Part shown: piece by piece, positions 1-64,000 of the stretch
Layout: every line of letters starts with the position of its first letter
Position numbering within the stretch: the stretch's first letter is position 1
DNA from: Roseomonas sp.
GTDB taxonomy: Bacteria > Pseudomonadota > Alphaproteobacteria > Acetobacterales > Acetobacteraceae
DNA: 64,000 nt
Reading direction: 5' to 3'
NCBI GenBank assembly: GCA_020249775.1
Contig: JADCFA010000023.1
Span: 1-64,000 of the forward strand
Notes under the pieces: model-generated
Seen by the model: only the letters and a program-made list of their open reading frames with translations
The model's database searches: none
What the model was told of the DNA's origin: nothing
Position numbers and translations under genes: made by a program

Positions 1-526
1 CATCGCTGCTGATCGTGTCATCGCCCGCTTCACCCGCGACCGTGTCATCACCAGCAAGGCCAGAGAGCGAGTCATTGCCCGCACCACCCAACACGCCATT
101 CGCGTTATTGTCGCCCACCAACGTGTCGTTATTGGATGAACCGGCGAGGCTTTCAAAGCCGGTGATCGTATCCGCGCTGGCCGTCGCTCGCCCAAGCGAA
201 AGATTGGCCATCACCCCATTGGTCGCGCCATCATAGGACAGCAGGTCATTGCCGATGCCGCCATCCAGGCTGTCATCACCCGAACCGCCATTCAGCGTGT
301 CATGGAGATTGCCGCCAAGCAGCGTGTCATTGCCGGCCCCGCCAAGCAGGCTGTCATTACCGTCCTGCCCCAGCAAGGAGTCATGGCCGTAATTGCCCAC
401 CAGCGTGTCGTTATGGTTGCCGCCATCCAGCATGTCATTGTGGATGCCGCCAGTCAGGCTGTCATTGCCGTTGCCGCCATCCAACGTGTCATTGCCTTCA
501 TCGCCAATCAGGCTGTCATCGCCATG
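1..526 (-). pseudogene. RTX-type repeat protein, third segment (continues past window edge)
   Basis: Read on the minus strand in the frame shifted from the upstream segment, this stretch is continuous glycine/aspartate nonapeptide repeat (GGxGNDTL-like units such as [14 protein letters not shown] near the left edge). It has no start of its own. It is joined to the segment ending at 508 by an apparent one-base deletion near 520-530, where the repeat phase breaks: the upstream frame ends in an unrelated GGMAMTA tail, while the repeat motif resumes immediately in the next frame. The C-terminal type I secretion signal would lie to the left of the window. Together with 508-2721 this was probably one gene for a secreted calcium-binding beta-roll protein. 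Confidence 0.6.
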
Positions 527-1827
527 CCGCCGGCAAGATCGTCATTGCCGTTGCCGCCATTCAGCGTGTCATTGCCTTCATCGCCGATCAGGCTGTCATC
601 GCCTTCACCGCCAATCAGGCTATCAGCGCCATTGCCGCCATCGAGCGTATCATTGCCGTTACTGCCGAGCAGGCTATCACCGCTACCCAGCCCTTGCACG
701 GAATCATCACCGCCCAGCGCGTCAATCGTATCAGCGCCATCAGTACCTGTCAGCGTATCATTGCCTTCAGTCGGGCCAAAGATACCCAGCCCAGAAGCCG
801 CAATCACCGTCGCATTGCCGCTATTCGTATAGGTGATGAAGCCGCCCGTTTCCGTCCCGGCCACCCAGCCAGAGTCAACAAAGGATATACGGTCAGAGCC
901 ACTGCCAAAAACGCGCAGTACATCATTGTCCGAAAGTGCAATGACCCGTGCGACATCCAACTGCAACAGGTTACCGCCGCCCACCAAATCAATCGCTTCA
1001 ATACCTGTCGCGTTGCCCAATTCCGCGATGGTCAGCGTGTCATTGCCCGTACCAAACAAGGAGAGCGTGTCGTTGCCGGACGAGTCATACAGCGCCCAGC
1101 CACCAGACGCGCCGATTACATAAAGATCATTGTCCGAGCCACCAAAAAGGCTATCGTTCCCATCAGCGCCATTCAGCGTATCATGGCCCCCGCCGCCATT
1201 CAGCACGTTGGCTTGGCTATCGCCCAGGATGCTATCACTGCCATTCCCGCCAAGGACGTTTTCAATCCCAATCAGGCTGTCATTGCCAGGGCCGCCAGCA
1301 ACCGTCGCGCGACCTGCTCCAAGGTCTACCGTGACTGACTGTGTCGTGCCTGTAAGTTCAGCGTAGTTCGCCCAATCATTTCCGTCACCACCGGATAGAC
1401 TGTCACTTCCAGCGCCACCCAGAAGCGTATCGGCACCATCACCGCCCAGCAGCGTATTGTCGCCGACAGAACCAACCAGGCTATCAGCCGCATTACCGCC
1501 AATGACCGCTTCAATGCCCGAAAGGTTGTCATTGCCGAAAAAGCCAATCGCTGTCGAATTGGCAAGATCAACCGTCACCGCTGTCGTCGCCGCGGCGAAA
1601 CTCAGCCAATCAATATCGGTGCCACCATCAATGGAATCATTGCCCAGGCCGGCAATCAGCGAATCATCGCCAGTCTCGGCCAGCACCGTGTCATTGCCAG
1701 CACCATCGGAAAGCGTATCGGCACCATCGCCACCCAACAGGCTGTCATGTCCCGCATCGCCAAAAAGACTATCCGCACCGCCATCGCCACTCAGCGTGTC
1801 GTTATCCGTGCCGCCATCCAGACGGTC
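508..1827 (-). pseudogene. RTX-type repeat protein, middle segment after in-frame stop
   Basis: Continues in the same frame as the upstream segment directly after the TAA at 1828-1830: the repeat register (GGDD, stop, DRLDGGTDNDTLSG) is unbroken, so this is a nonsense lesion rather than a gene boundary. The first internal ATG is at 1737, giving a possible 409-aa product of RTX-like repeats interspersed with longer beta-rich inserts (for example YVIGASGGWALYDSSGND). The frame ends at 508 after a frameshift. Translation could restart at 1737 only if a ribosome site exists; none is obvious. An assembly or base-calling error in a highly repetitive gene is an equally good explanation. Confidence 0.6.
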
Positions 1828-2721
1828 TTAGTCATCGCCACCCGAGATTGCATCACTTCCATCGCCGCCCAGCACCGTATCGTTACCAGATTCGCCAAGC
1901 AGACTATCAGCGTTAACGCCACCCAATATGGAGTCATCATCTCCACCGCCGTACAGCCTTAGCCTTAGGCCGATGCCATTACCCGCAATTAACGTGTCAT
2001 TGCCAGTGCCTCCAACAAGGCGTTGATCATCCCCATCACCACCCCGCAGGATGTCCTGACCGGCACCACCATCAATGTATTGGCCTAAGCCATCGGAATC
2101 GCCATCTCCGCCACTGCCGCCCATAAGGCTGTCATCATCGGCTTCGCCTAAAAGATACTGATCAGCTCCATTACCCGCAAACAGCGTGTCATTGCCATCA
2201 CCACCGTAAAGCTGCTGACCGATGCCATCGTAATTGCCACTACCGCCACTACCGCCCAACAGGCTGTCATGATTGTTACCACCGGACAGATCCTGGTCAT
2301 TGCCACTGCCGGCGACCAATGTGTCATTGCCTTCAGCGCCGTACAGGGTAACCGTGCCGCTATCAACCGAAAGGCTATCCGCACCATTACCGCCAAGGAC
2401 CACTTCAATACCGGAAAAAGTGTCATTTCCATCTGCGCCGCTGCTGGTGCCCGCACCAAAATCAACAGTGACATTTTCGCTGGCCGCGGCGTAGCTCAGC
2501 CAATCCTCACCATCCTGACCTTGGATTGAATCATTGTGAAGTCCGCCCGCCAAGGTGTCATTGCCTGCGGCACCATTCAGCGTGTCATTGCCACTGCCAC
2601 CGTTGATACTGTCGGGGCCGACATTGCCCAATACGCTGTCATTACCAGTGTTATTGTTATCAATGGCATTTGGAAACGTATCGCCGCTCGGATTGGTCAG
2701 ACTAACGCCCACATCACTCAT
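1828..2721 (-). CDS. RTX-type calcium-binding repeat protein, N-terminal segment
   Basis: 297 codons from ATG 2721 to a TAA at 1828. The N-terminus (MSDVGVSLTNPSGD) has no signal peptide, as expected for type I-secreted RTX proteins, whose signal is C-terminal. From about residue 27 it is built of repeats of the type NDSVLG, NDTLNGA and GGDGNDTLFAG, the nonapeptide beta-roll that binds calcium. Longer beta-type spacers (ENVTVDFGAG) alternate with the rolls. A GAGG sequence lies 11 bases before the start. The TAA interrupts the repeat in phase, and the same repeat continues downstream to the window edge, so this is the front part of a larger gene. No secretion genes (HlyB/D-like) are nearby in the window. 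Confidence 0.65.
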   Translation of the reverse strand: MSDVGVSLTNPSGDTFPNAIDNNNTGNDSVLGNVGPDSINGGSGNDTLNGAAGNDTLAGGLHNDSIQGQDGEDWLSYAAASENVTVDFGAGTSSGADGNDTFSGIEVVLGGNGADSLSVDSGTVTLYGAEGNDTLVAGSGNDQDLSGGNNHDSLLGGSGGSGNYDGIGQQLYGGDGNDTLFAGNGADQYLLGEADDDSLMGGSGGDGDSDGLGQYIDGGAGQDILRGGDGDDQRLVGGTGNDTLIAGNGIGLRLRLYGGGDDDSILGGVNADSLLGESGNDTVLGGDGSDAISGGDD

Positions 2722-3222
2722 TGGAACTTATTCCTCGATTCCAAAAGCACCGTTTAGCCAGAATGTAATGAGCGAGGCGTTAATCGGCTTGCTCTGCGCA
2801 TTATTCCGTAGCGGGTTTGTTACCCTCCCCCGCGCTCAGTGGCGCGACCCACTTTGCCAAGACGGTTTCGGCGCCTAACACTGGATTACGATGCTTTTTC
2901 AGCCACCTGATTTAGGAATTCTTAAGCTTTTTCAAGTAAAAAGCAAAGCTGCAACGGGCTGGAAAAGAAAAAACGTTGGAAGCCCGCAAAAACAATCTAT
3001 TTTCGCGTTATTGGCATTATTTAAGCAACCATGGGTTGAAATTCGGCTTCCTGAGCCCGTCCGAAAACTGTTTGATGCCGGTTCATCTTTCATGTCTCTC
3101 TGGCTGCTGTCGGATTCGCGGGCGGCACTTGTGTGCTCCAGGAAAATCGGGCGCGTTCTGCTCGAAATGGCGCCATAGTCAACAAAACGCCGCAAGGGAT
3201 GGAAATATTTCAGGATGAATTG
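2722..3222. other. intergenic region upstream of the RTX gene
   Basis: About 500 bases with no convincing gene. The part from 2880 to 3060 is clearly AT-richer than the surroundings, with runs of A and T, and could hold the promoter for the leftward RTX gene. Short open frames here have no recognisable product. Confidence 0.5.
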
Positions 3223-4194
3223 TCATTCTGATCTGATATTGTTTTCCTGCACCACACGCCCCCAAAGCGTCATCTGGCCCTTCAGAAAAGCGCCGAATTC
3301 CTCGGGCGTTGAGCCCACAACATCAATGCCCAAAGGCCCGGTCATGCGCGCGCGCAATTCCGGTTCCGCCATGGCCTTCACCAAGGCGGCGTGAAAGCGC
3401 CGCTGGATTGTCTCCGGCACGCGCGCCGGCGCCAACAACCCCCACCAGGCGAGCGCATCAATGCCGGGCAGGCCCTGTTCGGCCACCGTTGGCAAGTCAG
3501 GAAATAGTGCCGAGCGCTTGGCGCCGGTTTGCGCAAGCGGGCGAAGGGTGCGCCCGACCTGGCCGCCAAGACCCGCATTGGTCGCCATGGGCATGTCCAA
3601 TTCGCCGGCAGCCGCCGCGGCACTCATTGGCCCGCCGCCGCGATAGGGCACATGCACCACGCGAAAATCGCCGGCCTTTTGCATCAGTGTCATCGTCAGA
3701 TGTGAAAGACTGCCATTGCCGATGGACCCATAGGTGATTGTATCCGGCTTTTCCCGGGCCGCCGCGATCACTTCGCGCAAATTCTGCCAGGGGCGGGAAT
3801 TATGCGTGGTGATGATCATGGGCGCGGTGCCAATCAGCATGATCGGCGCGAAATCCCTTTCCGTATCAAAGCCCAGATTGGCGATCAGGAAGGGGTTGAC
3901 GGCATGGGTATCGAACACCGTGACCCAGCTATGGCCATCGGCGGGCGCACGTGCCGCTATCTGCGTCCCCAAGGCACCCGAAGCGCCGGGGCGGTTTTCC
4001 ACCACCACAGGCACACCGAGTCCCGCCGCAAGCCTTGGCTGAATAAGGCGCGTGATGGTGTCCAAGCTGCCGCCGGGCGGGAAAGGGGCGATGATACGGA
4101 TCGGCCCGCTGGGCCAGGCGGGCGCCTGGGCAAGCGAAGGAGCGGCCAGGGGAAGCCCCGCTAGGCTGGCAATCACGGCGCGGCGATGGAACAT
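3223..4194 (-). CDS. Bug/TctC-family tripartite tricarboxylate receptor protein
   Basis: 323 aa, the usual size for periplasmic Bug receptors that bind carboxylates and related small organic ligands. The chosen start at 4194 gives a cleavable signal with an arginine pair (MFHRRAVIASLAG...SLAQA). The longer upstream frame is rejected because it would overlap valS and has no hydrophobic signal. Diagnostic stretches are WPSGPIRIIAPFPPGGSLD near the mature N-terminus, VENRPGASG, and HVPYRGGGPMSAAAAAGE in the second lobe. No TctA/TctB membrane partner is adjacent. The central region (FDTHAVNPFL, GFDTERDFAP) is closely similar to the Bug receptor at 30385-31356, suggesting a recent paralogue pair. 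Ligand unknown. Confidence 0.9.
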   Translation of the reverse strand: MFHRRAVIASLAGLPLAAPSLAQAPAWPSGPIRIIAPFPPGGSLDTITRLIQPRLAAGLGVPVVVENRPGASGALGTQIAARAPADGHSWVTVFDTHAVNPFLIANLGFDTERDFAPIMLIGTAPMIITTHNSRPWQNLREVIAAAREKPDTITYGSIGNGSLSHLTMTLMQKAGDFRVVHVPYRGGGPMSAAAAAGELDMPMATNAGLGGQVGRTLRPLAQTGAKRSALFPDLPTVAEQGLPGIDALAWWGLLAPARVPETIQRRFHAALVKAMAEPELRARMTGPLGIDVVGSTPEEFGAFLKGQMTLWGRVVQENNIRSE

Positions 4195-4292
4195 GGCGAT
4201 TTCCCAAACTTGGACGGTTTTGCAGCGCGTTATGGAACGGAACGCGGCTCCTGCCCTTGACGTAACGCCCTGGGGCGGGGAAGGGAAGCGCC

Positions 4293-6995
4293 ATGCTCGA
4301 CAAGGTTTTCGACCCCGCTGCGATTGAACCCCGCCTCTATGCAGGCTGGGAAGCTTCAGGCGCTTTTTCCGCCCATCCGGAAAGCCCAAAGCGCCCCTTC
4401 ACCATCATGATCCCGCCGCCCAATGTCACGGGTAGCCTGCATATCGGCCATGCGCTGGATAATACCTTGCAGGATGTGCTGATCCGCTGGCGGCGCATGC
4501 AGGGGCGCGATGCGCTGTGGCAGCCCGGCACGGACCATGCCGGCATTGCGACGCAAATGGTGGTGGAACGCTTGCTGGCCGAACAGAAGCAGCCGGACCG
4601 CCGCGCCATGGGGCGCGAGGCTTTCCTGAAGCGCGTTTGGGAATGGAAGGCAGAATCGGGCGGCACCATCACGCGGCAATTGCGCCGGCTTGGCGCCTCG
4701 CTCGATTGGCCGCGCGAACGCTTCACGATGGATGAGGGGCTTTCAGCGGCGGTGCGCGAGGTTTTCGTGACGCTATACCGCCAGGGCCTGATCTATCGCG
4801 ACCGGCGCCTCGTGAATTGGGACCCGAAATTCCTGACGGCGATTTCCGATCTGGAAGTCGAAAGCAAGGAAGTGAAGGGCAGCCTTTGGCATTTGCGCTA
4901 TCCGGTGGAAGGCGCGCCTGGGCGCTTTTTGGTGGTTGCGACAACGCGGCCGGAAACCATGCTGGGCGATACCGCCGTTGCCGTGCACCCCGATGATGCG
5001 CGCTTCAAGGATTTGATCGGCAAGCGCGTGACCCTGCCGCTGCTGGGCCGCGCCATTCCGGTGGTGGCGGATGAATATTCCGATCCCGAAAAGGGCTCGG
5101 GCGCGGTCAAGATCACCCCTGCCCATGACTTCAATGATTTTGAGGTCGGGCGGCGCCATGATCTGCCCATGCCATCTGTTCTGGATGCCGAAGGGCGCGT
5201 GATTCTGGATGAAATCAGCACGCATTTCGCCGCTGCTGATGGCGTTGCAGATCATGAATTGGTACGCGGGCTTTCTGGGCAGGATCGCTTCGCGGCGCGC
5301 AAGGCGATTGTCGCGCGGCTCGAAGAACTTGAACTGGTCGAGAAGATCGAACCGCACACCCATATGGTGCCGCATAGTGAGCGTTCTGGCGTGCCGATTG
5401 AACCGCGGCTCACCATACAATGGTATGTAGATGCCAAGACGCTCGCGGGGCCGGCCATTCATGCGGTGGAATCCGGCCAGACCGTGTTTGCGCCCAAGCA
5501 ATTCGAAAATACTTTCTTCGCCTGGATGCGTGACATCCAGCCCTGGTGCATTTCCCGCCAGCTTTGGTGGGGTCACCAGATTCCCGCCTGGTATGCGCCG
5601 GATGGCGAGGTTTTTGTCGCCCATACCGAAGAAGAAGCCCAAGCGGCGGCGCGTACCAAATACGGTCAGGCGGTGGCGCTGACGCGTGATGAGGATGTGC
5701 TGGATACCTGGTTTTCCAGCGCGCTTTGGCCCTTTTCCACCATTGGCTGGCCGGAAAAAACGCCAGAATTGGCGAAATACTATCCAGGCGATGTTTTGGT
5801 CACTGGATCGGATATCATCTTCTTCTGGGTCGCCCGGATGATGATGATGGGCATTCATTTCATGGATGGCAGGGTGCCCTTCAAGACGGTGTGCATCCAT
5901 GGCCTGGTGCGCGATGAAAAGGGACAGAAAATGTCCAAATCACGCGGCAATGGCATTGATCCCTTGGAATTGCTGGACGCCTATGGCGCGGATGCGATGC
6001 GCTTCACGCTTTGCGCCTTGGCCTCACCCGGGCGCGACATCAAGCTCGGCCGGCAGCGGGTGGAAAGCTACCGATCCTTTGCGACGAAAATCTGGAATGC
6101 GGCGCGGTTTTGCGAAATGAATGGCATTGCGCCGGGCGCAGGGTTTGATCCGGCTTCCGCGAAACTGCCACTCTCACGCTGGATTTTGGACGCCACCAAT
6201 ACAGCGCTGGTGGAAGCGAATGCCGCTTTGGAAGGCTTCCGCTTCGATGATTACGCCAAGGCCTGCTATCGTTTCGCCTGGAATGATTTCTGCGACTGGT
6301 TCCTGGAATTCGCCAAGCCCGTGCTGAATGGCCCTGATGGCGCCGACAAGAATGAAGTGAAGGCGACAGCCGCGCATGTGCTCGGCGTGATCCTGCGTAT
6401 GTTGCACCCGGTGATGCCCTTCATCACGGAGGAATTGTGGCACCGCATGGGTTATGGTGCTGAGGGTAGCCTGATCCGCACCGCCTGGCCGGAAGCCATG
6501 GCGGTGGCCGATGCCGCAGAGGCGCGCGCGGAATTGGATTGGGTGGTGCGGTTGATCTCTGAAATGCGCACCGTGCGGTCTGAGATGAATGTCGCGCCTT
6601 CCATCACCGTGCCGCTGATCATGGTCGGCGCCCTTCCCGAAAGCCTAGCGCGCGCCGAGCGTTGGGCGGATGCCATCCGTCGCCTGGGTCGTGCCAGCGA
6701 GATTCGCGCGCTGAGTGGCGACCCGCCCAAGGGCGTTGTGCAGGCCGTGCTTGATGAAACCACACTGATGCTCCCCTTGGCTGATGTGATTGACTTCGCC
6801 GCCGAACGCGCCCGCCTTGCCAAGGAACGCTCGCGCGTTGAAGGCGAGGTACAAAAGGTTGAAGCCAAGCTTGGCAGTGAGGCTTTCATCTCTCGCGCGC
6901 CGGTGGAAATCGTGGAAGAAAACCGAGAAAGGCTCGCAGCCTGGCAGGCGGAAATCGCGCGGCTTGATGCGGCGCTGGCGCGGATTGCCGGTTGA
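4293..6995 (+). CDS. valS: valyl-tRNA synthetase
   Basis: 900-aa class I aminoacyl-tRNA synthetase that charges tRNA-Val in the cytoplasm. The HIGH signature lies at residues 50-53 within PPPNVTGSLHIGH, and the KMSKS loop at 546-550. Between them sits the CP1 editing domain, which removes mischarged threonine. After the anticodon-binding helices, the last roughly 70 residues form the arginine/glutamate-rich coiled coil typical of ValRS (LAKERSRVEGEVQKVEAKLG). The start is supported by a purine-rich GGGGAAGGGAAG just upstream. The divergent Bug receptor starts 98 bases away, so the two share one promoter region. The length matches alphaproteobacterial ValRS without the long N-terminal extension of eukaryotes. 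Confidence 0.97.
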   Translation: MLDKVFDPAAIEPRLYAGWEASGAFSAHPESPKRPFTIMIPPPNVTGSLHIGHALDNTLQDVLIRWRRMQGRDALWQPGTDHAGIATQMVVERLLAEQKQPDRRAMGREAFLKRVWEWKAESGGTITRQLRRLGASLDWPRERFTMDEGLSAAVREVFVTLYRQGLIYRDRRLVNWDPKFLTAISDLEVESKEVKGSLWHLRYPVEGAPGRFLVVATTRPETMLGDTAVAVHPDDARFKDLIGKRVTLPLLGRAIPVVADEYSDPEKGSGAVKITPAHDFNDFEVGRRHDLPMPSVLDAEGRVILDEISTHFAAADGVADHELVRGLSGQDRFAARKAIVARLEELELVEKIEPHTHMVPHSERSGVPIEPRLTIQWYVDAKTLAGPAIHAVESGQTVFAPKQFENTFFAWMRDIQPWCISRQLWWGHQIPAWYAPDGEVFVAHTEEEAQAAARTKYGQAVALTRDEDVLDTWFSSALWPFSTIGWPEKTPELAKYYPGDVLVTGSDIIFFWVARMMMMGIHFMDGRVPFKTVCIHGLVRDEKGQKMSKSRGNGIDPLELLDAYGADAMRFTLCALASPGRDIKLGRQRVESYRSFATKIWNAARFCEMNGIAPGAGFDPASAKLPLSRWILDATNTALVEANAALEGFRFDDYAKACYRFAWNDFCDWFLEFAKPVLNGPDGADKNEVKATAAHVLGVILRMLHPVMPFITEELWHRMGYGAEGSLIRTAWPEAMAVADAAEARAELDWVVRLISEMRTVRSEMNVAPSITVPLIMVGALPESLARAERWADAIRRLGRASEIRALSGDPPKGVVQAVLDETTLMLPLADVIDFAAERARLAKERSRVEGEVQKVEAKLGSEAFISRAPVEIVEENRERLAAWQAEIARLDAALARIAG

Positions 6996-6998
6996 GCC

Positions 6999-7187
6999 AT
7001 GTTTGATTCAGGTACACTCAACCTATTCGTGGCCATCACGATATTTGTTGGCGTGACGGTACTACTGACGAATGGCTTGGTGCGGCTCAATCTTGGCGGA
7101 GCGCCGCTCAGCCGCGCGGTGGCGCAATTCATCGCGGCCCTGATCGGGCTCGCGGTCGCTGTGGGTTTTTTATACGCCATCGGCTGA
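6999..7187 (+). CDS. small two-helix membrane protein
   Basis: 62 aa beginning 3 bases after the valS stop, so very probably co-transcribed and translationally coupled. Two hydrophobic segments are seen, about residues 7-25 (LFVAITIFVGVTVLLTNGL) and 42-61 (AALIGLAVAVGFLYAIG), with a short polar loop between. I do not recognise a named family. Its position suggests an accessory reading frame of the valS transcript rather than a part of translation itself. Confidence 0.55.
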   Translation: MFDSGTLNLFVAITIFVGVTVLLTNGLVRLNLGGAPLSRAVAQFIAALIGLAVAVGFLYAIG

Positions 7188-7221
7188 TGGCATAGGTCAA
7201 TTTTGCAGGAGGAGACTGACA

Positions 7222-8940
7222 ATGACGAAATGGGACAAGTCAAAGCTGCCGAGCCGGCATACCACCATGGGGCCGGAACGCGCGCCGCATCGTTCCTACT
7301 ACTACGCCATGGGGCTGACACAGGAAGAAATCGTGCAGCCGCTGGTCGGTGTCGCTTCCTGCTGGAATGAAGCGGCACCCTGCAATATCGCCCTGTCGCG
7401 TCAGGCGCAGGCTGCGAAGATCGGTGTGAAGGAAGCCGGCGCCACGCCGCGCGAATTCACCACCATCACGGTCACCGATGGCATCGCGATGGGCCATCAA
7501 TCCATGAAATCATCCTTGGCATCACGCGATACCATAGCGGATTCCATCGAACTCACGATGCGCGGGCATTGCTATGATGCGCTGGTCGGCATTGCGGGCT
7601 GCGACAAGTCACTCCCTGGCGTCATGATGTCCATGATCCGGCTGAATGTGCCATCGGTCTTCATGTATGGCGGGTCCATCATGCCGGGCAAGCATCATGG
7701 CCGTGACGTGACTGTACTGGATGTGTTTGAAGCGGTCGGCAAGCACGCCGCCGGCGGCATGTCTGATGAGGAATTGGATGAGCTGGAACGCCATGCCTGC
7801 CCAGGTGCGGGCGCTTGCGGCGGGCAGTTCACCGCCAATACCATGGCCTGCGTTTCGGAAATGATTGGCCTTGCGCTGCCATTTTCGGCTGGCGCGCCTG
7901 CGCCAGATGAAGACCGCGACCGTTGGGCGATTGAATCTGGCCGCGCCGTGGTGGAGCTGATCCGCCGCAATATCCGCCCGCGCGATATCGTGACGCTTGA
8001 TGCGCTGCATAATGCCGCGGCGATTGTCGGCGCCACCGGTGGTTCGACCAATGCCGCTTTGCATCTGCCCGCCATGGCGCATGAGGCCGGCATCCGCTTC
8101 ACCTTGCAGGATGTGGCCGAGATCATGCGCAAGACGCCGCATATCGCCGACCTCAAGCCCGGCGGGCGTTATGTCGCTGCCGATGTGCATCGCATTGGTG
8201 GTGTGCCCATCATCATCAAGGCGCTGATTGATGGCGGCTATGTGAAGGGTCATTGCATGACCGTCACCGGAAAGACCATTGGCGAAAATCACCGCGAAGT
8301 GATCGTGCCGAAGGATCAGGATGTGGTGCGCCCCTGTTCCGATCCGATCAGCCCGATTGGTGGCGTGGTCGCGCTGAAAGGCAATCTGGCGCCCGAGGGT
8401 GCCATTGTGAAAATCGCCGGCATGGAAAAGCTCCGCTTCGAAGGCACCGCACTTTGCTTCGATTGCGAAGAAGATGCCTTCAAGGCCGTTGAAATGCGCG
8501 CCTATAAGCCGGGCGATGTCATCATCGTGCGCTATGAAGGCCCGAAGGGTGGGCCTGGCATGCGTGAAATGCTCTCCACCACCTCGGCCATCTATGGCCA
8601 GGGCATGGGGGATAAGGTGGCCCTGATCACCGATGGGCGTTTTTCGGGTGCGACGCGCGGCTTCTGCATTGGCCATGTCGGGCCGGAAGCGGCGGTGGGC
8701 GGGCCGATTGCGCTGCTGCGTGATGGCGACAAGATCATTATTGATGCGCAGAACGGTACGATTGATGTGGCGCTGTCAGATGAGGAATTGGCCAAGCGCC
8801 GCGCCGAATGGAAACCGCGCCAGACCGATTATAACTCAGGCGTGCTCTGGAAATATGCACAGCTTGTGGGCCCGGCCTATCTTGGCGCGGTGACCCATCC
8901 GGGTGGCGGGGCTGAGACCCATTGCTACGCGGATCAGTGA
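7222..8940 (+). CDS. ilvD: dihydroxy-acid dehydratase
   Basis: 572 aa; converts 2,3-dihydroxy-isovalerate and 2,3-dihydroxy-3-methylvalerate to the 2-keto acids in the last shared step of valine, isoleucine and leucine synthesis. IlvD/Edd family signatures are present: the iron-sulfur cysteines in VASCWNEAAPCN, in GCDKSLPG and in HACPGAGACGGQFTANTM, and the C-terminal DGRFSGATRGFCIGHV block that closes the active site. An AGGAGG ribosome site lies 9 bases before the ATG. The length equals that of the IlvD type, not 6-phosphogluconate dehydratase (about 600 aa). The next gene overlaps its stop codon. Confidence 0.96.
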   Translation: MTKWDKSKLPSRHTTMGPERAPHRSYYYAMGLTQEEIVQPLVGVASCWNEAAPCNIALSRQAQAAKIGVKEAGATPREFTTITVTDGIAMGHQSMKSSLASRDTIADSIELTMRGHCYDALVGIAGCDKSLPGVMMSMIRLNVPSVFMYGGSIMPGKHHGRDVTVLDVFEAVGKHAAGGMSDEELDELERHACPGAGACGGQFTANTMACVSEMIGLALPFSAGAPAPDEDRDRWAIESGRAVVELIRRNIRPRDIVTLDALHNAAAIVGATGGSTNAALHLPAMAHEAGIRFTLQDVAEIMRKTPHIADLKPGGRYVAADVHRIGGVPIIIKALIDGGYVKGHCMTVTGKTIGENHREVIVPKDQDVVRPCSDPISPIGGVVALKGNLAPEGAIVKIAGMEKLRFEGTALCFDCEEDAFKAVEMRAYKPGDVIIVRYEGPKGGPGMREMLSTTSAIYGQGMGDKVALITDGRFSGATRGFCIGHVGPEAAVGGPIALLRDGDKIIIDAQNGTIDVALSDEELAKRRAEWKPRQTDYNSGVLWKYAQLVGPAYLGAVTHPGGGAETHCYADQ

Positions 8941-9353
8941 TCCGCGCCGCTTGCCTTGCCGTGATGCTTTGCGCTGCCAGCCCGCTGGCGGCGCAAGGTT
9001 TTAATGGCGTCTGGCAGGGCAGGCTGACCTGTGATGCGGTTGAAGGCATTACCCAAGTGCCTTTGGATGCACCATTCACCATCCGTGTCGAAGGTGCCGT
9101 AGCGAAGTATGAACGCCCGGTCCTTTCAGCCTCCGGCGCGCGGACGGGCGCTTGGGAACGCGGTGAAGGACGAGTTGGTGCGGATGGCGCGCTTTTGCTG
9201 CAAGGTGGGTCTTCCGGGCGCGGCTTTCATTATCGCGCGCGCTATGAAGGCCGCCTTGGTGCGGATAGCGTGGCGCGCTTCACCGGGGCGCAGGATTGGA
9301 TGCTGGCGGATCGCGATTTCACCCGGCCTTGCGCGGTTGAAGTGCGACGATAA
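8937..9353 (+). CDS. secreted protein of unknown function
   Basis: 138 aa starting with a GTG that overlaps the ilvD TGA in a GTGA junction, so translation is probably coupled to ilvD. An upstream in-frame TTG at 8922 is possible but less likely. Residues 1-20 form a signal peptide (VIRAACLAVMLCAASPLAAQG). The mature part starts with GFNGVWQGRLTCD and contains several G-x-W/R beta-strand-like segments, resembling small periplasmic beta-barrel proteins. No family assigned. The remaining cysteines (in LTCDA and TRPCAVE) could form one disulfide. Confidence 0.6.
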   Translation: MIRAACLAVMLCAASPLAAQGFNGVWQGRLTCDAVEGITQVPLDAPFTIRVEGAVAKYERPVLSASGARTGAWERGEGRVGADGALLLQGGSSGRGFHYRARYEGRLGADSVARFTGAQDWMLADRDFTRPCAVEVRR

Positions 9354-9499
9354 CCATTGGGTCTCGTCGGCATGGCCGGCGAAGCATAGATGGCGCGGAA
9401 AGGCCCCGTGCTTACGCTACCTCAGCACGCGACTGCATCAGTCACACGACGTGATGCTTGCCCACAAGAGGCGATCAATACACGGACGAACCACGAAAG

Positions 9500-9952
9500 T
9501 CAGCTCCTGATCCATTCCGGTTCATCAACCGGCACCAGATCGGGCAGGTTCACCACCACTTCCTCGGTGCCGGAACGCACCAGCGCGCAATGCAGCACCT
9601 CGGTCGCGGAGGCATTGATTTCCTGATGCGGCACATAGGGCGGCACCAGGAAGAAATCGCCCGCGCGCGCTTCGGTAATGAATTCCAGCCGATCACCCCA
9701 ACGCATATGGGCGGTGCCGCTGATGATGTAGATCACGCTTTCAAGCGCGCCATGATGATGCGCGCCGGTGCGCGAATTGGGCTCGATCCGATTGGTGCCG
9801 GCCCAAAGCGCGACCGAGCCTGTGCGCGCGCCGCTGATCGCGACTTCGCGGTTCATGCCAAGGGTTTCGGGCGTATCGGAACTTTTTGCATTCGCGCGCA
9901 CATGCTTGATGCCGCGGCTGCGCCAATCAATCGGGTTCAGGCTATCGGGCAT
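9500..9952 (-). CDS. cupin-domain protein
   Basis: 150 aa, one cupin barrel. Metal-binding motif 1 is visible as GAHHHGALESVIYIISG with the family's two histidines and glutamate, followed by a conserved glycine turn (ARAGDFFLVPPYVPHQE) carrying the motif 2 histidine. The start at 9952 (MPDSLNPIDW) is chosen because GAGACC lies just before it and the next Bug gene ends 17 bases upstream, so both probably belong to one minus-strand transcript. Substrate unknown. Cupins next to TTT receptors often act in catabolism of the imported acid, which is an inference here. Confidence 0.75.
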   Translation of the reverse strand: MPDSLNPIDWRSRGIKHVRANAKSSDTPETLGMNREVAISGARTGSVALWAGTNRIEPNSRTGAHHHGALESVIYIISGTAHMRWGDRLEFITEARAGDFFLVPPYVPHQEINASATEVLHCALVRSGTEEVVVNLPDLVPVDEPEWIRS

Positions 9953-9969
9953 GGGGGTCTCCTTCAGGG

Positions 9970-10956
9970 TCAATCGGGTTGCGCGCCGGTGCGGCGCACC
10001 AAGGCGGGCCAACGCCGCGCTTCGGCCTGGATCAGGCTCGCGAATTGGGCGGGGCCTTGGCTGGTCACTTCAAAACCCTGGGCGGTGAGTTGTTCAGCGA
10101 CCTCGGGCTTCGCCAAAATACGCTCCAGGGCGCCAGCCAGGCGCCGGATTGCCGCCGGGGAGGTGCCTGCGGGGGCCAGGATGCCCTGCCAGGTAATCAC
10201 CTCAAATTCCGCAAAACCTGATTCGGCGATGGTGGGCACCTCTGGCAGGGCAGGGACGCGCTTGGCGCTGGTGACGGCAAGGGCGCGCAGCCGCCCGGTG
10301 CGGATATGTTCAATGGCGGCAGGCAGGGTGACGAACAGCGCCTGGATATGCCCCGCGACCAGGTCAATCACGGCAGGTCCACCGCCGCGATAGGGCACAT
10401 GGGTGAAGGTGAGCCCGGCATCCTGCGCAAACAGCGCCCCGGCCAAATGGCCGATCGAGCCATTCCCCTGGGAAGCCAGCGTCAGCTTGCCATCCGCTTG
10501 CCGCGCCCAGGCGATGAAGCCCGCCACATCCCTGACGGGGGCCGAGGGGTTCACCACCAGCACTTGCGGCGCGCGCACAGCCTCAATCACCGGGCTGAAA
10601 TCGCGGACGGGATCAAAGCCGACACGCGGGTAAAGCGCTGGGTTGATCGTCAACGGATCAGAGCCCACCAACAGGGTCAGCCCGTCCGGCGCGGCGCGCG
10701 CGACCAATTCAAAGGCGATATTGCTGCCCGCGCCGGGCTTGTTTTCGGTGACGACATTCTGGCCCAAAGCCTCGGTCAAATGCCGCGCGAGCAGGCGGCC
10801 CAGAATATCCAGGCTGCCGCCCGGTGCGACGGGGACAATGATGCGCAGCGCACGGTCCGGGTTCCAGGCCGTATCAGCCCGGGCGACGGGGGTCGAGACG
10901 AGCCCCACAGAGGCAAGCAGGGCTGAGCGGAGCAGAAGGTCGCGTCGAAGTGTCAT
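9970..10956 (-). CDS. Bug/TctC-family receptor protein
   Basis: About 328 aa. The signal sequence is MTLRRDLLLRSALL...PVARAD with an arginine pair. An ATG five codons earlier (10971) is possible; neither has a good ribosome site. Family blocks: LRIIVPVAPGGSLDILGRLLA, VVTENKPGAGSN, HVPYRGGGPAVIDLVAGH and the C-terminal PEVAEQLTAQGFE. It reads into the cupin gene 17 bases downstream, the likely partner of this receptor. The upstream 600 bases are gene-poor and AT-rich near the start, suggesting the promoter lies between 10970 and 11050. Confidence 0.88.
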   Translation of the reverse strand: MTLRRDLLLRSALLASVGLVSTPVARADTAWNPDRALRIIVPVAPGGSLDILGRLLARHLTEALGQNVVTENKPGAGSNIAFELVARAAPDGLTLLVGSDPLTINPALYPRVGFDPVRDFSPVIEAVRAPQVLVVNPSAPVRDVAGFIAWARQADGKLTLASQGNGSIGHLAGALFAQDAGLTFTHVPYRGGGPAVIDLVAGHIQALFVTLPAAIEHIRTGRLRALAVTSAKRVPALPEVPTIAESGFAEFEVITWQGILAPAGTSPAAIRRLAGALERILAKPEVAEQLTAQGFEVTSQGPAQFASLIQAEARRWPALVRRTGAQPD

Positions 10957-11124
10957 GATTAAAAATTCCATTTGAGTAAAATTTTTCTCTCAATTCGCAA
11001 AAAAGGTCAAGAAAAAAGTTTTTATTTCTATACCATTGGTCCTTGCCAAGGGTTTCCACGTGTGGGGTGCTAAGAAGATTATTCTCCTGCAAGGCGCGAA
11101 ACTGCTCCAAACCTTGGTTTGGTC

Positions 11125-11170
11125 GCATTTTCCGAAGAGCCAAGCGCTTCCACTTGCCGTGAAAATGCTC
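11125..11170. repeat. REP-like interspersed palindrome, copy 1
   Basis: Imperfect palindrome starting GCATTTTCC and ending GTGAAAATGCTC around the core CAAGCG-CTTC-CACTTG. The right arm TTCCACTTG..TGAAAATGCTC (11148-11170) matches 50082-50104 at 21 of 23 positions, and both copies carry it as the second half of a hairpin with a pyrimidine-rich TTC-type loop. The two sites lie in intergenic DNA 39 kb apart, as expected of an interspersed palindromic repeat. Confidence 0.5.
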
Positions 11171-11364
11171 TGACCATCGCGGTGAGGAGACGCCGGCTTG
11201 GATGGCCGATGAGTAGCGCCCGCTGGGATGCATCCGCGCAGCGAACGCGCAGTCGGAAGCCAAGGCCAGCGCCATTCTTGGTTGTCAATTGCGCGAGGTT
11301 TCTGGGGATACGGGCTTTGCCACTGAAGCGAACTTGGCCACCATGGCCGAGCGAAACCTCCGAG

Positions 11365-11471
11365 CCCATTTAACGCTGGGCCACATCCTGCTCAAGCTGC
11401 ACAAGGCAACAGCACAAACAAAGAAAGACACGCATGTGAAACGACAAAACCAGCGGCACAGCAAGGGCTAA
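11365..11471 (+). pseudogene. possible transposase C-terminal remnant
   Basis: The frame read here gives RAHLTLGHILLKLHKATA, which resembles the conserved C-terminal end of IS1182-type DDE transposases (RAEWTL..HNLLKL pattern). It also shares the LxKLHKAxA ending with the better remnant at 28159-28280. No catalytic residues or terminal repeats are visible. This is a weak call on a short stretch. Confidence 0.3.
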
Positions 11472-11633
11472 AAACCATTCTCAGACAGGCTGCCAGTTGA
11501 GCTTGTTCGTTGCCCACCCGCTCCCCCAAGAAGCTCCGACACATTGTTTAAATCGGCTTTCCGCCTAAACCCTGTTTTCGCTCGTCTCAAAAAAAGCTTC
11601 TGTCACTGAGCACCGGCGGAGTGATTGGCGCAA

Positions 11634-11954
11634 TCAAACACGCCGATCAATACGGGTGATGATGGTGGCAGCCTTACCGCGAGCGCGGGCCTGACGAAGA
11701 CGCCACCAAAGCGAAACAGCGCCAATGGCACCCGCCGCCAAAACGATCGGCAGCAATACCCCAATCGCAAGCAGTGCAAGGGCGGCCAGAACCAAGCCCC
11801 CAGTAGCCAGCGCAAGCAACATTGCCGCACCACCAATGCGCGCAATTATCAGATCAAACCCGTACCGTGCCGGTGGCGCCGGCGGAGGTGGTGGGTCCCG
11901 GAACTCACCCTCCGGCGTCATGTCAATGATAATGGTCGGACGCTTTTCGCTCAT
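11634..11954 (-). CDS. small membrane protein with proline-rich N-terminus
   Basis: 106 aa. A cytoplasmic N-terminus with a proline run (RDPPPPPAPPARY, residues 19-31) is followed by two hydrophobic segments at about 40-60 and 62-84 and a very basic C-terminus (WRLRQARARGKAATIITRIDRRV), consistent with positive-inside topology. No family recognised. Single gene on its strand, with the host-attachment-like gene 51 bases upstream in the same direction. Confidence 0.55.
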   Translation of the reverse strand: MSEKRPTIIIDMTPEGEFRDPPPPPAPPARYGFDLIIARIGGAAMLLALATGGLVLAALALLAIGVLLPIVLAAGAIGAVSLWWRLRQARARGKAATIITRIDRRV

Positions 11955-12005
11955 GACGATGTGACATGGGGTTTAGTCCGCCCCTAGGTCAAGGCCTTCC
12001 GCGAC

Positions 12006-12491
12006 TTATATCCGATGCCGGAAGGCGTCTAACCGGGCAAAGATTTCGGCGTGCGGCAGGCTGGTCAGGTCGTGATGCTCTTCACCCGTTACAGCCTTGC
12101 GGGCCGCGGCTGGCAGATGCGCCGTAATGGCCTCGGCTACCCTTGCCGGGGCGATCAGGGTGATGCTGTCTATTTCCTTGGCAGCCAGCGCCGCAGCCAG
12201 GTCATGGGCCAGCCCTTCCAGGAAATCGCGCCTGGCATGTTCCTTGGGGCTGTCATCCTTCCCATCGCGTTCCATTCCGCTGCGATGCGTGGCGCCGGCG
12301 CCGGCAAAAGCACGGCCAGGCTTGTCTTCGCCCAATTCGGCATCACGCATGCGCGCTTCCGGGGCGTCCCAAGCGCGTCGCTGGTCATAGCCTGAATCTT
12401 CCCGGCGCTTCACATAGGCCTGGGCGCGGCTGCCATTGGCCAGCAGAAACCAGTGGCGCCTTGGGTCGGTGGTGCTTGAGGCAATCGGCAT
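12006..12491 (-). CDS. host attachment family protein (Host_attach)
   Basis: 161 aa with the pattern of the Host_attach family first linked to Agrobacterium attachment: an N-terminal RHWFLLANGSRAQAYVKR strand like the family's W-x-x-(V/L)-A-(D/N)-(G/S) block, a variable charged middle region, FLEGLAHDLAAALAAKEIDSITLIAPARV, and a C-terminal LTSLPHAEIFARLDAF. The structure is thought to relate to the eRF1/baeRF release-factor-like fold. Real function is uncertain and the historical attachment name is weakly supported. Divergent from the MFS gene, with a gap of only 40 bases. Confidence 0.8.
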   Translation of the reverse strand: MPIASSTTDPRRHWFLLANGSRAQAYVKRREDSGYDQRRAWDAPEARMRDAELGEDKPGRAFAGAGATHRSGMERDGKDDSPKEHARRDFLEGLAHDLAAALAAKEIDSITLIAPARVAEAITAHLPAAARKAVTGEEHHDLTSLPHAEIFARLDAFRHRI

Positions 12492-12531
12492 GTCTGAACT
12501 CCACTAAATCACCTCCTCCCCTTGCCGGAAA

Positions 12532-13791
12532 TTGCGATGCGCGTTTTTGCGATTGATCAAGAATGACAAGGCTTGTGGGTTCGGGTTGACGTTGCCGCCC
12601 CCCGCGCCCATTGCGGGGGTCTTGAAGACCGATCTTTCCATCCTGCCGCTGCTCGCCCTGGCCGCTTTCGTGACCGGGGGCGGCATTCGTATGCTGGATC
12701 CGCTGCTGCCTTCTCTCGCCTCGGATTTCGGTGTGACGGTGGCGGGCGCGGCGCCGGTGCTGGCTGGATTTTCGATTGCCTATGGCGCGGGGCAATTGGT
12801 GATTGGGCCGCTCGGTGATCGCTATGGCAAGCTGCGCGTCGCCTGGTTTGCCCTGCTGCTATACGGCTTTGGCTTGGCCGCTTGCACGCTTGCCTGGGAT
12901 CTTTCGGCCATGGTGGCGCTGCGCACGCTGACCGGCTTGCTGGCGGGGGCGGTTATCCCGCTCGCACTCGCCTGGATTGGCGATGCGGTGCCCTATGCGG
13001 AACGCCAAGCCACCATCGGGCGCTTTCTGACCGGCATGGTGATGGCGCAATTACTCGTGGGCCCGCTTTCCGGCGTGCTTGCGGATTTGGCCGGCTGGCG
13101 TGCTTCCTTCCTGGTGCTGGCCTTGCTGGCGCTGGTGGTCTCAGTCCTGCTTGGGCGGCGGTTGGGGGCAGAGCTTTGGCAAGCGCCGCCATCTGAGGCT
13201 GGGCGCGGTTTTCGTGGCAGTTTCCGGCCTTACCTGACCCTATTCTCGCGCCCCGCTGGGCAGCGCCTGATGGTGGCGGCCTTTATTGATGGCGCGGCGC
13301 TGTTTGGTGGTGCTTTTCCGCTGACGGGATCGCTGTTGATCGAGCGTTTCGGCTATTCACCGGCCATGGCGGGCTTGGTGGTGGCGGGCTTCGGGCTCGG
13401 CGCCTTCACCTATACGCGGCTGGCGAAACATCTGGTGGCGCGCTTTGGGGAGACGCGCTTGCTGACCTTGGGCGGCGTGCTCCTGGCGCTTGCGTTGGTG
13501 GGGACAGCATTCGCCCCAAATGGCCTGGTGGTGGCGGCGATGCAGTTTTGGCTTGGTCTTGCCTTCTACATGCTGCATGGCGTCTTGCAGGCGCGCGCGA
13601 CGGAAGCGCTACCGGAAGCGCGCGGAACGGCGGTGGCGGCCTTCGCCATGGCGCTGTTTTTCGGCCAGAGCATTGGTGCCTTGGTGTTTGGGTCAATCCT
13701 GCATATGGCGGGCTATGCGGCGGTATTCGTGGTCGCGGCCATCGCAACAATCGGCCTGATGGTCTGGAGCAGACGGCTGCTGAGCGCCTGA
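12532..13791 (+). CDS. MFS transporter (12 transmembrane helices)
   Basis: Up to 419 aa of the major facilitator superfamily. The TM1 block is LPLLALAAFVTGGGIRMLDP. The conserved MFS loop 2-3 motif appears as GPLGDRYGKLRVAW, and the drug-exporter motif C is like GPLSGVLADLAGWR. Twelve hydrophobic segments can be counted, and the protein ends at KRLL-type basic residues (WSRRLLSA). The start is uncertain: ATG 12532 lacks a clear ribosome site, and in-frame TTG codons at 12592 and 12625 sit closer to the first helix. Likely a small-molecule efflux pump, substrate unknown. It converges on lrgB, whose stop is 4 bases away. Confidence 0.88.
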   Translation: MRCAFLRLIKNDKACGFGLTLPPPAPIAGVLKTDLSILPLLALAAFVTGGGIRMLDPLLPSLASDFGVTVAGAAPVLAGFSIAYGAGQLVIGPLGDRYGKLRVAWFALLLYGFGLAACTLAWDLSAMVALRTLTGLLAGAVIPLALAWIGDAVPYAERQATIGRFLTGMVMAQLLVGPLSGVLADLAGWRASFLVLALLALVVSVLLGRRLGAELWQAPPSEAGRGFRGSFRPYLTLFSRPAGQRLMVAAFIDGAALFGGAFPLTGSLLIERFGYSPAMAGLVVAGFGLGAFTYTRLAKHLVARFGETRLLTLGGVLLALALVGTAFAPNGLVVAAMQFWLGLAFYMLHGVLQARATEALPEARGTAVAAFAMALFFGQSIGALVFGSILHMAGYAAVFVVAAIATIGLMVWSRRLLSA

Positions 13792-13794
13792 GCC

Positions 13795-14514
13795 TCAGCC
13801 GAAAAATAGCTGCCACAGCAAGGGCAATAACAGCGCAGTCGCCAGCGCATTCAGCCCCATCGCCAAACCGCTAAAGGCGCCGGCTACTTCATTCACCGAA
13901 ATCGCCCGTGCTGTCCCAATGCCATGCGCTGCGGTGCCAATCGCAAGCCCGCGCGCGCGCCAATCCGTCACCCGGAGCAGCGTGAGCAAGGCCGGCCCCA
14001 GCGCCGCCCCCACAATACCGCTGCAAATGACAATGGCTGCGGTGAGCGAGGGCAAGCCGCCAATCCGTTCCGCCACCCCCATCGCGACCGGCGTGGTGAC
14101 GGAGCGCGGCGCGAGTGAGGCTGTGACCTCCGGCGCGGCAGAAAAAGCAAGGGCGAGCGCCACGCCGGCGCTGGCCGCAAAAACACCCCCCGCAATCACG
14201 GAAGCAATGGCAGCAGGGGCAGAGCGTTTCACCTGCCGCCATTGCCGCGCGAGCGGGACAGCAAGTGCAACCGTTGCCGGCCCCAACAGGAAATGAACGA
14301 ATTGCGCGCCTTCGAAATAGGCGCGGTAATCCACGCGCGCCAGCAACAGGCCCCCCGCCAGCAGCGCTACCGCGAAAAGCACCGGATTGGCCATTGGGTG
14401 AAACCGCGCGGCGCGCGCCAACCGTTGTGCAGCAAGCCAGGCGAGCAAGGTGGCGGTCAGCGCGGCGAGTGGTTCGCGCGCCAGATAGACCCAGATCTCG
14501 GCAAGGTTCGTCAC
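13795..14514 (-). CDS. lrgB: LrgB/CidB-family membrane protein
   Basis: 239 aa with about seven hydrophobic helices and the LrgB signatures LLGPATVALAVPL, RSVTTPVAMGVAERIGG and GTAAHGIGTARAI. Members partner with LrgA-type holin-like proteins and have been linked to control of murein hydrolase activity, or to pyruvate/glycolate transport (plant PLGG1 is a fusion of the two). The start ATG overlaps the lrgA stop by 4 bases (ATGA), so the two are translationally coupled. Confidence 0.92.
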   Translation of the reverse strand: MTNLAEIWVYLAREPLAALTATLLAWLAAQRLARAARFHPMANPVLFAVALLAGGLLLARVDYRAYFEGAQFVHFLLGPATVALAVPLARQWRQVKRSAPAAIASVIAGGVFAASAGVALALAFSAAPEVTASLAPRSVTTPVAMGVAERIGGLPSLTAAIVICSGIVGAALGPALLTLLRVTDWRARGLAIGTAAHGIGTARAISVNEVAGAFSGLAMGLNALATALLLPLLWQLFFG

Positions 14515-14858
14515 GGGTCAAGCCGCCGCAGCAGTGCCTGTGCGAGCAAGCCGGTGACACCAATCGCGGCCAAGGTGCCGACCAGGATCGCAAGCGATAG
14601 CGGCGCCCAATCCTTCGCCAGCACCGGCAGATAGAGCACCACGCCAACGCCTGCCGGCACGAACAAAAGACCAAGATTGGCCAAAAGCCCATCAGCGCTT
14701 TGCGCGAGATCGCGCGGTGCCTCTCCGCCGCGCAGCAGCAGCGCCAGAAAAAGCAAGGCCATGCCGATCACCGGGCCAGGCACAGGCAGGGAAAGCCAGC
14801 GCGCCAGCGCCTCCCCGATCAATTGGCAGCAAAGCAGCGTGGCGAGGCCAGCGATCAT
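14511..14858 (-). CDS. lrgA: LrgA/CidA-family holin-like protein
   Basis: 115 aa with four hydrophobic helices and the family blocks CQLIGEALARWLSLPVPGPVIGMALL and LGLLFVPAGVGVV. It is the first gene of a two-gene lrgAB operon. A strong terminator hairpin just upstream (14879-14911) isolates the pair from the preceding binding-protein gene, so its own promoter must lie in the short stretch 14859-14880 or transcription reads through. Confidence 0.92.
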   Translation of the reverse strand: MIAGLATLLCCQLIGEALARWLSLPVPGPVIGMALLFLALLLRGGEAPRDLAQSADGLLANLGLLFVPAGVGVVLYLPVLAKDWAPLSLAILVGTLAAIGVTGLLAQALLRRLDP

Positions 14859-14878
14859 GGGTGGTAACCTTCAACAGA

Positions 14879-14911
14879 AAAGGGGCAGTGCAGGACTGCC
14901 CCTTTCCCTTA
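14879..14911 (-). terminator. rho-independent terminator after the ABC binding-protein gene
   Basis: Perfect 11-bp inverted repeat AAAGGGGCAGT / ACTGCCCCTTT with a 5-base loop. Read on the minus strand it is followed by a TTTTCTGTT tail. It lies between the stop of the binding-protein gene (14938) and lrgA. Confidence 0.8.
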
Positions 14912-14937
14912 GCACGGATGCTTTCCGCGCGCGTGTT

Positions 14938-16557
14938 TCAGCGCAAATCCACCGTGGTCAAATCTTGGAACCAGGATTGGGCCGAGGTGAAGCCTGTCAC
15001 GCGCCGGCTCATGGCGCGGGGGTTCAAATCATGCACAATCCAAAGCCAGGGGGGATTATCCACCAGCCGCGCATGCGCCGTTGCAAGCAACTGATTGATC
15101 TTCGCCGGATCGCGTTCGCGTTCCAATTCGGCGAAAGCGGCATCGAATTGGTCATCCCGCCAATGGCCATTATTCGACCCGCGCGGCGCGAAATTGGAAG
15201 ACAGGAACCAGCGCGCGAATGCCGAGGCATCCGATGAATAAAGGCTGATATTCACTGCATCCGCGCCAAGCCAGGCCGGTTGATCCGGCGGGAAACGAAG
15301 TGCTGCCAGCAGCGTATTCCATTCCACCACTTCAAAATTCACCCGCACGCCGCAATTCTGTTGCAGCGATTGCTGGAGAAATTCATTCATGGGCAGCGGC
15401 AGCATCTGGCCCGAACCGGAATTGGAAATCCCGACCTTGAGCGTGAGCGGACGCTGCGCGTTGAAGCCTGCTTCCGCCAGCAGCGCGCGACCCCGCGCGG
15501 GGTCCAGCCGATAGCGATTTTGCGGATTGCCGAAGGTGGGGTCATTCGCCTTGACGAAGCCCACGGAAGGCTCTGCCGTGCCATTCAGCAATTGCACCAT
15601 GCCATCACGGTCAATGCAGTAATTCAGCGCCTGACGCACGCGCACATCCGCGACCGGGCTGCTGGCGCGGCCCGTGGCGAAAACCCATGGCCAGACATGC
15701 GGATAGGAATTCGTCACGATGTTAAAGCCCGCCTGACGGAGCGACCCAATTGCATCAGGCGGCGGCACCTCAATCCAATCCACCTGGCCCGAGCGCAAAG
15801 CGGCAAGCCGCGTATTCGCTTCCGGCATCGGCAGCAGGATGATGCGGTCAAGCTTCGCGCGGCGCGCCGTATCCCAGTAATTGTCGTTGCGCGAAAGTTC
15901 TGCCGATTGGCGCGGCACGAAGCGGGTCAGCCGGAAAGGCCCGGTGCCTGCCGGTGGTAAAGCCGCAACCCGCGCCCAATCACGCCCCGCCTGTTCAAAG
16001 GAATTGGGCGAGGTGATCAGCACATAAAGAACCAGATACGGCCAATAGGAAACGGGCCGCGTGGTTGTAGTTTCGAAGGTGAAATCATCCACCTTGCGGT
16101 AGGATTCCAGTGCCGGGATACGCCCGCGCGTGATCGCGCTGCCGGTCGCGTCAAATTGCGGGCTGTCATTCTTGAAAAAGCGGTCGAAATTCCACAGCAC
16201 CGCATCGGCATTGAAGGGCGTGCCATCATGAAAGGTCACGCCACGGCGCAAATGAAAGCGCCAAATGCGCGGATCATTGGCATCCTGTTCCCAGCGTTCC
16301 GCCAGGCCCGCCTTGATCCCGGCCGGCTGATCAGCGCGCGACAAATCCCACAGCACCAGCGATTCAAACACCGGGTAGCCAAGGAAGCGCATGCCTTCAA
16401 ACCCGTTATTGGGCATGCCAGTGGTGGTTGGCACATCGGTCGCGGTCATCGCGATGCGGAGCGTCTTGGGCTGCTGCTGCGCCTCTGCGCCCGCAAGCCC
16501 CATTGCCATCAGGGCAGCGGTGAGCGCCGCGCCCCAAAGGCGGTTTTTCCAGTTCAT
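14938..16557 (-). CDS. ABC transporter substrate-binding protein, family 5 (peptide/opine type)
   Basis: 539 aa, a normal length for DppA/OppA-type periplasmic binding proteins. It has a signal peptide at 1-26 (ending GLAGAEAQQ). Family blocks: RRGVTFHDGTPFNADAVLWNF, which is the SBP_bac_5 signature region, then VDDFTFETTTTRPVSYWPYL, RVRQALNYCIDRDGMVQLLNG and SLYSSDASAFARWFLSSNF. No permease or ATPase genes accompany it, so it is an orphan receptor in this window. It is followed by a terminator. A Bug receptor gene precedes it on the same strand 81 bases away. Confidence 0.92.
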   Translation of the reverse strand: MNWKNRLWGAALTAALMAMGLAGAEAQQQPKTLRIAMTATDVPTTTGMPNNGFEGMRFLGYPVFESLVLWDLSRADQPAGIKAGLAERWEQDANDPRIWRFHLRRGVTFHDGTPFNADAVLWNFDRFFKNDSPQFDATGSAITRGRIPALESYRKVDDFTFETTTTRPVSYWPYLVLYVLITSPNSFEQAGRDWARVAALPPAGTGPFRLTRFVPRQSAELSRNDNYWDTARRAKLDRIILLPMPEANTRLAALRSGQVDWIEVPPPDAIGSLRQAGFNIVTNSYPHVWPWVFATGRASSPVADVRVRQALNYCIDRDGMVQLLNGTAEPSVGFVKANDPTFGNPQNRYRLDPARGRALLAEAGFNAQRPLTLKVGISNSGSGQMLPLPMNEFLQQSLQQNCGVRVNFEVVEWNTLLAALRFPPDQPAWLGADAVNISLYSSDASAFARWFLSSNFAPRGSNNGHWRDDQFDAAFAELERERDPAKINQLLATAHARLVDNPPWLWIVHDLNPRAMSRRVTGFTSAQSWFQDLTTVDLR

Positions 16558-16638
16558 GTTATGACTCCCATCCGTGGCAGCGCGGGGGCGCTGCCTTGAC
16601 CCGAACCTAGCAAGCTTTGAGCCGCGGCCAAGCCCCGC

Positions 16639-17607
16639 TTATTCAGGTTTGATATTCTGGCTGCGGATCAGGTCGCCCCACATGACCAATTCTTCGGCAA
16701 GGGTGCGCGCCAAAACCTCAGGCCCGCCAGTTTGCAACACCACGCCCTGTTCGCCCATGCGCGCAATCAGGTCCGGATCGCGCGTTGCCGCGGCCAGGGC
16801 CTGGGCTGCGCGCGCCACGATGGGCGCGGGCAGGCCGGCGGGGCCAAACAGCCCCTGCCAGAACACCCCATCAAAGCCAGGCAGCGCATCCGCCACGGGG
16901 GGTAAATCCGGCAGCAGCGCAACCCGTTCCTTGGAGGAAATGGCGAGTGCGCGGGTCGCACCTTCCCGCACCGCCGGAAGGGCTTCCTGCACCGCGCTGA
17001 ACATGGCCTGCACGCGATTCTGCCGCAGATCAATCAAGGCCGCCGCCCCGCCGCGATAGGGCACATGCACCACATCAATCCCCGCACGCGCGCGGAACAG
17101 TTCAAGACAAAGATGATTGACCGCGCCAGTGCCTGATGAGCTGAAATTCACCTTGCCCGGATTGGCCTTGGCATAGGCGATCAGCTCCGCCGTGCTGCGC
17201 ACCGGCAGCGATGGATGCACATGCAGGATGAAGGCAGTGCGAAACACCATGCCGATTGGCGTGAGTGCCGCCACCGGATCGCGCGGTTGCAGATTGGGTT
17301 GCAGCGCAGGGTTGATGGCAAGGGTCGAGGTTCCCATCAGCAGCGTATAGCCATCAGGCCGCGCCTGTGCGGCGGCGTTATTGGCAACCGCGGTCGCGGC
17401 GCCCGGGCGATTATCCACCACCAATGTCTGGCCCAATTCGCGCCCCATCCGGTCCACAACGCCACGCGCTGCAAAATCCGTGACACCGCCCGGTGGATAG
17501 CCCAGCAGCACGGAAACGGAGCGATTGGGCCAGGCTTCCTGCGCGTGAGACAGCCTGGGCAGGGCCGGCATGGCCAGGGTTGCAGCAAGCAGGGCGCGTC
17601 TTTGCAT
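16639..17607 (-). CDS. Bug/TctC-family receptor protein
   Basis: 322 aa with signal MQRRALLAATLAMPALPRLSHA. Blocks seen: VSVLLGYPPGGVTDFAARGV (the position-2 strand differs from the other copies in lacking the APFPPGG form), VVDNRPGAATAVAN, HVPYRGGAAALIDLRQN and FGPAGLPAPIVARAA. It lies between an FAD amine oxidase (73 bases upstream, same strand) and the family 5 binding protein, so the three may be one uptake/oxidation transcript. Ligand unknown. Confidence 0.88.
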   Translation of the reverse strand: MQRRALLAATLAMPALPRLSHAQEAWPNRSVSVLLGYPPGGVTDFAARGVVDRMGRELGQTLVVDNRPGAATAVANNAAAQARPDGYTLLMGTSTLAINPALQPNLQPRDPVAALTPIGMVFRTAFILHVHPSLPVRSTAELIAYAKANPGKVNFSSSGTGAVNHLCLELFRARAGIDVVHVPYRGGAAALIDLRQNRVQAMFSAVQEALPAVREGATRALAISSKERVALLPDLPPVADALPGFDGVFWQGLFGPAGLPAPIVARAAQALAAATRDPDLIARMGEQGVVLQTGGPEVLARTLAEELVMWGDLIRSQNIKPE

Positions 17608-17680
17608 GTGGTTCCTCCCGATCTTGGCGCGCAGGCTGCGTCAGGCGGCAACGGGGATCAAGCCCCTGCGCTGCCTGACC

Positions 17681-18973
17681 TCAGGCTTCCAAACCGGCAA
17701 GGCGGCGTTCGCGAAAAGCAATGAGTTCAAATCCGATCGAGCGAAAGGGCTCGGGCGCCACCCAATTGGCGAGGCCCCAAGTGGCGCGCACCTCATTCTG
17801 CGTGCATTGGCCAAGCGCCAATTCCGCCAGGCGTTTGCCAAGGATACTGCCCTTCACAATGCCAGAACCATTGCAGCCGGCGGAGGTATAAAGCCCCTCT
17901 TCCACCTGCCCCCACCAGGGCGCGCCATTCATGGTAAGCGCCGTGGTGCCGCCCCAGACCTGATCCAGACCGACATGGGCAAGCGCGGGGTAGCGCCGAT
18001 GAAAACAGGATAGCAGCGTTTCCCGCACACGCGGCGCAGGCACGGGCCGTTCATGCGCATACATGGACCGCACCAAAAGCCGATCCGGCCCAAGGCGCCG
18101 CACGGTAGTTCCCAAACGATGCGAAGGCAGCAAGCCCCAAACTGGCATGCTGCCAAGATGAAGCGCATCCTTGGCGTTCAAGGCTTCAGTGATTGCCGCG
18201 TAAGTGTAGATGGTCACCAGCCGATCCCGCAGCCGGCCAAAATGCCGGATGGCCGCATTGGTTGCCATAATGACGGAAGGCGCGCTGATGCGTGCGGCTG
18301 GTGTTTCCAGATGCCAATTTCCCTGACGCTGCATGGAAAGCAGAGGCGTTTTTTCATGGAGCGCAACATTGGCAGGCAAGGTATCCGCCAGACCCCGAAT
18401 CAGCGCCGCCGGGTCAAGCAAATAACCTTCTTCAGTGTATAGCGCGCATTGGTAGTAGCTTGTGCCAATGCGTTCTTGCAGCGTGCTGCGATCCCATAGC
18501 TGGTGCGGCAAACCCGCTGCTTTTACCGCTGCTTCCAGAGCCCTGACCTGCTTTGCGCCGAGATCGGTGGCGGCGGCCTTGATACGACCGGAAACTTGCA
18601 GGCGACAATCAATGCCGTGCTGTTCGATGGGCGCCATCAGCCAGGCCCAGCCTTCCTCACTAAAACGGTTCAGCGCCTCGGCACGCCTAAGGTCAGCGGC
18701 GCTCGGGCCTGAGGGAAGATCGCGCGGGCTCGCGAAACCCGAATTGCGCCCGGATGAGCCTTCACCAACCTCGGTCGCTTCAATCACAATGATACGTGCT
18801 TGAGGCTGAAGTTGCGCGAGGCGCCGTGCGGCGGCAAGCCCAGTGAAGCCCGCACCAACAACAACGTGATCGGCGGCGATATCCCCCTTCGCCGGAGCGC
18901 AAGCCGTGCGCGGTGGCAATAGGGCATTGAAGCCGCATCGGTCAGCATAAAGCGGGAAAGTCGGGTGCTTCAT
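17681..18973 (-). CDS. FAD-dependent oxidoreductase (DAO/PuuB-like amine oxidase)
   Basis: 430 aa from ATG 18973; an upstream ATG at 19009 gives a longer frame without family similarity. The dinucleotide-binding fold begins at about residue 35 with HVVVGAGFTGLAAARRLA (GxGxxG), followed by the acidic strand end IVIEATEVGEGSSGRNSGFA typical of the D-amino-acid/glycine oxidase superfamily. The C-terminus has LDQVWGGTTALTMNGAPWWG and a flavin-closing LYTSAGCNGSGIVKGSILGK, as in gamma-glutamylputrescine oxidase-like enzymes. It is divergent from the Pho-box-controlled phnCDEE genes, which raises the possibility of an amino-phosphonate oxidase; that is inference from position only. Confidence 0.85.
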   Translation of the reverse strand: MKHPTFPLYADRCGFNALLPPRTACAPAKGDIAADHVVVGAGFTGLAAARRLAQLQPQARIIVIEATEVGEGSSGRNSGFASPRDLPSGPSAADLRRAEALNRFSEEGWAWLMAPIEQHGIDCRLQVSGRIKAAATDLGAKQVRALEAAVKAAGLPHQLWDRSTLQERIGTSYYQCALYTEEGYLLDPAALIRGLADTLPANVALHEKTPLLSMQRQGNWHLETPAARISAPSVIMATNAAIRHFGRLRDRLVTIYTYAAITEALNAKDALHLGSMPVWGLLPSHRLGTTVRRLGPDRLLVRSMYAHERPVPAPRVRETLLSCFHRRYPALAHVGLDQVWGGTTALTMNGAPWWGQVEEGLYTSAGCNGSGIVKGSILGKRLAELALGQCTQNEVRATWGLANWVAPEPFRSIGFELIAFRERRLAGLEA

Positions 18974-19091
18974 CGCGTTCTGTCTATGGAACCTGTCATC
19001 AAAGTGCAATCATGCGGCTGTCTTGGAAGCGCTGCCTCGGATTGGGGTGAAGGTCACAGGTGAGCCTGTCGCACTCGCCAAGGACTCCGAT

Positions 19092-19120
19092 CCTTCATAC
19101 GGCTGTCATTCACGTGTCAC
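19092..19120 (+). promoter_or_regulatory. Pho box (PhoB binding site)
   Basis: CTGTCAT at 19103-19109 and GTGTCAC at 19114-19120 are spaced exactly 11 bases apart with a 4-base spacer. A weaker unit CCTTCAT sits one more step upstream at 19092. This matches the alphaproteobacterial PhoB consensus of CTGTCAY direct repeats with an 11-bp period. It lies 22 bases before the phnC ATG at 19143, and 40 bases before the alternative ATG at 19161. It predicts induction under phosphate starvation. Confidence 0.75.
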
Positions 19121-19142
19121 ACAGCATTGCTAGGCCACGGTC

Positions 19143-19958
19143 ATGAAAACCGGGGTCTCCATGCTGGAAATCGAACGACTGACGCGGCGCTTTGGCAGCA
19201 AAACAGCGGTGGATGGCGTCAGCCTGTCCATCCCCGCCGGGCAGATGTTGGGCGTGATCGGGCGTTCCGGCGCGGGGAAATCCACGCTGCTGCGCATGGT
19301 CAATCGCCTGACGGAACCAAGCGAAGGCCGCATCATTTTCGATGGCCAGGATGTGACGCTGCTGAAGGGCCGGGCGTTGCGCGATTGGCGCATGCGCTCC
19401 GCCATGATTTTTCAGCAATTCAACCTGGTGCAAAGGCTTGATGTGCTGACCAATGTGCTGGTGGGCCGGCTCAATCAGCGCCCCATGCTGACTTCCATGT
19501 TCAAGATGTTCACGGCCGAAGAACGCGCCATGGCGCTGACCGCGCTTGATCGTTTTGACCTGGCCGAGGCCGCGCTGCAACGCGCGGATACACTTTCTGG
19601 TGGGCAGCAGCAGCGGGTCGCAATTGCGCGTGCGCTGATGCAGAATCCGCGCCTGATCCTGGCCGATGAGCCCATTGCCTCACTCGACCCACGCAATTCG
19701 AAGATTGTGATGGATGCCCTGCGCGATGTTAACCGCGACGGTATCACCGTGCTGGTCAATCTGCATGACCTGAGCACGGCGCGCGAGTATTGCGACCGGA
19801 TTGTTGCGTTGAATGGCGGGTGCGTGGTGTTTGATGGCGCGCCCGCCGAGCTCACCGCCGCCCGCATTCGCGAGGTTTATGGCGTGACTGAGGAAGAATT
19901 CGCCGAAGAAGCCGCGCAGGCTGTGGGCGCGACACCACGCAGCCTGATCGCCGCCTGA
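19143..19958 (+). CDS. phnC: phosphonate ABC transporter, ATP-binding protein
   Basis: 271 aa (265 if the second ATG at 19161 is used). ABC ATPase with Walker [11 protein letters not shown]-loop [19 protein letters not shown], signature [15 protein letters not shown], Walker [15 protein letters not shown] and switch histidine in [13 protein letters not shown]. The Q-loop and the NVLVGRLN stretch are characteristic of PhnC. First gene of phnCDEE directly behind a Pho box. It energises uptake of phosphonates or phosphite-like compounds. No C-P lyase genes (phnGHIJKLM) lie in the window. Confidence 0.95.
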
Positions 19959-19984
19959 TTTTCCCCCAAACAGGAGATCAAACC

Positions 19985-20983
19985 ATGATCACCCGCCGTT
20001 CCCTTGCCGGGCTTGCCGCTGGCGCTGCCCTGCTGCCAAGGCTTGTCCAAGCGCAGGTCTGGACTCCGCGCCGGACAGAGAGCTTCACCGAAGGCTTCCC
20101 CGCGCCGGGCCGCCGCCCTTGGGCCGATCAGGTGCCGCAACTGCGCATCGGGCTGATGGGCGGTGAGAATGAAGCTGATCGCCTGGGCCGCTTTGGCGCC
20201 TATCGCGATTTGCTGGAACGCAGCTTTGGTGTGCCGACCAGGCTTTTCCCGGCCTCTGATTATGCCGGCGTGCTGCAAGCCTTCAGCGCGAAGCAGATTG
20301 AAATGGCGGCGCTGGGCGCATCGCTCTATGCCGGCGCATGGCTTGATACCAATGGCGGGGTGGAGCCGCTTTTTGTCGCAGAAGAAGCGGATGGATCCAT
20401 CCATTACCTTTCCGTGATGGTGGTGCGCGCCGATAGCGGCATCACGAATTTGGAACAGATGCGCGGCAAGGCGCTCGCTTGGGCGGATCCGAATTCCGCT
20501 TCCGGCTACCTTATTCCGCGCTTTTCGCTCCGCCGCGCCGGCATTGGCGTGGAAGCCGGCCAGTTTTTCGGCCGCACCGGCTTTGGTGGCGGGCATGAAC
20601 AGGCGGTGGTTGCTGTGCTGCAACGCCAATATGATGCTGCCATGACCTGGACCTCTGGCCAGGGTGATGAGACGCAGGGCTTCAGCCGCGGCAATCTGGC
20701 CGCCATGGTGCAAAAGGGGCTGCTGAACATGCGCGATTTGCGCATCATCTGGCGGTCTGAACCCATCCTGAACGGCCCGATGGGCACGCGCACCGATCTT
20801 CCCGCTGCCTTCAAGGAAGATATCAAGCGCTTCCATTTGGCGCTGCCCAAGACGCATCCCGATATCTACAAGCAGATCGAACGCGGCGGCGGCATGGGGT
20901 ATCGTGAAGTGCGCCATCAGGATTTCGAACTTTTCGTCGAACTCCGGCGTGAGGAAGCCGCCGCGCGTCGTCGCCGTTCCTAA
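19985..20983 (+). CDS. phnD: phosphonate ABC transporter, substrate-binding protein
   Basis: 332 aa periplasmic receptor. The signal peptide starts MITRRSLAGLAAGAALLPRLVQAQ with an RR pair. The body shows PhnD features: LRIGLMGGENEADRLGRF, FGVPTRLFPASDYAGVLQAF, IEMAALGASLYAGAW, and SASGYLIPRFSLRRAGI for the conserved serine/tyrosine phosphonate-binding strand. A good ribosome site (AGGAGAT) precedes the ATG. Spaced 26 bases from phnC. Confidence 0.93.
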   Translation: MITRRSLAGLAAGAALLPRLVQAQVWTPRRTESFTEGFPAPGRRPWADQVPQLRIGLMGGENEADRLGRFGAYRDLLERSFGVPTRLFPASDYAGVLQAFSAKQIEMAALGASLYAGAWLDTNGGVEPLFVAEEADGSIHYLSVMVVRADSGITNLEQMRGKALAWADPNSASGYLIPRFSLRRAGIGVEAGQFFGRTGFGGGHEQAVVAVLQRQYDAAMTWTSGQGDETQGFSRGNLAAMVQKGLLNMRDLRIIWRSEPILNGPMGTRTDLPAAFKEDIKRFHLALPKTHPDIYKQIERGGGMGYREVRHQDFELFVELRREEAAARRRRS

Positions 20984-20985
20984 AC

Positions 20986-21888
20986 ATGCAGGAAGCCTAT
21001 GCCACCAGCCTTCCCGCGGTGATCCGCGGGGAGGAAGCCTTTCAGGCGGCACGCCGGCAAAAGCGCAACGCCGCGCTTTTCGGCGCTGCGGTGGTATTGG
21101 TGTGCCTGCTTGTTGCCGCCTGGATCAGTGAGGCGCATCCCGCGACACTCTGGGCCGGGCTGCCGCGCATTGGCGAGTATTTTATCCGCATCCTGCCGGA
21201 TTTGCGCTGGGATGCGCTGTTTGCGAATGCGGAGACTGAGGGTTCCATCGCCTTCTGGTTCTATCGCCTGCCGGAATGGGCTTTGCTGATTGTGGAAACC
21301 GCCAATATGGCGGCGCTGGCAACTCTGCTTGGCTCTGCGCTGTCGCTTGCGCTGGCCTTCCCGGCCGCGCGGAATATTGCGCCCTCAGGCACACTCTATC
21401 ACCTCACGCGGCGCTTTCTGGAAGCGCTGCGCACCATCCCGGAAATCGTCTATGCGCTGATTTTCGTCTGGGCCTTTGGCGTTGGCGCACTCGCGGGCAT
21501 TTTGGCGATTGCGCTGCACAGCGCGGGCGCCAATGGCAAATTGTTTGCTGAAGCGATTGAGAATGCGGATATGAAGCCTTGGGATGGCGTGACAGCCGCG
21601 GGGGGCAGTTGGTTCGCTGCCTGCCGCTTTGCCATCCTGCCGCAGGTGCTGCCCAATTTCCTGTCCTATCTGCTGCTGCGTTTTGAAGTGAATATCCGCT
21701 CCGCGAGCGTGATCGGCTTTGTCGGCGCCGGCGGCATTGGTGAGGAGCTCTATAAGGTGATCTCCTTCAATTATTACGAGGAAATCAGCGCCATCATTCT
21801 GCTGATCATCCTGACTGTCGCCTGTGTTGACCTACTATCCGAAAGGCTGCGCCACGCCGCGATTGGCCGGCTGGAGGCTGCACGATGA
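20986..21888 (+). CDS. phnE: phosphonate ABC transporter, permease
   Basis: 300 aa inner-membrane permease beginning 2 bases after phnD. Six hydrophobic segments can be seen, the first at about residues 33-48 (AAVVLVCLLVAAWI). The ABC permease coupling loop (EAA motif) appears around ADMKPWDGVTAAGGSWFAACRFAILPQ. The RTIPEIVYALIFVW and VGAGGIGEELYKVI segments are typical of PhnE. It forms the translocation channel with the second permease encoded next. Confidence 0.93.
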   Translation: MQEAYATSLPAVIRGEEAFQAARRQKRNAALFGAAVVLVCLLVAAWISEAHPATLWAGLPRIGEYFIRILPDLRWDALFANAETEGSIAFWFYRLPEWALLIVETANMAALATLLGSALSLALAFPAARNIAPSGTLYHLTRRFLEALRTIPEIVYALIFVWAFGVGALAGILAIALHSAGANGKLFAEAIENADMKPWDGVTAAGGSWFAACRFAILPQVLPNFLSYLLLRFEVNIRSASVIGFVGAGGIGEELYKVISFNYYEEISAIILLIILTVACVDLLSERLRHAAIGRLEAAR

Positions 21889-22712
21889 ATGATGCCACCA
21901 TCACCACCTGGCGCGCGCGCATGCCCGCCGCCTTTGGGCCAGGGCCTATGCAACGCGGCCTGCGCTTTCTGGGCCTTGCGCTGTTTCTGGCCTGGTTCAT
22001 TGGCGCGCTTTGGTATTTTGATTTCTCGCCCGCGCGGCTTTGGAATGGCTTGGGCGGGCTTGGCAAGATTGTTTTGCTGATGATCCCACCCTCCCCGGGG
22101 GAGCTTTGGATCGAAATCCTGAAGGGCCTGACTGAAAGCGTCGCCATGGCCTTCCTCGGCACTTTTCTGGCCGCACTTGTCGCCATTCCGCTGGGCTTCA
22201 TGGGCGCGCGCAATGTGGTGACGGTCACGCTGCTGCGCTTTTCCTTCCGCCGCGTTCTGGATGGTATGCGCGGCGTGGATCAATTGATCTGGGCTTTGGC
22301 CTTTGTGCGCGCGGTGGGGCTTGGGCCACTGGCTGGGGTGCTCGCAATATTTGTTTCGGATATCGCTATCCTGTCGAAGCTTTATGCAGAGGCCATTGAA
22401 AACGCCGAAAAGCGCCAGGCAGAAGGTGTCACGGCCGCTGGTGGTGGGCGCCTGCTTGGCATCCGCTTCGGGCTTCTGCCGCAGGTCGCACCCGTTATGC
22501 TCGCCCAGGCACTCTATTTCTTTGAAAGCAATACGCGTTCCGCTTCCATCCTGGGCGTTGTGGGGGCGGGCGGGATCGGGTTGCAAATCGCCGAACGCAT
22601 CCGCGTGCGCCATTGGGATGAGGTGGCTTTCATCATTATCCTGATGATCGTCACTGTCGCCGCGATTGATTGGATTTCCGGGCGCATCCGCCGCCGCCTG
22701 ATCAGCGCCTGA
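21885..22712 (+). CDS. phnE: phosphonate ABC transporter, second permease
   Basis: 275 aa, overlapping the first phnE stop by 4 bases (ATGA). PhnE homologue with AFLGTFLAALVAIPLGFMGARN, a coupling loop in KRQAEGVTAAGGGRLLGIRFG, and VGAGGIGLQIAERI, mirroring the first permease. The pair therefore most likely forms a heterodimer, as in other phnCDE1E2 operons. Six hydrophobic segments. Last gene of the operon; the next gene starts 78 bases downstream. Confidence 0.93.
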   Translation: MNDATITTWRARMPAAFGPGPMQRGLRFLGLALFLAWFIGALWYFDFSPARLWNGLGGLGKIVLLMIPPSPGELWIEILKGLTESVAMAFLGTFLAALVAIPLGFMGARNVVTVTLLRFSFRRVLDGMRGVDQLIWALAFVRAVGLGPLAGVLAIFVSDIAILSKLYAEAIENAEKRQAEGVTAAGGGRLLGIRFGLLPQVAPVMLAQALYFFESNTRSASILGVVGAGGIGLQIAERIRVRHWDEVAFIIILMIVTVAAIDWISGRIRRRLISA

Positions 22713-22790
22713 ACGGCCCAAGCCCAATTCCCGGGTGACGGCAGCGCCCAATCCAGCCTAGGCTTCCCTTATGGGGAAACCGGGACGGGC

Positions 22791-24311
22791 ATGAGCGAGA
22801 CAGCGCCGCAGGGGGGCATATTCAGTATCAGTGGGCGGCAATGGCTCATCCTGCTGATGGTGCAATTGGCCAATCTGCTGTTCGGCATGACCATCACGCT
22901 CGCCAATCTTGTGCTGCCGGATATGCGGGGCGCGCTTTCGGCGACACAGGATGAAATCTCCTGGGTCATTACGCTTAATCTGGTGGCGACAGCGGTCGCA
23001 ACGCCAGTGACGGGCTGGCTCGCGAGCCGGCTTGGCTGGCGCAATCTGATGCTTGGGACGGTAAGCGGTTTCACCATCTGTTCGTTGCTGTGCGGCATGG
23101 CGACCAGCCTTGATATGCTGATCCTGGCGCGGATCGGGCAGGGCGCCTTTGGTGCGCCGATCATGCCCATGGGGCAGGCGATATTGCTGGCTTCCTTCCC
23201 GCGCCATTTGCAGCCAACCGCGATTGTGATCTGGGGTGTCGGGGCGGTATTCGGGCCCGTACTAGGCCCAATCCTGGGCGCCATGGCGACCGAGGCGTGG
23301 AATTGGCGCGCGGCATTTTTCATGATTGTGCCGCCAGGGATCGCGACCTTGGTCTGCATCTGGTTTGCGCTGTCGGACCGAACGGAACGAAAGCCGATTT
23401 CCTTTGACTGGACAGGCTTTCTGGCGCTTTCCATTGCCATTATCTGCATTCAATTGATCCTGGATCGCGGCCAAAGGCTTGATTGGTTCGAAGCGCCGGA
23501 AATGATTGCCTGCGCGGTGATTGGCGCCATCAGCTTCTATATCTTTGCTGTGCATTGCCTTACCGCGCCGACGCCCTTCCTCAATCCCCGGCTATTGCTG
23601 GACCGCAACTTCGCCATTGGAACGGCGATTGCCTTTGTCATGGGGATGCTGGCCTTCACCAGTCTGACGCTATTTCCGACCATGCTGCATGATTTGCGCG
23701 GCTATCCGGATGACGCGGTGAGTATTCTGATCGCAGCGCGCGGCATGGGGAATTGGGTGGCGTTTCTGGTCGTGGTGCAGCTCACGCGATGGGCGCCGCG
23801 CTTTACCATTGGGCTTGGGCTTTTCTTTCAGGCGGCATCCGGTTTCTGGATGGCGCAATTCGACATCAATGTGACGGAAGCGCAGATCTTTTGGTCGCAT
23901 CTGCTGCAAGGTTTCGGGCAATCCATCGCCTTCACGCCCATGACCGTGATGGCGTTTTCAACCTTGCCTGCGCATCAGGTGACTGAAGGGTCGGCGATTT
24001 TCACGCTGATGCGCAATTTCGGATCAAGCCTGTTCATTTCCATCGCGGTGATGATGCTGATCAGGTCAAGCAGCGAGAATTACGCGCGGCTTGGCGAATT
24101 CGTGACCCCCTACAACAAGCTGCTTTTTTTGCCGAGCTTCCCGGCAAGCTGGGATCTGGAAAGCGCTTCCGGGCTGTTCCGTCTGGCGGGCGAAATCCAG
24201 CGCCAGGCGGCCATGATCGGCTATGTGAATGCGTTCCACCTGATGGCGGTGACGGCGGCGCTCAGCGTGCCGCTTGCCTTCTTCATGCAGCGGGCGAAGC
24301 GCCTGGGTTAG
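22791..24311 (+). CDS. DHA2-family (EmrB/QacA-type) MFS exporter
   Basis: 506 aa with about 14 hydrophobic helices, the DHA2 drug:H+ antiporter layout. Recognisable are the TM1 block MTITLANLVLPDMRGALSAT, motif A-like GWLASRLGWRNLMLG, and motif C-like GVGAVFGPVLGPILGAMATE followed by WNWRAAFFMIVPPG, which is the EmrB signature. No EmrA-type membrane fusion protein is adjacent, so it may work alone or with a distant partner. Substrate unknown. It lies 78 bases after phnE, probably on a separate transcript. Confidence 0.9.
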   Translation: MSETAPQGGIFSISGRQWLILLMVQLANLLFGMTITLANLVLPDMRGALSATQDEISWVITLNLVATAVATPVTGWLASRLGWRNLMLGTVSGFTICSLLCGMATSLDMLILARIGQGAFGAPIMPMGQAILLASFPRHLQPTAIVIWGVGAVFGPVLGPILGAMATEAWNWRAAFFMIVPPGIATLVCIWFALSDRTERKPISFDWTGFLALSIAIICIQLILDRGQRLDWFEAPEMIACAVIGAISFYIFAVHCLTAPTPFLNPRLLLDRNFAIGTAIAFVMGMLAFTSLTLFPTMLHDLRGYPDDAVSILIAARGMGNWVAFLVVVQLTRWAPRFTIGLGLFFQAASGFWMAQFDINVTEAQIFWSHLLQGFGQSIAFTPMTVMAFSTLPAHQVTEGSAIFTLMRNFGSSLFISIAVMMLIRSSSENYARLGEFVTPYNKLLFLPSFPASWDLESASGLFRLAGEIQRQAAMIGYVNAFHLMAVTAALSVPLAFFMQRAKRLG

Positions 24312-24439
24312 CTTTTGGCCCGCTGAGCGGAGGAATGCGATATACGCGGCCGAAGCCGCTTTCAGGCCAATCTTGTGCCTGTAGGCGGCGGGGATAGGGC
24401 TACAACCCCGCCGAGAGCCCGAGACCACCTGTTTGAGCA

Positions 24440-25159
24440 ATGCGCGCGACGGCCTATATGCTGCTTATGTCGTCCCTTGCCCGCGCCCTGCTGGTATTGT
24501 TGCTCGCCCCCTTGCTGGGCGCGCCGGCGGAGCGTCTGCCGACGCCAGACCCGCTCCGCGCCGCCGGCTGGCAGAAGGGCGGCTGGGCCGGCATCAAGCC
24601 CGCGACCTTCGAACCACTGACCGATGGCGGCTTGCGCATTACGGGTCTGGGCCAAGCGAGTTTTGTCTGGCGCAGCGTTTCCAAGGCAGATGCCTGCCTT
24701 TATTGGCGTTGGCGCGTAGATCAGGGTCCGCCGCCCACGCGGCTGGACCGCAAGGGCGGCGATGATCGGGCCATTGCGATTACTGTCGGCTTTGATGGCT
24801 GGCCGCCGGAGACAAGCTTTTTCCAGAAGGCTCAGTTCACCATGGCTCAGGCCATGGCCGGGGATCATCGCCTGCCACGCAGCATGCTTGTCTATGTCTG
24901 GGGCGGTACGGGGCAGGAACCACGCCCCTTCGCCAACCCCTATGTGGCCGGGCTCGGCAAAGTCTTCATCCTGCGCACCGCGACAACTGCACGCCAGCAA
25001 TGGTTCGAGGAAAAAATCGACCTTGGCAAGGATTGGCGCGCGGCCTTCAAGGGTGCGGGCATGCCGCCAGTGCTTGAAATCATGATTGGCACCGATGTGG
25101 ACGATACCAATGCCCGCCTGGATGCGCGGATAGACCGCATCCGCTTTGCCCCCTGTTGA
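24440..25159 (+). CDS. DUF3047-family secreted protein
   Basis: 239 aa with an N-terminal hydrophobic signal (residues about 10-30, LARALLVLLLAPLLGAPA). The body has the DUF3047 pattern: LRITGLGQASFVWRSV, CLYWRWRVDQ, DDRAIAITVGFDGW, SMLVYVWGG, RTATTARQQWFEEKIDL, and near the end IMIGTDVDDTNARLDARID. Members are predicted periplasmic beta-sandwich proteins without a known activity. The start could also be the ATG at 24461. It precedes fabI by 80 bases on the same strand. Confidence 0.8.
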   Translation: MRATAYMLLMSSLARALLVLLLAPLLGAPAERLPTPDPLRAAGWQKGGWAGIKPATFEPLTDGGLRITGLGQASFVWRSVSKADACLYWRWRVDQGPPPTRLDRKGGDDRAIAITVGFDGWPPETSFFQKAQFTMAQAMAGDHRLPRSMLVYVWGGTGQEPRPFANPYVAGLGKVFILRTATTARQQWFEEKIDLGKDWRAAFKGAGMPPVLEIMIGTDVDDTNARLDARIDRIRFAPC

Positions 25160-25239
25160 AGCAGCGGCGCCGGCATGATCCGGCGCAAGGCAGCCGCCCG
25201 CGCAAGTGGTAAAGGGCCGCCCATAGCACGGAGATTGCC

Positions 25240-26061
25240 ATGACAGAGCCCCATTCGGACCCGCTACCCGCCATCTGGAACCCGGATCAGCGCATCGGCG
25301 ATATGCTGAAGGGCAAGCGCGGCCTGGTGGTTGGCATTGCCAATGCCGATTCCATTGCATTTGGTGCTGCCGCGAAGCTTCGCGCCTTTGGTGCTGACCT
25401 TGCCGTGACCTGGTTGAATGACAAGGCCGAACCCCATGTGCGCCCCTTGGCCGAGCAGCTTGGCGCGGAAATCACCATGAAGCTGGATGTCGAAGCGCCC
25501 GGCGAAATGGAAGCGGTGTTCGAACGCCTGACGCGCGACTGGGGCTCGCTTGATTTCGTGATCCATTCCATCGCCTTTGCGCCGCGCGCGGATTTGCACG
25601 GGCGCGTGATTGATTGTTCGGCGGAAGGCTTCGCCCAGGCGATGCGCGTTTCCTGCTGGTCCTTCCTGCGCATGGCGAAGCTGGCGGAACCGATCATGGC
25701 GCCGGGCGGGGTGCTGGTGACCATGAGCTATTACGGCGCCGACAAGGTGGTTGCGAATTACAATGTCATGGGGCCGGTGAAGGCCGCGCTTGAAGCCTCG
25801 GTCCGCTATGCGGCGGCGGAACTTGGCCCGCGCGGTATCCGGGTTTTTGCGGTCTCGCCCGGGCCGCTCCGCACCCGTGCGGCTAGTGGCATTGCACATT
25901 TTGATGAATTGGTCGCTGATGCAAAGGAACGTGCGCCATCCCAGCGCCTGGTGGATATTGCGGAAGTTGGCCGCGTGGTGGCCTTTCTGGTGAGTGGTGC
26001 ATCATCCGGAATGACGGGCGATACGATCTATGTGGATGCGGGGCTGCATAATGTCGCCTGA
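25240..26061 (+). CDS. fabI: enoyl-[acyl-carrier-protein] reductase (NADH)
   Basis: 273-aa short-chain dehydrogenase-like enzyme for the last reduction of each fatty-acid elongation cycle. The cofactor site shows the FabI-type GKRGLVVGIANADSIAFGAA rather than the usual TGxxxGIG. The active-site tyrosine and lysine are in MSYYGADKVVANYNVMGPVKAA (Y-x6-K spacing of FabI), and VSPGPLRTRAASGI covers the substrate loop targeted by triclosan-type inhibitors. The ATG of ackA lies inside its last codons. The residues upstream of the Rossmann fold (1-24) are a short extension seen in alphaproteobacterial FabI. Confidence 0.93.
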   Translation: MTEPHSDPLPAIWNPDQRIGDMLKGKRGLVVGIANADSIAFGAAAKLRAFGADLAVTWLNDKAEPHVRPLAEQLGAEITMKLDVEAPGEMEAVFERLTRDWGSLDFVIHSIAFAPRADLHGRVIDCSAEGFAQAMRVSCWSFLRMAKLAEPIMAPGGVLVTMSYYGADKVVANYNVMGPVKAALEASVRYAAAELGPRGIRVFAVSPGPLRTRAASGIAHFDELVADAKERAPSQRLVDIAEVGRVVAFLVSGASSGMTGDTIYVDAGLHNVA

Positions 26062-27253
26062 AGCCAAGACAGACGCGCTTTTGGTGCTGAATGCGGGATC
26101 ATCATCACTGAAATTCGCGGTATTTGCCATTGAAGGGCGCGGATTGACGCAGCGCTATGATGGCCAAATGGAAGGCATTGGCGCGGCACCGCATTTCATC
26201 CTGCGCGATGCCGCGGGGGCGCGCATTGCTGAGCGCCAGTTTGTGGCGGCCGAGGCACCGAAGGGCCATGAAGGCGCCTTAGGCGTGATCCTAGAAGCAC
26301 TGAAACCGCTGCTGGATGGCGCCACGATGCGTGCCATTGGCCATCGCGTGGTGCATGGCGGGCGGGATTTGAGCGCGCCGGTCATGATCACCGATGCCAT
26401 CATGGCAAAACTACGCGCCCTGGTGCCTTTGGCGCCCTTGCACCAGCCGCATAATCTGGCCGGCATTGAAGCCGCCGCGCGGCATTTTCCGGGTGTGGCG
26501 CAAATCGCCTGTTTCGATACGGCCTTTCACCGAACACAAGGCCACGCTGCCGCAACCTTCGCGCTGCCGCCACGGTTTTTTGATCAAGGCATCCTGCGCT
26601 ATGGCTTTCATGGCCTGTCTTATGAATACATCACGCGCCGTCTGGCGGCGGAAGATGCCGCGCTTGGGCGTGCGCGGTTGGTGGTCGCGCATCTTGGCAA
26701 TGGCGCATCGCTATGCGCCATTGAAGGCGGACAAAGTCGCGCAACCACCATGGGTTTTACCGCGCTGGATGGTGTGCCCATGGGTACGCGCAGCGGCCAA
26801 TTGGACCCCGGCGTGGTGCTGCATATGCTTGATAGTTTACAGATGACATCATCTGAGATCGCGCATCTGCTCTATCACGATAGCGGCCTTAAGGGCATGT
26901 CCGGCGTATCGCAAGATGTGCGCGCCATTGAAGCCGCAGGCACCGCAGCCGCCGAAGCCGCTTTGGATCACTTCGCCTTTCGTGTGCGGCGTGAAATCGG
27001 CGCGCTGGCCGCTTCCATCGGCGGCATGGACGCCTTGGTATTTACCGCCGGCATTGGCGAGAATGCGCATGGCTTGCGCGCACGCATCTGCGCGGGGCTC
27101 GGCTTTCTGGGCATCAATCTGGACCCTGAAGCCAATGCCGCCAATCGCCCGGAAATTGGCCGTGCGGGTGATCCCGTCCGCGTGCTAATCCGCCCCACGG
27201 ATGAGGAAGCGATGATCGCGGAGCATGCCCTGGCATTGGTGGAAGTGGCCTGA
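26051..27253 (+). CDS. ackA: acetate kinase
   Basis: 400 aa starting at ATG 26051, inside the end of fabI (11-bp overlap), so translation is coupled. Interconverts acetate + ATP and acetyl phosphate + ADP. ASKHA-fold signatures: VLNAGSSSLKF at the N-terminus, GHRVVHGGRD with the substrate arginine, CFDTAFHRT, HLGNGASLCAIEGG (phosphate-binding loop) and FTAGIGENA (adenosine loop). The usual partner gene pta is not in the window. The fabI-ackA coupling suggests a link between acetyl-phosphate or short acid metabolism and fatty-acid synthesis; that is inference. Confidence 0.95.
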   Translation: MSPEAKTDALLVLNAGSSSLKFAVFAIEGRGLTQRYDGQMEGIGAAPHFILRDAAGARIAERQFVAAEAPKGHEGALGVILEALKPLLDGATMRAIGHRVVHGGRDLSAPVMITDAIMAKLRALVPLAPLHQPHNLAGIEAAARHFPGVAQIACFDTAFHRTQGHAAATFALPPRFFDQGILRYGFHGLSYEYITRRLAAEDAALGRARLVVAHLGNGASLCAIEGGQSRATTMGFTALDGVPMGTRSGQLDPGVVLHMLDSLQMTSSEIAHLLYHDSGLKGMSGVSQDVRAIEAAGTAAAEAALDHFAFRVRREIGALAASIGGMDALVFTAGIGENAHGLRARICAGLGFLGINLDPEANAANRPEIGRAGDPVRVLIRPTDEEAMIAEHALALVEVA

Positions 27254-27310
27254 GGCTTTACGCGGCTTCGTCGAAAGGCAAGCATGGCCGGAAACCAATA
27301 GGAGGAACCC

Positions 27311-27997
27311 ATGCTCGACAACCCCCCGCTGCTCACCATTCATCGTGGCCATCGCCGCCCTGACCGCGCGCTGATTGAAGCCTTTCGCGGCGCGCAGACA
27401 TCGCATTTGGTGGATGCCATGGAAGGGCGGGGCGCGCTTGATTACCGCATCAAGCCGATGGATCCTGACAATGCTGTCTTTGTTGGCCCAGCACTGACCG
27501 CGCTTGCCTATCCCGCTGATGTCGTCGGCGTTTATGGCGCGCTGCTGGAAGCGGAGGCGGGCGATGTGATTGTGGTCGCGAATGATGCCTATACCGCCAC
27601 CGCCGTGATCGGAGACCTGGTGGCCGGCATGATGAAGAATAAGGGAGTCGCGGCCTTCGTGACCGATGGGCTGGCGCGCGACCGCGCAGGCATTGTCGCG
27701 TCCCGCCTGCCGCTCTTTGCCGCCGGCATCATGCCGGCATCACCCGCGGCCAATGGCCCGGCGGTGGTGGGTGCGCCGGTGACGCTCGGCGGGCAGCATG
27801 TGCGCCCGGGCGATATCATCGTCGGTGATGCTGATGGCGTGGTGGTGGTGCCGCAGGATCAGGCGGCAGCGGTGCTGGAAAAACTCGCCGCCGTGCGCGC
27901 CGCGGAAGCCCGCGCCATTGCCGCGGTGGAAGCGGGTGCGACCGGCAATGACCGTATGCGCGCCATTGTCGGCAATGCGCGCATCATTGGCGCGTAG
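27311..27997 (+). CDS. RraA-like protein / HMG-CHA aldolase family
   Basis: 228 aa. RraA fold with GDVIVVANDAYTATAVIGDLVAGMMKNKG, VTDGLARDRAGI (the family's D-G-x-x-R-D substrate-binding block) and VRPGDIIVGDADGVVVVP. The presence of the catalytic-type DG..RD block makes an aldolase or oxaloacetate decarboxylase at least as likely as the RNase E regulator RraA of enterobacteria. A GGAGGA site lies 7 bases before the ATG. It starts 57 bases after ackA, possibly in the same transcript. Confidence 0.82.
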   Translation: MLDNPPLLTIHRGHRRPDRALIEAFRGAQTSHLVDAMEGRGALDYRIKPMDPDNAVFVGPALTALAYPADVVGVYGALLEAEAGDVIVVANDAYTATAVIGDLVAGMMKNKGVAAFVTDGLARDRAGIVASRLPLFAAGIMPASPAANGPAVVGAPVTLGGQHVRPGDIIVGDADGVVVVPQDQAAAVLEKLAAVRAAEARAIAAVEAGATGNDRMRAIVGNARIIGA

Positions 27998-28576
27998 GGA
28001 AGGATTAAATCAGCCTGCATTTCCCGGAGGCTATGGCGCTTGATAGGTGCCCGGTAAACCAATGTGAATGGGCGGCGCTCGGGCACCCTTTCCGAGAATG
28101 GTTGTCGGCGATTATTGTGCTGATGTTCTCGGCGTTTTTCACGCGGCCTTCCCTTTGTTCATGCTATTGCCTTGTGGAGCTTTGGAAGGTTGTAGGGATT
28201 GCAGAGCAGGGTCCATTCGCCTCTGACCCCTCCAGACCGCCAAGGAGGAACTGTCGGAAGCCGCCGATAAGCTTGATCTGGCCGAAAAAATATAGTCCAG
28301 CCGGCCTTCGGTCAGAGATTATCCCGATAGGGATATCATCTGACAGATGCCACGGAGTGAACCGCACGCGGACCGCAAGCGTTGCCACTCAGTCAGCACG
28401 GGTAGTGGCCTTCCATATGCGAATGACCATTCGCGCATGAATTTCTGCGTTGCAGCGGCGCAAATCATGGCTCGATGCCCCCAGCCGCCCCAGGCCGGTT
28501 GGGGTGGGTCTTTGAGCCTTTCGCGTGAACGCATATGAACGGAAAACGCCCAAGGAATTAGGGACAATGGCGCGTT
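27998..28576. other. gene-poor intergenic region
   Basis: About 580 bases without an intact gene. It contains the IS1182-like transposase remnant described at 28159-28280 and a hairpin-capable CCCCAGCC / GGTTGGGG pair at about 28478-28505. The longest open frame (28033-28440, +) has a composition unlike a protein and crosses the remnant in antisense, so it is not called. Confidence 0.45.
28159..28280 (-). pseudogene. IS1182-like transposase C-terminal remnant, frameshifted
   Basis: Read on the minus strand, one frame gives LIGGFRQFLLGGLEGSEA. The adjacent frame, entered one base later, continues WTLLCNPYNLPKLHKAIA followed by TGA. Joined, this matches the conserved C-terminal end of IS1182-type DDE transposases (GFRxFLLRGLxxVxxEW-x-LLC-x-x-x-NLLKL). 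The frameshift and the absence of the upstream catalytic domain show it is dead. No terminal inverted repeats found. Confidence 0.55.
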
Positions 28577-29191
28577 TCAACCCGCGCTGCGGCTGCGATC
28601 CCAAAGATTGGGCACGGTTTGATTATCGTAGCCCGAGATGAAGTATTCCGGCTGACTTGTCTCGGCATTGAACATGGCACGCTTCACCGCGCCGATATTG
28701 GCGCCATAGACATGGATGCTGATGCTGGTTTTGCCTGCAACCGCATTTTCCACGCGATGGATATCATAATTGTCACTGCTCAAGACCACGACATCGCCGC
28801 GCTTGGCGCGATCCACCCGGCCGGGGCGCATCGGTCCGCCATGCGGATCAGGGCGCATTTCGGTTGAGATTTCCTCACCCTGATGCACGCCAACCAGGCC
28901 CCAAACTGTGTGGTTATGCACCGGCGTCTTCTGCCCTGGGCCCCAGACAAAACAGACGACGGAAAATCGTTCCAGCGGGTCACAATGAAGCAGCAATTGC
29001 CGATAGCTATCCGTCGGCGCGGCATATTCCGGGGGTAGCCAATTGTCAGCAAGCACAAGCCGCCGCAGCAATTCTGGCGCTGCCTGCAGGAAGCGTGCCT
29101 CATCCGCGCCCGCATCAGCAAGGTCAGTCATGCCGCGGACGAAGTCTCGCAGCGGGGCTATGTCTTGCACAAGGGCGCTTCCGTTATCCAT
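28577..29191 (-). CDS. cysteine dioxygenase-like cupin (thiol dioxygenase family)
   Basis: 204 aa from ATG 29191, which is preceded by GAGG at good spacing; an ATG at 29227 is less likely. Double-stranded beta-helix protein with the thiol-dioxygenase iron site: two histidines in TPVHNHTVWGLVGVHQGEE and the third in YDIHRVENA, with a C-terminal SISIHVYGANIG that is typical of this family. Members oxidise cysteine or 3-mercaptopropionate to sulfinates. The substrate-deciding residues cannot be assigned by eye. It is followed by gene-poor DNA and preceded by an alcohol dehydrogenase on the same strand. Confidence 0.78.
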   Translation of the reverse strand: MDNGSALVQDIAPLRDFVRGMTDLADAGADEARFLQAAPELLRRLVLADNWLPPEYAAPTDSYRQLLLHCDPLERFSVVCFVWGPGQKTPVHNHTVWGLVGVHQGEEISTEMRPDPHGGPMRPGRVDRAKRGDVVVLSSDNYDIHRVENAVAGKTSISIHVYGANIGAVKRAMFNAETSQPEYFISGYDNQTVPNLWDRSRSAG

Positions 29192-29246
29192 AAACCTCAG
29201 AGTTGAACATTTTGAGGGATATTTCAACTTTTAGTTTAATAATTTT

Positions 29247-30314
29247 TCAAAGCCCCTCAGCGGTCAGTACAATACGGCCGTTGACCTTGCCATCCCGCAA
29301 CCTATTCAGCGCCGTATCCGCCTGATTAAGCGGCATGCGGGTAATCGGAATTCCCGGCAAGCCACCCTTCTGGGCGATGCCCACCAATTCGCGCAACTCC
29401 TTGACATTGCCCACATATGAACCCTGGATCGTGAGCGCGCGCATCGGCATGACAGGCAGCGGCACCGCCAATTCACCGCCAAATAGCCCCACCTGCACCA
29501 GCTTGCCGCCCTTGCGCAGCGCATCAAAGGCGCTCCGCGCCGTTTCGGTGCCATTCACCAAGTCAATAATGGCGCGCACGGGGCCGCCGCAGGCTTCCAT
29601 GATGCGCTTGGCGGTATCGGCATCGCCACCCTGGACGATATCGGTCGCCCCTTCCTGTTTTGCGGCTTCCAGCTTGGCCGGGCTGACATCCACCACCACG
29701 ATCCGCCGATGGCCCTTGGCCTTCAGCACCGCAATCGCGTTCAAGCCAAGCCCGCCGGCGCCGATCAGCACAATCGGCTCATCCGCCGGCATGGGCATGA
29801 CCTTGTTGATGGCGCTGAATACCGTAATGCCCGAACAGGCATAGGTCGCGGCCAAGGCGGGATCAAGGTTACCAACCGGCACCAAATGACGCGGTTCCGG
29901 CGCCAGCACATGCGTCGCATAGCCACCATGCTGATAGACGCCCAAGCTTTTGGGCGTGAGGCACATATTATCCTCATCCGCGCGGCAGGCATCACAGGTG
30001 CCGCAGCCAACCCAGGGGAAGACCACCATATGATCGCCGACCTTGAGCCCAGCGCCATTCGCCTCTGGCCCCCATTTCAGCACGCGGCCAACAATTTCAT
30101 GCCCCATGGCGAGCGGCAGTTTCACCCCCCGATCAGAGAGCTTGAGGTAACCGCGTGAGCCAAGATCATAGCCGCCTTCCCAGATATGCAAATCGGAATG
30201 GCACACCCCGGCATGGGTGATTTCCAGCAGCACCTGCTTTCCGGTGGGTTCCGGTGTTGGGATATTGATTTCCTGAAGCGGTTTTCCCGCTTCAATGACA
30301 GCCCAGGCGCGCAT
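29247..30314 (-). CDS. zinc-dependent alcohol dehydrogenase (MDR family)
   Basis: 355 aa from ATG 30314 (MRAWAVIEAG); longer upstream starts lack family similarity. Catalytic zinc ligands lie in AGVCHSDLHIWEGG and GHEIVG. The structural zinc lobe has four cysteines, CGTCDACRADEDNMC. The Rossmann fold begins IVLIGAGGLGLNAIAVLKA and the aspartate in VVVDVSPAKL points to NAD preference. It reduces or oxidises a primary or secondary alcohol; substrate unknown. It lies between a Bug receptor gene (70 bases upstream) and the thiol-dioxygenase-like gene, all leftward. Confidence 0.9.
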   Translation of the reverse strand: MRAWAVIEAGKPLQEINIPTPEPTGKQVLLEITHAGVCHSDLHIWEGGYDLGSRGYLKLSDRGVKLPLAMGHEIVGRVLKWGPEANGAGLKVGDHMVVFPWVGCGTCDACRADEDNMCLTPKSLGVYQHGGYATHVLAPEPRHLVPVGNLDPALAATYACSGITVFSAINKVMPMPADEPIVLIGAGGLGLNAIAVLKAKGHRRIVVVDVSPAKLEAAKQEGATDIVQGGDADTAKRIMEACGGPVRAIIDLVNGTETARSAFDALRKGGKLVQVGLFGGELAVPLPVMPMRALTIQGSYVGNVKELRELVGIAQKGGLPGIPITRMPLNQADTALNRLRDGKVNGRIVLTAEGL

Positions 30315-30384
30315 GGCAGACTTCCCCATTTCTTGGCGTTGCTGCCATGGGAACAAGCTCTGCGCCGCTGGTCAAGCGGTGTTT

Positions 30385-31356
30385 TCAATCCGGCCGGATA
30401 TTGTTCTCCCGCACTACCCGCCCCCAGGTCGCGATCTGGGTGGAGAGAAATTGCGTGAAAGCGGCCTCTCCCTGCGGGTTGAGGTCTATGCCAAGGCCAA
30501 TGATGCGCTGGCGCAGTTCCGGCACTTCCAATGCCTTGCGCACTGCCGCATCCATGCGTGCCTTGATCGCTTCCGGCAGACGCGCAGGACCAAGGAAACC
30601 CCAGAAGGCGCGCGAATCGACACCCGCAATGCCGAGTTCCGTCATGCTTGGCACATCCGGGATATTGGGGCTGCGCGTGGCGCCGGTTTGCGCGAGTGGC
30701 ACCAGCGTGCCGGCATCAATATGAACACCGATGGCGGGGCGTGTGGCGATGGGCAAATCCACCTCACCAGCCGCGGCGGCAACCGCCAGCCGCCCGCCGC
30801 CACGATAGGGCACATGCACGAGCTTGAAGCCGCCTGCGCGCTGGATGAGTTCCATCGTCAAATGCGCCAGGCTGCCATTGCCGATGGTGCCGTAAGTAAT
30901 GGTATCCGGCCTTGCCTTGGCCGCAGTTACCACATCGGCGAAACTGCGATAGGGGCGTGTGCGATGCGCTGTCAGTACCATGGGTGCGGTGCCGAACAGC
31001 AAAAGCGAGGTCAAATCGCGTTCAGTATCGAAACCCATATTCGGAATAAGCGCCGGATTGACCGCATGCGTGTCAAACACGATCAGCCAGGTATTGCCAT
31101 CAGGTGCCGCACGCGCGACCTGCGCTGTGCCGAGTGAGCCAGATGCACCGCCGCGATTTTCCACAATGAAGGGCACGCCAAGATCGGCCTGAAGATAGGG
31201 TTGCAGCAGGCGCGCCAGCGCGTCCGTAGAACCACCGGGCGGGAAAGGCACCACGATACGGATAGGGCCTGTGGGCCAGGCACCCTGGGCGCTGGCGATA
31301 TGCGGCCCAGCGAGTAAGGCCGGCATGGCCGCCAGGATGGTTCTTTTTTTGATCAC
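30385..31356 (-). CDS. Bug/TctC-family receptor protein
   Basis: 323 aa. The signal is MIKKRTILAAMPALLAGPHIASAQ. It carries IRIVVPFPPGGSTDALARLL, VENRGGASGSLGTAQV, FDTHAVNPALIPNMGFDTERDLTSLL and HVPYRGGGRLAVAAAAGEV. The FDTHAVNP..GFDTERD region is nearly the same as in the receptor at 3223-4194, marking these two as close paralogues. It begins 27 bases after the telA stop on the same strand, though a functional link to telA is not evident. Confidence 0.9.
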   Translation of the reverse strand: MIKKRTILAAMPALLAGPHIASAQGAWPTGPIRIVVPFPPGGSTDALARLLQPYLQADLGVPFIVENRGGASGSLGTAQVARAAPDGNTWLIVFDTHAVNPALIPNMGFDTERDLTSLLLFGTAPMVLTAHRTRPYRSFADVVTAAKARPDTITYGTIGNGSLAHLTMELIQRAGGFKLVHVPYRGGGRLAVAAAAGEVDLPIATRPAIGVHIDAGTLVPLAQTGATRSPNIPDVPSMTELGIAGVDSRAFWGFLGPARLPEAIKARMDAAVRKALEVPELRQRIIGLGIDLNPQGEAAFTQFLSTQIATWGRVVRENNIRPD

Positions 31357-31383
31357 GTGAGGCTTCTCCCGGGTGGTGTTGGT

Positions 31384-32445
31384 TCAGGGTTTTGGTGCGG
31401 GCGGTATTGCCTTCGCGGCCATCAATGCGCGGCGGATTTCGGCTTCTGCCTTGTCCAATTCCACCGCCGCATCGGCGCGCTGGGCGCGGGCGCGCTCAGC
31501 GATAGTCAGGCTGTCTTCAATGGTCGCAACGAGCAACTGATTGGCCTGCTTCACCGCAGCCAGATCAAATACGCCGCGTTCGATCTCATTCCGCGCTTCC
31601 GCATTGCCCTGACGCAGCCTCTCGGCATTCGCGGTCAGCAATTGATTGGTCAGATCATTGGCCTGCTTCAGCGTCTGCCCGGCATCGCGCATGCGCTGAA
31701 TGGCGAGTGCTTGGGCAAGCTGCTGGCGCCAAAGCGGCACGGTATTGGCGACCACGGATTGAATCTTCGCCGCCAAGGCCTTGTCATTTTCCTGAATAAG
31801 CCGGATGGAAGGCAAGGCCTGCATCGCGACTTGCCGTGTCAGGCGCAGATCGTGAATGCGCCGATCAAGTTCATCACGCGCCGCGCGCAAATCCCGCAGC
31901 TTCTGCGCGGCCAGCATATCGCCGGCAGTGGCCTTGGCTTCGGCTTCGGGGATCGCAATGCTGTCCGTATTGTTCAGCACAATCTCACCGGCTGCGATGT
32001 GATCGCCAAGGCCGTGGAACCAATCAAGCGTCGCGCCATAGAGCCGTTCGAGTTTTTCGACATCTTCCAAAAGCCGCGTGCGATGGGCATCGAGCTTGTC
32101 GCCAATCGCCTCCACCTGGTCCTTCAGCCCTTCATAGCGGCTGATCACCTGCGCTGCTTCAGCGCCTGCCTTGTTGAACATCCGCGCGAAAAAGCCGGGC
32201 TTTTCCGCCAGCCCCGAAACATCAAAGCCGCGCAAGGTCGTGAGCAGGTTGCCGAGCGTCTGCCCCGCTTCCCCCGCTTCGCGATTCTTCGCCCCTTCCA
32301 GCATGGCATCGGCGGCCGCCGAGGCGCGAGTTTGTGCTTCCTGCCCGAAGCGGAGCACCGCGGCTGGGTCCGTCACGTCAAGCTGGGCAGCGAGGCGTTC
32401 AACCTCGGCCCGGCGTTCCTCGGGGGTCACGATAATGTCGCTCAT
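31384..32445 (-). CDS. TelA/KlaA-family toxic anion resistance protein
   Basis: 353 aa, mostly helical and coiled-coil. TelA family blocks: GFFARMFNKAGAEAAQVISRYEG, DKLDAHRTRLLEDVEKLERLY, TRQVAMQALPSIRLIQENDKAL and IQSVVANTVPLWRQQLAQALA. These are the most conserved parts of proteins linked to tellurite and cell-envelope toxicant resistance. The start ATG overlaps the xpaC-like stop (ATGA), so the two are coupled. The pairing of XpaC-like and TelA-like proteins is a common conserved neighbourhood. Confidence 0.9.
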   Translation of the reverse strand: MSDIIVTPEERRAEVERLAAQLDVTDPAAVLRFGQEAQTRASAAADAMLEGAKNREAGEAGQTLGNLLTTLRGFDVSGLAEKPGFFARMFNKAGAEAAQVISRYEGLKDQVEAIGDKLDAHRTRLLEDVEKLERLYGATLDWFHGLGDHIAAGEIVLNNTDSIAIPEAEAKATAGDMLAAQKLRDLRAARDELDRRIHDLRLTRQVAMQALPSIRLIQENDKALAAKIQSVVANTVPLWRQQLAQALAIQRMRDAGQTLKQANDLTNQLLTANAERLRQGNAEARNEIERGVFDLAAVKQANQLLVATIEDSLTIAERARAQRADAAVELDKAEAEIRRALMAAKAIPPAPKP

Positions 32446-33152
32446 GAATAGCCTTCCTCGCGCAGCCTTTCGGCCAGCACCTTGACTTGGATATCAAGCG
32501 CCGCGCTTTCCTCGGCGCGGAGATCATCGCGCAGCCGCTTTGCGGCAGCCTCCAGATCACCCAGAAGCGCGCCAAGCGCTGGCGGCGGCGCAGCGCCGGC
32601 TTCAAGGCGCGATGCGATGCGTTCAAGACCGTCCAAATGCACCACCAGGAAACGGCGCGCGCGGGCAATACCCTCGGGCCGCGCTTCCAGATCATCCAGC
32701 ACCTGACCAATCGCCTGCGTCACCGGGATCAGGCGCGGTTCATTGTCGCGCACCGCGATGGCTTCAATGCCGGCCAGCCTGATGCGCGCATCCGCAAGCG
32801 GGCCAGAGGGCGGCGGTGGCGGCGGCGCGGGCGGTGCCACTTCCGGGATTTCGGCATAAAGCAGCCGTGTGCCGCCCCAGGCGCCGAGCGCGAAAAGCAA
32901 CCCAATGATCGGGCCAGCCCCGGCGCCAAGCCCGGTGGCGAGGCCGGCCGCCACGCCCATCAGCACGGCAGCGCGCTTGGCGTCGCCTTTCCTGGCGCGC
33001 TTCATGATGCGCGCGGCGATGAAGGGCAGACCAATGCCGAGCAGGCAGCCGATCAGCGCTGTCTGGCGCATGGCAAAAAGGTTGAACAAGGTGGCCGGCA
33101 CCAGCGCGAGGCCCATCATGGGCAGCAGCCAAAGGCGCCAAAAGCTGTTCAC
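32442..33152 (-). CDS. XpaC-like (5-bromo-4-chloroindolyl phosphate hydrolysis) family membrane protein
   Basis: 236 aa with a GTG start at 33152 that overlaps the preceding small gene's TGA (GTGA). Two N-terminal hydrophobic hairpins (about residues 8-45 and 62-98) are followed by a proline run (PPAPPPPPPSGP) and a cytoplasmic helical region (RIRLAGIEAIAVRDNEPRL...GLERIASRL), the layout of XpaC proteins that sit next to TelA. Despite the family name, enzyme activity is not established. Second gene of a three-gene coupled operon. Confidence 0.82.
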   Translation of the reverse strand: MNSFWRLWLLPMMGLALVPATLFNLFAMRQTALIGCLLGIGLPFIAARIMKRARKGDAKRAAVLMGVAAGLATGLGAGAGPIIGLLFALGAWGGTRLLYAEIPEVAPPAPPPPPPSGPLADARIRLAGIEAIAVRDNEPRLIPVTQAIGQVLDDLEARPEGIARARRFLVVHLDGLERIASRLEAGAAPPPALGALLGDLEAAAKRLRDDLRAEESAALDIQVKVLAERLREEGYS

Positions 33153-33307
33153 AGCCCGATGACCGAAGCGACCGCGCGCCAGAGCGCCAGCAAGCCCGCC
33201 AACGCCATGGTGCCACCAAGCAGCATGAAGCCAAGCCAGCGCTTCAGGGCCAGCGGCAGGATTGGGGTTTGGGGCGCCGGCAGGGGCGCGTTGCGGTTTT
33301 CACTCAC
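33149..33307 (-). CDS. 52-aa single-helix membrane protein upstream of xpaC-like gene
   Basis: Short frame from GTG 33307 to TGA 33149. The protein starts VSENRNAPLPAPQTP, has one hydrophobic helix at about residues 26-45 (LGFMLLGGTMALAGLLALW) and ends in SVIGL. A TAAGG ribosome site lies just before the GTG, and its stop overlaps the xpaC-like GTG by 4 bases, the same coupling used between xpaC and telA. These points argue that it is real and a third component of the envelope-stress operon. Confidence 0.6.
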   Translation of the reverse strand: MSENRNAPLPAPQTPILPLALKRWLGFMLLGGTMALAGLLALWRAVASVIGL

Positions 33308-33369
33308 GCGGCCTTACATCGCCTTTGGGATGCGGCCTATCAAGACCGGCAGCGAGCAGGAGTTGCGCC

Positions 33370-34299
33370 ATGGAACAAATCGCCATCATCGGAACCGGGC
33401 TGATTGGCCGCGCCTGGGCCATGGTTTTCGCCCGCGCTGGCCATAATGTGCGGATTTGGGACCCGGTGGCGGGGGTCTCTGAAACGGCCCTCCGCCTGAT
33501 CGGGCAGAGCCTGCAGGATTTGGCCGATGCCGGGCTGATCAGCGAAGTGCCAGCGGTTATTGCAGCCCGCATCAGCTCCGCCGCCAGCATGGAAGCATGT
33601 GTCGCAGGGGCCGCGCATGTACAGGAAAACGGCCCGGAACGGGTGGAGCCAAAGCGGGAGCTTTTCGCCCGCCTTGATGCGCTGTGCGGGCCGGATGTGG
33701 TGCTGGCATCCTCAACTTCTGGCATTCCAGCAAGCGCCTTTACCGAGGGGCTTGCCGGGCGCGCGCGCTGCCTGGTCGCGCATCCGGTGAACCCGCCCTA
33801 TCTGGTCCCCCTCGTGGAATTGGTGGGCGCGCCCTGGACCGCGCCGGCAGTTGTGGCGCGCACGCGGGCATTGATGGCGCGTGTCGGTCAGGTGCCGGTG
33901 ACCGCGATGAAGGAAACCCGCGGCTTTGTGCTGAACCGGCTGCAAGCCGCACTGGTTGCTGAGGCCTTCCGCTTGGTGCGCGACGGAGTGATGAGTGTGG
34001 AAGATGTGGATGCCTGCGTGAAGGATGGGCTTGGGCTGCGCTGGTCCTTCATGGGGCCGTTCGAGACGATTGACCTGAACGCGCCGGGCGGGGTGGCGGA
34101 TTACGCAGCGCGCTTCGGCGGACTGATGGGCGGGATTACGGAAGAACAGACGCCGTTTTTGTATGATGAAGCAACGGTTGCCCGCGTGACCGCGGAACGG
34201 CGCGCGGCGCTGCCCTTGGAGAAGATTGGTGAGCGTTCAGCCTGGCGGGATCGGCGGTTGATGGGGGTGTTGGGGCACAAGAGGAAGGTGGGGGAGTAG
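33370..34299 (+). CDS. 3-hydroxyacyl-CoA dehydrogenase family protein (lambda-crystallin-like)
   Basis: 309 aa from ATG 33370. The N-terminal Rossmann fold starts QIAIIGTGLIGRAWAMVFA with the acidic end of strand 2 in VRIWDPVAG (NAD preference). The catalytic region is CLVAHPVNPPYLVPLVELVGAP, where the histidine and glutamate form the dyad. The C-terminal domain has GFVLNRLQAALVAEAFRLV and WSFMGPFETIDLNAPGGV. The latter resembles L-gulonate 3-dehydrogenase and carnitine dehydrogenase more than fatty-acid beta-oxidation FadB. Last gene before the AT-rich retron island. Confidence 0.87.
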   Translation: MEQIAIIGTGLIGRAWAMVFARAGHNVRIWDPVAGVSETALRLIGQSLQDLADAGLISEVPAVIAARISSAASMEACVAGAAHVQENGPERVEPKRELFARLDALCGPDVVLASSTSGIPASAFTEGLAGRARCLVAHPVNPPYLVPLVELVGAPWTAPAVVARTRALMARVGQVPVTAMKETRGFVLNRLQAALVAEAFRLVRDGVMSVEDVDACVKDGLGLRWSFMGPFETIDLNAPGGVADYAARFGGLMGGITEEQTPFLYDEATVARVTAERRAALPLEKIGERSAWRDRRLMGVLGHKRKVGE

Positions 34300-34379
34300 G
34301 TCACGAGGGTTATGAAAAATTTCGAAAAGACCGCAAAACTCAAGACGGTGATGATTGAACAGAAAAACAGAATTTCGCA

Positions 34380-35312
34380 TCAAACCCGTTCGATCTGCCT
34401 TGAGTAGTTAACATGCCCCCTAATTCTTTGTGCATCTTCAGCCTTTACGGCGTCCTTCTCGAAGAGATGATTGAAGGCGCGAATCTTATTACGATAACCC
34501 TTAGTGAGACGGATTTTTTCGCCGTGAACAAGTAAACCATGCACCTTCAATCTTTGTGGTAATTGTACCGTTGATGTCTTCCGCTCAGCTAAACGCCAGC
34601 ACGTCTTCTCAAAAACGTTCTTAATAGCCAACAACAAATTTTCGGGCGGGCTCAATGTGCCAGAGAGGACGATATCGTCTGCATATCGTGTATATCTTGC
34701 TCCACAATTTTGAGCGATTAAAGATATCTTATCATCGATATCGCTCAGCGCTATGTTTGAAATAACAGGACTTGTTGGAGCACCTTGAGAAAGTCGCAGC
34801 TTGAAGCAAAGCAAACTTGAAAGAATCGAAATACTCGCGTCAGTTTTATAGCCGAGTTTTCGGAGTGCTTTTTCTACGGTATCAACCTTTGTTGATGGAA
34901 AGAAATTCTCGAGATCGACGGATATTACCCACTGTGCGTTCAAGTGAACACGCGCGGCCGTTATGTGAGATCGCCCTTTTACAAACCCGTGTACCGCCGG
35001 GTGCGCGCTCCATTTGTGTTCAAAGTGAATCGAAAGCCACTTTTGAATAAACTTCAATCCAACTCGAGGCGCTTCAATCTGACGAAAAGTCTTACCTTTC
35101 GGTATAGAAAACACGCGATATTGACGGTCTGGGCGATTTTGAAGCGACCATAGAAACCCTGGATTAAAGCCGGTCATGACTGCAAGCGCTTCAAGGGAGG
35201 TTACTGGAGGCAAGCCAAGAGCAGTTAGGCGAGAGATCTCCTCAGCTTCGGCCGAGGAGCAAAAAGCGCCCATCCCTAGCAGAAGGTCCTGTTCGCTGCC
35301 TGCGCACAGCAT
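34380..35312 (-). CDS. retron-type reverse transcriptase
   Basis: 310 aa from ATG 35312. The ATG at 35345 lies inside the 3' flank of the RNA element (a2), so the downstream start is preferred. RT core motifs: FSIPKGKTFRQIEAP..GLKFIQKWL (RT0-1), VISVDLENFFPS with the first catalytic aspartate (residue 133), SQGAPTSPVISNI (176-188), and RYTRYADDIVLSG with the YADD box at 210-213. Retron-specific features: an AxxH region X variant in HITAARVHLN, and a region Y VHGLLVHGEKIRLTKGYRNKIRA in place of VTG. It would copy part of the RNA encoded just upstream into multicopy single-stranded DNA. The AT-rich composition differs from its neighbours, indicating transfer. Confidence 0.9.
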   Translation of the reverse strand: MLCAGSEQDLLLGMGAFCSSAEAEEISRLTALGLPPVTSLEALAVMTGFNPGFLWSLQNRPDRQYRVFSIPKGKTFRQIEAPRVGLKFIQKWLSIHFEHKWSAHPAVHGFVKGRSHITAARVHLNAQWVISVDLENFFPSTKVDTVEKALRKLGYKTDASISILSSLLCFKLRLSQGAPTSPVISNIALSDIDDKISLIAQNCGARYTRYADDIVLSGTLSPPENLLLAIKNVFEKTCWRLAERKTSTVQLPQRLKVHGLLVHGEKIRLTKGYRNKIRAFNHLFEKDAVKAEDAQRIRGHVNYSRQIERV

Positions 35313-35331
35313 CTGACTGTAAACAGCGTGG

Positions 35332-35480
35332 TGTGGGAGCCCCATTTAGCAAAGCTCGCTTTCGTGAGCGCCGGCTCTGTTGTCGGCGATTCGAAGGAGC
35401 GCCGACAACAGAGCCGGTGTCCTTCTTTTCATAGTCTTGGCTAGTGGGCATGATGCACACCCGCGCCTGAGGCTCCCACA
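35332..35480 (-). ncRNA. retron msr-msd RNA
   Basis: Transcribed leftward between the 242-aa gene and the RT gene. TGTGGGAGCC at the 5' end (35480-35471 on the minus strand) is perfectly complementary to GGCTCCCACA at the 3' end (35341-35332), matching the a1/a2 ends of retrons. Inside, a short msr-type hairpin (35444-35460, 7 bp with one mismatch, 3-base loop) is followed by a perfect 18-bp inverted repeat at 35371-35388 / 35400-35417 with an 11-base loop, as expected for the msd stem. A smaller GCTC/GAGC hairpin follows towards a2. The priming G could not be fixed: AGG right after a1 and TAGC at 35440-35443 are candidates. Confidence 0.8.
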
Positions 35481-35488
35481 TTTCAACG

Positions 35489-36217
35489 CTAGCTGTCCTT
35501 TTTACCCAGCGCAAGAGCGCGCTTGATGTCAGGGCTTGCCCGGCTTTTTTCAGTTCCAAGTCTCCTTAGACCTTCTAAAGAAAGAAAAAATTGTCCATTC
35601 GCTTTACGAACAACTGAGCCCGCCTTACGCAACCGGTCTAAAGCGTGAGCCATCCATACCTCATTTGGAACTTTATAGCGTTTCTCCTCGAGCGAGCGCG
35701 AGAGAGAGGCCGCCGAACATGGGGCTATGATGCGGAGCGACCTGAGGATCACCGTCGGCGTTGGAATATCCTCGTCGTGCGTAAAAAACACGGATACATC
35801 ATCGATATCCAACAGCGTAAAAAACTCTCTAAGAAATTTTCGGATCTCCTCCATCTTCTCTGGATCAATGCGTTTTTTTGGTTCAACCCAAACTGAGGCG
35901 CGCTTGTAGTTGACCACTGTGAATGAATTTCGTACGATATTTTGAAATTTTGTAAACAACAGGGTCTTTATAGAGCCGTCGAATTCCTCACTTTTCTTAT
36001 CGATGAGCACGAAACCTAGCTGAATGCCCTGCCGCTCGGCGGCCGCCGAAATCGCACTTAAGGTAAGCTGACTTGGCCCCTTTTTTTTATCATCGTTGGA
36101 CGAAGCAAAAATGAATGCGACAAACCGATCGGTTTCCACATGATCCTGGATCAGGGGACCGGCAAGTCGTATTTTTTTTGCTTTAAGTAGTTGCTCGATA
36201 AAGGACAAATCAGTCAT
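35489..36217 (-). CDS. retron-associated protein of unknown function, possible C-terminal winged helix
   Basis: 242 aa starting 8 bases inside the end of the HEPN-like gene and ending 9 bases before the retron RNA. Residues about 30-125 alternate strands and helices (DRFVAFIFASSNDDKK, GIQLGFVLIDKKSEE, SFTVVNYKRASVWVEPKK), suggesting an alpha/beta domain. Residues about 155-230 (TPTVILRSLRIIAPCSAASLSRSL..VWMAHALDRLRKAGSVVRKANGQFFLSLEGLRRL) look like a winged helix-turn-helix with a beta-wing. No enzymatic motif is recognised. By position it is a candidate effector or adaptor of the retron. AT-rich like the RT gene. Confidence 0.7.
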   Translation of the reverse strand: MTDLSFIEQLLKAKKIRLAGPLIQDHVETDRFVAFIFASSNDDKKKGPSQLTLSAISAAAERQGIQLGFVLIDKKSEEFDGSIKTLLFTKFQNIVRNSFTVVNYKRASVWVEPKKRIDPEKMEEIRKFLREFFTLLDIDDVSVFFTHDEDIPTPTVILRSLRIIAPCSAASLSRSLEEKRYKVPNEVWMAHALDRLRKAGSVVRKANGQFFLSLEGLRRLGTEKSRASPDIKRALALGKKDS

Positions 36218-36698
36218 CGGCGTCCCGCCAAGCAGACTTCAGAGACGCCAAAAGAGTTCTCACGGTTTCTTCCCAGCGGTGTGCGCTATTGATATCTAAT
36301 CCATTCAACGAAAATCCATCAGGCGAATTGAATGAAACTTCGATTTCAGGCTTATAATCCGCAACTTCTCGGACTTGTCTAGCTTCCTCGATTAGCCTTT
36401 GGAGCGGCTCAATTGCTCGGAGTCCTCCATCAATCTTATTGACGAGCGTGCCATCCTCGTTCTTCTGAGCCTGTCGCTTGGCGCTCTCAAGCTTCTTTGC
36501 AATTTTACCTTCAAGGATTTCTTTTATCTTACCATGCTTGATGTTGTTTGGGGGAACATTGATTTCAATGAGGGTGGAGCGCACCAATAAAAAACAACCG
36601 TAGTAGTAACGATTGAACGCAGACCTGGCAAAGGCATCGCGCTCTGCCACTGCGTTATGGTGCGCATAGGTTCGTAGGTGATGACCGACAGCGTGCAT
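36210..36698 (-). CDS. HEPN-like protein, first gene of the retron operon
   Basis: 162 aa, mostly helical, with the pattern of small HEPN proteins: a helix RSAFNRYYYGCFLLVRSTL (residues about 25-43), a KHGKIKEIL segment, a long basic coiled region, and ARQVREVADYKPEIEV, where ADY is typical of the last HEPN helix. RTYAHH at residues 9-14 fits the R-x4-H motif of HEPN ribonucleases, but it is N-terminal rather than in the usual C-terminal place, so activity is uncertain. GAGG precedes the ATG, and a stop codon immediately before it fixes the start. Overlaps the next gene by 8 bases, indicating one transcript with the RT. Confidence 0.65.
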   Translation of the reverse strand: MHAVGHHLRTYAHHNAVAERDAFARSAFNRYYYGCFLLVRSTLIEINVPPNNIKHGKIKEILEGKIAKKLESAKRQAQKNEDGTLVNKIDGGLRAIEPLQRLIEEARQVREVADYKPEIEVSFNSPDGFSLNGLDINSAHRWEETVRTLLASLKSAWRDADD

Positions 36699-36797
36699 TC
36701 AACCCCTCAAGCCGGTTCTTGAACAGAGCACCATCTTTTTGCCTGAATTTTTTCAGTCTTTCCAGCATAATTTATAGCAAGCGATTTAATAGTAATT

Positions 36798-37388
36798 CTA
36801 CTTCGCCTGCAAAAACGCCAAGCTCTCCCCCTCCAACATCACCGCCGTCAGCCCCCCGCCAGACCAGGCGGCGGAATCAATGCAAATGCGGTTCTCCCGC
36901 ACCACGGGCATAAACCCCGCCGTATGCCCATGCACCACCACAAACCCATGATCGCGCGGGCTATTCAGAAAATCATGCCGGATGCGCAGCAAATCCTCGC
37001 GCGATTGATCCTCCAGTGCGACCCCCGGGCGAATGCCGGCATGGACGAACAAGTACCCACCTTCCTCATGCCATAGCGACAGATCACGCAGGAAGCGGCG
37101 TTGATGCGGGGCAATCGCCTCGGGCCAGGTCTCACGCGGTTCATCCGGCGCAACCCCCCAGGAATCGAGCGTCGCCCTGCCCCCGCCCCACAGCCAATCC
37201 GCCGCCGCCTCGTCACCCGAGAAATGGCCACGCGTACGCACCGCCCGGCGGAGCTTCGAATTCAAGGCCTCGATCCGCGCGACATCGGTCTGCGCGACGG
37301 AGGCGGCGGAGGCGAAGCCGAGCACCAGCGTGACGCCGAGGGAAAGGGCAGGAAGGAGCGGACGGAACCGGCGTCGCGGTATGGGCAT
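36798..37388 (-). pseudogene. truncated/chimeric metallophosphatase (PPP-type)
   Basis: The C-terminal half is clearly a Ser/Thr-phosphatase-like metallophosphatase: ADWLWGGGRATLDSWGV, YLFVHAGIRPGVALEDQSREDLL, and GFVVVHGHTAGF with the C-terminal histidine motifs. The N-terminal half of the fold (GDIHG, GDYVDRG and GNHE metal-binding blocks, about 70-80 residues) is absent. In its place is an unrelated start MPIPRRRFRPLLPAL..GFASAASVAQ resembling a signal peptide, joined near position 37220. Without the first three motifs the dimetal site cannot form, so a deletion fusing two genes is likely. The neighbouring IS630 remnant and retron island support a rearranged locus. Confidence 0.65.
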
Positions 37389-37572
37389 CTCCACGGACCC
37401 TGGCTGGGCAGGGGGGATAAAGCACCCAATCCGGCATGGCAACGCAGTGATGCGACGAAACAGCTTGGGCTGGCGGGAAATGACGCGAGGGCTACGTAGT
37501 CTGCGGGCGAGTTGCCAAGCCGCCATCATGCACCCGGCGAAATGGTGAGGCTGGCGCGGCCGGGGCACGACC

Positions 37573-38053
37573 ATGACCCATGACTGCAGGCACCACGGCA
37601 GAACGACGCTGTTCGCACCCCTCTATGTGAAGGCGGGCGCGGTCATCAGCCACTGCATGCTCCGCCACCGCGGCGCCGAATTCATCCGCTTCTCTCCGCC
37701 GGTTCGACAAGCAGACCCCGGCCGAACTCGACCGGCACCTGATCCTCGGCAAACATACCGCCCATAAGACCGAGGCCGTGAAGCGGTGGCTCGCCCGCCA
37801 TCCGCGCTGCCATGTCCACTTCACGCCGACCTCCGCCTACTCGATCAACGACGTCGCGGGCATGTTCGCCATCCTGACCGAACGGAGGCTGAGGCGCGGC
37901 GTCTTCCGCTCCGTCATCGAGCTGAAGCAGGCCATCCGTGCCTATCTCGAAGCCTTTAACGCCAAACAGACGCCCTTCCGCTGGACCGCTTCTGCCAACC
38001 CCATCATTGGCAAGCACCAGGGCAGGAAACGCCAGCTTGAAGCACTCCACTAG
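37573..38053 (+). pseudogene. IS630-family transposase remnant, frameshifted
   Basis: Starts with THDCRHHGRTTLFAPLYVKAG, the IS630 DDE block preceding the second aspartate. It shifts frame near 37690, then continues RRFDKQTPAELDRHLILGKH, RWLARHPRCHVHFTPTSA and LTERRLRRGVFRSVIEL to the stop at 38053. The N-terminal third is missing. The position of the family's D-N-x-A-x-H-K aspartate reads GKHTAHK, and the V-E-x-W-F glutamate reads VAGMF, so catalytic residues are lost as well. Dead element in antisense orientation to the neighbouring Bug gene. Confidence 0.8.
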
Positions 38054-38095
38054 CCCAATGCGGCCTCGGCCAGCGCCCGAAGGGCGATGACCAGA

Positions 38096-39079
38096 TCAGC
38101 TATCCACCTTGATGTTATGCGCCTGAATTACCTCACGGAATTCCGCACTGTGGCGCGTCAGGAAGCTGCTGAAATCGGCCGTATTGCGGAAATAGGGCTG
38201 GAAGCCGATCTGCGCGAGCCGCGCCTTCACTTCCGCCGTCGCCAGGGCCTTTTCCGTCTCAGCCGCCAGGCGATCAATGATCGGGCGCGGGGTGGCCGCC
38301 GGCACCATATAGCCGCCGAAAGCGCCGGCATCATAACCCTCAACACCCGGCAGGCGGGCGAGCGGCATGAGATCCGGCTGCAATTCCGTGCCATCCTTCA
38401 GGCTGACGCCAAGCGCCCGCACCGCGCCCTGGCGGAACAGGGCCGAGGTCGCGACCAGGGTTTCAATGGCGAAATCCACCTGACCGGCCGTCACCGCCGT
38501 CAGGCCCGGGCCGCTACCCTGGAAGGGCACATGCACGGCCTGGAGCTTCGCACGCGTCAGGAACATCAACGTAATCAGATGTGCCGCGGCACCAGTGCCG
38601 GACGTCGCATAGGTGTATTTATCAGGCTCCGCACGGACGCGGGCAACGAATTCCGCGGCGTTCTGCGCCGGGAAGTCCTTCCGCACGATCAGCACGTAAG
38701 GGGAAATGCCAATCTGCGCGACCGGCGCGAAATCCCGCTGCACGTCGTAAGGCGTGCGCTGCACGAGCGGCGCGGTGGAGATGGGCCCGGTGGAGGCCGC
38801 CAGCACGGTATAACCATCCGGCGCTGCCTTGGCGACCAGATCGGTGCCGATCATGCCGCCGGCTCCCGCGCGGTTTTCCGGCACAATAGGCTGGCCCCAG
38901 GTTTCGGCGATCCTGGTCGCGGTCACGCGCGCCATCAGGTCTGTCGCCTGGCCAGGCGGCCAGGGGATTACGAGCCGGACCGGGCGGGACGGATAGGCAC
39001 CCTGCGCCTGGACGATGGCGGGTGCGGCGAGCCCGGCGGCAAGGCCGCCGGCACCGAGCAATAGGGAACGACGATCCAT
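38096..39079 (-). CDS. Bug/TctC-family receptor protein
   Basis: 327 aa from ATG 39079, with AGGAGG 11 bases upstream; the earlier ATG at 39112 is less likely. The signal is MDRRSLLLGAGGLAAG...IVQAQ. It carries VRLVIPWPPGQATDLMARVT, VPENRAGAGGMIGTDLVAKA and HVPFQGSGPGLTAVTAGQV. The WPPGQATD and HVPFQGSGP forms are shared with the receptor at 50177-51172 and differ from the other five, marking a second paralogue pair. It is followed by the class III aminotransferase on the same strand, upstream in transcription. Confidence 0.9.
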   Translation of the reverse strand: MDRRSLLLGAGGLAAGLAAPAIVQAQGAYPSRPVRLVIPWPPGQATDLMARVTATRIAETWGQPIVPENRAGAGGMIGTDLVAKAAPDGYTVLAASTGPISTAPLVQRTPYDVQRDFAPVAQIGISPYVLIVRKDFPAQNAAEFVARVRAEPDKYTYATSGTGAAAHLITLMFLTRAKLQAVHVPFQGSGPGLTAVTAGQVDFAIETLVATSALFRQGAVRALGVSLKDGTELQPDLMPLARLPGVEGYDAGAFGGYMVPAATPRPIIDRLAAETEKALATAEVKARLAQIGFQPYFRNTADFSSFLTRHSAEFREVIQAHNIKVDS

Positions 39080-39202
39080 GATGGGCGAAGCCTCCTGGTT
39101 TGGAAGGGACATCCCCGGCTGAATGAGGCTCCCTATGGCGCGCTAACTGGATCACAAAAGTGTAAAAAACAAGTGCTGCCCAAGAAATCGGCAGTTTTCC
39201 CC

Positions 39203-40498
39203 TCAGGCCGCCTTGGCCGGCAGGGATTTCATGGCGGCGCGGAAGGCATCCAGGGTTTGCGCCACATCGGCGGCGCTATGGGCCAAAGACATATAGAATT
39301 TGCTTTCGCCCTTCAGAATGCCCCGCCCGCGCAGCACGCCATTCACATGCTTCTGCATCACCGCATCCTGGCGGATCACGCTGCGGTAATCCCGGATATC
39401 GCCGCTGGCATAGACCACATCGAACAAGGGCGGCTCACCCACCACCTGGGCCGGGATGCCGGCTTCATGGATCAGGTCGGTCAGGCCCTCCATCAGGCTG
39501 CTACCCGTCGCGAAAATCTGCTCATAGGCACCGGGTTCGCGCAGCACTGCCATGGTGGCAAGCCCCGCGACCGAGGCCACAGGATTGCCCGACAGCGTCC
39601 CGATTTGCGTGAGGAAGCGATCTTCCCCCACCGCCGCCTTGTCGAATTGCGCCATGATATCGGCGCGCCCACCAAGGGCCGCCAGCGGAAAGCCGCCGCC
39701 GATGATCTTGCCCATGGTGCAGATATCGGGCGTCACGCCGTAATACTCCTGCGCGCCGCCATAGGCGAAGCGAAAGCCAGTCACGACCTCATCAAAAATC
39801 AGCGGAATGCGAAGCCGCGCGGTGACTTCCCGGATCGCTTGCAGGAAGCCGGGCTTGGGCGGGATCAGGCGCTGGAAGGGCTCCAGGATCACGCCGCCAA
39901 TCTCATCATGGCGCGCTTCAATCAGCCGCACCGCCGCTTCCGTGTCATTGAAGGGGGCGACCAGCACCTCGGCCCGCACACTATCCGGGATGCCCGGCGT
40001 ATCCGGCACGGCTTCCGGGAAATTCGCGAGCTTCTTGGGGGCGAGGCTCATCAGCCCCCAATCGCTCATGCCGTGGTAGCCGCCTTCGAATTTCACGATC
40101 TTCGGGCGCTGGCGATAGGCGCGCGCAAGGCGCATGGCGTAAAGATCAGCCTCGGAGCCTGAGGAGACAAAGCGCACCTGCTCCACACAGGGCATCGCAT
40201 CGACAATGGCAGCGGCCAGGCGAATGCCATGTTCATTATTGGCGAAGAAAGTGGTGCCTTTCGGCACCTGCGCCAGCACCGCTTCCGTCACCTTCGGGTG
40301 GTTATGGCCGATATACATGGGGCCGCTGCCGAGCAGATAATCAATATATTCGCGCCCAGACACATCCCAAACATGCGCGCCGCGGCCTTCGCGCAAAATG
40401 ATCTCGGCCGGGAAATTGCCGAAATGCCCGCCGGGCAGCACGCGCTTGGCAAGGGCGAGCAATTCCTGTTCTTCGGCGGAGGGCGGGATGCTGGTCAT
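39203..40498 (-). CDS. class III aminotransferase (glutamate-1-semialdehyde aminomutase-like)
   Basis: 431 aa from ATG 40498. PLP fold type I: GSEADLYAMRLARAY, FEGGYHGMSDW, EPFQRLIPPKPGFL, FDEVVTGFRFAYGGAQEYYGV (aspartate that contacts the pyridine ring) and MGKIIGGGFPLAALGGR with the Schiff-base lysine. The layout is close to HemL, but the LSGNPVASVAGLATM and YIGHNHPKV contexts also fit the catabolic aminotransferases that sit next to Bug receptors. Assignment as the heme-pathway HemL is not supported by context; a role in catabolism of an amino acid imported by the adjacent receptor is inferred. Confidence 0.87.
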   Translation of the reverse strand: MTSIPPSAEEQELLALAKRVLPGGHFGNFPAEIILREGRGAHVWDVSGREYIDYLLGSGPMYIGHNHPKVTEAVLAQVPKGTTFFANNEHGIRLAAAIVDAMPCVEQVRFVSSGSEADLYAMRLARAYRQRPKIVKFEGGYHGMSDWGLMSLAPKKLANFPEAVPDTPGIPDSVRAEVLVAPFNDTEAAVRLIEARHDEIGGVILEPFQRLIPPKPGFLQAIREVTARLRIPLIFDEVVTGFRFAYGGAQEYYGVTPDICTMGKIIGGGFPLAALGGRADIMAQFDKAAVGEDRFLTQIGTLSGNPVASVAGLATMAVLREPGAYEQIFATGSSLMEGLTDLIHEAGIPAQVVGEPPLFDVVYASGDIRDYRSVIRQDAVMQKHVNGVLRGRGILKGESKFYMSLAHSAADVAQTLDAFRAAMKSLPAKAA

Positions 40499-40740
40499 GG
40501 CGCGGGCTTCCTCAAGCGGTGTTTTGCCGACTATAGGCTGCGGTTTTCCGGGATGGGAAGCAGTGAAACTACGCAAATTTGGTGGCCGATCTCCCGCCGC
40601 GAAAGACAGGTCTGGTGCATCTGCCCGGCCTGCGCCATCATCAGCCTCAGTCAGGAAAAAAAGTCTGGCAGCGCCTTGGGGGTGTGCGATCCACTACGCG
40701 AATGCATGTCTTCATCAATGCTGTGCCAGGGGAGGATGTC

Positions 40741-41697
40741 ATGAAAATGCACCGTCGCAGTCTTCTGGCCTCAGCCGGTGCGCTGCTTGCAGCGCCCGCC
40801 TTGGCTCAGCCGCGCTGGCCTGATCGGCCGATTGAAATCATTGTCGGCTTCGTCGCCGGTGGCGGCACCGATCTTGATGCGCGGAGCTATGCGGCGGCGC
40901 TCGAAAAACGCATTGGCGGTTCGGTGGTGGTGGTGAACCGCCCCGGCGCGGGCGGAGAGGTCGCCTTGGCAGCGGTGGCGCGGGCCCGTCCGGATGGGCA
41001 TACCATCGGCACCACCAATATGCCCGGGCTGCTCACCATCCCGATCGAAAGGACGGCACAATTCAAGCTCGATGATTTCGTGGGCATCGGCAATCTGGTG
41101 ACCGATCCCTCTGCCATCACGGTGCATGAAGACAGCCCTTATCGGACGCTGGCTGACCTGCTGGCGGCGGCACGGGCGCGGCCAGAGACCATCACCTACG
41201 CCTCACCTGGCGTTGGCACGGATGATCATTTGCAATTGGTGCTGCTGCAAGCGGCGACCGGGACGCGCTTTACCCATGTGGTCTATCAGGGCGACCCACA
41301 ATTGCGCGCGGCGGTGCTCGGCAAGCAGGTGGATAGTATGGGGCTCAATCTTGGCCCCGTGACAGCAAGCCCGGAAAAGCTTCGCGTATTGTCGCAGGGC
41401 GGGGCCACGCGCAGCCGCTTTCGGTCAGATGTGCCGACCCTGATCGAATTGGGCTTTCCGGTACAGATGGCCTCCGAACGGGGTTTGGTCATGCCGGCGG
41501 GCACGCCGCCCGCCATTGTGCAGCGCCTGCGTGAAGCGACAGCCGATATCGCGAAGGACCCGGAATTCGTGAAAATCCTGGAAGGCCGCTTCACGGAGCC
41601 GGCCTATGAGCCGGGCGATGCATGGTTTGAACGCCTGCGCCGACAGGAAGCGGAATATCGCCGACTGTGGCAGACCACGCCCTGGTCGCAAAGATAA
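40741..41697 (+). CDS. Bug/TctC-family receptor protein
   Basis: 318 aa from ATG 40741, preceded by GGGGAGG. The signal is MKMHRRSLLASAGALLAAPALAQ. Blocks: IEIIVGFVAGGGTDLDARSYA (a divergent VAGGG form in place of PPGG), VVVNRPGAGGEVALAAV, HVVYQGDPQLRAAVLGKQV, and a C-terminal EFVKILEGRFTEPAY. The QGDP second-lobe motif differs from the usual RGGGP, so the ligand probably differs too. Divergent from the aminotransferase gene, with 242 bases between the starts. Confidence 0.87.
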   Translation: MKMHRRSLLASAGALLAAPALAQPRWPDRPIEIIVGFVAGGGTDLDARSYAAALEKRIGGSVVVVNRPGAGGEVALAAVARARPDGHTIGTTNMPGLLTIPIERTAQFKLDDFVGIGNLVTDPSAITVHEDSPYRTLADLLAAARARPETITYASPGVGTDDHLQLVLLQAATGTRFTHVVYQGDPQLRAAVLGKQVDSMGLNLGPVTASPEKLRVLSQGGATRSRFRSDVPTLIELGFPVQMASERGLVMPAGTPPAIVQRLREATADIAKDPEFVKILEGRFTEPAYEPGDAWFERLRRQEAEYRRLWQTTPWSQR

Positions 41698-41735
41698 GCT
41701 GCTCCGGGCGCCTTGATTGACCGGGCCAAGCCGGA

Positions 41736-43013
41736 ATGCCATGGCGGGGCGTGATCCCTGAACCGCCCCGCCCGTTCGGCAAGCGCCATTTCCTGTTTCT
41801 GCAAGGCCCGATATCGCCCTTCTTTCCCCGGGTCGCTGCGGGGCTTCAGGCGCTTGGCCATCAGGTGCATCGCGTCAATCTGCATCTGGGCGATCGCGTC
41901 TTCTGGGGCGCCACGGGCAGTGTTGATTTCACCGGACGGTCGGATGAATGGCCTGATTGGATTGCGGATTTCCTGACGCGCCACGCCATCACCGATGTGT
42001 TGCTCATCGGCGAACAGCGCCCCTATCACCGCATTGCCATAGCGGCCGCCAAGGCGCGCGGCATTGCGGTAATTGTCACCGATTACGGCTATCTGCGCCC
42101 GGATTGGATCACGCTGGAACGCGATGGCATGGGCGGCAATAGTCTTTTCCCACGCGATCCGGCGGAAATTCGCCGCCTGGCGCAAGGTCTCTCATTGCCT
42201 GACCTGAAGCCGCTTTACAGTGACCATTTCGCGACCATGGCGCTGCGCGATGTTTGCTACCACGCACTGGCGCAATGGCCCTTCCCGTTCCGCCATTATC
42301 AGCGCCACCAATTGCTGCATCCCTTCCTGGTCTATGCCGGGCTCGCACGGCGGCTGTTGTTTCGCAGGCTGGAAGATCGCCGTTCTGCCACGGTGTTTGA
42401 GGGGCTGAAGACGCGCGGCAATCCCTTCTGGATCTTCGTCATGCAGTTGGAAACGGATTTCGCCATCCGTGCCTATTCGCCCTTTGCCGATATGGATGCG
42501 CCGCTTGGTCAGGTCATGGCGTCCTTCGCGGCGCATGCGCCGGATAAGGCAGAGTTGCTGATAAAGCTCCATCCGCTCGATCCTTGCTGGAAGCCCTGGT
42601 CAGCGCGCATAGCGGCCATGGCGCGGGCAGCGGGTATTGCTGGGCGGGTGCATATCATGCCACGCGGGCGACTGCCCGATTTGCTGGCGGCATCCAGCGG
42701 CTTGCTTGCGGTGAACAGCACCGCGGCCACCTCTGCCCTGGTCCTGGGCAAGCCGGTAAAGCTGCTGGGCCAGGCGGTCTATAATGTGCCGGGCCTGAGC
42801 TTTCAGGGAAGCTTGGATGCCTTCTGGACCGAAGGAGCGCCGCCCGACCCGGCCTTGCTGGAGGCATTCCTGACCTTGCTTTGCGCTGCCCATATGGTGC
42901 GCGGCGCCTTTCATCAGGATTCTGGCCTTGCGGCGGCGGTGGTGGGTGCGGTGGCGCGGCTGGATCAGGGCCGCATCAACGCCGCCGCAGAAGCCGCGCC
43001 GCCTGACGCCTGA
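41736..43013 (+). CDS. capsule polysaccharide biosynthesis/export protein, KpsS-like
   Basis: 425 aa of the Capsule_synth family (KpsS/LipB). Seen: FLFLQGPISPFFPRVAAGLQALGHQVHRVNLHLGD, DVLLIGEQRPYHRIAI, VTDYGYLRPDWITLERDGMGGNS (the acidic active-site-like patch of KpsS) and HIMPRGRLPDLLAASSGLLAVNSTA, the C-terminal acceptor-binding block. KpsS-type enzymes add the first Kdo to the lipid anchor of group 2 capsules at the inner membrane. A GTG at 41751 is an alternative start. It converges with the kpsC-like gene and overlaps it by 38 bases at the 3' ends. Confidence 0.88.
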   Translation: MPWRGVIPEPPRPFGKRHFLFLQGPISPFFPRVAAGLQALGHQVHRVNLHLGDRVFWGATGSVDFTGRSDEWPDWIADFLTRHAITDVLLIGEQRPYHRIAIAAAKARGIAVIVTDYGYLRPDWITLERDGMGGNSLFPRDPAEIRRLAQGLSLPDLKPLYSDHFATMALRDVCYHALAQWPFPFRHYQRHQLLHPFLVYAGLARRLLFRRLEDRRSATVFEGLKTRGNPFWIFVMQLETDFAIRAYSPFADMDAPLGQVMASFAAHAPDKAELLIKLHPLDPCWKPWSARIAAMARAAGIAGRVHIMPRGRLPDLLAASSGLLAVNSTAATSALVLGKPVKLLGQAVYNVPGLSFQGSLDAFWTEGAPPDPALLEAFLTLLCAAHMVRGAFHQDSGLAAAVVGAVARLDQGRINAAAEAAPPDA

Positions 43014-44844
43014 CCCAACCCTGCGCAGCACGCCAGCGCCACCCAGGCGCAAGCGGCCAATATTCCGGCGTGGCAAGCCGTTCCAAAAACACCTCAACCG
43101 GGCATGGCAAATGCGTCACCGGGTCAATATAGCGCGGATAAAGGATCAGGGCGCCGGCAATCAGGCTCTCCAGATCAAGGCGCCGCTGGCGGCGCGCGAC
43201 CGGAAAGGCAGGTCCGCGATCATCCGTCAGGCCCCAGCCGGCATAAAATGGCTGCCCCCAAAGCGTGACCGGCAGGCCACGCAGCAAAGCCTCAAACCCC
43301 GTGAGCGAGGTCAGGCAATGCACCGCATCCACCTCTGCGAGCAGCCCGGCCATCGGCGCTTGCACCGCGACATGATCAGCCAAGTGCGCCAAGTCCTTCG
43401 TGGTGATGCGGCCACGGCGAAACCCGGCCTCCACATCCGGATGCGGCTTATAGATCAGAAAGGCGTCCGGCGCCGCGGCGCGCACGGCACGCAGCAAGGC
43501 AAGATTGGTCATGCCACCACCGCCCTTGAGGACCGAGGCATCATCCTCCACCTGGCCCGGCACCAGGATGCGCTGCTTGCCAGGCGGCGCGGCGATGACG
43601 GGTGCTGCGCCGGTGAGGTTATACTTCGTCAGGCCCTGGGCGATGATGGCTTGGCGCAAGGCGGCGGCGCGGGCGCGGAGCGCCCCAGGGAATTCAGCGC
43701 GATTGAGCAGATTTTCGAGATCGGATGGCTGGGCCGGGTCGTAATGCGGCCCCTGATGGTCCAGCACGAAGGAACCGCCGGGGCGGAAGGCAGCGCCAAT
43801 GCCGGCTGAGCGGAGAAAACCGTCTTCCAGGAAAACCAGAGGCACCTTGGCAGCCTTGGCGCTTGCTGTAAGGGCGGGCTTTGACCGCGCCGCCCAGACC
43901 AGCGCCGCGCCGCCACGAGCCTTTGCCGTGTCGATGGCTTGCTTCGCCCCGCGGGAGAATTCAGGGGCAGGGCCGGCGGAGGCGAGCAGCGCGCCGACCC
44001 TGGCCCGCTTCCAGCCCTGCACGCCATGGCAGGCGGCAATGCGCCGGTTTTCCGCTTCATGCCGCCGCCAAAGCGTGAGCAGATCAAGTGCCTCTTCAAG
44101 CCTGCAAGGGGCGCGGCGGAAGGGATCGGCAGCGCGGGTCGCGGCGATCAGCCGGGCATAGACATCGGCGGGATCGGCCCCGGCCAGGGGGCCATTGCCC
44201 AAGGCGACACCGGCGGCCAGCGCCAGCAGCGCCAAGGGGCGGGAAGCGCCATGGAGGATTGCCGCGCCATCCAGCAGGCTCCAAGGGTCGCAGGGCGCTT
44301 CGCTATCCGGCCAAAGCGGGGCGCAATCCGGCGCGGCAAAGGGGTCGCGAAAGCAGCGGATCGGTAGGCCAGCGGCCCGGGCCGCGTCGCGCGCGTGCTC
44401 GGCGGCGCTGCGCTGGGCCGGGTCGCAGGGGTCGAGCAGGATCGCCGTGCCATGCGGGGCAAGGTCCAGCGCGGCGCCGCCAGGGTCAGGCAAGCCGGAA
44501 GGGCCGCCAAGCCGGGCCGCGACCAGGCGCGCCAAGATCCCGGGTGTGGCAGCGCGCGCTTCTTCGGGCGCGGGGGAGGCAAGGGCGGCGGCGATGGGAT
44601 CTGGGGCCGGCGCGGCAATCAGCGCCACCAGGGGCGTTTGTGGGCCAAGGCGGATGCTGCCCCAGGGGCCGGGGGTGAAGCGGATCAAGGGGTCAGCGCC
44701 GGGCGGTGCTTGCGCCCCAAACGGCAAGGCCATCGGCACGCCGGGCGACCAGGGCATGATTAGGCATTCCGGCCAAAAGGCAGCAAAATGCGGCGCCGCT
44801 GCCAGCATTTCGGGCGGCAGGGCGAGGGCAGGGGGGGGATTCAC
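42976..44844 (-). CDS. capsule biosynthesis protein, KpsC-like Kdo transferase
   Basis: 622 aa from GTG 44844 with an AAAAGG site; the frame extends to GTG 44907. The C-terminal half (about residues 310-622) is a full KpsC domain: VFLEDGFLRSAGIG, ILVPGQVEDDASVLKGG, LIYKPHPDVEAGF, HCLTSLTGFEALLRGLPVTLWGQPFYAGWGL and a YPRYIDPVTHLPC end. The N-terminal half keeps only fragments of the first tandem domain and lacks the VPGQ and KPHP blocks, so one of the two transferase sites is degenerate. It extends the beta-Kdo linker of group 2-type capsule anchors. Confidence 0.87.
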   Translation of the reverse strand: MNPPPALALPPEMLAAAPHFAAFWPECLIMPWSPGVPMALPFGAQAPPGADPLIRFTPGPWGSIRLGPQTPLVALIAAPAPDPIAAALASPAPEEARAATPGILARLVAARLGGPSGLPDPGGAALDLAPHGTAILLDPCDPAQRSAAEHARDAARAAGLPIRCFRDPFAAPDCAPLWPDSEAPCDPWSLLDGAAILHGASRPLALLALAAGVALGNGPLAGADPADVYARLIAATRAADPFRRAPCRLEEALDLLTLWRRHEAENRRIAACHGVQGWKRARVGALLASAGPAPEFSRGAKQAIDTAKARGGAALVWAARSKPALTASAKAAKVPLVFLEDGFLRSAGIGAAFRPGGSFVLDHQGPHYDPAQPSDLENLLNRAEFPGALRARAAALRQAIIAQGLTKYNLTGAAPVIAAPPGKQRILVPGQVEDDASVLKGGGGMTNLALLRAVRAAAPDAFLIYKPHPDVEAGFRRGRITTKDLAHLADHVAVQAPMAGLLAEVDAVHCLTSLTGFEALLRGLPVTLWGQPFYAGWGLTDDRGPAFPVARRQRRLDLESLIAGALILYPRYIDPVTHLPCPVEVFLERLATPEYWPLAPGWRWRAAQGWVRRQAARLLRRR

Positions 44845-45148
44845 GCGCCTTTTCTGGCCATGAGGCGCTGGTGGGGATTGTAGGGCTTGCCCCAAGGGGG
44901 CGACCACCGGGATTTACGCCCAGAGGTCACCGTAATGACCGAGAGGCGGACACGCGCCAATACATTGCACCCAAGGGTCGGGGCCAGAAGCACAGGCATA
45001 GTTTTTCCCGTGACATTTTGTATTTCGGGGCTCCGCTAAAAAGATGTTCAGGCGATTCAATTTGCCTTAGACATTTGGGCGCTATTGTTCAACCACCGCT
45101 CGTATCTTCGCGCGGCGAAGGCTAGCTGGTTCCAGGAGGAAAGCTTTG

Positions 45149-45526
45149 ATGCTGATGAGCGGGGAATTCCAGCGCCGCTTCTTGCCTTTGGTGGTGCTTT
45201 TGCTGCCTCCATTTTTGCTCGCTGGGTGCGCGACCATGTCACCTGATCCGCCGCCTGCTCAGCCGGAAGTGTCGCGCATTTATGATCCTGTGGCTGGCTT
45301 CGCCGCCGATCCACCACCAAACGGTGAGGGCCAGGTGCAATTGGCCGATACCGGAGAGGTTGCGCGGCTGCGTCTTGTTCGACACTACGCCGCCGCCAGC
45401 GGGCGTGAATGCCGGGAAGTACGGGTCACCCGCCGCAGTGGCGAACAAATGCGCCTTTTTTGCCGAGCCGGTACTGGCTGGATTGAGGCCCGGCCCCTGC
45501 TTTCGCAGCCAATGGGCCGCCCATGA
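45149..45526 (+). CDS. small lipoprotein leading the capsule export operon
   Basis: 125 aa. AGGAGG at 45134-45139 points to ATG 45149 as the start, though a TTG sits one codon earlier. A signal with lipobox LLAGC places the lipidated cysteine near residue 27, so it is membrane-anchored in the periplasm. The mature part starts ATMSPDPPPAQPEVSRIYDPVAGF and contains LVRHYAAASGRECREVRVTRRSGEQMRLFCRAGTGW, with two cysteines likely paired. Its stop overlaps the kpsM-like ATG (ATGA). Not a known Kps component; by position it may help the transporter or the outer-membrane channel. Confidence 0.75.
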   Translation: MLMSGEFQRRFLPLVVLLLPPFLLAGCATMSPDPPPAQPEVSRIYDPVAGFAADPPPNGEGQVQLADTGEVARLRLVRHYAAASGRECREVRVTRRSGEQMRLFCRAGTGWIEARPLLSQPMGRP

Positions 45527-46314
45527 ACGCGCAGGGCGAACTGGCCCTGGTAGTACGTGGCGCGCGCATGCAGCTGCGCGTCATTGGCGCGCTGATCATT
45601 CGCGAAATGCATACCCGCTTCGGGCGGCATTATATGGGTTATATCTGGTTGTATTTTGAACCGCTGCTGCTTGGTGTTTGCATTGGGCTTATCCATGCTT
45701 GGCGGGATCGTCCGATGACTTTCGGGCCCTTCGAATTTCATGCGGTAGGCTATATTCTTTTCTTCGTTTTTCGGGGCATTCTCAATCGCGCTACCATGGC
45801 GATCAACATGAACAGGCCCCTATTGTACCATCGTAGCGTCACGTTACCCGACGTGTTTTTTGCCCGCCATGTCATTGAATTTCTCTCTTGCACGGGCGTC
45901 ATGCTTGCGCTTCTCTTTGGTCTTTTTGCCGTGAATGGCAACTTGCCGGAAAGCCCTATCAAGATGGCGCTTGCCATGATCATGATGGCGCTTTTCAGCC
46001 AGGGTCTCGCCTTTCTCGCCGCAGCGCTGGCCGCGGCTGTTGAAGGGGCTGAACGCCTGGTGCACGCCTTGACTTATCTTCTGCTCCCGGCGAGTGGCCT
46101 ATTCTTCCTGGTCGAATGGTTGCCGGAATGGCTGGAAGAAATGGCGCTTTGGATACCGACCGTGCATCTTTTTGAATTGTTGCGTGACGGGCAATTCGGT
46201 TCACGCTTTCATGCCCAATATGATCTTGCCTATGTTTGGGGCTGGATCATGATCACTCATCTGCTTGGTTTGGCAGCGCTGCGCATCACCCGTGCGCGGA
46301 TTGGCCTGGAATAG
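45523..46314 (+). CDS. kpsM: capsule polysaccharide ABC transporter, permease (KpsM-like)
   Basis: 263 aa ABC-2 type inner-membrane permease with six hydrophobic segments. It starts GALIIREMHTRFGRHYMGYIWLYFEPLL, which is the KpsM/CtrC N-terminal helix region, and has FRGILNRATMAINMNRPLLYHRSV and LLPASGLFFLVEWLPEW, all typical of the family. It exports the finished capsule glycolipid across the inner membrane together with the KpsT-like ATPase. Coupled to the preceding lipoprotein by a 4-base overlap. Confidence 0.92.
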   Translation: MNAQGELALVVRGARMQLRVIGALIIREMHTRFGRHYMGYIWLYFEPLLLGVCIGLIHAWRDRPMTFGPFEFHAVGYILFFVFRGILNRATMAINMNRPLLYHRSVTLPDVFFARHVIEFLSCTGVMLALLFGLFAVNGNLPESPIKMALAMIMMALFSQGLAFLAAALAAAVEGAERLVHALTYLLLPASGLFFLVEWLPEWLEEMALWIPTVHLFELLRDGQFGSRFHAQYDLAYVWGWIMITHLLGLAALRITRARIGLE

Positions 46315-46321
46315 CGCTGCC

Positions 46322-46960
46322 ATGAGCCTTGAGTTGGTCGATGTCCATAAATCCTACGTGGCGCGCGGCACGCACAAGGTGATTCTGCGCGGCGCGAGTG
46401 GCTATTTTGCGCGTGGCGAAAGGGTTGGCATTCTAGGGCGCAATGGCTCAGGGAAGTCCACCTTGGTGCGCCTGCTGGGCGGTGTCGAGGCACCGACCAG
46501 CGGGCAGATCAGGCGTAATATGACCATTTCCTGGCCGATCGGCATGGCGGCTGGCTTTCAGCACATGCTTTCCGGTGCAGATAATGCGCGCTTTATCGCC
46601 CGCATCTATGGTCGCTCAGTTGAACGCACGGTGGAGTTCGTTGAGGATTTTGCCGAGCTTGGCGATTACATGCGCATGCCCTTGATGACCTATTCATCCG
46701 GCATGCGTTCACGGCTGGCGCTGGCGGTATCCCTCGCTATTGATTTTGACTGCTATTTGGTGGACGAAGCGTTGGCCGTTGGTGACACCCGCTTCGGCCG
46801 CGCCTTTGCCGAGCGTATCGAACGTTCCGGCCTCATTCTGGTTTCCCATTCACCCGCGCTGGTGCGCAAGCTGTGCACGCGCGCGGCTGTGCTGGACCAA
46901 GGACGCATAACCTTTTATGACGATATAGATGAAGCTCTCGCCACCTATCATGCTCTCTGA
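46322..46960 (+). CDS. kpsT: capsule polysaccharide ABC transporter, ATPase (KpsT-like)
   Basis: 212 aa from ATG 46322, 7 bases after kpsM. Walker A GRNGSGKST, signature YSSGMRSRLALAVSL (the SSGM form typical of KpsT/Wzt rather than LSGGQ), Walker B DCYLVDEALAVGD and switch histidine in LVSHSPALV. The length matches KpsT, without the carbohydrate-binding C-terminal domain found in O-antigen Wzt. It powers capsule glycolipid export. Confidence 0.93.
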   Translation: MSLELVDVHKSYVARGTHKVILRGASGYFARGERVGILGRNGSGKSTLVRLLGGVEAPTSGQIRRNMTISWPIGMAAGFQHMLSGADNARFIARIYGRSVERTVEFVEDFAELGDYMRMPLMTYSSGMRSRLALAVSLAIDFDCYLVDEALAVGDTRFGRAFAERIERSGLILVSHSPALVRKLCTRAAVLDQGRITFYDDIDEALATYHAL

Positions 46961-48134
46961 GCCGAGCGGGAGACCGCTCAGCCTGCCGGAGGATCCGGAA
47001 CCAGTGCCTCGGCCCTGGTATGCGCGCTTTTGGCAACGCCCCTTTTTTTTGCTGGTGATTTTGCCAAGCTTGATCGCTAGTTTTTATTTTTACGCCATAG
47101 CGGCGCCGCAATACGTCTCCGAAGCGCGCTTTGTCGTGAGTTCCCGTGGCAGTGATGGTGGGGCGCAGGCGGCGATGCGCGGCATGGCTGCGGCTTCAGC
47201 CTTCGGTGGGCTTGGCGGCGGCATGGCCTCAAGCGAAACGAATAGCGTGCGCGATTTTCTCACCTCACTTGACGCGGTGATGGATGCTCATGGGAAGCTT
47301 GATTTGGTTTCGCTGTGGCAGCGCCCGGAAGCTGATTTACTGGCGCAGCTTTGGTATTCGGAACCGGAATTGCTGACGCAGTTCTACAATAAGATGGTAA
47401 CAGTTTCGCTCGATCCTGCCACCAATGTCACCACACTTCGCATTCGCAGCTTTCGGCCTGAGGATTCCAAAGCATTGGCAGAAACCTTGCTTGCGTCGGC
47501 TGAGGCTTTGGTCAATCGCCTGTCTGAGCGTAGCAGGAATGAGACGCTTAGAGTGGCGCGCCAGGAGATGGAGCTCGCCGAGCAGCGCGTCCAGGAAAGC
47601 CGTGCAGCCTTGATGCGTTTTCGCGAACAGGAACGCGAATTGGATAGCGCGGGTGCCGTTCAGGCCGCGGTTACGCTGCGCGGACAATTGGAGACCGCGC
47701 TTGCCCAGGCCAGGGCCGAACTGACCGAAAGGCTGAAATTCATGCGCCCGGACAACCTGGCGCTGCAAGCCACGCGCAACAGAATAGAAGCACTTGAGCG
47801 CCAGATCGCGGCCGAACGCACGCGCCATACCGAAACCTCTGCCGGGGGGGAGGGTGCGGTGCTCGCACGGCAATTGGCTGCTTATGAAAGGCTCATGCTG
47901 GAGCGGGAATTTGCCGATAAGCAATTCGCCTCCGCCACTGCCAGCCTGGAGACGGCACGGCTTGAAGCACAGCGTCAGCAGCTTTTCCTGTCGCGTATCG
48001 TTGAGCCCAACCTTCCTGTCTATCCGCTCTACCCGCGGAAGTTAGTGAGTATCGCCAGTATTTTTGTAGGGCTTGCCATTGCCTATGGCATTGGGTGGTT
48101 GCTGATTGTTGGGATGCGTGAACATGCCGCTTGA
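46929..48134 (+). CDS. kpsE: capsule export inner-membrane/periplasmic adaptor (KpsE/BexC-like)
   Basis: 401 aa. Topology is of the polysaccharide co-polymerase type: an N-terminal helix at about 38-57 (FFLLVILPSLIASFYFYAIA), a long periplasmic coiled-coil part (AEQRVQESRAALMRFREQERELDSA, RNRIEALERQIAAERTRH) and a C-terminal helix (LVSIASIFVGLAIAYGIGWLLIVG). ATG 46929 overlaps kpsT by 32 bases; ATG 46950 would give an 11-base overlap and is also plausible. Bridges the KpsMT transporter to the outer-membrane channel encoded next. Confidence 0.92.
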   Translation: MKLSPPIMLSEPSGRPLSLPEDPEPVPRPWYARFWQRPFFLLVILPSLIASFYFYAIAAPQYVSEARFVVSSRGSDGGAQAAMRGMAAASAFGGLGGGMASSETNSVRDFLTSLDAVMDAHGKLDLVSLWQRPEADLLAQLWYSEPELLTQFYNKMVTVSLDPATNVTTLRIRSFRPEDSKALAETLLASAEALVNRLSERSRNETLRVARQEMELAEQRVQESRAALMRFREQERELDSAGAVQAAVTLRGQLETALAQARAELTERLKFMRPDNLALQATRNRIEALERQIAAERTRHTETSAGGEGAVLARQLAAYERLMLEREFADKQFASATASLETARLEAQRQQLFLSRIVEPNLPVYPLYPRKLVSIASIFVGLAIAYGIGWLLIVGMREHAA

Positions 48135-50061
48135 ACAACGCGCGGGGTTCCTGCGCCCCTTCTTTCTTGCCCTGGTATTTGGGCTTGGCATTCATGGCGT
48201 TGCTTATGCGCAGCAGGGCATGCCAACGGCGCCGCAATTCCCTGGCCAGCAGTTCCCGACGCAACAGGGGATGCCCATGCAAGGCCAAGCACCCGGTCGC
48301 GTGCCAGTGCCGCCGCAAGCACCGATGACACAGCCAGGGGTGGTGCCCGGGATGCCCTTCATCCCTGGGGGGATGATGCCCGCGCTGCCGACGCTGCCCG
48401 GAATGCCGCCGGGTGGGGACCAGTTGCGCCCGCCTTCGGTGTTCGACCAACGAAGCCTTGCTGATCTACCGGGGCAGGCGCGCGGTACGGAGCGTGCCGG
48501 CAGCCCTACACAGGCAGAGGGTGGGCCCACCCTGGTCACGCCGCTTGGTGATCTTCAACGCAGTGCCGGCCCGACAACTGCGGTATTCGGCGCCGCGCTT
48601 TTCACTGGAATGGCACAATCTTCATCCGATGCGCCCAATCCGAATTACGTATTGGCGCCGGGTGACCGCGTCAGCATCCGTGCCTGGGGCGCGGTGGATG
48701 CGGAACAGGTCGCCCAGGTTGATCCTTCGGGCAATCTGTTTCTGCCGAATGTCGGGCCCATCCGGGTGGCCGGTACCCGTGTTGGTGATTTGCAGCGAGT
48801 AGTCGAGGGCGAAATTCGGCGCGTCTACACCCAGCAAGTACAGGTTTATGCCACGGTGCTGTCAACGCAGCGCATTGGTGTTTTCGTGACCGGGTTCGTG
48901 CGCAATCCAGGCCGCTATGCCGGTGTTGCTTCTGATAGCGTGCTTGATTTCATGTTGCGTGCAGGCGGCATTGATTCCGCCCGCGGTTCCTTTCGCGATG
49001 TCCGGGTGCAGCGCGGCAATACGACCGTTGCCCGCATTGACCTTTATCGCTTCCTGTTGGAAGGGCGTTTGCCTGACATCAGCTTGCAGGAAGGCGATAC
49101 TATTGTGGTTGACCGTCAGCGTCCGCTCATTGGTGCTGATGGTGCCGTGCGCAACAACTACTTGTTTGAAAGCGCCCAGCTTGGTCCGATGCGCGGTCAG
49201 GATCTGATCAATTACGCGCGGCCCTTGCCTGCCGCGACCAATGCGGTGGTGCGTGGCGTACGCAATGCGCAGCCCTTCTCTCGCTATGTGACCGTGGCCG
49301 AACTCGCACGCCAGACCTTGCATGATCAGGATACGGTGACCTTCGTGGCCGATGTTGCCTTGCGTACGGTTCGTATCACCATTGAAGGTAGTCGGCTCTA
49401 TCCCTCGGTATTGGTGGCAGATCGGGATTTTTCCTTATGCCAAATCCTGGACCATGTCGCGGTTGATCCGATGCTGGCCAATACCTCGGCCGTATTCCTG
49501 CTGCGGCCGCGGCTTGCCTTGCAGCAGCGCCGCTCGATTGATGACGCGCTGGATCGGCTTGAGCGGCAACTTTTCCTTTCGCCTGCGATGACGCCGGGTA
49601 CGGCAGCGGCGCGCTCGGCTGAGGCGAATATGGTGCTTTCCTATATCAGCCGCGCCCGCCGCAGCCAGCCAGAGGGCCGTCTTGTGGTGGTGAATGAGGA
49701 CGGGACCTGTGCCCCTGTGCGGCTGGAGGACGGCGATACCATTGTCATTCCTGAGAAATCCCAGACGGTCATGGTCCAGGGTGAGGTTTCCATGCCGCGT
49801 GCTGTGCTGTGGCGTCAGGGCATGACCATTGAGCAATATCTTGATCAGGCGGGCGGGCTGACAGCGCGCGGGGCGCGTTCTACGCTAATGCTACGCCGTC
49901 CGAGTGGTCAGGTCATTCTGGATCCGCGCCAGCCGCCGCAGCCGGGGGATGAGCTGATTGCCTTGCCCTATCTTGACCCGAAATACTTCATTATGGGGCA
50001 GGAATTCATCACGGCCCTGTTCCAGGTTGCTTTGGCGGCGCGTGTTTTCCAGAATAATTAG
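48124..50061 (+). CDS. capsule export outer-membrane channel (KpsD/Wza family, SLBB domains)
   Basis: 645 aa from ATG 48124, overlapping the kpsE stop. A signal peptide (about residues 1-28) is followed by an unusual roughly 70-residue linker rich in Pro, Gly, Gln and Met (short PGQQFPTQQGMPMQG-type units). The polysaccharide export domain follows (YVLAPGDRVSIRAWG, VDPSGNLFLPNVGPIRVAG), then SLBB domains (GVFVTGFVRNPGRYAGVASDSVLDFMLRAGGI; TVMVQGEVSMPRAVLWRQGMTIEQYLDQAGG). The family forms the octameric channel for capsule export. A REP-like hairpin lies directly after the stop. Confidence 0.9.
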   Translation: MPLEQRAGFLRPFFLALVFGLGIHGVAYAQQGMPTAPQFPGQQFPTQQGMPMQGQAPGRVPVPPQAPMTQPGVVPGMPFIPGGMMPALPTLPGMPPGGDQLRPPSVFDQRSLADLPGQARGTERAGSPTQAEGGPTLVTPLGDLQRSAGPTTAVFGAALFTGMAQSSSDAPNPNYVLAPGDRVSIRAWGAVDAEQVAQVDPSGNLFLPNVGPIRVAGTRVGDLQRVVEGEIRRVYTQQVQVYATVLSTQRIGVFVTGFVRNPGRYAGVASDSVLDFMLRAGGIDSARGSFRDVRVQRGNTTVARIDLYRFLLEGRLPDISLQEGDTIVVDRQRPLIGADGAVRNNYLFESAQLGPMRGQDLINYARPLPAATNAVVRGVRNAQPFSRYVTVAELARQTLHDQDTVTFVADVALRTVRITIEGSRLYPSVLVADRDFSLCQILDHVAVDPMLANTSAVFLLRPRLALQQRRSIDDALDRLERQLFLSPAMTPGTAAARSAEANMVLSYISRARRSQPEGRLVVVNEDGTCAPVRLEDGDTIVIPEKSQTVMVQGEVSMPRAVLWRQGMTIEQYLDQAGGLTARGARSTLMLRRPSGQVILDPRQPPQPGDELIALPYLDPKYFIMGQEFITALFQVALAARVFQNN

Positions 50062-50064
50062 CGG

Positions 50065-50100
50065 ATTTTCAAGCCAGGTGTTTCCACTTGGCTTGAAAAT
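50065..50100. repeat. REP-like interspersed palindrome, copy 2 (possible terminator)
   Basis: 16-bp inverted repeat ATTTTCAAGCCAGGTG / CACTTGGCTTGAAAAT with one G-U wobble and a TTTC loop, 3 bases after the capsule channel stop codon. The right arm is 21/23 identical to 11148-11170. No T-tract follows, so if it ends transcription it is not a classic rho-independent terminator. Confidence 0.55.
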
Positions 50101-50176
50101 GCTCAAGCGTCCGATCTGCGGAAGTGTTAGCAGCCACGAAGTTTAGCCAGCACTCAAAACAACTGTTTTGATCCGT

Positions 50177-51172
50177 TCACTCCGCGCGGATCCCCAATTG
50201 CCGGATCAGCGGGCCGAATTCGCCCCAGAGCTTGCGCATATGTTGCAGCATGGCCTCGGGGCCCAGCGGGTCAACGTCAAAGCCCACCGCCTCATAGCGT
50301 TGGCGCACTTCCGGCACCGCCATGCCGTCGCGGATTTCAGTGTAGATGCGATCAATGATCGGGCGCGGCGTGCCCGCTGGCACCATCAGCCCATTCCAGC
50401 CACCGACATCATAATCAGCCGGCCCACCCACGGCGGCGACCGGCGGAATGCCAGGCACCTGGGCTGAGGGCTTGCCAGTGCTGAGGCCAAGCGCGCGCAA
50501 CTGCCCATCGCGCACTAAGCGTCCCGCCGCCGCAGGTGTGTCAAACCCAAAATCCACCTGGCCACCGAGAAGTGCCGCCAGCGCCGGCCCGCTGCCCTGG
50601 AAGGGCACATGCAGCGCATCCAGCCCCGCTTTCGCCAGGAATAGCGCGCAGACCAGATGCTGCGCGCCGCCAATGCCCGATGAATTATAGCTGTATTTGC
50701 CAGGATTGGCCTTCACCAGCGCCATGAAGCTCCGCAAATCCTGCGCGGGAAAATCCGGCTTCACCAGCAGCATGAAGGGCGCGATGCCGAAGATTACCAC
50801 CGGCGCCAATTCACGCTCCGCATCATAAGGCGTGCGCTGCACCAAGGGGCTGAAGGAGATTGGCCCGATGGAGGCCGAAAGGATCACATGCCCATCGGGT
50901 GGGGCCTTGGCCACCAAATCCGTGCCGATCTGCCCGCCCGCGCCGGGGCGATTTTCCGGCACCACAACTTGGCCCAAGCGTTCCGACAGGCGCTGGCCGG
51001 CGAGCCGCCCTACCACATCCGTCGCCTGACCCGGCGGCCAGGGGATGATCATGCGGATTTGCCGATTGGGCCAGGGCGCCTGCGCGGCAGCCGGTCTGAT
51101 GGCACCGCGCAAAAGCGCTGGCGCGGCGAGGGGTGAAAGCGCAGTGAGCGCGAGCAGCTTGCGACGGTCCAT
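50177..51172 (-). CDS. Bug/TctC-family receptor protein
   Basis: 331 aa from ATG 51172, preceded by GGGAGG at 7-base spacing. The signal is MDRRKLLALTALSPLAAPAL...RPAAAQA. It carries IRMIIPWPPGQATDVVGRLA, VPENRPGAGGQIGTDLVAKA, FSPLVQRTPYDAERELAPV and HVPFQGSGPALAALLGGQV, nearly block-for-block the same as the receptor at 38096-39079. Single gene between the capsule cluster and serC, divergent from serC. Confidence 0.9.
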   Translation of the reverse strand: MDRRKLLALTALSPLAAPALLRGAIRPAAAQAPWPNRQIRMIIPWPPGQATDVVGRLAGQRLSERLGQVVVPENRPGAGGQIGTDLVAKAPPDGHVILSASIGPISFSPLVQRTPYDAERELAPVVIFGIAPFMLLVKPDFPAQDLRSFMALVKANPGKYSYNSSGIGGAQHLVCALFLAKAGLDALHVPFQGSGPALAALLGGQVDFGFDTPAAAGRLVRDGQLRALGLSTGKPSAQVPGIPPVAAVGGPADYDVGGWNGLMVPAGTPRPIIDRIYTEIRDGMAVPEVRQRYEAVGFDVDPLGPEAMLQHMRKLWGEFGPLIRQLGIRAE

Positions 51173-51358
51173 CACGAAACCTCCCATTTTCCGGGGTCGT
51201 GGCGCCCCTTTCGGAAGGGGAGCATGGCGCAAGCCTGCGCAGCGCGCCACCCTCAATTCAGCTGCGCGCCCTTGATCCCCCCCCCCTGACAGGCGTAACG
51301 AGAGGATGGGCCACGCCCCCCCACCGGGGCGCATTCGCTTCTGGAAGGGAGCCGCATC

Positions 51359-52531
51359 ATGGCAGCCGCCACCAAGCCGGGGATCCGCCCGGCCAATCCT
51401 CGTTTCTCATCCGGTCCTTGCGCCAAGCGTCCTGGCTGGACACTGGCAGCTTTGGAAGGTGCTCTGCTTGGCCGCAGCCATCGTGCCGCGACCCCCAAGG
51501 CGAAGCTCGCGGAAGTGATTACGCTTTCCAAGGCGATCCTTGGCATGCCGGCCGATTGGCGGCTTGGCATTGTGCCCGCGTCTGACACGGGTGCTTTGGA
51601 AATGGCGATGTGGTCCATGCTTGGCGCACGCGGCGTTGATGTGCTGGTGTGGGAATCCTTCTCCAAGGATTGGGCGACCGATATCCTGAAGCAATTGAAG
51701 CTGGCCGATGCGCGCGTGCTTGATGCGCCCTATGGCAAGCTGCCTGATCTTGGCGCGGTTGATCCCAAGCGCGATGTGGTTTTTGTCTGGAATGGCACGA
51801 CCAGCGGCGTGCGCCTGACGAATGCGGATTTCATCAGCGCGGATCGCGAAGGGCTCGCGATTTGTGACGCGACCAGCGCGGCCTTCGCGATGGATCTGCC
51901 CTGGGCGAAATTGGATGTCGTCACCTGGTCCTGGCAGAAGGTGCTGGGGGGTGAGGCCGCGCATGGCATGTTGGCGCTATCACCCCGCGCCGTCGCGCGG
52001 CTTGAAAGCTATTCGCCGCCCTGGCCCATGCCGAAGATTTTTCGCCTGTCCAGCGGCGGCAAACTCAGCGAGGGTATTTTCAAGGGCGAAACCATCAACA
52101 CGCCTTCCATGCTGTGTGTTGAGGATGCGCTTGATGGGCTCCGTTGGGCGGAAAGCATTGGCGGGTTGCAGGGGCTGATTGCGCGGAGCGAAGCCAATCT
52201 TGCCGCGATTGCCGATTGGGTCGCGGCGGGCAGTGGTTATGGTTTTCTGGCGCAGGATGCCGCGACGCGGTCTTGCACTTCCATCTGCCTGACCATCACC
52301 GCACCCTGGTTCACCGCTTTGGCAGCAGAGGCGCAAGCGTCGGCGGCGAAGAAGATCGCGTCCCTGCTTGAGAAGGAAGGTGTGGCGCTCGATGCCGGCG
52401 CCTATCGTGATGCGCCGCCGGGCTTGCGCATCTGGGGCGGTGCCACGGTTGAAACGGCGGATATCAAGGCGCTGCTGCCTTGGTTGGATTGGGCGCTTGC
52501 TTCTGTGCAGGCCGAAATGGCGGGGGCCTGA
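51359..52531 (+). CDS. serC: phosphoserine aminotransferase
   Basis: 390 aa PLP enzyme that converts 3-phosphohydroxypyruvate and glutamate to phosphoserine. [15 protein letters not shown] opens the protein as in alphaproteobacterial/archaeal-type Ser[47 protein letters not shown] (PLP-contacting aspartate) and [14 protein letters not shown] (Schiff-base lysine) follow. Start ATG 51359 has GGAAGGGAG upstream. It is directly followed by serA, giving two consecutive steps of the phosphorylated serine pathway in one operon. Confidence 0.93.
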
Positions 52532-52536
52532 GTGCC

Positions 52537-54123
52537 ATGCCGCGCGTTCTGATCTCCGACAAACTCAGCCCCGCCGCGGTCGCGATTTTTCGTGAGCGCG
52601 GCATTGAAGCCGATGTGAAGACCGGCCTGACGCCCGCGGAACTCCGCGCCATTATCAGCGAGTATGATGGGCTTGCGGTGCGATCCGCCACCAAGGTTAC
52701 GCGGGAAGTGCTGGAAGCCGCGCCTCGTTTGAAAGTGGTGGGCCGCGCTGGCATTGGCGTGGATAATGTGGATGTCACCAGCGCCACCGCGCGCGGTGTT
52801 GTCGTGATGAATACGCCCTTCGGCAATGCCATCACCACCGCTGAACATGCCATTGCGATGATGTTCGCGCTCGCGCGGCAATTGCCGGAAGCCTCTGCCT
52901 CCACCAAGGCGGGCAAATGGGAAAAGAACCGCTTCATGGGGGTGGAGCTTTTCGCGAAAACCCTTGGCCTGATCGGCTGTGGCAATATCGGCGGCATTGT
53001 CGCTGATCGCGCCAATGGGCTGAAGATGAAGGTGATTGCCTTTGATCCTTTCCTTTCGGAAAAACGCGCTGTTGAAATCGGTGTGGAGAAGGTGGAACTC
53101 CCTGAATTGCTGGCGCGGGCTGATTTCATCACGCTGCATGCGCCCATGACTGAGCAGACGCGCAATATCCTCTCGCGTGAGAATATCGCACGCATGAAAA
53201 AGGGCGCGCGTCTGATCAATTGCGCGCGCGGCGGCCTGGTGGATGAAGTTGCTTTGGCGGAGGCTTTGCAATCCGGCCATTTGGCTGGCGCGGCGCTTGA
53301 TGTGTTTGAGGTCGAGCCCGCCACCGACAGCCCGCTTTTCGGCTTGGAAAATGTCGTCTGCACCCCGCATCTGGGGGCGGCAACGAATGAGGCGCAGGAA
53401 AATGTGGCGCTGCAAGTCGCCGAACAAATGTCGGATTTTCTGCTGACCGGCGCGGTTTCCAACGCTATCAATATGCCAAGCGTCACCGCGGAAGAGGCGC
53501 CGCGGCTGAAACCCTATATGGAATTGGCGCGGCTACTCGGTTCCATGGCGGGGCAGCTGAGCGCTGGGCAGGATGATGCGATCAAGGCGATCCGCATTGA
53601 ATATGAAGGCCATGCGGCGGAGCTTAACCGCCGCCCGCTGACCGCCGCTGCCTTGGCCGGCGTGCTGACGCCGCAAATGGGTGCGGTGAATATGGTGAAT
53701 GCGCCGGTGCTGGCCAAGGAACGCGGCATTGATGTGGCGGAAACCATCATGGAACGACGCGGCGAATATCAAACCTTGCTCACCATCACCGTCACCACCC
53801 ATCAGGGGCAGCGTTCCATCGCGGGCACTTTGCTCGCGGAAAACAGGCCGCGTCTGGTGGCGATCAAGGGCATTGCGGTGGAAGCGGATTTCGCGCCGCA
53901 TATGCTCTATGTCACCAATCAGGATAAGCCTGGCTTCATCGGGCGTTTCGGCACGGCTTTGGCGGAAGCGGGCATCAATATCGGCACGCTGCATCTGGGC
54001 CGCGCGGCACCGGGCGGAGATGCAATCTGCCTGGTTGGGCTGGATGCGCCCATGCCCGAAGCGGTGCTGGCCGAAGTGCGGCGCCTGCCCTTGGTGGTGC
54101 GCGCGACGCCGCTGAAGTTTTAA
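52537..54123 (+). CDS. serA: D-3-phosphoglycerate dehydrogenase
   Basis: 528 aa from ATG 52537, 5 bases after serC. NAD-dependent oxidation of 3-phosphoglycerate, the first step of serine synthesis. D-2-hydroxyacid dehydrogenase blocks: VVGRAGIGVDNVD, LGLIGCGNIGGIVADRA (NAD fold), RLINCARGGLVDEVALAEAL (arginine) and TPHLGAATNEAQENV (catalytic histidine). Residues about 320-450 are the allosteric substrate-binding (ASB) domain, and the end (HMLYVTNQDKPGFIGRFGTALAEAGINI) is an ACT domain, so this is the long type 1 enzyme, probably feedback-inhibited by serine. Confidence 0.96.
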   Translation: MPRVLISDKLSPAAVAIFRERGIEADVKTGLTPAELRAIISEYDGLAVRSATKVTREVLEAAPRLKVVGRAGIGVDNVDVTSATARGVVVMNTPFGNAITTAEHAIAMMFALARQLPEASASTKAGKWEKNRFMGVELFAKTLGLIGCGNIGGIVADRANGLKMKVIAFDPFLSEKRAVEIGVEKVELPELLARADFITLHAPMTEQTRNILSRENIARMKKGARLINCARGGLVDEVALAEALQSGHLAGAALDVFEVEPATDSPLFGLENVVCTPHLGAATNEAQENVALQVAEQMSDFLLTGAVSNAINMPSVTAEEAPRLKPYMELARLLGSMAGQLSAGQDDAIKAIRIEYEGHAAELNRRPLTAAALAGVLTPQMGAVNMVNAPVLAKERGIDVAETIMERRGEYQTLLTITVTTHQGQRSIAGTLLAENRPRLVAIKGIAVEADFAPHMLYVTNQDKPGFIGRFGTALAEAGINIGTLHLGRAAPGGDAICLVGLDAPMPEAVLAEVRRLPLVVRATPLKF

Positions 54124-54126
54124 GTC

Positions 54127-55461
54127 CTACTCACCAAAAACGCGCGCGAAAATGGTCTCGACATGGCCAAAATCGCGCGCGGGATCCATGGCGCGATCCA
54201 GTGCTGCGCCATCCATCAGCGCGGCCACGCCGGCATCCTCCAAAAGATTGGTGCGGAAATCCTTCGCCCCCGCGCTGCCCAATGCCTGCCAGGTGGCCAT
54301 GGCGCAGCGCTGCACCGTGGCATAGGCATCTTCCCGGCTCATCCCCGCCTGGGTCAGTGCCAGCAGCACCTTTTGGCTATGCACAACGCCACCGAGGCTT
54401 TCCAGAATGGCCTGCATGCGCGCGGGATAGATGGTGAGCTTTTCCATCATGCCGGTCAGGCGCATCAGCGCGAAATCCAGCGCAATCGTCGCATCCGGGC
54501 CAATCACGCGTTCCACCGAGGAATGGCTGATATCGCGTTCATGCCAGAGCGCCACATTCTCCAAGGCCGGCACCGCATAGCCACGCACCAGGCGTGCGAG
54601 CCCGGTCAGGTTCTCACTCAGCACTGGGTTGCGCTTATGCGGCATGGCGGAAGACCCCTTCTGCCCGGCATGGAAGAATTCCTCCGCCTCCCGCACTTCG
54701 CTTCTTTGCAAATGGCGCACTTCGGTGGCGAGCCGTTCAATGCCGCTCGCCACCACAGCAAGGGCGGCGAAAAACGCCGCGTGGCGGTCGCGCGGGATGA
54801 TTTGCGTGGAAACCGGTTCCACCGAAAGGCCAAGCCTGGCGGCGACAAAGGCTTCAACGCGCGGGTCAACGCTGGCGAAGGTGCCGACCGGGCCGGAAAT
54901 GGCGCAGGTCGCGACCTCGGCCCGCGCCGCCACCAACCGCGCGCGATTGCGGGCGAATTCGGCGTAATGCCCGGCAAGCTTGAGGCCGAAAGTGGTGGGT
55001 TCCGCATGGATGCCATGGCTGCGGCCAATGGTGGGCGTGAATTTATGCTCCATCGCGCGGGTTTTCAGCGCGGCCAGCAGCGCATCCAAATCCGCGATCA
55101 GCAAATCGGCGGCTTGCGTCATTTGCACGGCAAGGCAGGTATCCAGCACATCGGATGATGTCATGCCCTGATGCATGAAGCGCGCTTCCGGCCCAATGCC
55201 TTCGCCCATCCAGGTCAGGAAGGCGATCACATCATGGCGCGTCACGCGTTCAATCTCATCAATCCGGTTGATATCGGCATCGCTGATGCCGGCGGCGCGC
55301 GGGGCGCCTTTTTCGCGGATGACCTTGGCTGCTTCCGCCGGGATGGTGCCGATACGGCCCATTTCCTCGGCCGCCAGGGCCTCAATCTCGAACCAGATGC
55401 GGTAGCGATTGGCGGGGGCCCAGATGGCTTCCATTTGCGGGCGGGAATAGCGCGGGACCAT
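54127..55461 (-). CDS. purB: adenylosuccinate lyase
   Basis: 444 aa from ATG 55461 (MVPRYSRPQM); the longer upstream frame overlaps terC and has no similarity. Fumarase/aspartase superfamily: EIERVTRHDVIAFLTWM, MTSSDVLDT, GRSHGIHAEPTTFGLK (general acid/base histidine), and the signature GSSAMPHKRNPVLSEN with the catalytic serine loop. It acts twice in purine synthesis, releasing fumarate from SAICAR and adenylosuccinate. It converges on serA with only 3 bases between the stops. purA lies 3 kb away on the other strand. Confidence 0.96.
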   Translation of the reverse strand: MVPRYSRPQMEAIWAPANRYRIWFEIEALAAEEMGRIGTIPAEAAKVIREKGAPRAAGISDADINRIDEIERVTRHDVIAFLTWMGEGIGPEARFMHQGMTSSDVLDTCLAVQMTQAADLLIADLDALLAALKTRAMEHKFTPTIGRSHGIHAEPTTFGLKLAGHYAEFARNRARLVAARAEVATCAISGPVGTFASVDPRVEAFVAARLGLSVEPVSTQIIPRDRHAAFFAALAVVASGIERLATEVRHLQRSEVREAEEFFHAGQKGSSAMPHKRNPVLSENLTGLARLVRGYAVPALENVALWHERDISHSSVERVIGPDATIALDFALMRLTGMMEKLTIYPARMQAILESLGGVVHSQKVLLALTQAGMSREDAYATVQRCAMATWQALGSAGAKDFRTNLLEDAGVAALMDGAALDRAMDPARDFGHVETIFARVFGE

Positions 55462-55599
55462 GGGTGAGACTCCGTAAACGCACCTTTCTCTGGCCCCATC
55501 AACGACGGAAGGCAAGCAGGAGGCCCCCGGCTTGCGGCCCAGCCAAGGCCTCGCTATTGGGATTGTAACAGCAAACAACCCTCGCCGGATTGCATCAAA

Positions 55600-56421
55600 A
55601 TGTTGGAAATGTTCCCCGACTGGCTCCAGCCACTGCTCCTGGTTTTGTTCATTGACGTTGTGCTCGCGGGCGATAACGCCATCGTGGTGGGCATGGCGGC
55701 GGCGGGTCTGCCGGCAGAACAGCGGAAAAAGGCGATTTTCTGGGGCATTATTGCCGCGACGCTGATGCGTATCGGCTTCGCGTCCATCACCGTGCAATTG
55801 CTGCAAATTGTCGGGATTGTGCTGGCGGGTGGCGTTTTGCTGCTATGGGTCTGCTGGAAAATGTATCGCGAATTGCGCGAAGGCGGCAGCCATGGCGACC
55901 CTTCTGTTACCGATCAGCATGATGGGGTGGAAGCGCTGGATAACGGTGCCGCCCCTGGTGCGCCAAAAAAGACGCTGCGTCAGGCCATCACCCAGATCCT
56001 GGTGGCCGATGTTTCCATGTCACTTGATAACGTGCTGGCGGTGGCAGGGGCGGCCAAGGACCACCCCTATATTCTGATCATCGGGCTCGCGGTTTCCGTG
56101 GTGCTGATGGGGGTTGCGGCGACCTTCATCGCGCGCTTGTTGGACAAGCATCGTTGGATTGCCTGGGTCGGCCTGTTCATCATCCTGTATGTGGCTGGCC
56201 AGATGATTTATGAAGGAACACAACAGGTTACCCAGCAGGTGGCCGAGGCTTATGCCTATCTTTTCCTGCCACTTGGTTTCTTGGCCTTGCCGGGGGTATT
56301 CCCGGTCTGGCTTTGGGTGGGTGTCACTTTCCTGCAACTGATCGTCTATACGGGGATCGCCGCCTTCGTCGCAGATGTGGTGCGGCAAGCGCGGCGCGGG
56401 TCATCTGCCGCCCATGGCTGA
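55600..56421 (+). CDS. TerC-family membrane protein
   Basis: 273 aa with about seven hydrophobic helices. TerC signatures: FIDVVLAGDNAIVVGMAA near the start and ILVADVSMSLDNVLAVAG in the middle, each with the acidic SxDN/GDN metal-binding pair. The cytoplasmic loop is charged (EGGSHGDPSVTDQHDGVEA). The family (Alx, YceF, YkoY) is now linked to manganese efflux or metalation of exported proteins rather than to tellurite itself. A 7-bp GC hairpin (56425-56443) follows the stop without a T-tract. Confidence 0.87.
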   Translation: MLEMFPDWLQPLLLVLFIDVVLAGDNAIVVGMAAAGLPAEQRKKAIFWGIIAATLMRIGFASITVQLLQIVGIVLAGGVLLLWVCWKMYRELREGGSHGDPSVTDQHDGVEALDNGAAPGAPKKTLRQAITQILVADVSMSLDNVLAVAGAAKDHPYILIIGLAVSVVLMGVAATFIARLLDKHRWIAWVGLFIILYVAGQMIYEGTQQVTQQVAEAYAYLFLPLGFLALPGVFPVWLWVGVTFLQLIVYTGIAAFVADVVRQARRGSSAAHG

Positions 56422-56533
56422 CCGGCGGGGCTTCACGCCCCGCAGTTATCCCGTTACTGTTTGACCCGCCGGGGCAGGTCAGCGCGACGCATAGTTTTTA
56501 TGCGTGGTGTCCGGCCTGCTTGCTCGGAGACTC

Positions 56534-57223
56534 ATGATGGATTTCTCGACTATCCTGGAAAACTTCAATCTGGCCACGTTTGGCCAGATCATGTTCGCCA
56601 ATGTGGTACTTTCTGGCGATAATGCGGTGCTGATCGGCCTGGCGGCGGCCGGGCTGCCCGCTGCGCAACGTTCCCGCGCCATTCTGTTTGGCATGATCTT
56701 CGCCACCGTTCTGCGCGTGATTTTCTCCATCTTCGCGGTCTATCTGCTGGAAGTCCCTGGCCTATTGCTGATTGGCGGGCTTTTGCTGCTCTGGATCGCC
56801 TATGGCTTCTTCAAGGAATTGCGTGAGGAAAAGGCCGAGGAGGAAGACCCCGAGGGCCATGAAGATGGCGCGGGCGGCAAGACCATGGCGCAGGCGTTGA
56901 AGCAGATTGTGATCGCGGATGTTTCGATGTCGCTCGATAATGTGCTGGCGATTGCCGGCATTGCGCGCGGCAATCTGCCCATGCTGATCCTAGGGCTTGG
57001 GGTTTCCATCATCCTGATGGGTGTGGCGGCTTCCATCATTGCCCGGCTGCTCGCCCGCTTTCGCTGGATTGCCTATGCTGGCGTGGCGCTGATTGCCTGG
57101 ATTGGCATTGAAATGACCTATGAGGGGGCGCATCAGCTCTACGGCTACCTGACCGGTTCGGGCCATGGCCATGCGGAGATGTTGAGCCCCGATCGCGGGA
57201 GCGATTTCGCCCGATCAGGTTAG
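56534..57223 (+). CDS. TerC-family membrane protein, second tandem copy
   Basis: 229 aa from ATG 56534 with a CGGAG site; a second ATG follows at 56537. FANVVLSGDNAVLIGLAAAGLP and IVIADVSMSLDNVLAIAGIA mirror the first copy, so the pair arose by tandem duplication, but the loop between (EEKAEEEDPEGHEDGAGG) is acidic and distinct. The C-terminus has a His-rich end (GSGHGHAEM) that could bind metal. Whether the two form a hetero-oligomer is unknown. Confidence 0.87.
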   Translation: MMDFSTILENFNLATFGQIMFANVVLSGDNAVLIGLAAAGLPAAQRSRAILFGMIFATVLRVIFSIFAVYLLEVPGLLLIGGLLLLWIAYGFFKELREEKAEEEDPEGHEDGAGGKTMAQALKQIVIADVSMSLDNVLAIAGIARGNLPMLILGLGVSIILMGVAASIIARLLARFRWIAYAGVALIAWIGIEMTYEGAHQLYGYLTGSGHGHAEMLSPDRGSDFARSG

Positions 57224-57279
57224 GTTCTCGGGCGGGGCTTGCCGAGCCGCGCGGCCCCTGCCAAACCCTCGCCTCGCCC

Positions 57280-58422
57280 ATGACCGAAGATTTGCCCAAT
57301 CCCGCCCTGCTGCCTGCCGGCTTCGCCGATCTGCTGCCGCCCGATGCAGCGCGGGAAGCCGCCTTGGTGGAAGCCATGATGGCGGCCTTTGCCCAGCATG
57401 GCTATGAACGCGTCAAGCCGCCGCTGCTGGAATTTGAAGACAGTTTGCTGACGGGCTCTGGCGCCGCGGTAGCGGATCAGACCTTCCGCCTGATGGACCC
57501 GGTCAGCCAACGCATGATGGGGCTGCGTGCGGACACCACGCCGCAAGTGGCGCGCATTGCCGCGACAAGGCTGGCGGCCGAACCACGCCCCTTGCGGCTT
57601 TGCTATGCGGGGCAGGTTTTGCGCGTACGCGGCACGCAATTGGCGCCCGAACGCCAGCTTCCCCAGGCCGGGATTGAAGTGATCGGCAGCGATGCGATTG
57701 AAGCCGATGCGGAAGTGGCGATTGTGGCGGTGGAAGCCCTCGCCGCCATTGGCGTCGCCCCCGTCAGCCTGGATGTGACGCTGCCCAGCCTGACGCCCGC
57801 TTTGCTGGATGCGGCGGCGCTGGCGCCGGCTTTGCGCGCCAGCCTGGCGCGTGCGCTGGACCGCAAGGATAGTGCGGCGGTGGCGGCTTTGGTGCGCGAT
57901 GCGGGCGCCGCCATATTGCAAGCCTTGCCCGCGTTGATGGCAGCTTCCGGCCCGGCGCCCGCTGCGCTTGCCGCCTTGCAACAGGCGGAGCTGCCCAACG
58001 GCGCACGCGCCTTGGCGCGGGATGCGGCGGCCGTGATCGCCGCCATTGCGCGCCGCGCGCCGGGGCTGCGCATCACGCTCGATCCGGTGGAGTTTCGCGG
58101 CTTTCGCTACCACACGGGCGTTGCCTTCACGCTTTATGGTCCGGGACTTGGCGGGGAATTGGCGCGTGGTGGGCGCTATGTTTCCCATAATGGTGAACCC
58201 GCCACGGGCATGACGCTGTACCCCGATGCCGTGCTGCGCGCGGCACCACGGGCCGCAGAGCCGGCGCGGCTTTTCATCCCGCTTGGCGCCGACGGCGCTG
58301 CCTTCCGCGCGCAGGGCTTTGTCACTGTCGCGGCGTTATCGGCAGCGGATACGCCCGAATCGCTCCGCTGCACCCATTCACTTCAGGACGGGCGCGCTGC
58401 GGCGCTGCCTCGGAAAGGTTAA
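57280..58422 (+). CDS. hisZ: ATP phosphoribosyltransferase regulatory subunit
   Basis: 380 aa class II synthetase-like protein that lacks aminoacylation and activates the short-form HisG in histidine synthesis. It carries [38 protein letters not shown] (HisS-like motif 1 region), [29 protein letters not shown] (motif 2 arginine context) and [14 protein letters not shown] near the end. The motif 3-like stretch ends GGRYVSHNG. hisG is not in the window. It is followed by purA after 4 bases, a pairing common in alphaproteobacteria. Confidence 0.9.
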
Positions 58423-58426
58423 AACC

Positions 58427-59716
58427 ATGGCCAATGTCGCCGTGATCGGTGCCCAATGGGGTGATGAAGGCAAGGGCAAGGTTGTGGATTGGCTCGCCTC
58501 CCGCGCGGATATCGTGGTGCGCTTCCAGGGTGGGCATAATGCCGGCCATACGCTGGTGGTGGGGGATCAGACCTATAAGCTTTCATTGCTGCCATCGGGC
58601 GTGGTGCGCGGCAAGCTTGGCATTATCGGCAATGGCGTCGTGCTGGACCCGGAAGCGCTGCTTTCCGAAATCGCGAAAGTCACCGCGCAAGGGCTTTCCG
58701 TGACGCCCGAGAATCTGCGCATCGCCGATAATGTGCCACTGATCTTGCCGCTGCATCCCGCACTGGATAAGGCACGCGAAGCGGCGCGGGGCGATGCGAA
58801 AATCGGCACCACCGGGCGCGGCATTGGCCCTGCCTATGAAGACAAGGTGGCGCGGCGGGCGATTCGCTTATGTGATCTGGCGGAACCGGAAACACTTTCC
58901 GACAAGCTTGATGAATTGCTCCGCCATCACAATACGCTGCTGCGCGGGCTTGGCGCGCCGGAATTCGAAAAGCAGGCGCTGCTGGATAGCTTGCTTGCGC
59001 TCGCGCCAAAGCTGCTGCCTTTTGCCGAAGCCATTTGGGAAAGGCTGGATGAGGCGCGCAGTACCGGCAAGCGCGTATTGTTCGAAGGCGCACAGGCGGT
59101 GATGCTGGATGTGGATCACGGCACTTATCCTTACGTCACCAGCAGCAATACGGTGGCCGGCAATGCCGCCGCGGGTGCGGGCATTGGGCCGGATGCGATT
59201 GGCTTCGTGCTCGGCATTGCCAAGGCTTACTCAACCCGCGTTGGCTCCGGCCCCTTCCCGAGCGAATTGCATGATGAGATTGGCAAGCGCTTGGGTGAAC
59301 GCGGCCATGAATTTGGCACCGTCACCGGGCGCCCGCGCCGCTGCGGCTGGTTTGATGCCTGCATGGTGCGCCAAGCTGTGAAGGTGGGTGGCGTGCAGGG
59401 CTTGGTTTTGACCAAGCTTGATGTGCTGGATGGCCTGACTGAATTGAAGATCTGCACCGGCTATCGGGTGAATGGCCAAATGATAAAGCGCCTGCCCACC
59501 GGGCAACGCGCGCAAGCGGCCGCGGAACCGATTTTTGAGGTGATGCCCGGCTGGCCCGGTTCCACCCGCGGTGCCCGTTCCTATGCCGAATTGCCGGCCG
59601 AGGCGGTAAAATACATCCGCCGGATCGAGGAATTGGTGGAAGCCCCCGTGGTGCTGCTTTCCACCAGCCCCGAGCGTGACGACACCATCATGATGCGCGA
59701 CCCCTTTGCGGGGTAG
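58427..59716 (+). CDS. purA: adenylosuccinate synthetase
   Basis: 429 aa; GTP-dependent ligation of aspartate to IMP, the first committed AMP step. GTP-binding P-loop and active-site block [21 protein letters not shown] at residues 4-24, then [48 protein letters not shown] and [13 protein letters not shown]. Last codons run 3 bases before the ABC-F gene. The context with hisZ ties purine and histidine synthesis, which share intermediates. Confidence 0.97.
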
Positions 59717-59719
59717 CTG

Positions 59720-61531
59720 ATGGCCACACCGCCGCTTCTGATCCTGCAGGATATCCGCCAGGGTTTTGGCACCACGCGGTTGCTGGATGGTGCCTCGCTT
59801 GCCGTCGCACCCGCCGAAAGGCTGGCGCTGGTCGGGCGCAATGGCTCGGGCAAATCAACGCTGTTGAAGATTGCCGCCGGGCTGATTGAACCGGAATCGG
59901 GCACGCGCTTTCTGCAACCGGGTGCGACGCTGCGCGTTTTGGATCAGGAACCTGATCTTTCTGGCTATGCCGATGTAATGTCCTATGTGGAGGCGGGGCT
60001 TGGGCCGGCGGATGATGCGCATCGCGCGCGCTATTTGCTGGAAAGCCTGGGGATGACTGGAGCGGAAGCACCCGCCGCGCTTTCAGGCGGTGAGGCGCGG
60101 CGTGCGGCCCTGGCGCGCGCTTTGGCACCTTCGCCCGATATTCTGCTGTTGGATGAACCCACCAATCACCTCGACCTGCCGGCGATTGAATGGCTGGAAA
60201 CAGAACTTGCGGCCAGCAGCGCCGCCCTGGTGCTGATCAGCCATGATCGGCGCTTTCTGGAAAGCCTTTCGCGCGCCATGGTCTGGCTGGATCGCGGCAC
60301 AACGCGCCGGCTGGAACAGGGCTTTGGCGCCTTTGAAGCCTGGCGCGATCAGGTGTTGGAAGAAGAAGAACGCGACGCGCATAAGCTCGCGCGCAAGATC
60401 GTGCGCGAAGAACATTGGCTGCGCTATGGCGTGACCGCGCGGCGCAAGCGCAATGTGCGGCGCTTGGAAAACCTGCAAAGCTTGCGCGCCCGGCGGCGCG
60501 AAAGAACCAACGCGCCGGGCCGCGTGAGCATGGCCGCAACCGAGGCCGCTTCTTCCGGCAATCTGGTGATCGCCGCTGATGGCATCAGCAAAGCCTTCGG
60601 TGGGCGCCCGATCATCACCGGGTTTTCGACACGCATCATGCGGGGTGATCGTGTCGGCATCCTCGGCCCTAATGGTGCCGGCAAGACGACGCTGTTGAAC
60701 ATGCTGACCGGCACGCTGGCGCCGGATGCGGGACAAGTCTTGCTCGGCGCCGGGATTGAAATGGTGGGGCTGGATCAACGCCGTGCCGCGCTTGATCCTG
60801 CGGTGACGCTCGCCGAAGCGCTGACCGAAGGGCGCGGCGATATGGTGCATGTTGGCGGCGCACCGCGGCATGTGCTTGGCTATATGAAGGATTTTCTGTT
60901 CACGCCGGAACAGGCGCGCACCCCGCTTGGCGCGCTTTCTGGCGGTGAACGCGGCCGCCTGATGTTGGCGCGCGCTTTCGCCAAGCCATCCAACCTGTTG
61001 GTATTGGATGAACCGACAAATGATCTAGACCTGGAAACACTTGATCTATTGCAGGAATTAATCGCGGATTACGCCGGCACGGTGCTGCTGGTGAGCCATG
61101 ATCGTGATTTCCTCGACCGCTGCGTCACCAGCGTGATTGCCTTTGAAGAAGCCGGGCGCTGGCAGGAATATGCCGGCGGCTATAGCGATATGGTGGCGCA
61201 GCGCGGCCATGGTGTGCGTGCGCGCGCGGCTGAAAAGCAGGCGCCAGCGCCGAAGCGAGAGACAATAGTTTCTGCCAAACCAACTACGCGCAAAAAGGGC
61301 CTTGGCGCGGTGGAGCAGCATGAATTGAAAACCCTGCCGGCGCGGATGGAAAAGCTCTCGGCGGAAATCGCCGTGCTTGAAAAACGCATTGCCGATCCGG
61401 CGTTTTATGCGCGCGACGCTTCAGGTTTCGCAAAAGCGACCAGCGCGCTTGGCGCGGCGCAGGCGGCCTTGCAGCAGGCGGAGACTCGCTGGCTGGAATT
61501 GGAAATCCTGAGGGAAGAAAGCGGCGGGTGA
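59720..61531 (+). CDS. ABC-F family ATPase
   Basis: 603 aa with two ABC domains and no membrane segments. Domain 1: Walker A GRNGSGKST, LSGGEARRAALARAL, LLDEPTNHLDL. Domain 2: GPNGAGKTT, LSGGERGRLMLARAF, VLDEPTNDLDL. Between them lies the charged P-site linker (residues about 230-265, RREHWLRYG-type basic helices), and at the end a coiled coil (LPARMEKLSAEIAVLEKRIADPAFYARDASGF) typical of Uup. Translation-factor-like ABC-F proteins act on the ribosome or, for Uup, on DNA/ribosome quality control. Begins 3 bases after purA. Confidence 0.92.
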   Translation: MATPPLLILQDIRQGFGTTRLLDGASLAVAPAERLALVGRNGSGKSTLLKIAAGLIEPESGTRFLQPGATLRVLDQEPDLSGYADVMSYVEAGLGPADDAHRARYLLESLGMTGAEAPAALSGGEARRAALARALAPSPDILLLDEPTNHLDLPAIEWLETELAASSAALVLISHDRRFLESLSRAMVWLDRGTTRRLEQGFGAFEAWRDQVLEEEERDAHKLARKIVREEHWLRYGVTARRKRNVRRLENLQSLRARRRERTNAPGRVSMAATEAASSGNLVIAADGISKAFGGRPIITGFSTRIMRGDRVGILGPNGAGKTTLLNMLTGTLAPDAGQVLLGAGIEMVGLDQRRAALDPAVTLAEALTEGRGDMVHVGGAPRHVLGYMKDFLFTPEQARTPLGALSGGERGRLMLARAFAKPSNLLVLDEPTNDLDLETLDLLQELIADYAGTVLLVSHDRDFLDRCVTSVIAFEEAGRWQEYAGGYSDMVAQRGHGVRARAAEKQAPAPKRETIVSAKPTTRKKGLGAVEQHELKTLPARMEKLSAEIAVLEKRIADPAFYARDASGFAKATSALGAAQAALQQAETRWLELEILREESGG

Positions 61532-61541
61532 TCCGCGCTTT

Positions 61542-62720
61542 TCAGAACCGCTCCAATAGCCCGAGCGCCGCCAGGCGCTGACAAAAGGGCAGGGCGCCAT
61601 CGCCCAGGCTGGCCGGCGTGGCGCCTTCGGCCAATTGCGAGAGCCAGGCGCATTCCGCAGCGCTCACGTTCTCCACACCGCCATACCAGCGGAGCGCCCC
61701 ACCCCCTTCGGGCAGTGGCACCAGGTGATGGTGCATGGCATCCGAAAGGCGCAGCTTTTCATCCGCACCGGGCGGATGATGCGCCAGGCTGCGTTGGGAA
61801 AGTGGCAGCCGATCCCGTGTAATGCGATCCATCGCGGCAAGAGCAAGCCGTTCCAGCGCTGCGGTGGAGGATAGCACGGCAAGCGCAGGCGCAAGCCGCG
61901 CGGCGATGGCGGCGGTGCCGCCGGCTTCAGCAAGCCGCCAGGAAGGGATGCTGGCGCGCAAGGCTGGGTTTTCCGCTTCCAGGATTTCCAAAATCTCCCG
62001 CAGCATATCGGCGATGGAGGCTTCCAGGAACCCGATGGTGATATGGAGCGATGGCGCATCGCCCGATTGCGCCGCCGCTTCATGCATGACGCCGCGCGGC
62101 AGGTAAAGCGCATCGCCGGGATGAAGGGTCAGGGCATGCGGCGTGCCGGCGGGGTTTTGCTTATTCGCCCAAGGTGTCGCGCGGCTTGGTAAAGGGAAGG
62201 GGATGTCATCCCAAACGCGCCAGGATTTGGCGCCCGATACCTGCATCACCAGCACATCATGCGTATCAAAATGCACCCGGAAGCCCTGCGCGCCGGGGGG
62301 CGTCAGATAGATATTTGCCTGCACCGGATGCAGGAAGACCTTTTCGAGCCCTCGGCAGAATTGCGCGAGTGGCGCATGCAATTCGTGGAATTGCGAGACA
62401 ACCAGGCTGCCCCCCGCATCATGGCGGGCGAGCAGGCGGGGCAGATCAATGCGGCTGCCCTCTGCCTGCAGATATTCATCAAGCGGAATGGCCGCGCTGC
62501 CCTGGCGCCCGCCATCGGCCATGGTCACGCGCGGATGGCGCGCCGCATCCGTGCGCAAAAAGGCATCGAGATCGGCGATGGAAAGCAAGGCAGCGTAACG
62601 ATCCGCCGCGCCGCCTGGAAAAAGCCGCCAAGCGGAGCCTTCGCGTAGCGCAAAGACCTGTTCGGGCGTCAGGCCACCAAAGGCCAGGCGCCAGGCGGCT
62701 TCGCCCAGGGTTTCGTTCAT
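61542..62720 (-). CDS. JmjC-domain oxygenase, RoxA/YcfD-like (Cupin_4)
   Basis: 392 aa Fe(II)/2-oxoglutarate-dependent oxygenase of the kind that hydroxylates ribosomal protein residues. The iron site shows H-x-D in FRVHFDTHDVLVMQVSG and the distal histidine in YLPRGVMHEAAAQSG. KSWRVWD and the C-terminal winged-helix part (about residues 270-392, ending LPFCQRLAALGLLERF) agree with the family. N-terminal residues 1-60 are a helical extension. Upstream in transcription is the tandem-repeat protein gene. Confidence 0.85.
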   Translation of the reverse strand: MNETLGEAAWRLAFGGLTPEQVFALREGSAWRLFPGGAADRYAALLSIADLDAFLRTDAARHPRVTMADGGRQGSAAIPLDEYLQAEGSRIDLPRLLARHDAGGSLVVSQFHELHAPLAQFCRGLEKVFLHPVQANIYLTPPGAQGFRVHFDTHDVLVMQVSGAKSWRVWDDIPFPLPSRATPWANKQNPAGTPHALTLHPGDALYLPRGVMHEAAAQSGDAPSLHITIGFLEASIADMLREILEILEAENPALRASIPSWRLAEAGGTAAIAARLAPALAVLSSTAALERLALAAMDRITRDRLPLSQRSLAHHPPGADEKLRLSDAMHHHLVPLPEGGGALRWYGGVENVSAAECAWLSQLAEGATPASLGDGALPFCQRLAALGLLERF

Positions 62721-62728
62721 GCCTTGCT

Positions 62729-63253
62729 TCAGGTGCCGCGACGGCCGCGGCCTGCTTCATCACGCGGGTCTGAATCGGTCATGGCCTTGCGCTGCGTGCC
62801 GCGCCCATTGCCGGGACCATCGCCGGGATCGGCATCGGTCAGCCCCGTGCCGCGCCGCGCGCCGCGCCCATTGCCGGGGCCATCGCCGGGATCGGCATCG
62901 GTCAGGCCCGTGCCGCGCCTTGTGCCGCGACCATTGCCGGGACCATCACCGGGATCAGCATCATTCAAGCCGGTGCCGCGCCTTGTGCCGCGACCATTGC
63001 CGGGGCCATCGCCGGGGTCGGAATCGGTCAGCCCGGTGCCACGCGGGCGCCCGCGGCCACGCCCGGGCCCGTCCACCGGATCCGCATCCGTGACCACGGG
63101 GATGGCCTTGGGCTGCTGGAGCGGTTCGGCAGAGGCGCTGCGCGCTGCACCCAGAAGGGCAGGGGCCGCCGCCAGGTGCAAGACCAAAAGCCTGCGCCCC
63201 AGGGGGTTTTGCGGCGATTCCGCCAGTGCTTCGTCTTGTTTGCTACTTGGCAT
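62729..63253 (-). CDS. secreted protein with 21-residue DGPGNGRG tandem repeats
   Basis: 174 aa from ATG 63253; a GAGGGG site supports it over the ATG at 63286. Residues 1-42 contain a basic start and a hydrophobic stretch (RRLLVLHLAAAPALLGAARSASA), a signal peptide or anchor. From residue 55 to the end the protein is 5.7 copies of a unit like TDADPGDGPGNGRGTRRGTGL. Each holds a D-x-D-x-x-D-G cluster that could bind divalent metal, and basic residues in the second half. No recognised domain. Its stop lies 9 bases before the oxygenase gene's start codon, on the same strand. Confidence 0.65.
   Translation of the reverse strand: MPSSKQDEALAESPQNPLGRRLLVLHLAAAPALLGAARSASAEPLQQPKAIPVVTDADPVDGPGRGRGRPRGTGLTDSDPGDGPGNGRGTRRGTGLNDADPGDGPGNGRGTRRGTGLTDADPGDGPGNGRGARRGTGLTDADPGDGPGNGRGTQRKAMTDSDPRDEAGRGRRGT
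62732..63091. repeat. 63-bp tandem repeat inside the DGPGNGRG protein gene
   Basis: About 5.7 copies of a 63-bp unit; the central copies differ at only a few positions while the end copies are more diverged, the usual sign of ongoing expansion and homogenisation. It is in frame with the coding sequence, so copy-number change alters protein length by 21 residues at a time. Confidence 0.85.
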
Positions 63254-63519
63254 CGCTTGGCCCCTCATCTCAGACAGCAAGAACATTTGATGGGATTAAA
63301 CCCGGTGATAATCGCGTGGAAAAGTGAATTTTGATTTATCGTTTTCCGAAGTGAAATCATGGCTCACGGCAAAACGCCTCAACCCCATTCGATGATCAAG
63401 GCAAGCCTGCCGGATGCAAGACAAGCCTCTGCATGACAGCCACATCATGGCGCAGGGGCTTGCCGGAGAAGGCGAGGTTCAACAAAGCAAACCCCGCCAA
63501 GTTTAGTGGGTTTGACCGT

Positions 63520-63978
63520 TCAACTCGGCCGCACAAACGCTTGCCGCGCGAGCAGTTTCCAGCCATCGGGCTGGCGCTTCCAAACCTGCAGGATACCGAT
63601 ATTCACGGGGTTCACCCGCCCGCCGCTTTCGGATTCCCCGCGCAGCACATGGCGCACAATGGCGTCATCGCCGACCACATCAATCGTCTGATCCGAAATA
63701 TTCATGGACCGGAAGATCGAGGTCCGATTGGCCAGCGGGTCAATGAATTCCTGGCGGTTTTCGATCCGGCCGGCGGAATGGCCATAGCTTAATCTTTCAT
63801 GAGTCACGGCCATCATCCCGGCGCGATCCCCGGCCAGCATGGCCTTGGTGAGTGCCTCCACCGCTGCGGCGACGGCAGCGGCATCGCTGCCCTGGGCATG
63901 GGCGGCTGAGGTGATAGTTTGGCCGGCAACCAGGGCCGCGGCCCCAGCCAGCGCCAAATGGCGGCGGTTCATGGACAT
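63520..63978 (-). CDS. NTF2-like (SnoaL/DUF4440-type) secreted protein
   Basis: 152 aa from ATG 63978 with a GGGAGGA site; a second ATG two codons on is possible. The signal peptide (residues about 1-30) starts MSMNRRHLALAGAAALVAG with an RR pair and ends SAAHAQ. The mature part has the NTF2-like cone fold pattern: VEALTKAMLAGDRAGMMAVTHERLSYGHSAGRIENRQEFI and GILQVWKRQPDGWKLLARQAF. Members include small hydrolases or isomerases; the function here is unknown. The region 63287-63519 between it and the repeat-protein gene is empty of genes. Confidence 0.8.
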   Translation of the reverse strand: MSMNRRHLALAGAAALVAGQTITSAAHAQGSDAAAVAAAVEALTKAMLAGDRAGMMAVTHERLSYGHSAGRIENRQEFIDPLANRTSIFRSMNISDQTIDVVGDDAIVRHVLRGESESGGRVNPVNIGILQVWKRQPDGWKLLARQAFVRPS

Positions 63979-64000
63979 ATGCTTTCCTCCCGCTGCGTTG

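Follow-up and report, generated by a model that had tools for sequence, protein, structure and literature searches.

An apparently intact type IX retron with HEPN and winged-helix genes in a Roseomonas-like alphaproteobacterium

In our study, the window (the whole stretch of DNA analysed, 64,000 nucleotides) was found to contain a retron locus of three genes and one noncoding RNA, in a genome of 4.07 Mb in 56 contigs. The whole system spans nucleotides 34380–36698 on the minus strand, with HEPN, winged-helix (WH), msr-msd RNA and reverse transcriptase (RT) in that order. The putative HEPN effector gene (36210–36698, 162 aa) is followed by the WH gene (35489–36217, 242 aa), the two overlapping by 8 bp. 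The msr-msd RNA lies at 35332–35480, from a1 to a2; its a1 arm (35468–35480) begins at base 9 past the WH stop and forms a 13-bp stem with the a2 arm (35332–35344). The RT gene follows at 34380–35345 (321 aa). This layout agrees with the sequence-only reading of the window, as does the composition: the AT-rich island which it had noticed has a GC content of 0.50 over 34–37 kb, against 0.53–0.71 in the remaining 1-kb bins. No promoter or terminator above chance was found at the retron locus.

The RT contained the intact catalytic motifs VDLENFF, QGAPTSP and YADD. The AxxH (A130, A131, H134) and VHG (268–270) residues of the X and Y regions, also picked out by the sequence-only reading, were invariant among 11 type IX RTs, and VHG stood in place of VTG in all 11 of these RTs as well as in retron-Kva2. 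In PADLOC, the library of known defence proteins on which the type IX assignment is based, the RT matched RT_IX with 426.2 bits (residues 12–320), followed by RT_III-A with 216.9 bits. The phylogenetic tree, in which 13 RTs were of type IX, 22 were others and none were group II intron or DGR rows, placed the window RT inside the type IX clade with a support of 100/100. A profile built from 11 sequences scored 429–511 bits on the RTs of type IX loci and at most 201 bits on the other RT loci compared. A group II intron RT was considered and rejected, as the model group_II_RT_mat scored the window RT at 61 bits against a cut-off of 300 and RT_IX was the best PADLOC model, the tree being without group II rows; the retron models of the same library as group_II_RT_mat scored 204, 151 and 144 bits, below their own cut-offs. 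Searches of three profile libraries gave no DGR name among the RT matches, a result which concerns names alone. The whole genome contained a single RVT_1 match, which was the retron RT.

The HEPN protein matched PADLOC HEPN_IX with 164.4 bits (covering 1–158 of 161) and the WH protein matched HTH_IX with 227.5 bits (covering 1–239 of 240), so that type IX models were found for all three proteins and no other retron type matched nearly as well. The PDB entry 36ht (retron-Kva2) gave the best-matching PDB chains for all three, with E = 1.6e-70 for the RT, 1.7e-19 for the HEPN and 3.3e-15 for the WH, the last a weak likeness matched from residue 80 on; the second-best PDB chains had E values of 6.8e-32, 0.36 and 0.04, respectively. 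The predicted structure of the HEPN protein was a HEPN fold with a pLDDT of 92.1, and its five best solved matches were all HEPN proteins, four of them HepT-like toxins. A retron with a HEPN-like and a winged-helix protein, as read from the sequence at first, is upheld, but the accessory pair, then not matched to a known module, is the described type IX module. In the Pfam search of the three proteins, RVT_1 was the sole family above cut-off, with none for WH or HEPN; the pair could look unknown because Pfam sees RVT_1 only.

Retron-Kva2 is the type IX retron of Klebsiella variicola whose structure was determined by cryo-EM in 2026 (PDB 36ht; PMC13405049, a preprint). The preprint describes a complex of four RT, three WH, two HEPN and four msDNA, defence against T5-like phages, activation by the T5 protein D5 and loss of tRNA, with D5 proposed to engage the msDNA hairpin (PMC13405049). 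There, the Kva2 HEPN is described as having no canonical motif, the distant H64 and R122 are named as the active site, and mutation of H64, R122 and Y40–42 abolished defence (PMC13405049). The putative active-site residues of the window HEPN, namely H55, R110 and Y31–Y33, align with these Kva2 residues and were invariant in 11 of 11 loci, and no canonical R-phi-x-x-x-H motif was conserved, by eye, in the HEPN of the 11 loci. The Roseomonas locus resembles Kva2 in its four parts (HEPN, WH, ncRNA and RT), in the HEPN active-site residues, in VHG, in YADD at the identical residue numbers 221–224, and in the WH residues D197, R200 and K201 (here D194, R197 and K198). It differs in its alphaproteobacterial host, in the much diverged HEPN and WH, and in two of the five WH residues which contact the hairpin tip in Kva2 (D190 changed to V187, N193 to A190). 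These altered contacts point to where trigger recognition may differ from Kva2.

The RNA region 35346–35488 folds at −60.8 kcal/mol (z = −3.58), a value equalled by one of 200 shuffles; the RNA regions of four relatives gave z = −4.1, −2.3, −6.8 and −5.8. The a1/a2 pairing was 9–13 bp long in all 11 loci tested, with 0–2 of 500 shuffles as good per locus except for the locus L017 (13/500); for the window it was 0/500. In a comparison of 12 a1/a2 pairs over 11 loci (L063 included, L017 excluded), all 12 pairs were found in 10 loci and 11 pairs in L028. The arms of two locus groups differ at 8 of the 12 positions, and covariation was modest within the group of the window because swapped arms still pair well there. 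In the alignment of seven cleanly aligned RNAs, 91.8% of the cells pair, falling to 37–48% when slid by 1–3 columns. Both sides had changed in 17 of 48 pairs (shuffles 8.7 ± 1.7, 0/500 as high), and four of five covariation measures exceeded all 500 shuffles, the count of pair types being reached by 6/500. As sequences of close kin can beat such shuffles without structure, more weight is due to the slide control and to the test on held-out sources. The covariance model built on the seven RNAs was run on 78 loci (the window, seven held-out type IX and 70 other sources) and found six of the seven held-out sources and none of the 70 others; the match in L029 was partial, and the missed L068 contains only the 3′ end of the RNA. 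The window RNA scored 164.7 bits; its nearly palindromic hairpin also gave a match of 37.6 bits on the opposite strand. In the whole-genome search, the retron locus was the sole match among the 150 of 742 first-look candidates that were scored. No Rfam family covers the RNA. The msr-msd RNA is real, with an a1/a2 stem, a covarying msd hairpin and a covariance model of its own.

The tip of the msd hairpin was CTTC in the RNA, hence GAAG in the DNA, in 12 of 12 loci. It corresponds to G26-A27-A28-G29 of the Kva2 msDNA, where the preprint places the tip contacts, T57-T58-C59-T60 also being named (PMC13405049). When the tip G was numbered as 26, the TTCT was found at 57–60 in 5 of 11 rows and at 56–59 in the window, so that the predicted DNA end is one base off that described for Kva2. 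By this analogy, the predicted msDNA is a cDNA with plus-strand sequence at 35368–35426, of which the 5′ end is a guess.

The sequence-only reading had set the structured RNA, with its a1/a2 ends, directly upstream of the RT. The RNA and the pairing stood, but the a2 arm (35332–35344) was found inside the RT gene, within codons 1–5, and it lay within the first RT codons in all 12 loci (the window and 11 others). Counted from the opening nucleotide of the RT start codon, a2 sets in 1 to 10 nucleotides downstream: in seven loci (including the window and L063) at position two of the ATG, in the L026 group of four loci 5–7 nucleotides on, and in L017 10 nucleotides on. Thus the U and G of the RT AUG were within the a1/a2 stem in 7 of 12 loci, the window included. 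Residue 26 of the Kva2 RT in 36ht aligns with residue 30 of the window RT, so the Kva2 RT has roughly the length that such a start implies, and the start of the window RT is probably real. With a2 inside the RT frame, the start codon of the RT would be masked or crowded once the ncRNA folds. We suggest, as a tentative idea which we hold to be rather less probable than its opposite, that a strand of type IX RNA may serve as template or as RT message and never as both. If so, ribosomes opening the RT start would unmake the template, and the RT supply would be capped per transcript; such a layout, if it has any effect, would amount to a simple intrinsic control on how much RT is made.

Type IX loci were found in 14 places, namely the window, L012, a genome of the same class (L013), L016, L017 and nine contigs of a viral collection (L018, L025–L030, L063 and L068). 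L029 and L068 share a metagenome of origin, and each breaks off inside the RNA; if they are two halves of a single locus, as they may be, the count falls to 13. The HEPN was present in 11 of 14, the WH in 13 and the RT in 13, and every gap lay beyond a contig end; the RTs of the type IX clade are accompanied by the RNA and both genes on every contig that is long enough, as the sequence-only reading would have it, and the RTs outside the clade were without the two genes and the RNA. Retron type IX is rare. Among 99 related genomes, 21 gave some match to RT_IX, with more than 400 bits only in the genome of the window and in G026, the next score being 216 bits. Of 398 genomes of the phylum, two had a full-length HTH_IX, as did 1 of 397 of the family and 1 of 248 of the family of G245, the centre genome being counted each time; the third HTH_IX match in the phylum (G150) covered 50 residues with 26 bits. 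The 3-kb locus L015, in which neither an RT nor a HEPN of type IX was found, has a minus-strand frame (L015:1489–2031) whose product looks, by eye, like a J-domain with a segment behind it that resembles the C-terminal region of a type IX WH (26 bits).

The loci on the plasmids of Leisingera caerulea (NZ_CP081071.1, L016) and Photobacterium sp. TY1-4 (NZ_CP099736.1, L017) were like the window in gene order, in the 8-bp HEPN/WH overlap and in the ncRNA before the RT. Their RTs were 48% and 40% identical to the window RT, respectively, and the annotation of the two plasmids lists a reverse transcriptase family protein beside hypothetical proteins. They differ from the window in being on plasmids, whereas the window locus is in a chromosomal spacer. 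A DUF3800 gene was present upstream of the Leisingera retron (L016:3207–4313); DUF3800 is the partner of another retron type. The window RT was also homologous to that of Retron-Eco1 (Ec86) with E = 6.8e-32, a type II retron with another effector.

The retron is carried on an island of about 2.5 kb (34300–36797) between the end of a 3-hydroxyacyl-CoA dehydrogenase gene and the end of a phosphatase gene. In four related genomes (L033, L034, L035 and L040) the site was empty and the two gene ends were 2–6 bases apart, which bears out the insertion proposed from the sequence. The survey of the site covered 13 genomes of the genus (L032–L044), with the dehydrogenase 93–97% identical. Besides the four empty sites, one genome (G026) contained the retron, three (L038, L039 and L041) had frames with glycine-aspartate repeats of the RTX kind after the dehydrogenase, by eye, and three (L032, L042 and L043) had other short genes; L036 differs but ends early, and L044 is cut. 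The far-side phosphatase was present in L032 and L042 and was not seen in L038, L039, L041 and L043. The contents of the spacer differ among the genomes of the genus, so it looks like a variable spot. In the region 36798–38050, the phosphatase gene was without its N-terminal part, and its homology to relatives stops near 37208–37219. It is followed by fragments resembling a broken IS630-type transposase, without a Pfam hit.

In a sister species, the contig L012 (Roseomonas sp. MAG JADCGG010000183) contained the island at the same insertion site. The RT was 88%, the WH 85% and the HEPN 84% identical to those of the window, and the msd hairpin was identical. Substitution rates were obtained with our own script after Nei and Gojobori. 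The dS was 0.41 for HEPN, 0.29 for WH and 0.40 for RT, followed by 0.42 for the flanking dehydrogenase; the dN/dS was 0.23, 0.24, 0.18 and 0.05, respectively. The retron has probably been kept under selection, less strong than that on the dehydrogenase. As the sister shares the site and the synonymous divergence of the retron is similar to that of the flanking gene, the acquisition is not recent and the retron probably predates the split of the species. L012 differs in a one-base deletion at the overlap, which joins HEPN and WH in one frame of 402 aa (L012:407–1615); within the WH part, the first further ATG, GTG or TTG in frame is a GTG at position 950, some 20 codons on. L002 is identical with the contig L012; the fusion counts as one observation, and it could be natural or an error of sequence or assembly of the MAG. 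It is the second of our tentative readings: if true, the fusion would force HEPN and WH to 1:1, unlike the 3 WH to 2 HEPN of the Kva2 complex.

We give a probability of about 0.93 to the reading that this locus of three genes and an RNA in a Roseomonas-like alphaproteobacterium is an intact type IX retron with the HEPN-release mechanism set out below. The locus is real, apparently intact and an ordinary representative of its type, and its gene content and order, conservation, RNA structure, active-site residues and purifying selection are shown by our analysis. The sequence-only reading had called it a probable new retron. A new type with an accessory pair never described would agree with the general databases, where WH and HEPN are without a Pfam family above cut-off and the RNA without an Rfam family; we hold it to be extremely improbable, being refuted by PADLOC type IX models which cover all three proteins nearly full length, by the solved retron-Kva2, which matches RT, WH and HEPN, and by a gene order common to other type IX loci. 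Judged by these matches, retron type IX is an already described anti-phage type and the locus is a further copy of it, not a new retron type.

The locus has kept its reading frames, its catalytic residues and the stems of its RNA intact, the dN/dS against the sister species is 0.18–0.24, and the msd hairpin is identical in two species otherwise 88% identical over the stretch. For these reasons we consider it very unlikely that the locus is a decayed, non-working type IX retron kept as a relic beside a truncated gene and IS remnants, which the shortened phosphatase gene, the IS630-like fragments after it (with no Pfam hit) and the lack of a promoter above chance would favour. It is likewise quite unlikely that the HEPN of a type IX retron such as this is a structural or regulatory partner rather than an RNase effector. 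That would suit the absence of a conserved canonical R-x4-H, R9 and H14 fitting the spacing in columns that are not conserved; against it, the non-canonical H, R and YYY residues, required for the defence of Kva2 (PMC13405049), are invariant in 11 of 11 loci, and among solved structures the predicted fold has its five closest matches in HEPN proteins, of which four are HepT-like toxins.

The intact type IX retron is most likely an abortive-infection system, by analogy with Kva2, in which a HEPN RNase would be restrained by RT, msDNA and WH. A single transcript probably covers the HEPN, WH, ncRNA and RT. The RNA closed by a1/a2 would be bound by the RT, which would copy the msd hairpin as a GAAG-tipped DNA some 59 nucleotides long, and a complex of RT, msDNA and WH would keep the HEPN dimer inactive. 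A phage DNA-binding protein may then engage the msDNA hairpin and disturb the complex, as proposed for T5 D5 with Kva2, and the freed HEPN RNase would act on tRNA, so that the infected cell stops growing. The complex, the msDNA, the defence, the trigger and the loss of tRNA are shown for Kva2 only (PMC13405049); what we say of the Roseomonas locus about co-transcription, about any activity and about the type of trigger is inferred.

A retron that looked new by eye is thus of a described type, found at a chromosomal site in Roseomonas-like alphaproteobacteria. As no Rfam match exists, a covariance model such as R1 could help in finding further type IX loci. The Roseomonas locus is a distant comparison for the solved Kva2 complex, and the features kept across that distance are the ones worth testing.
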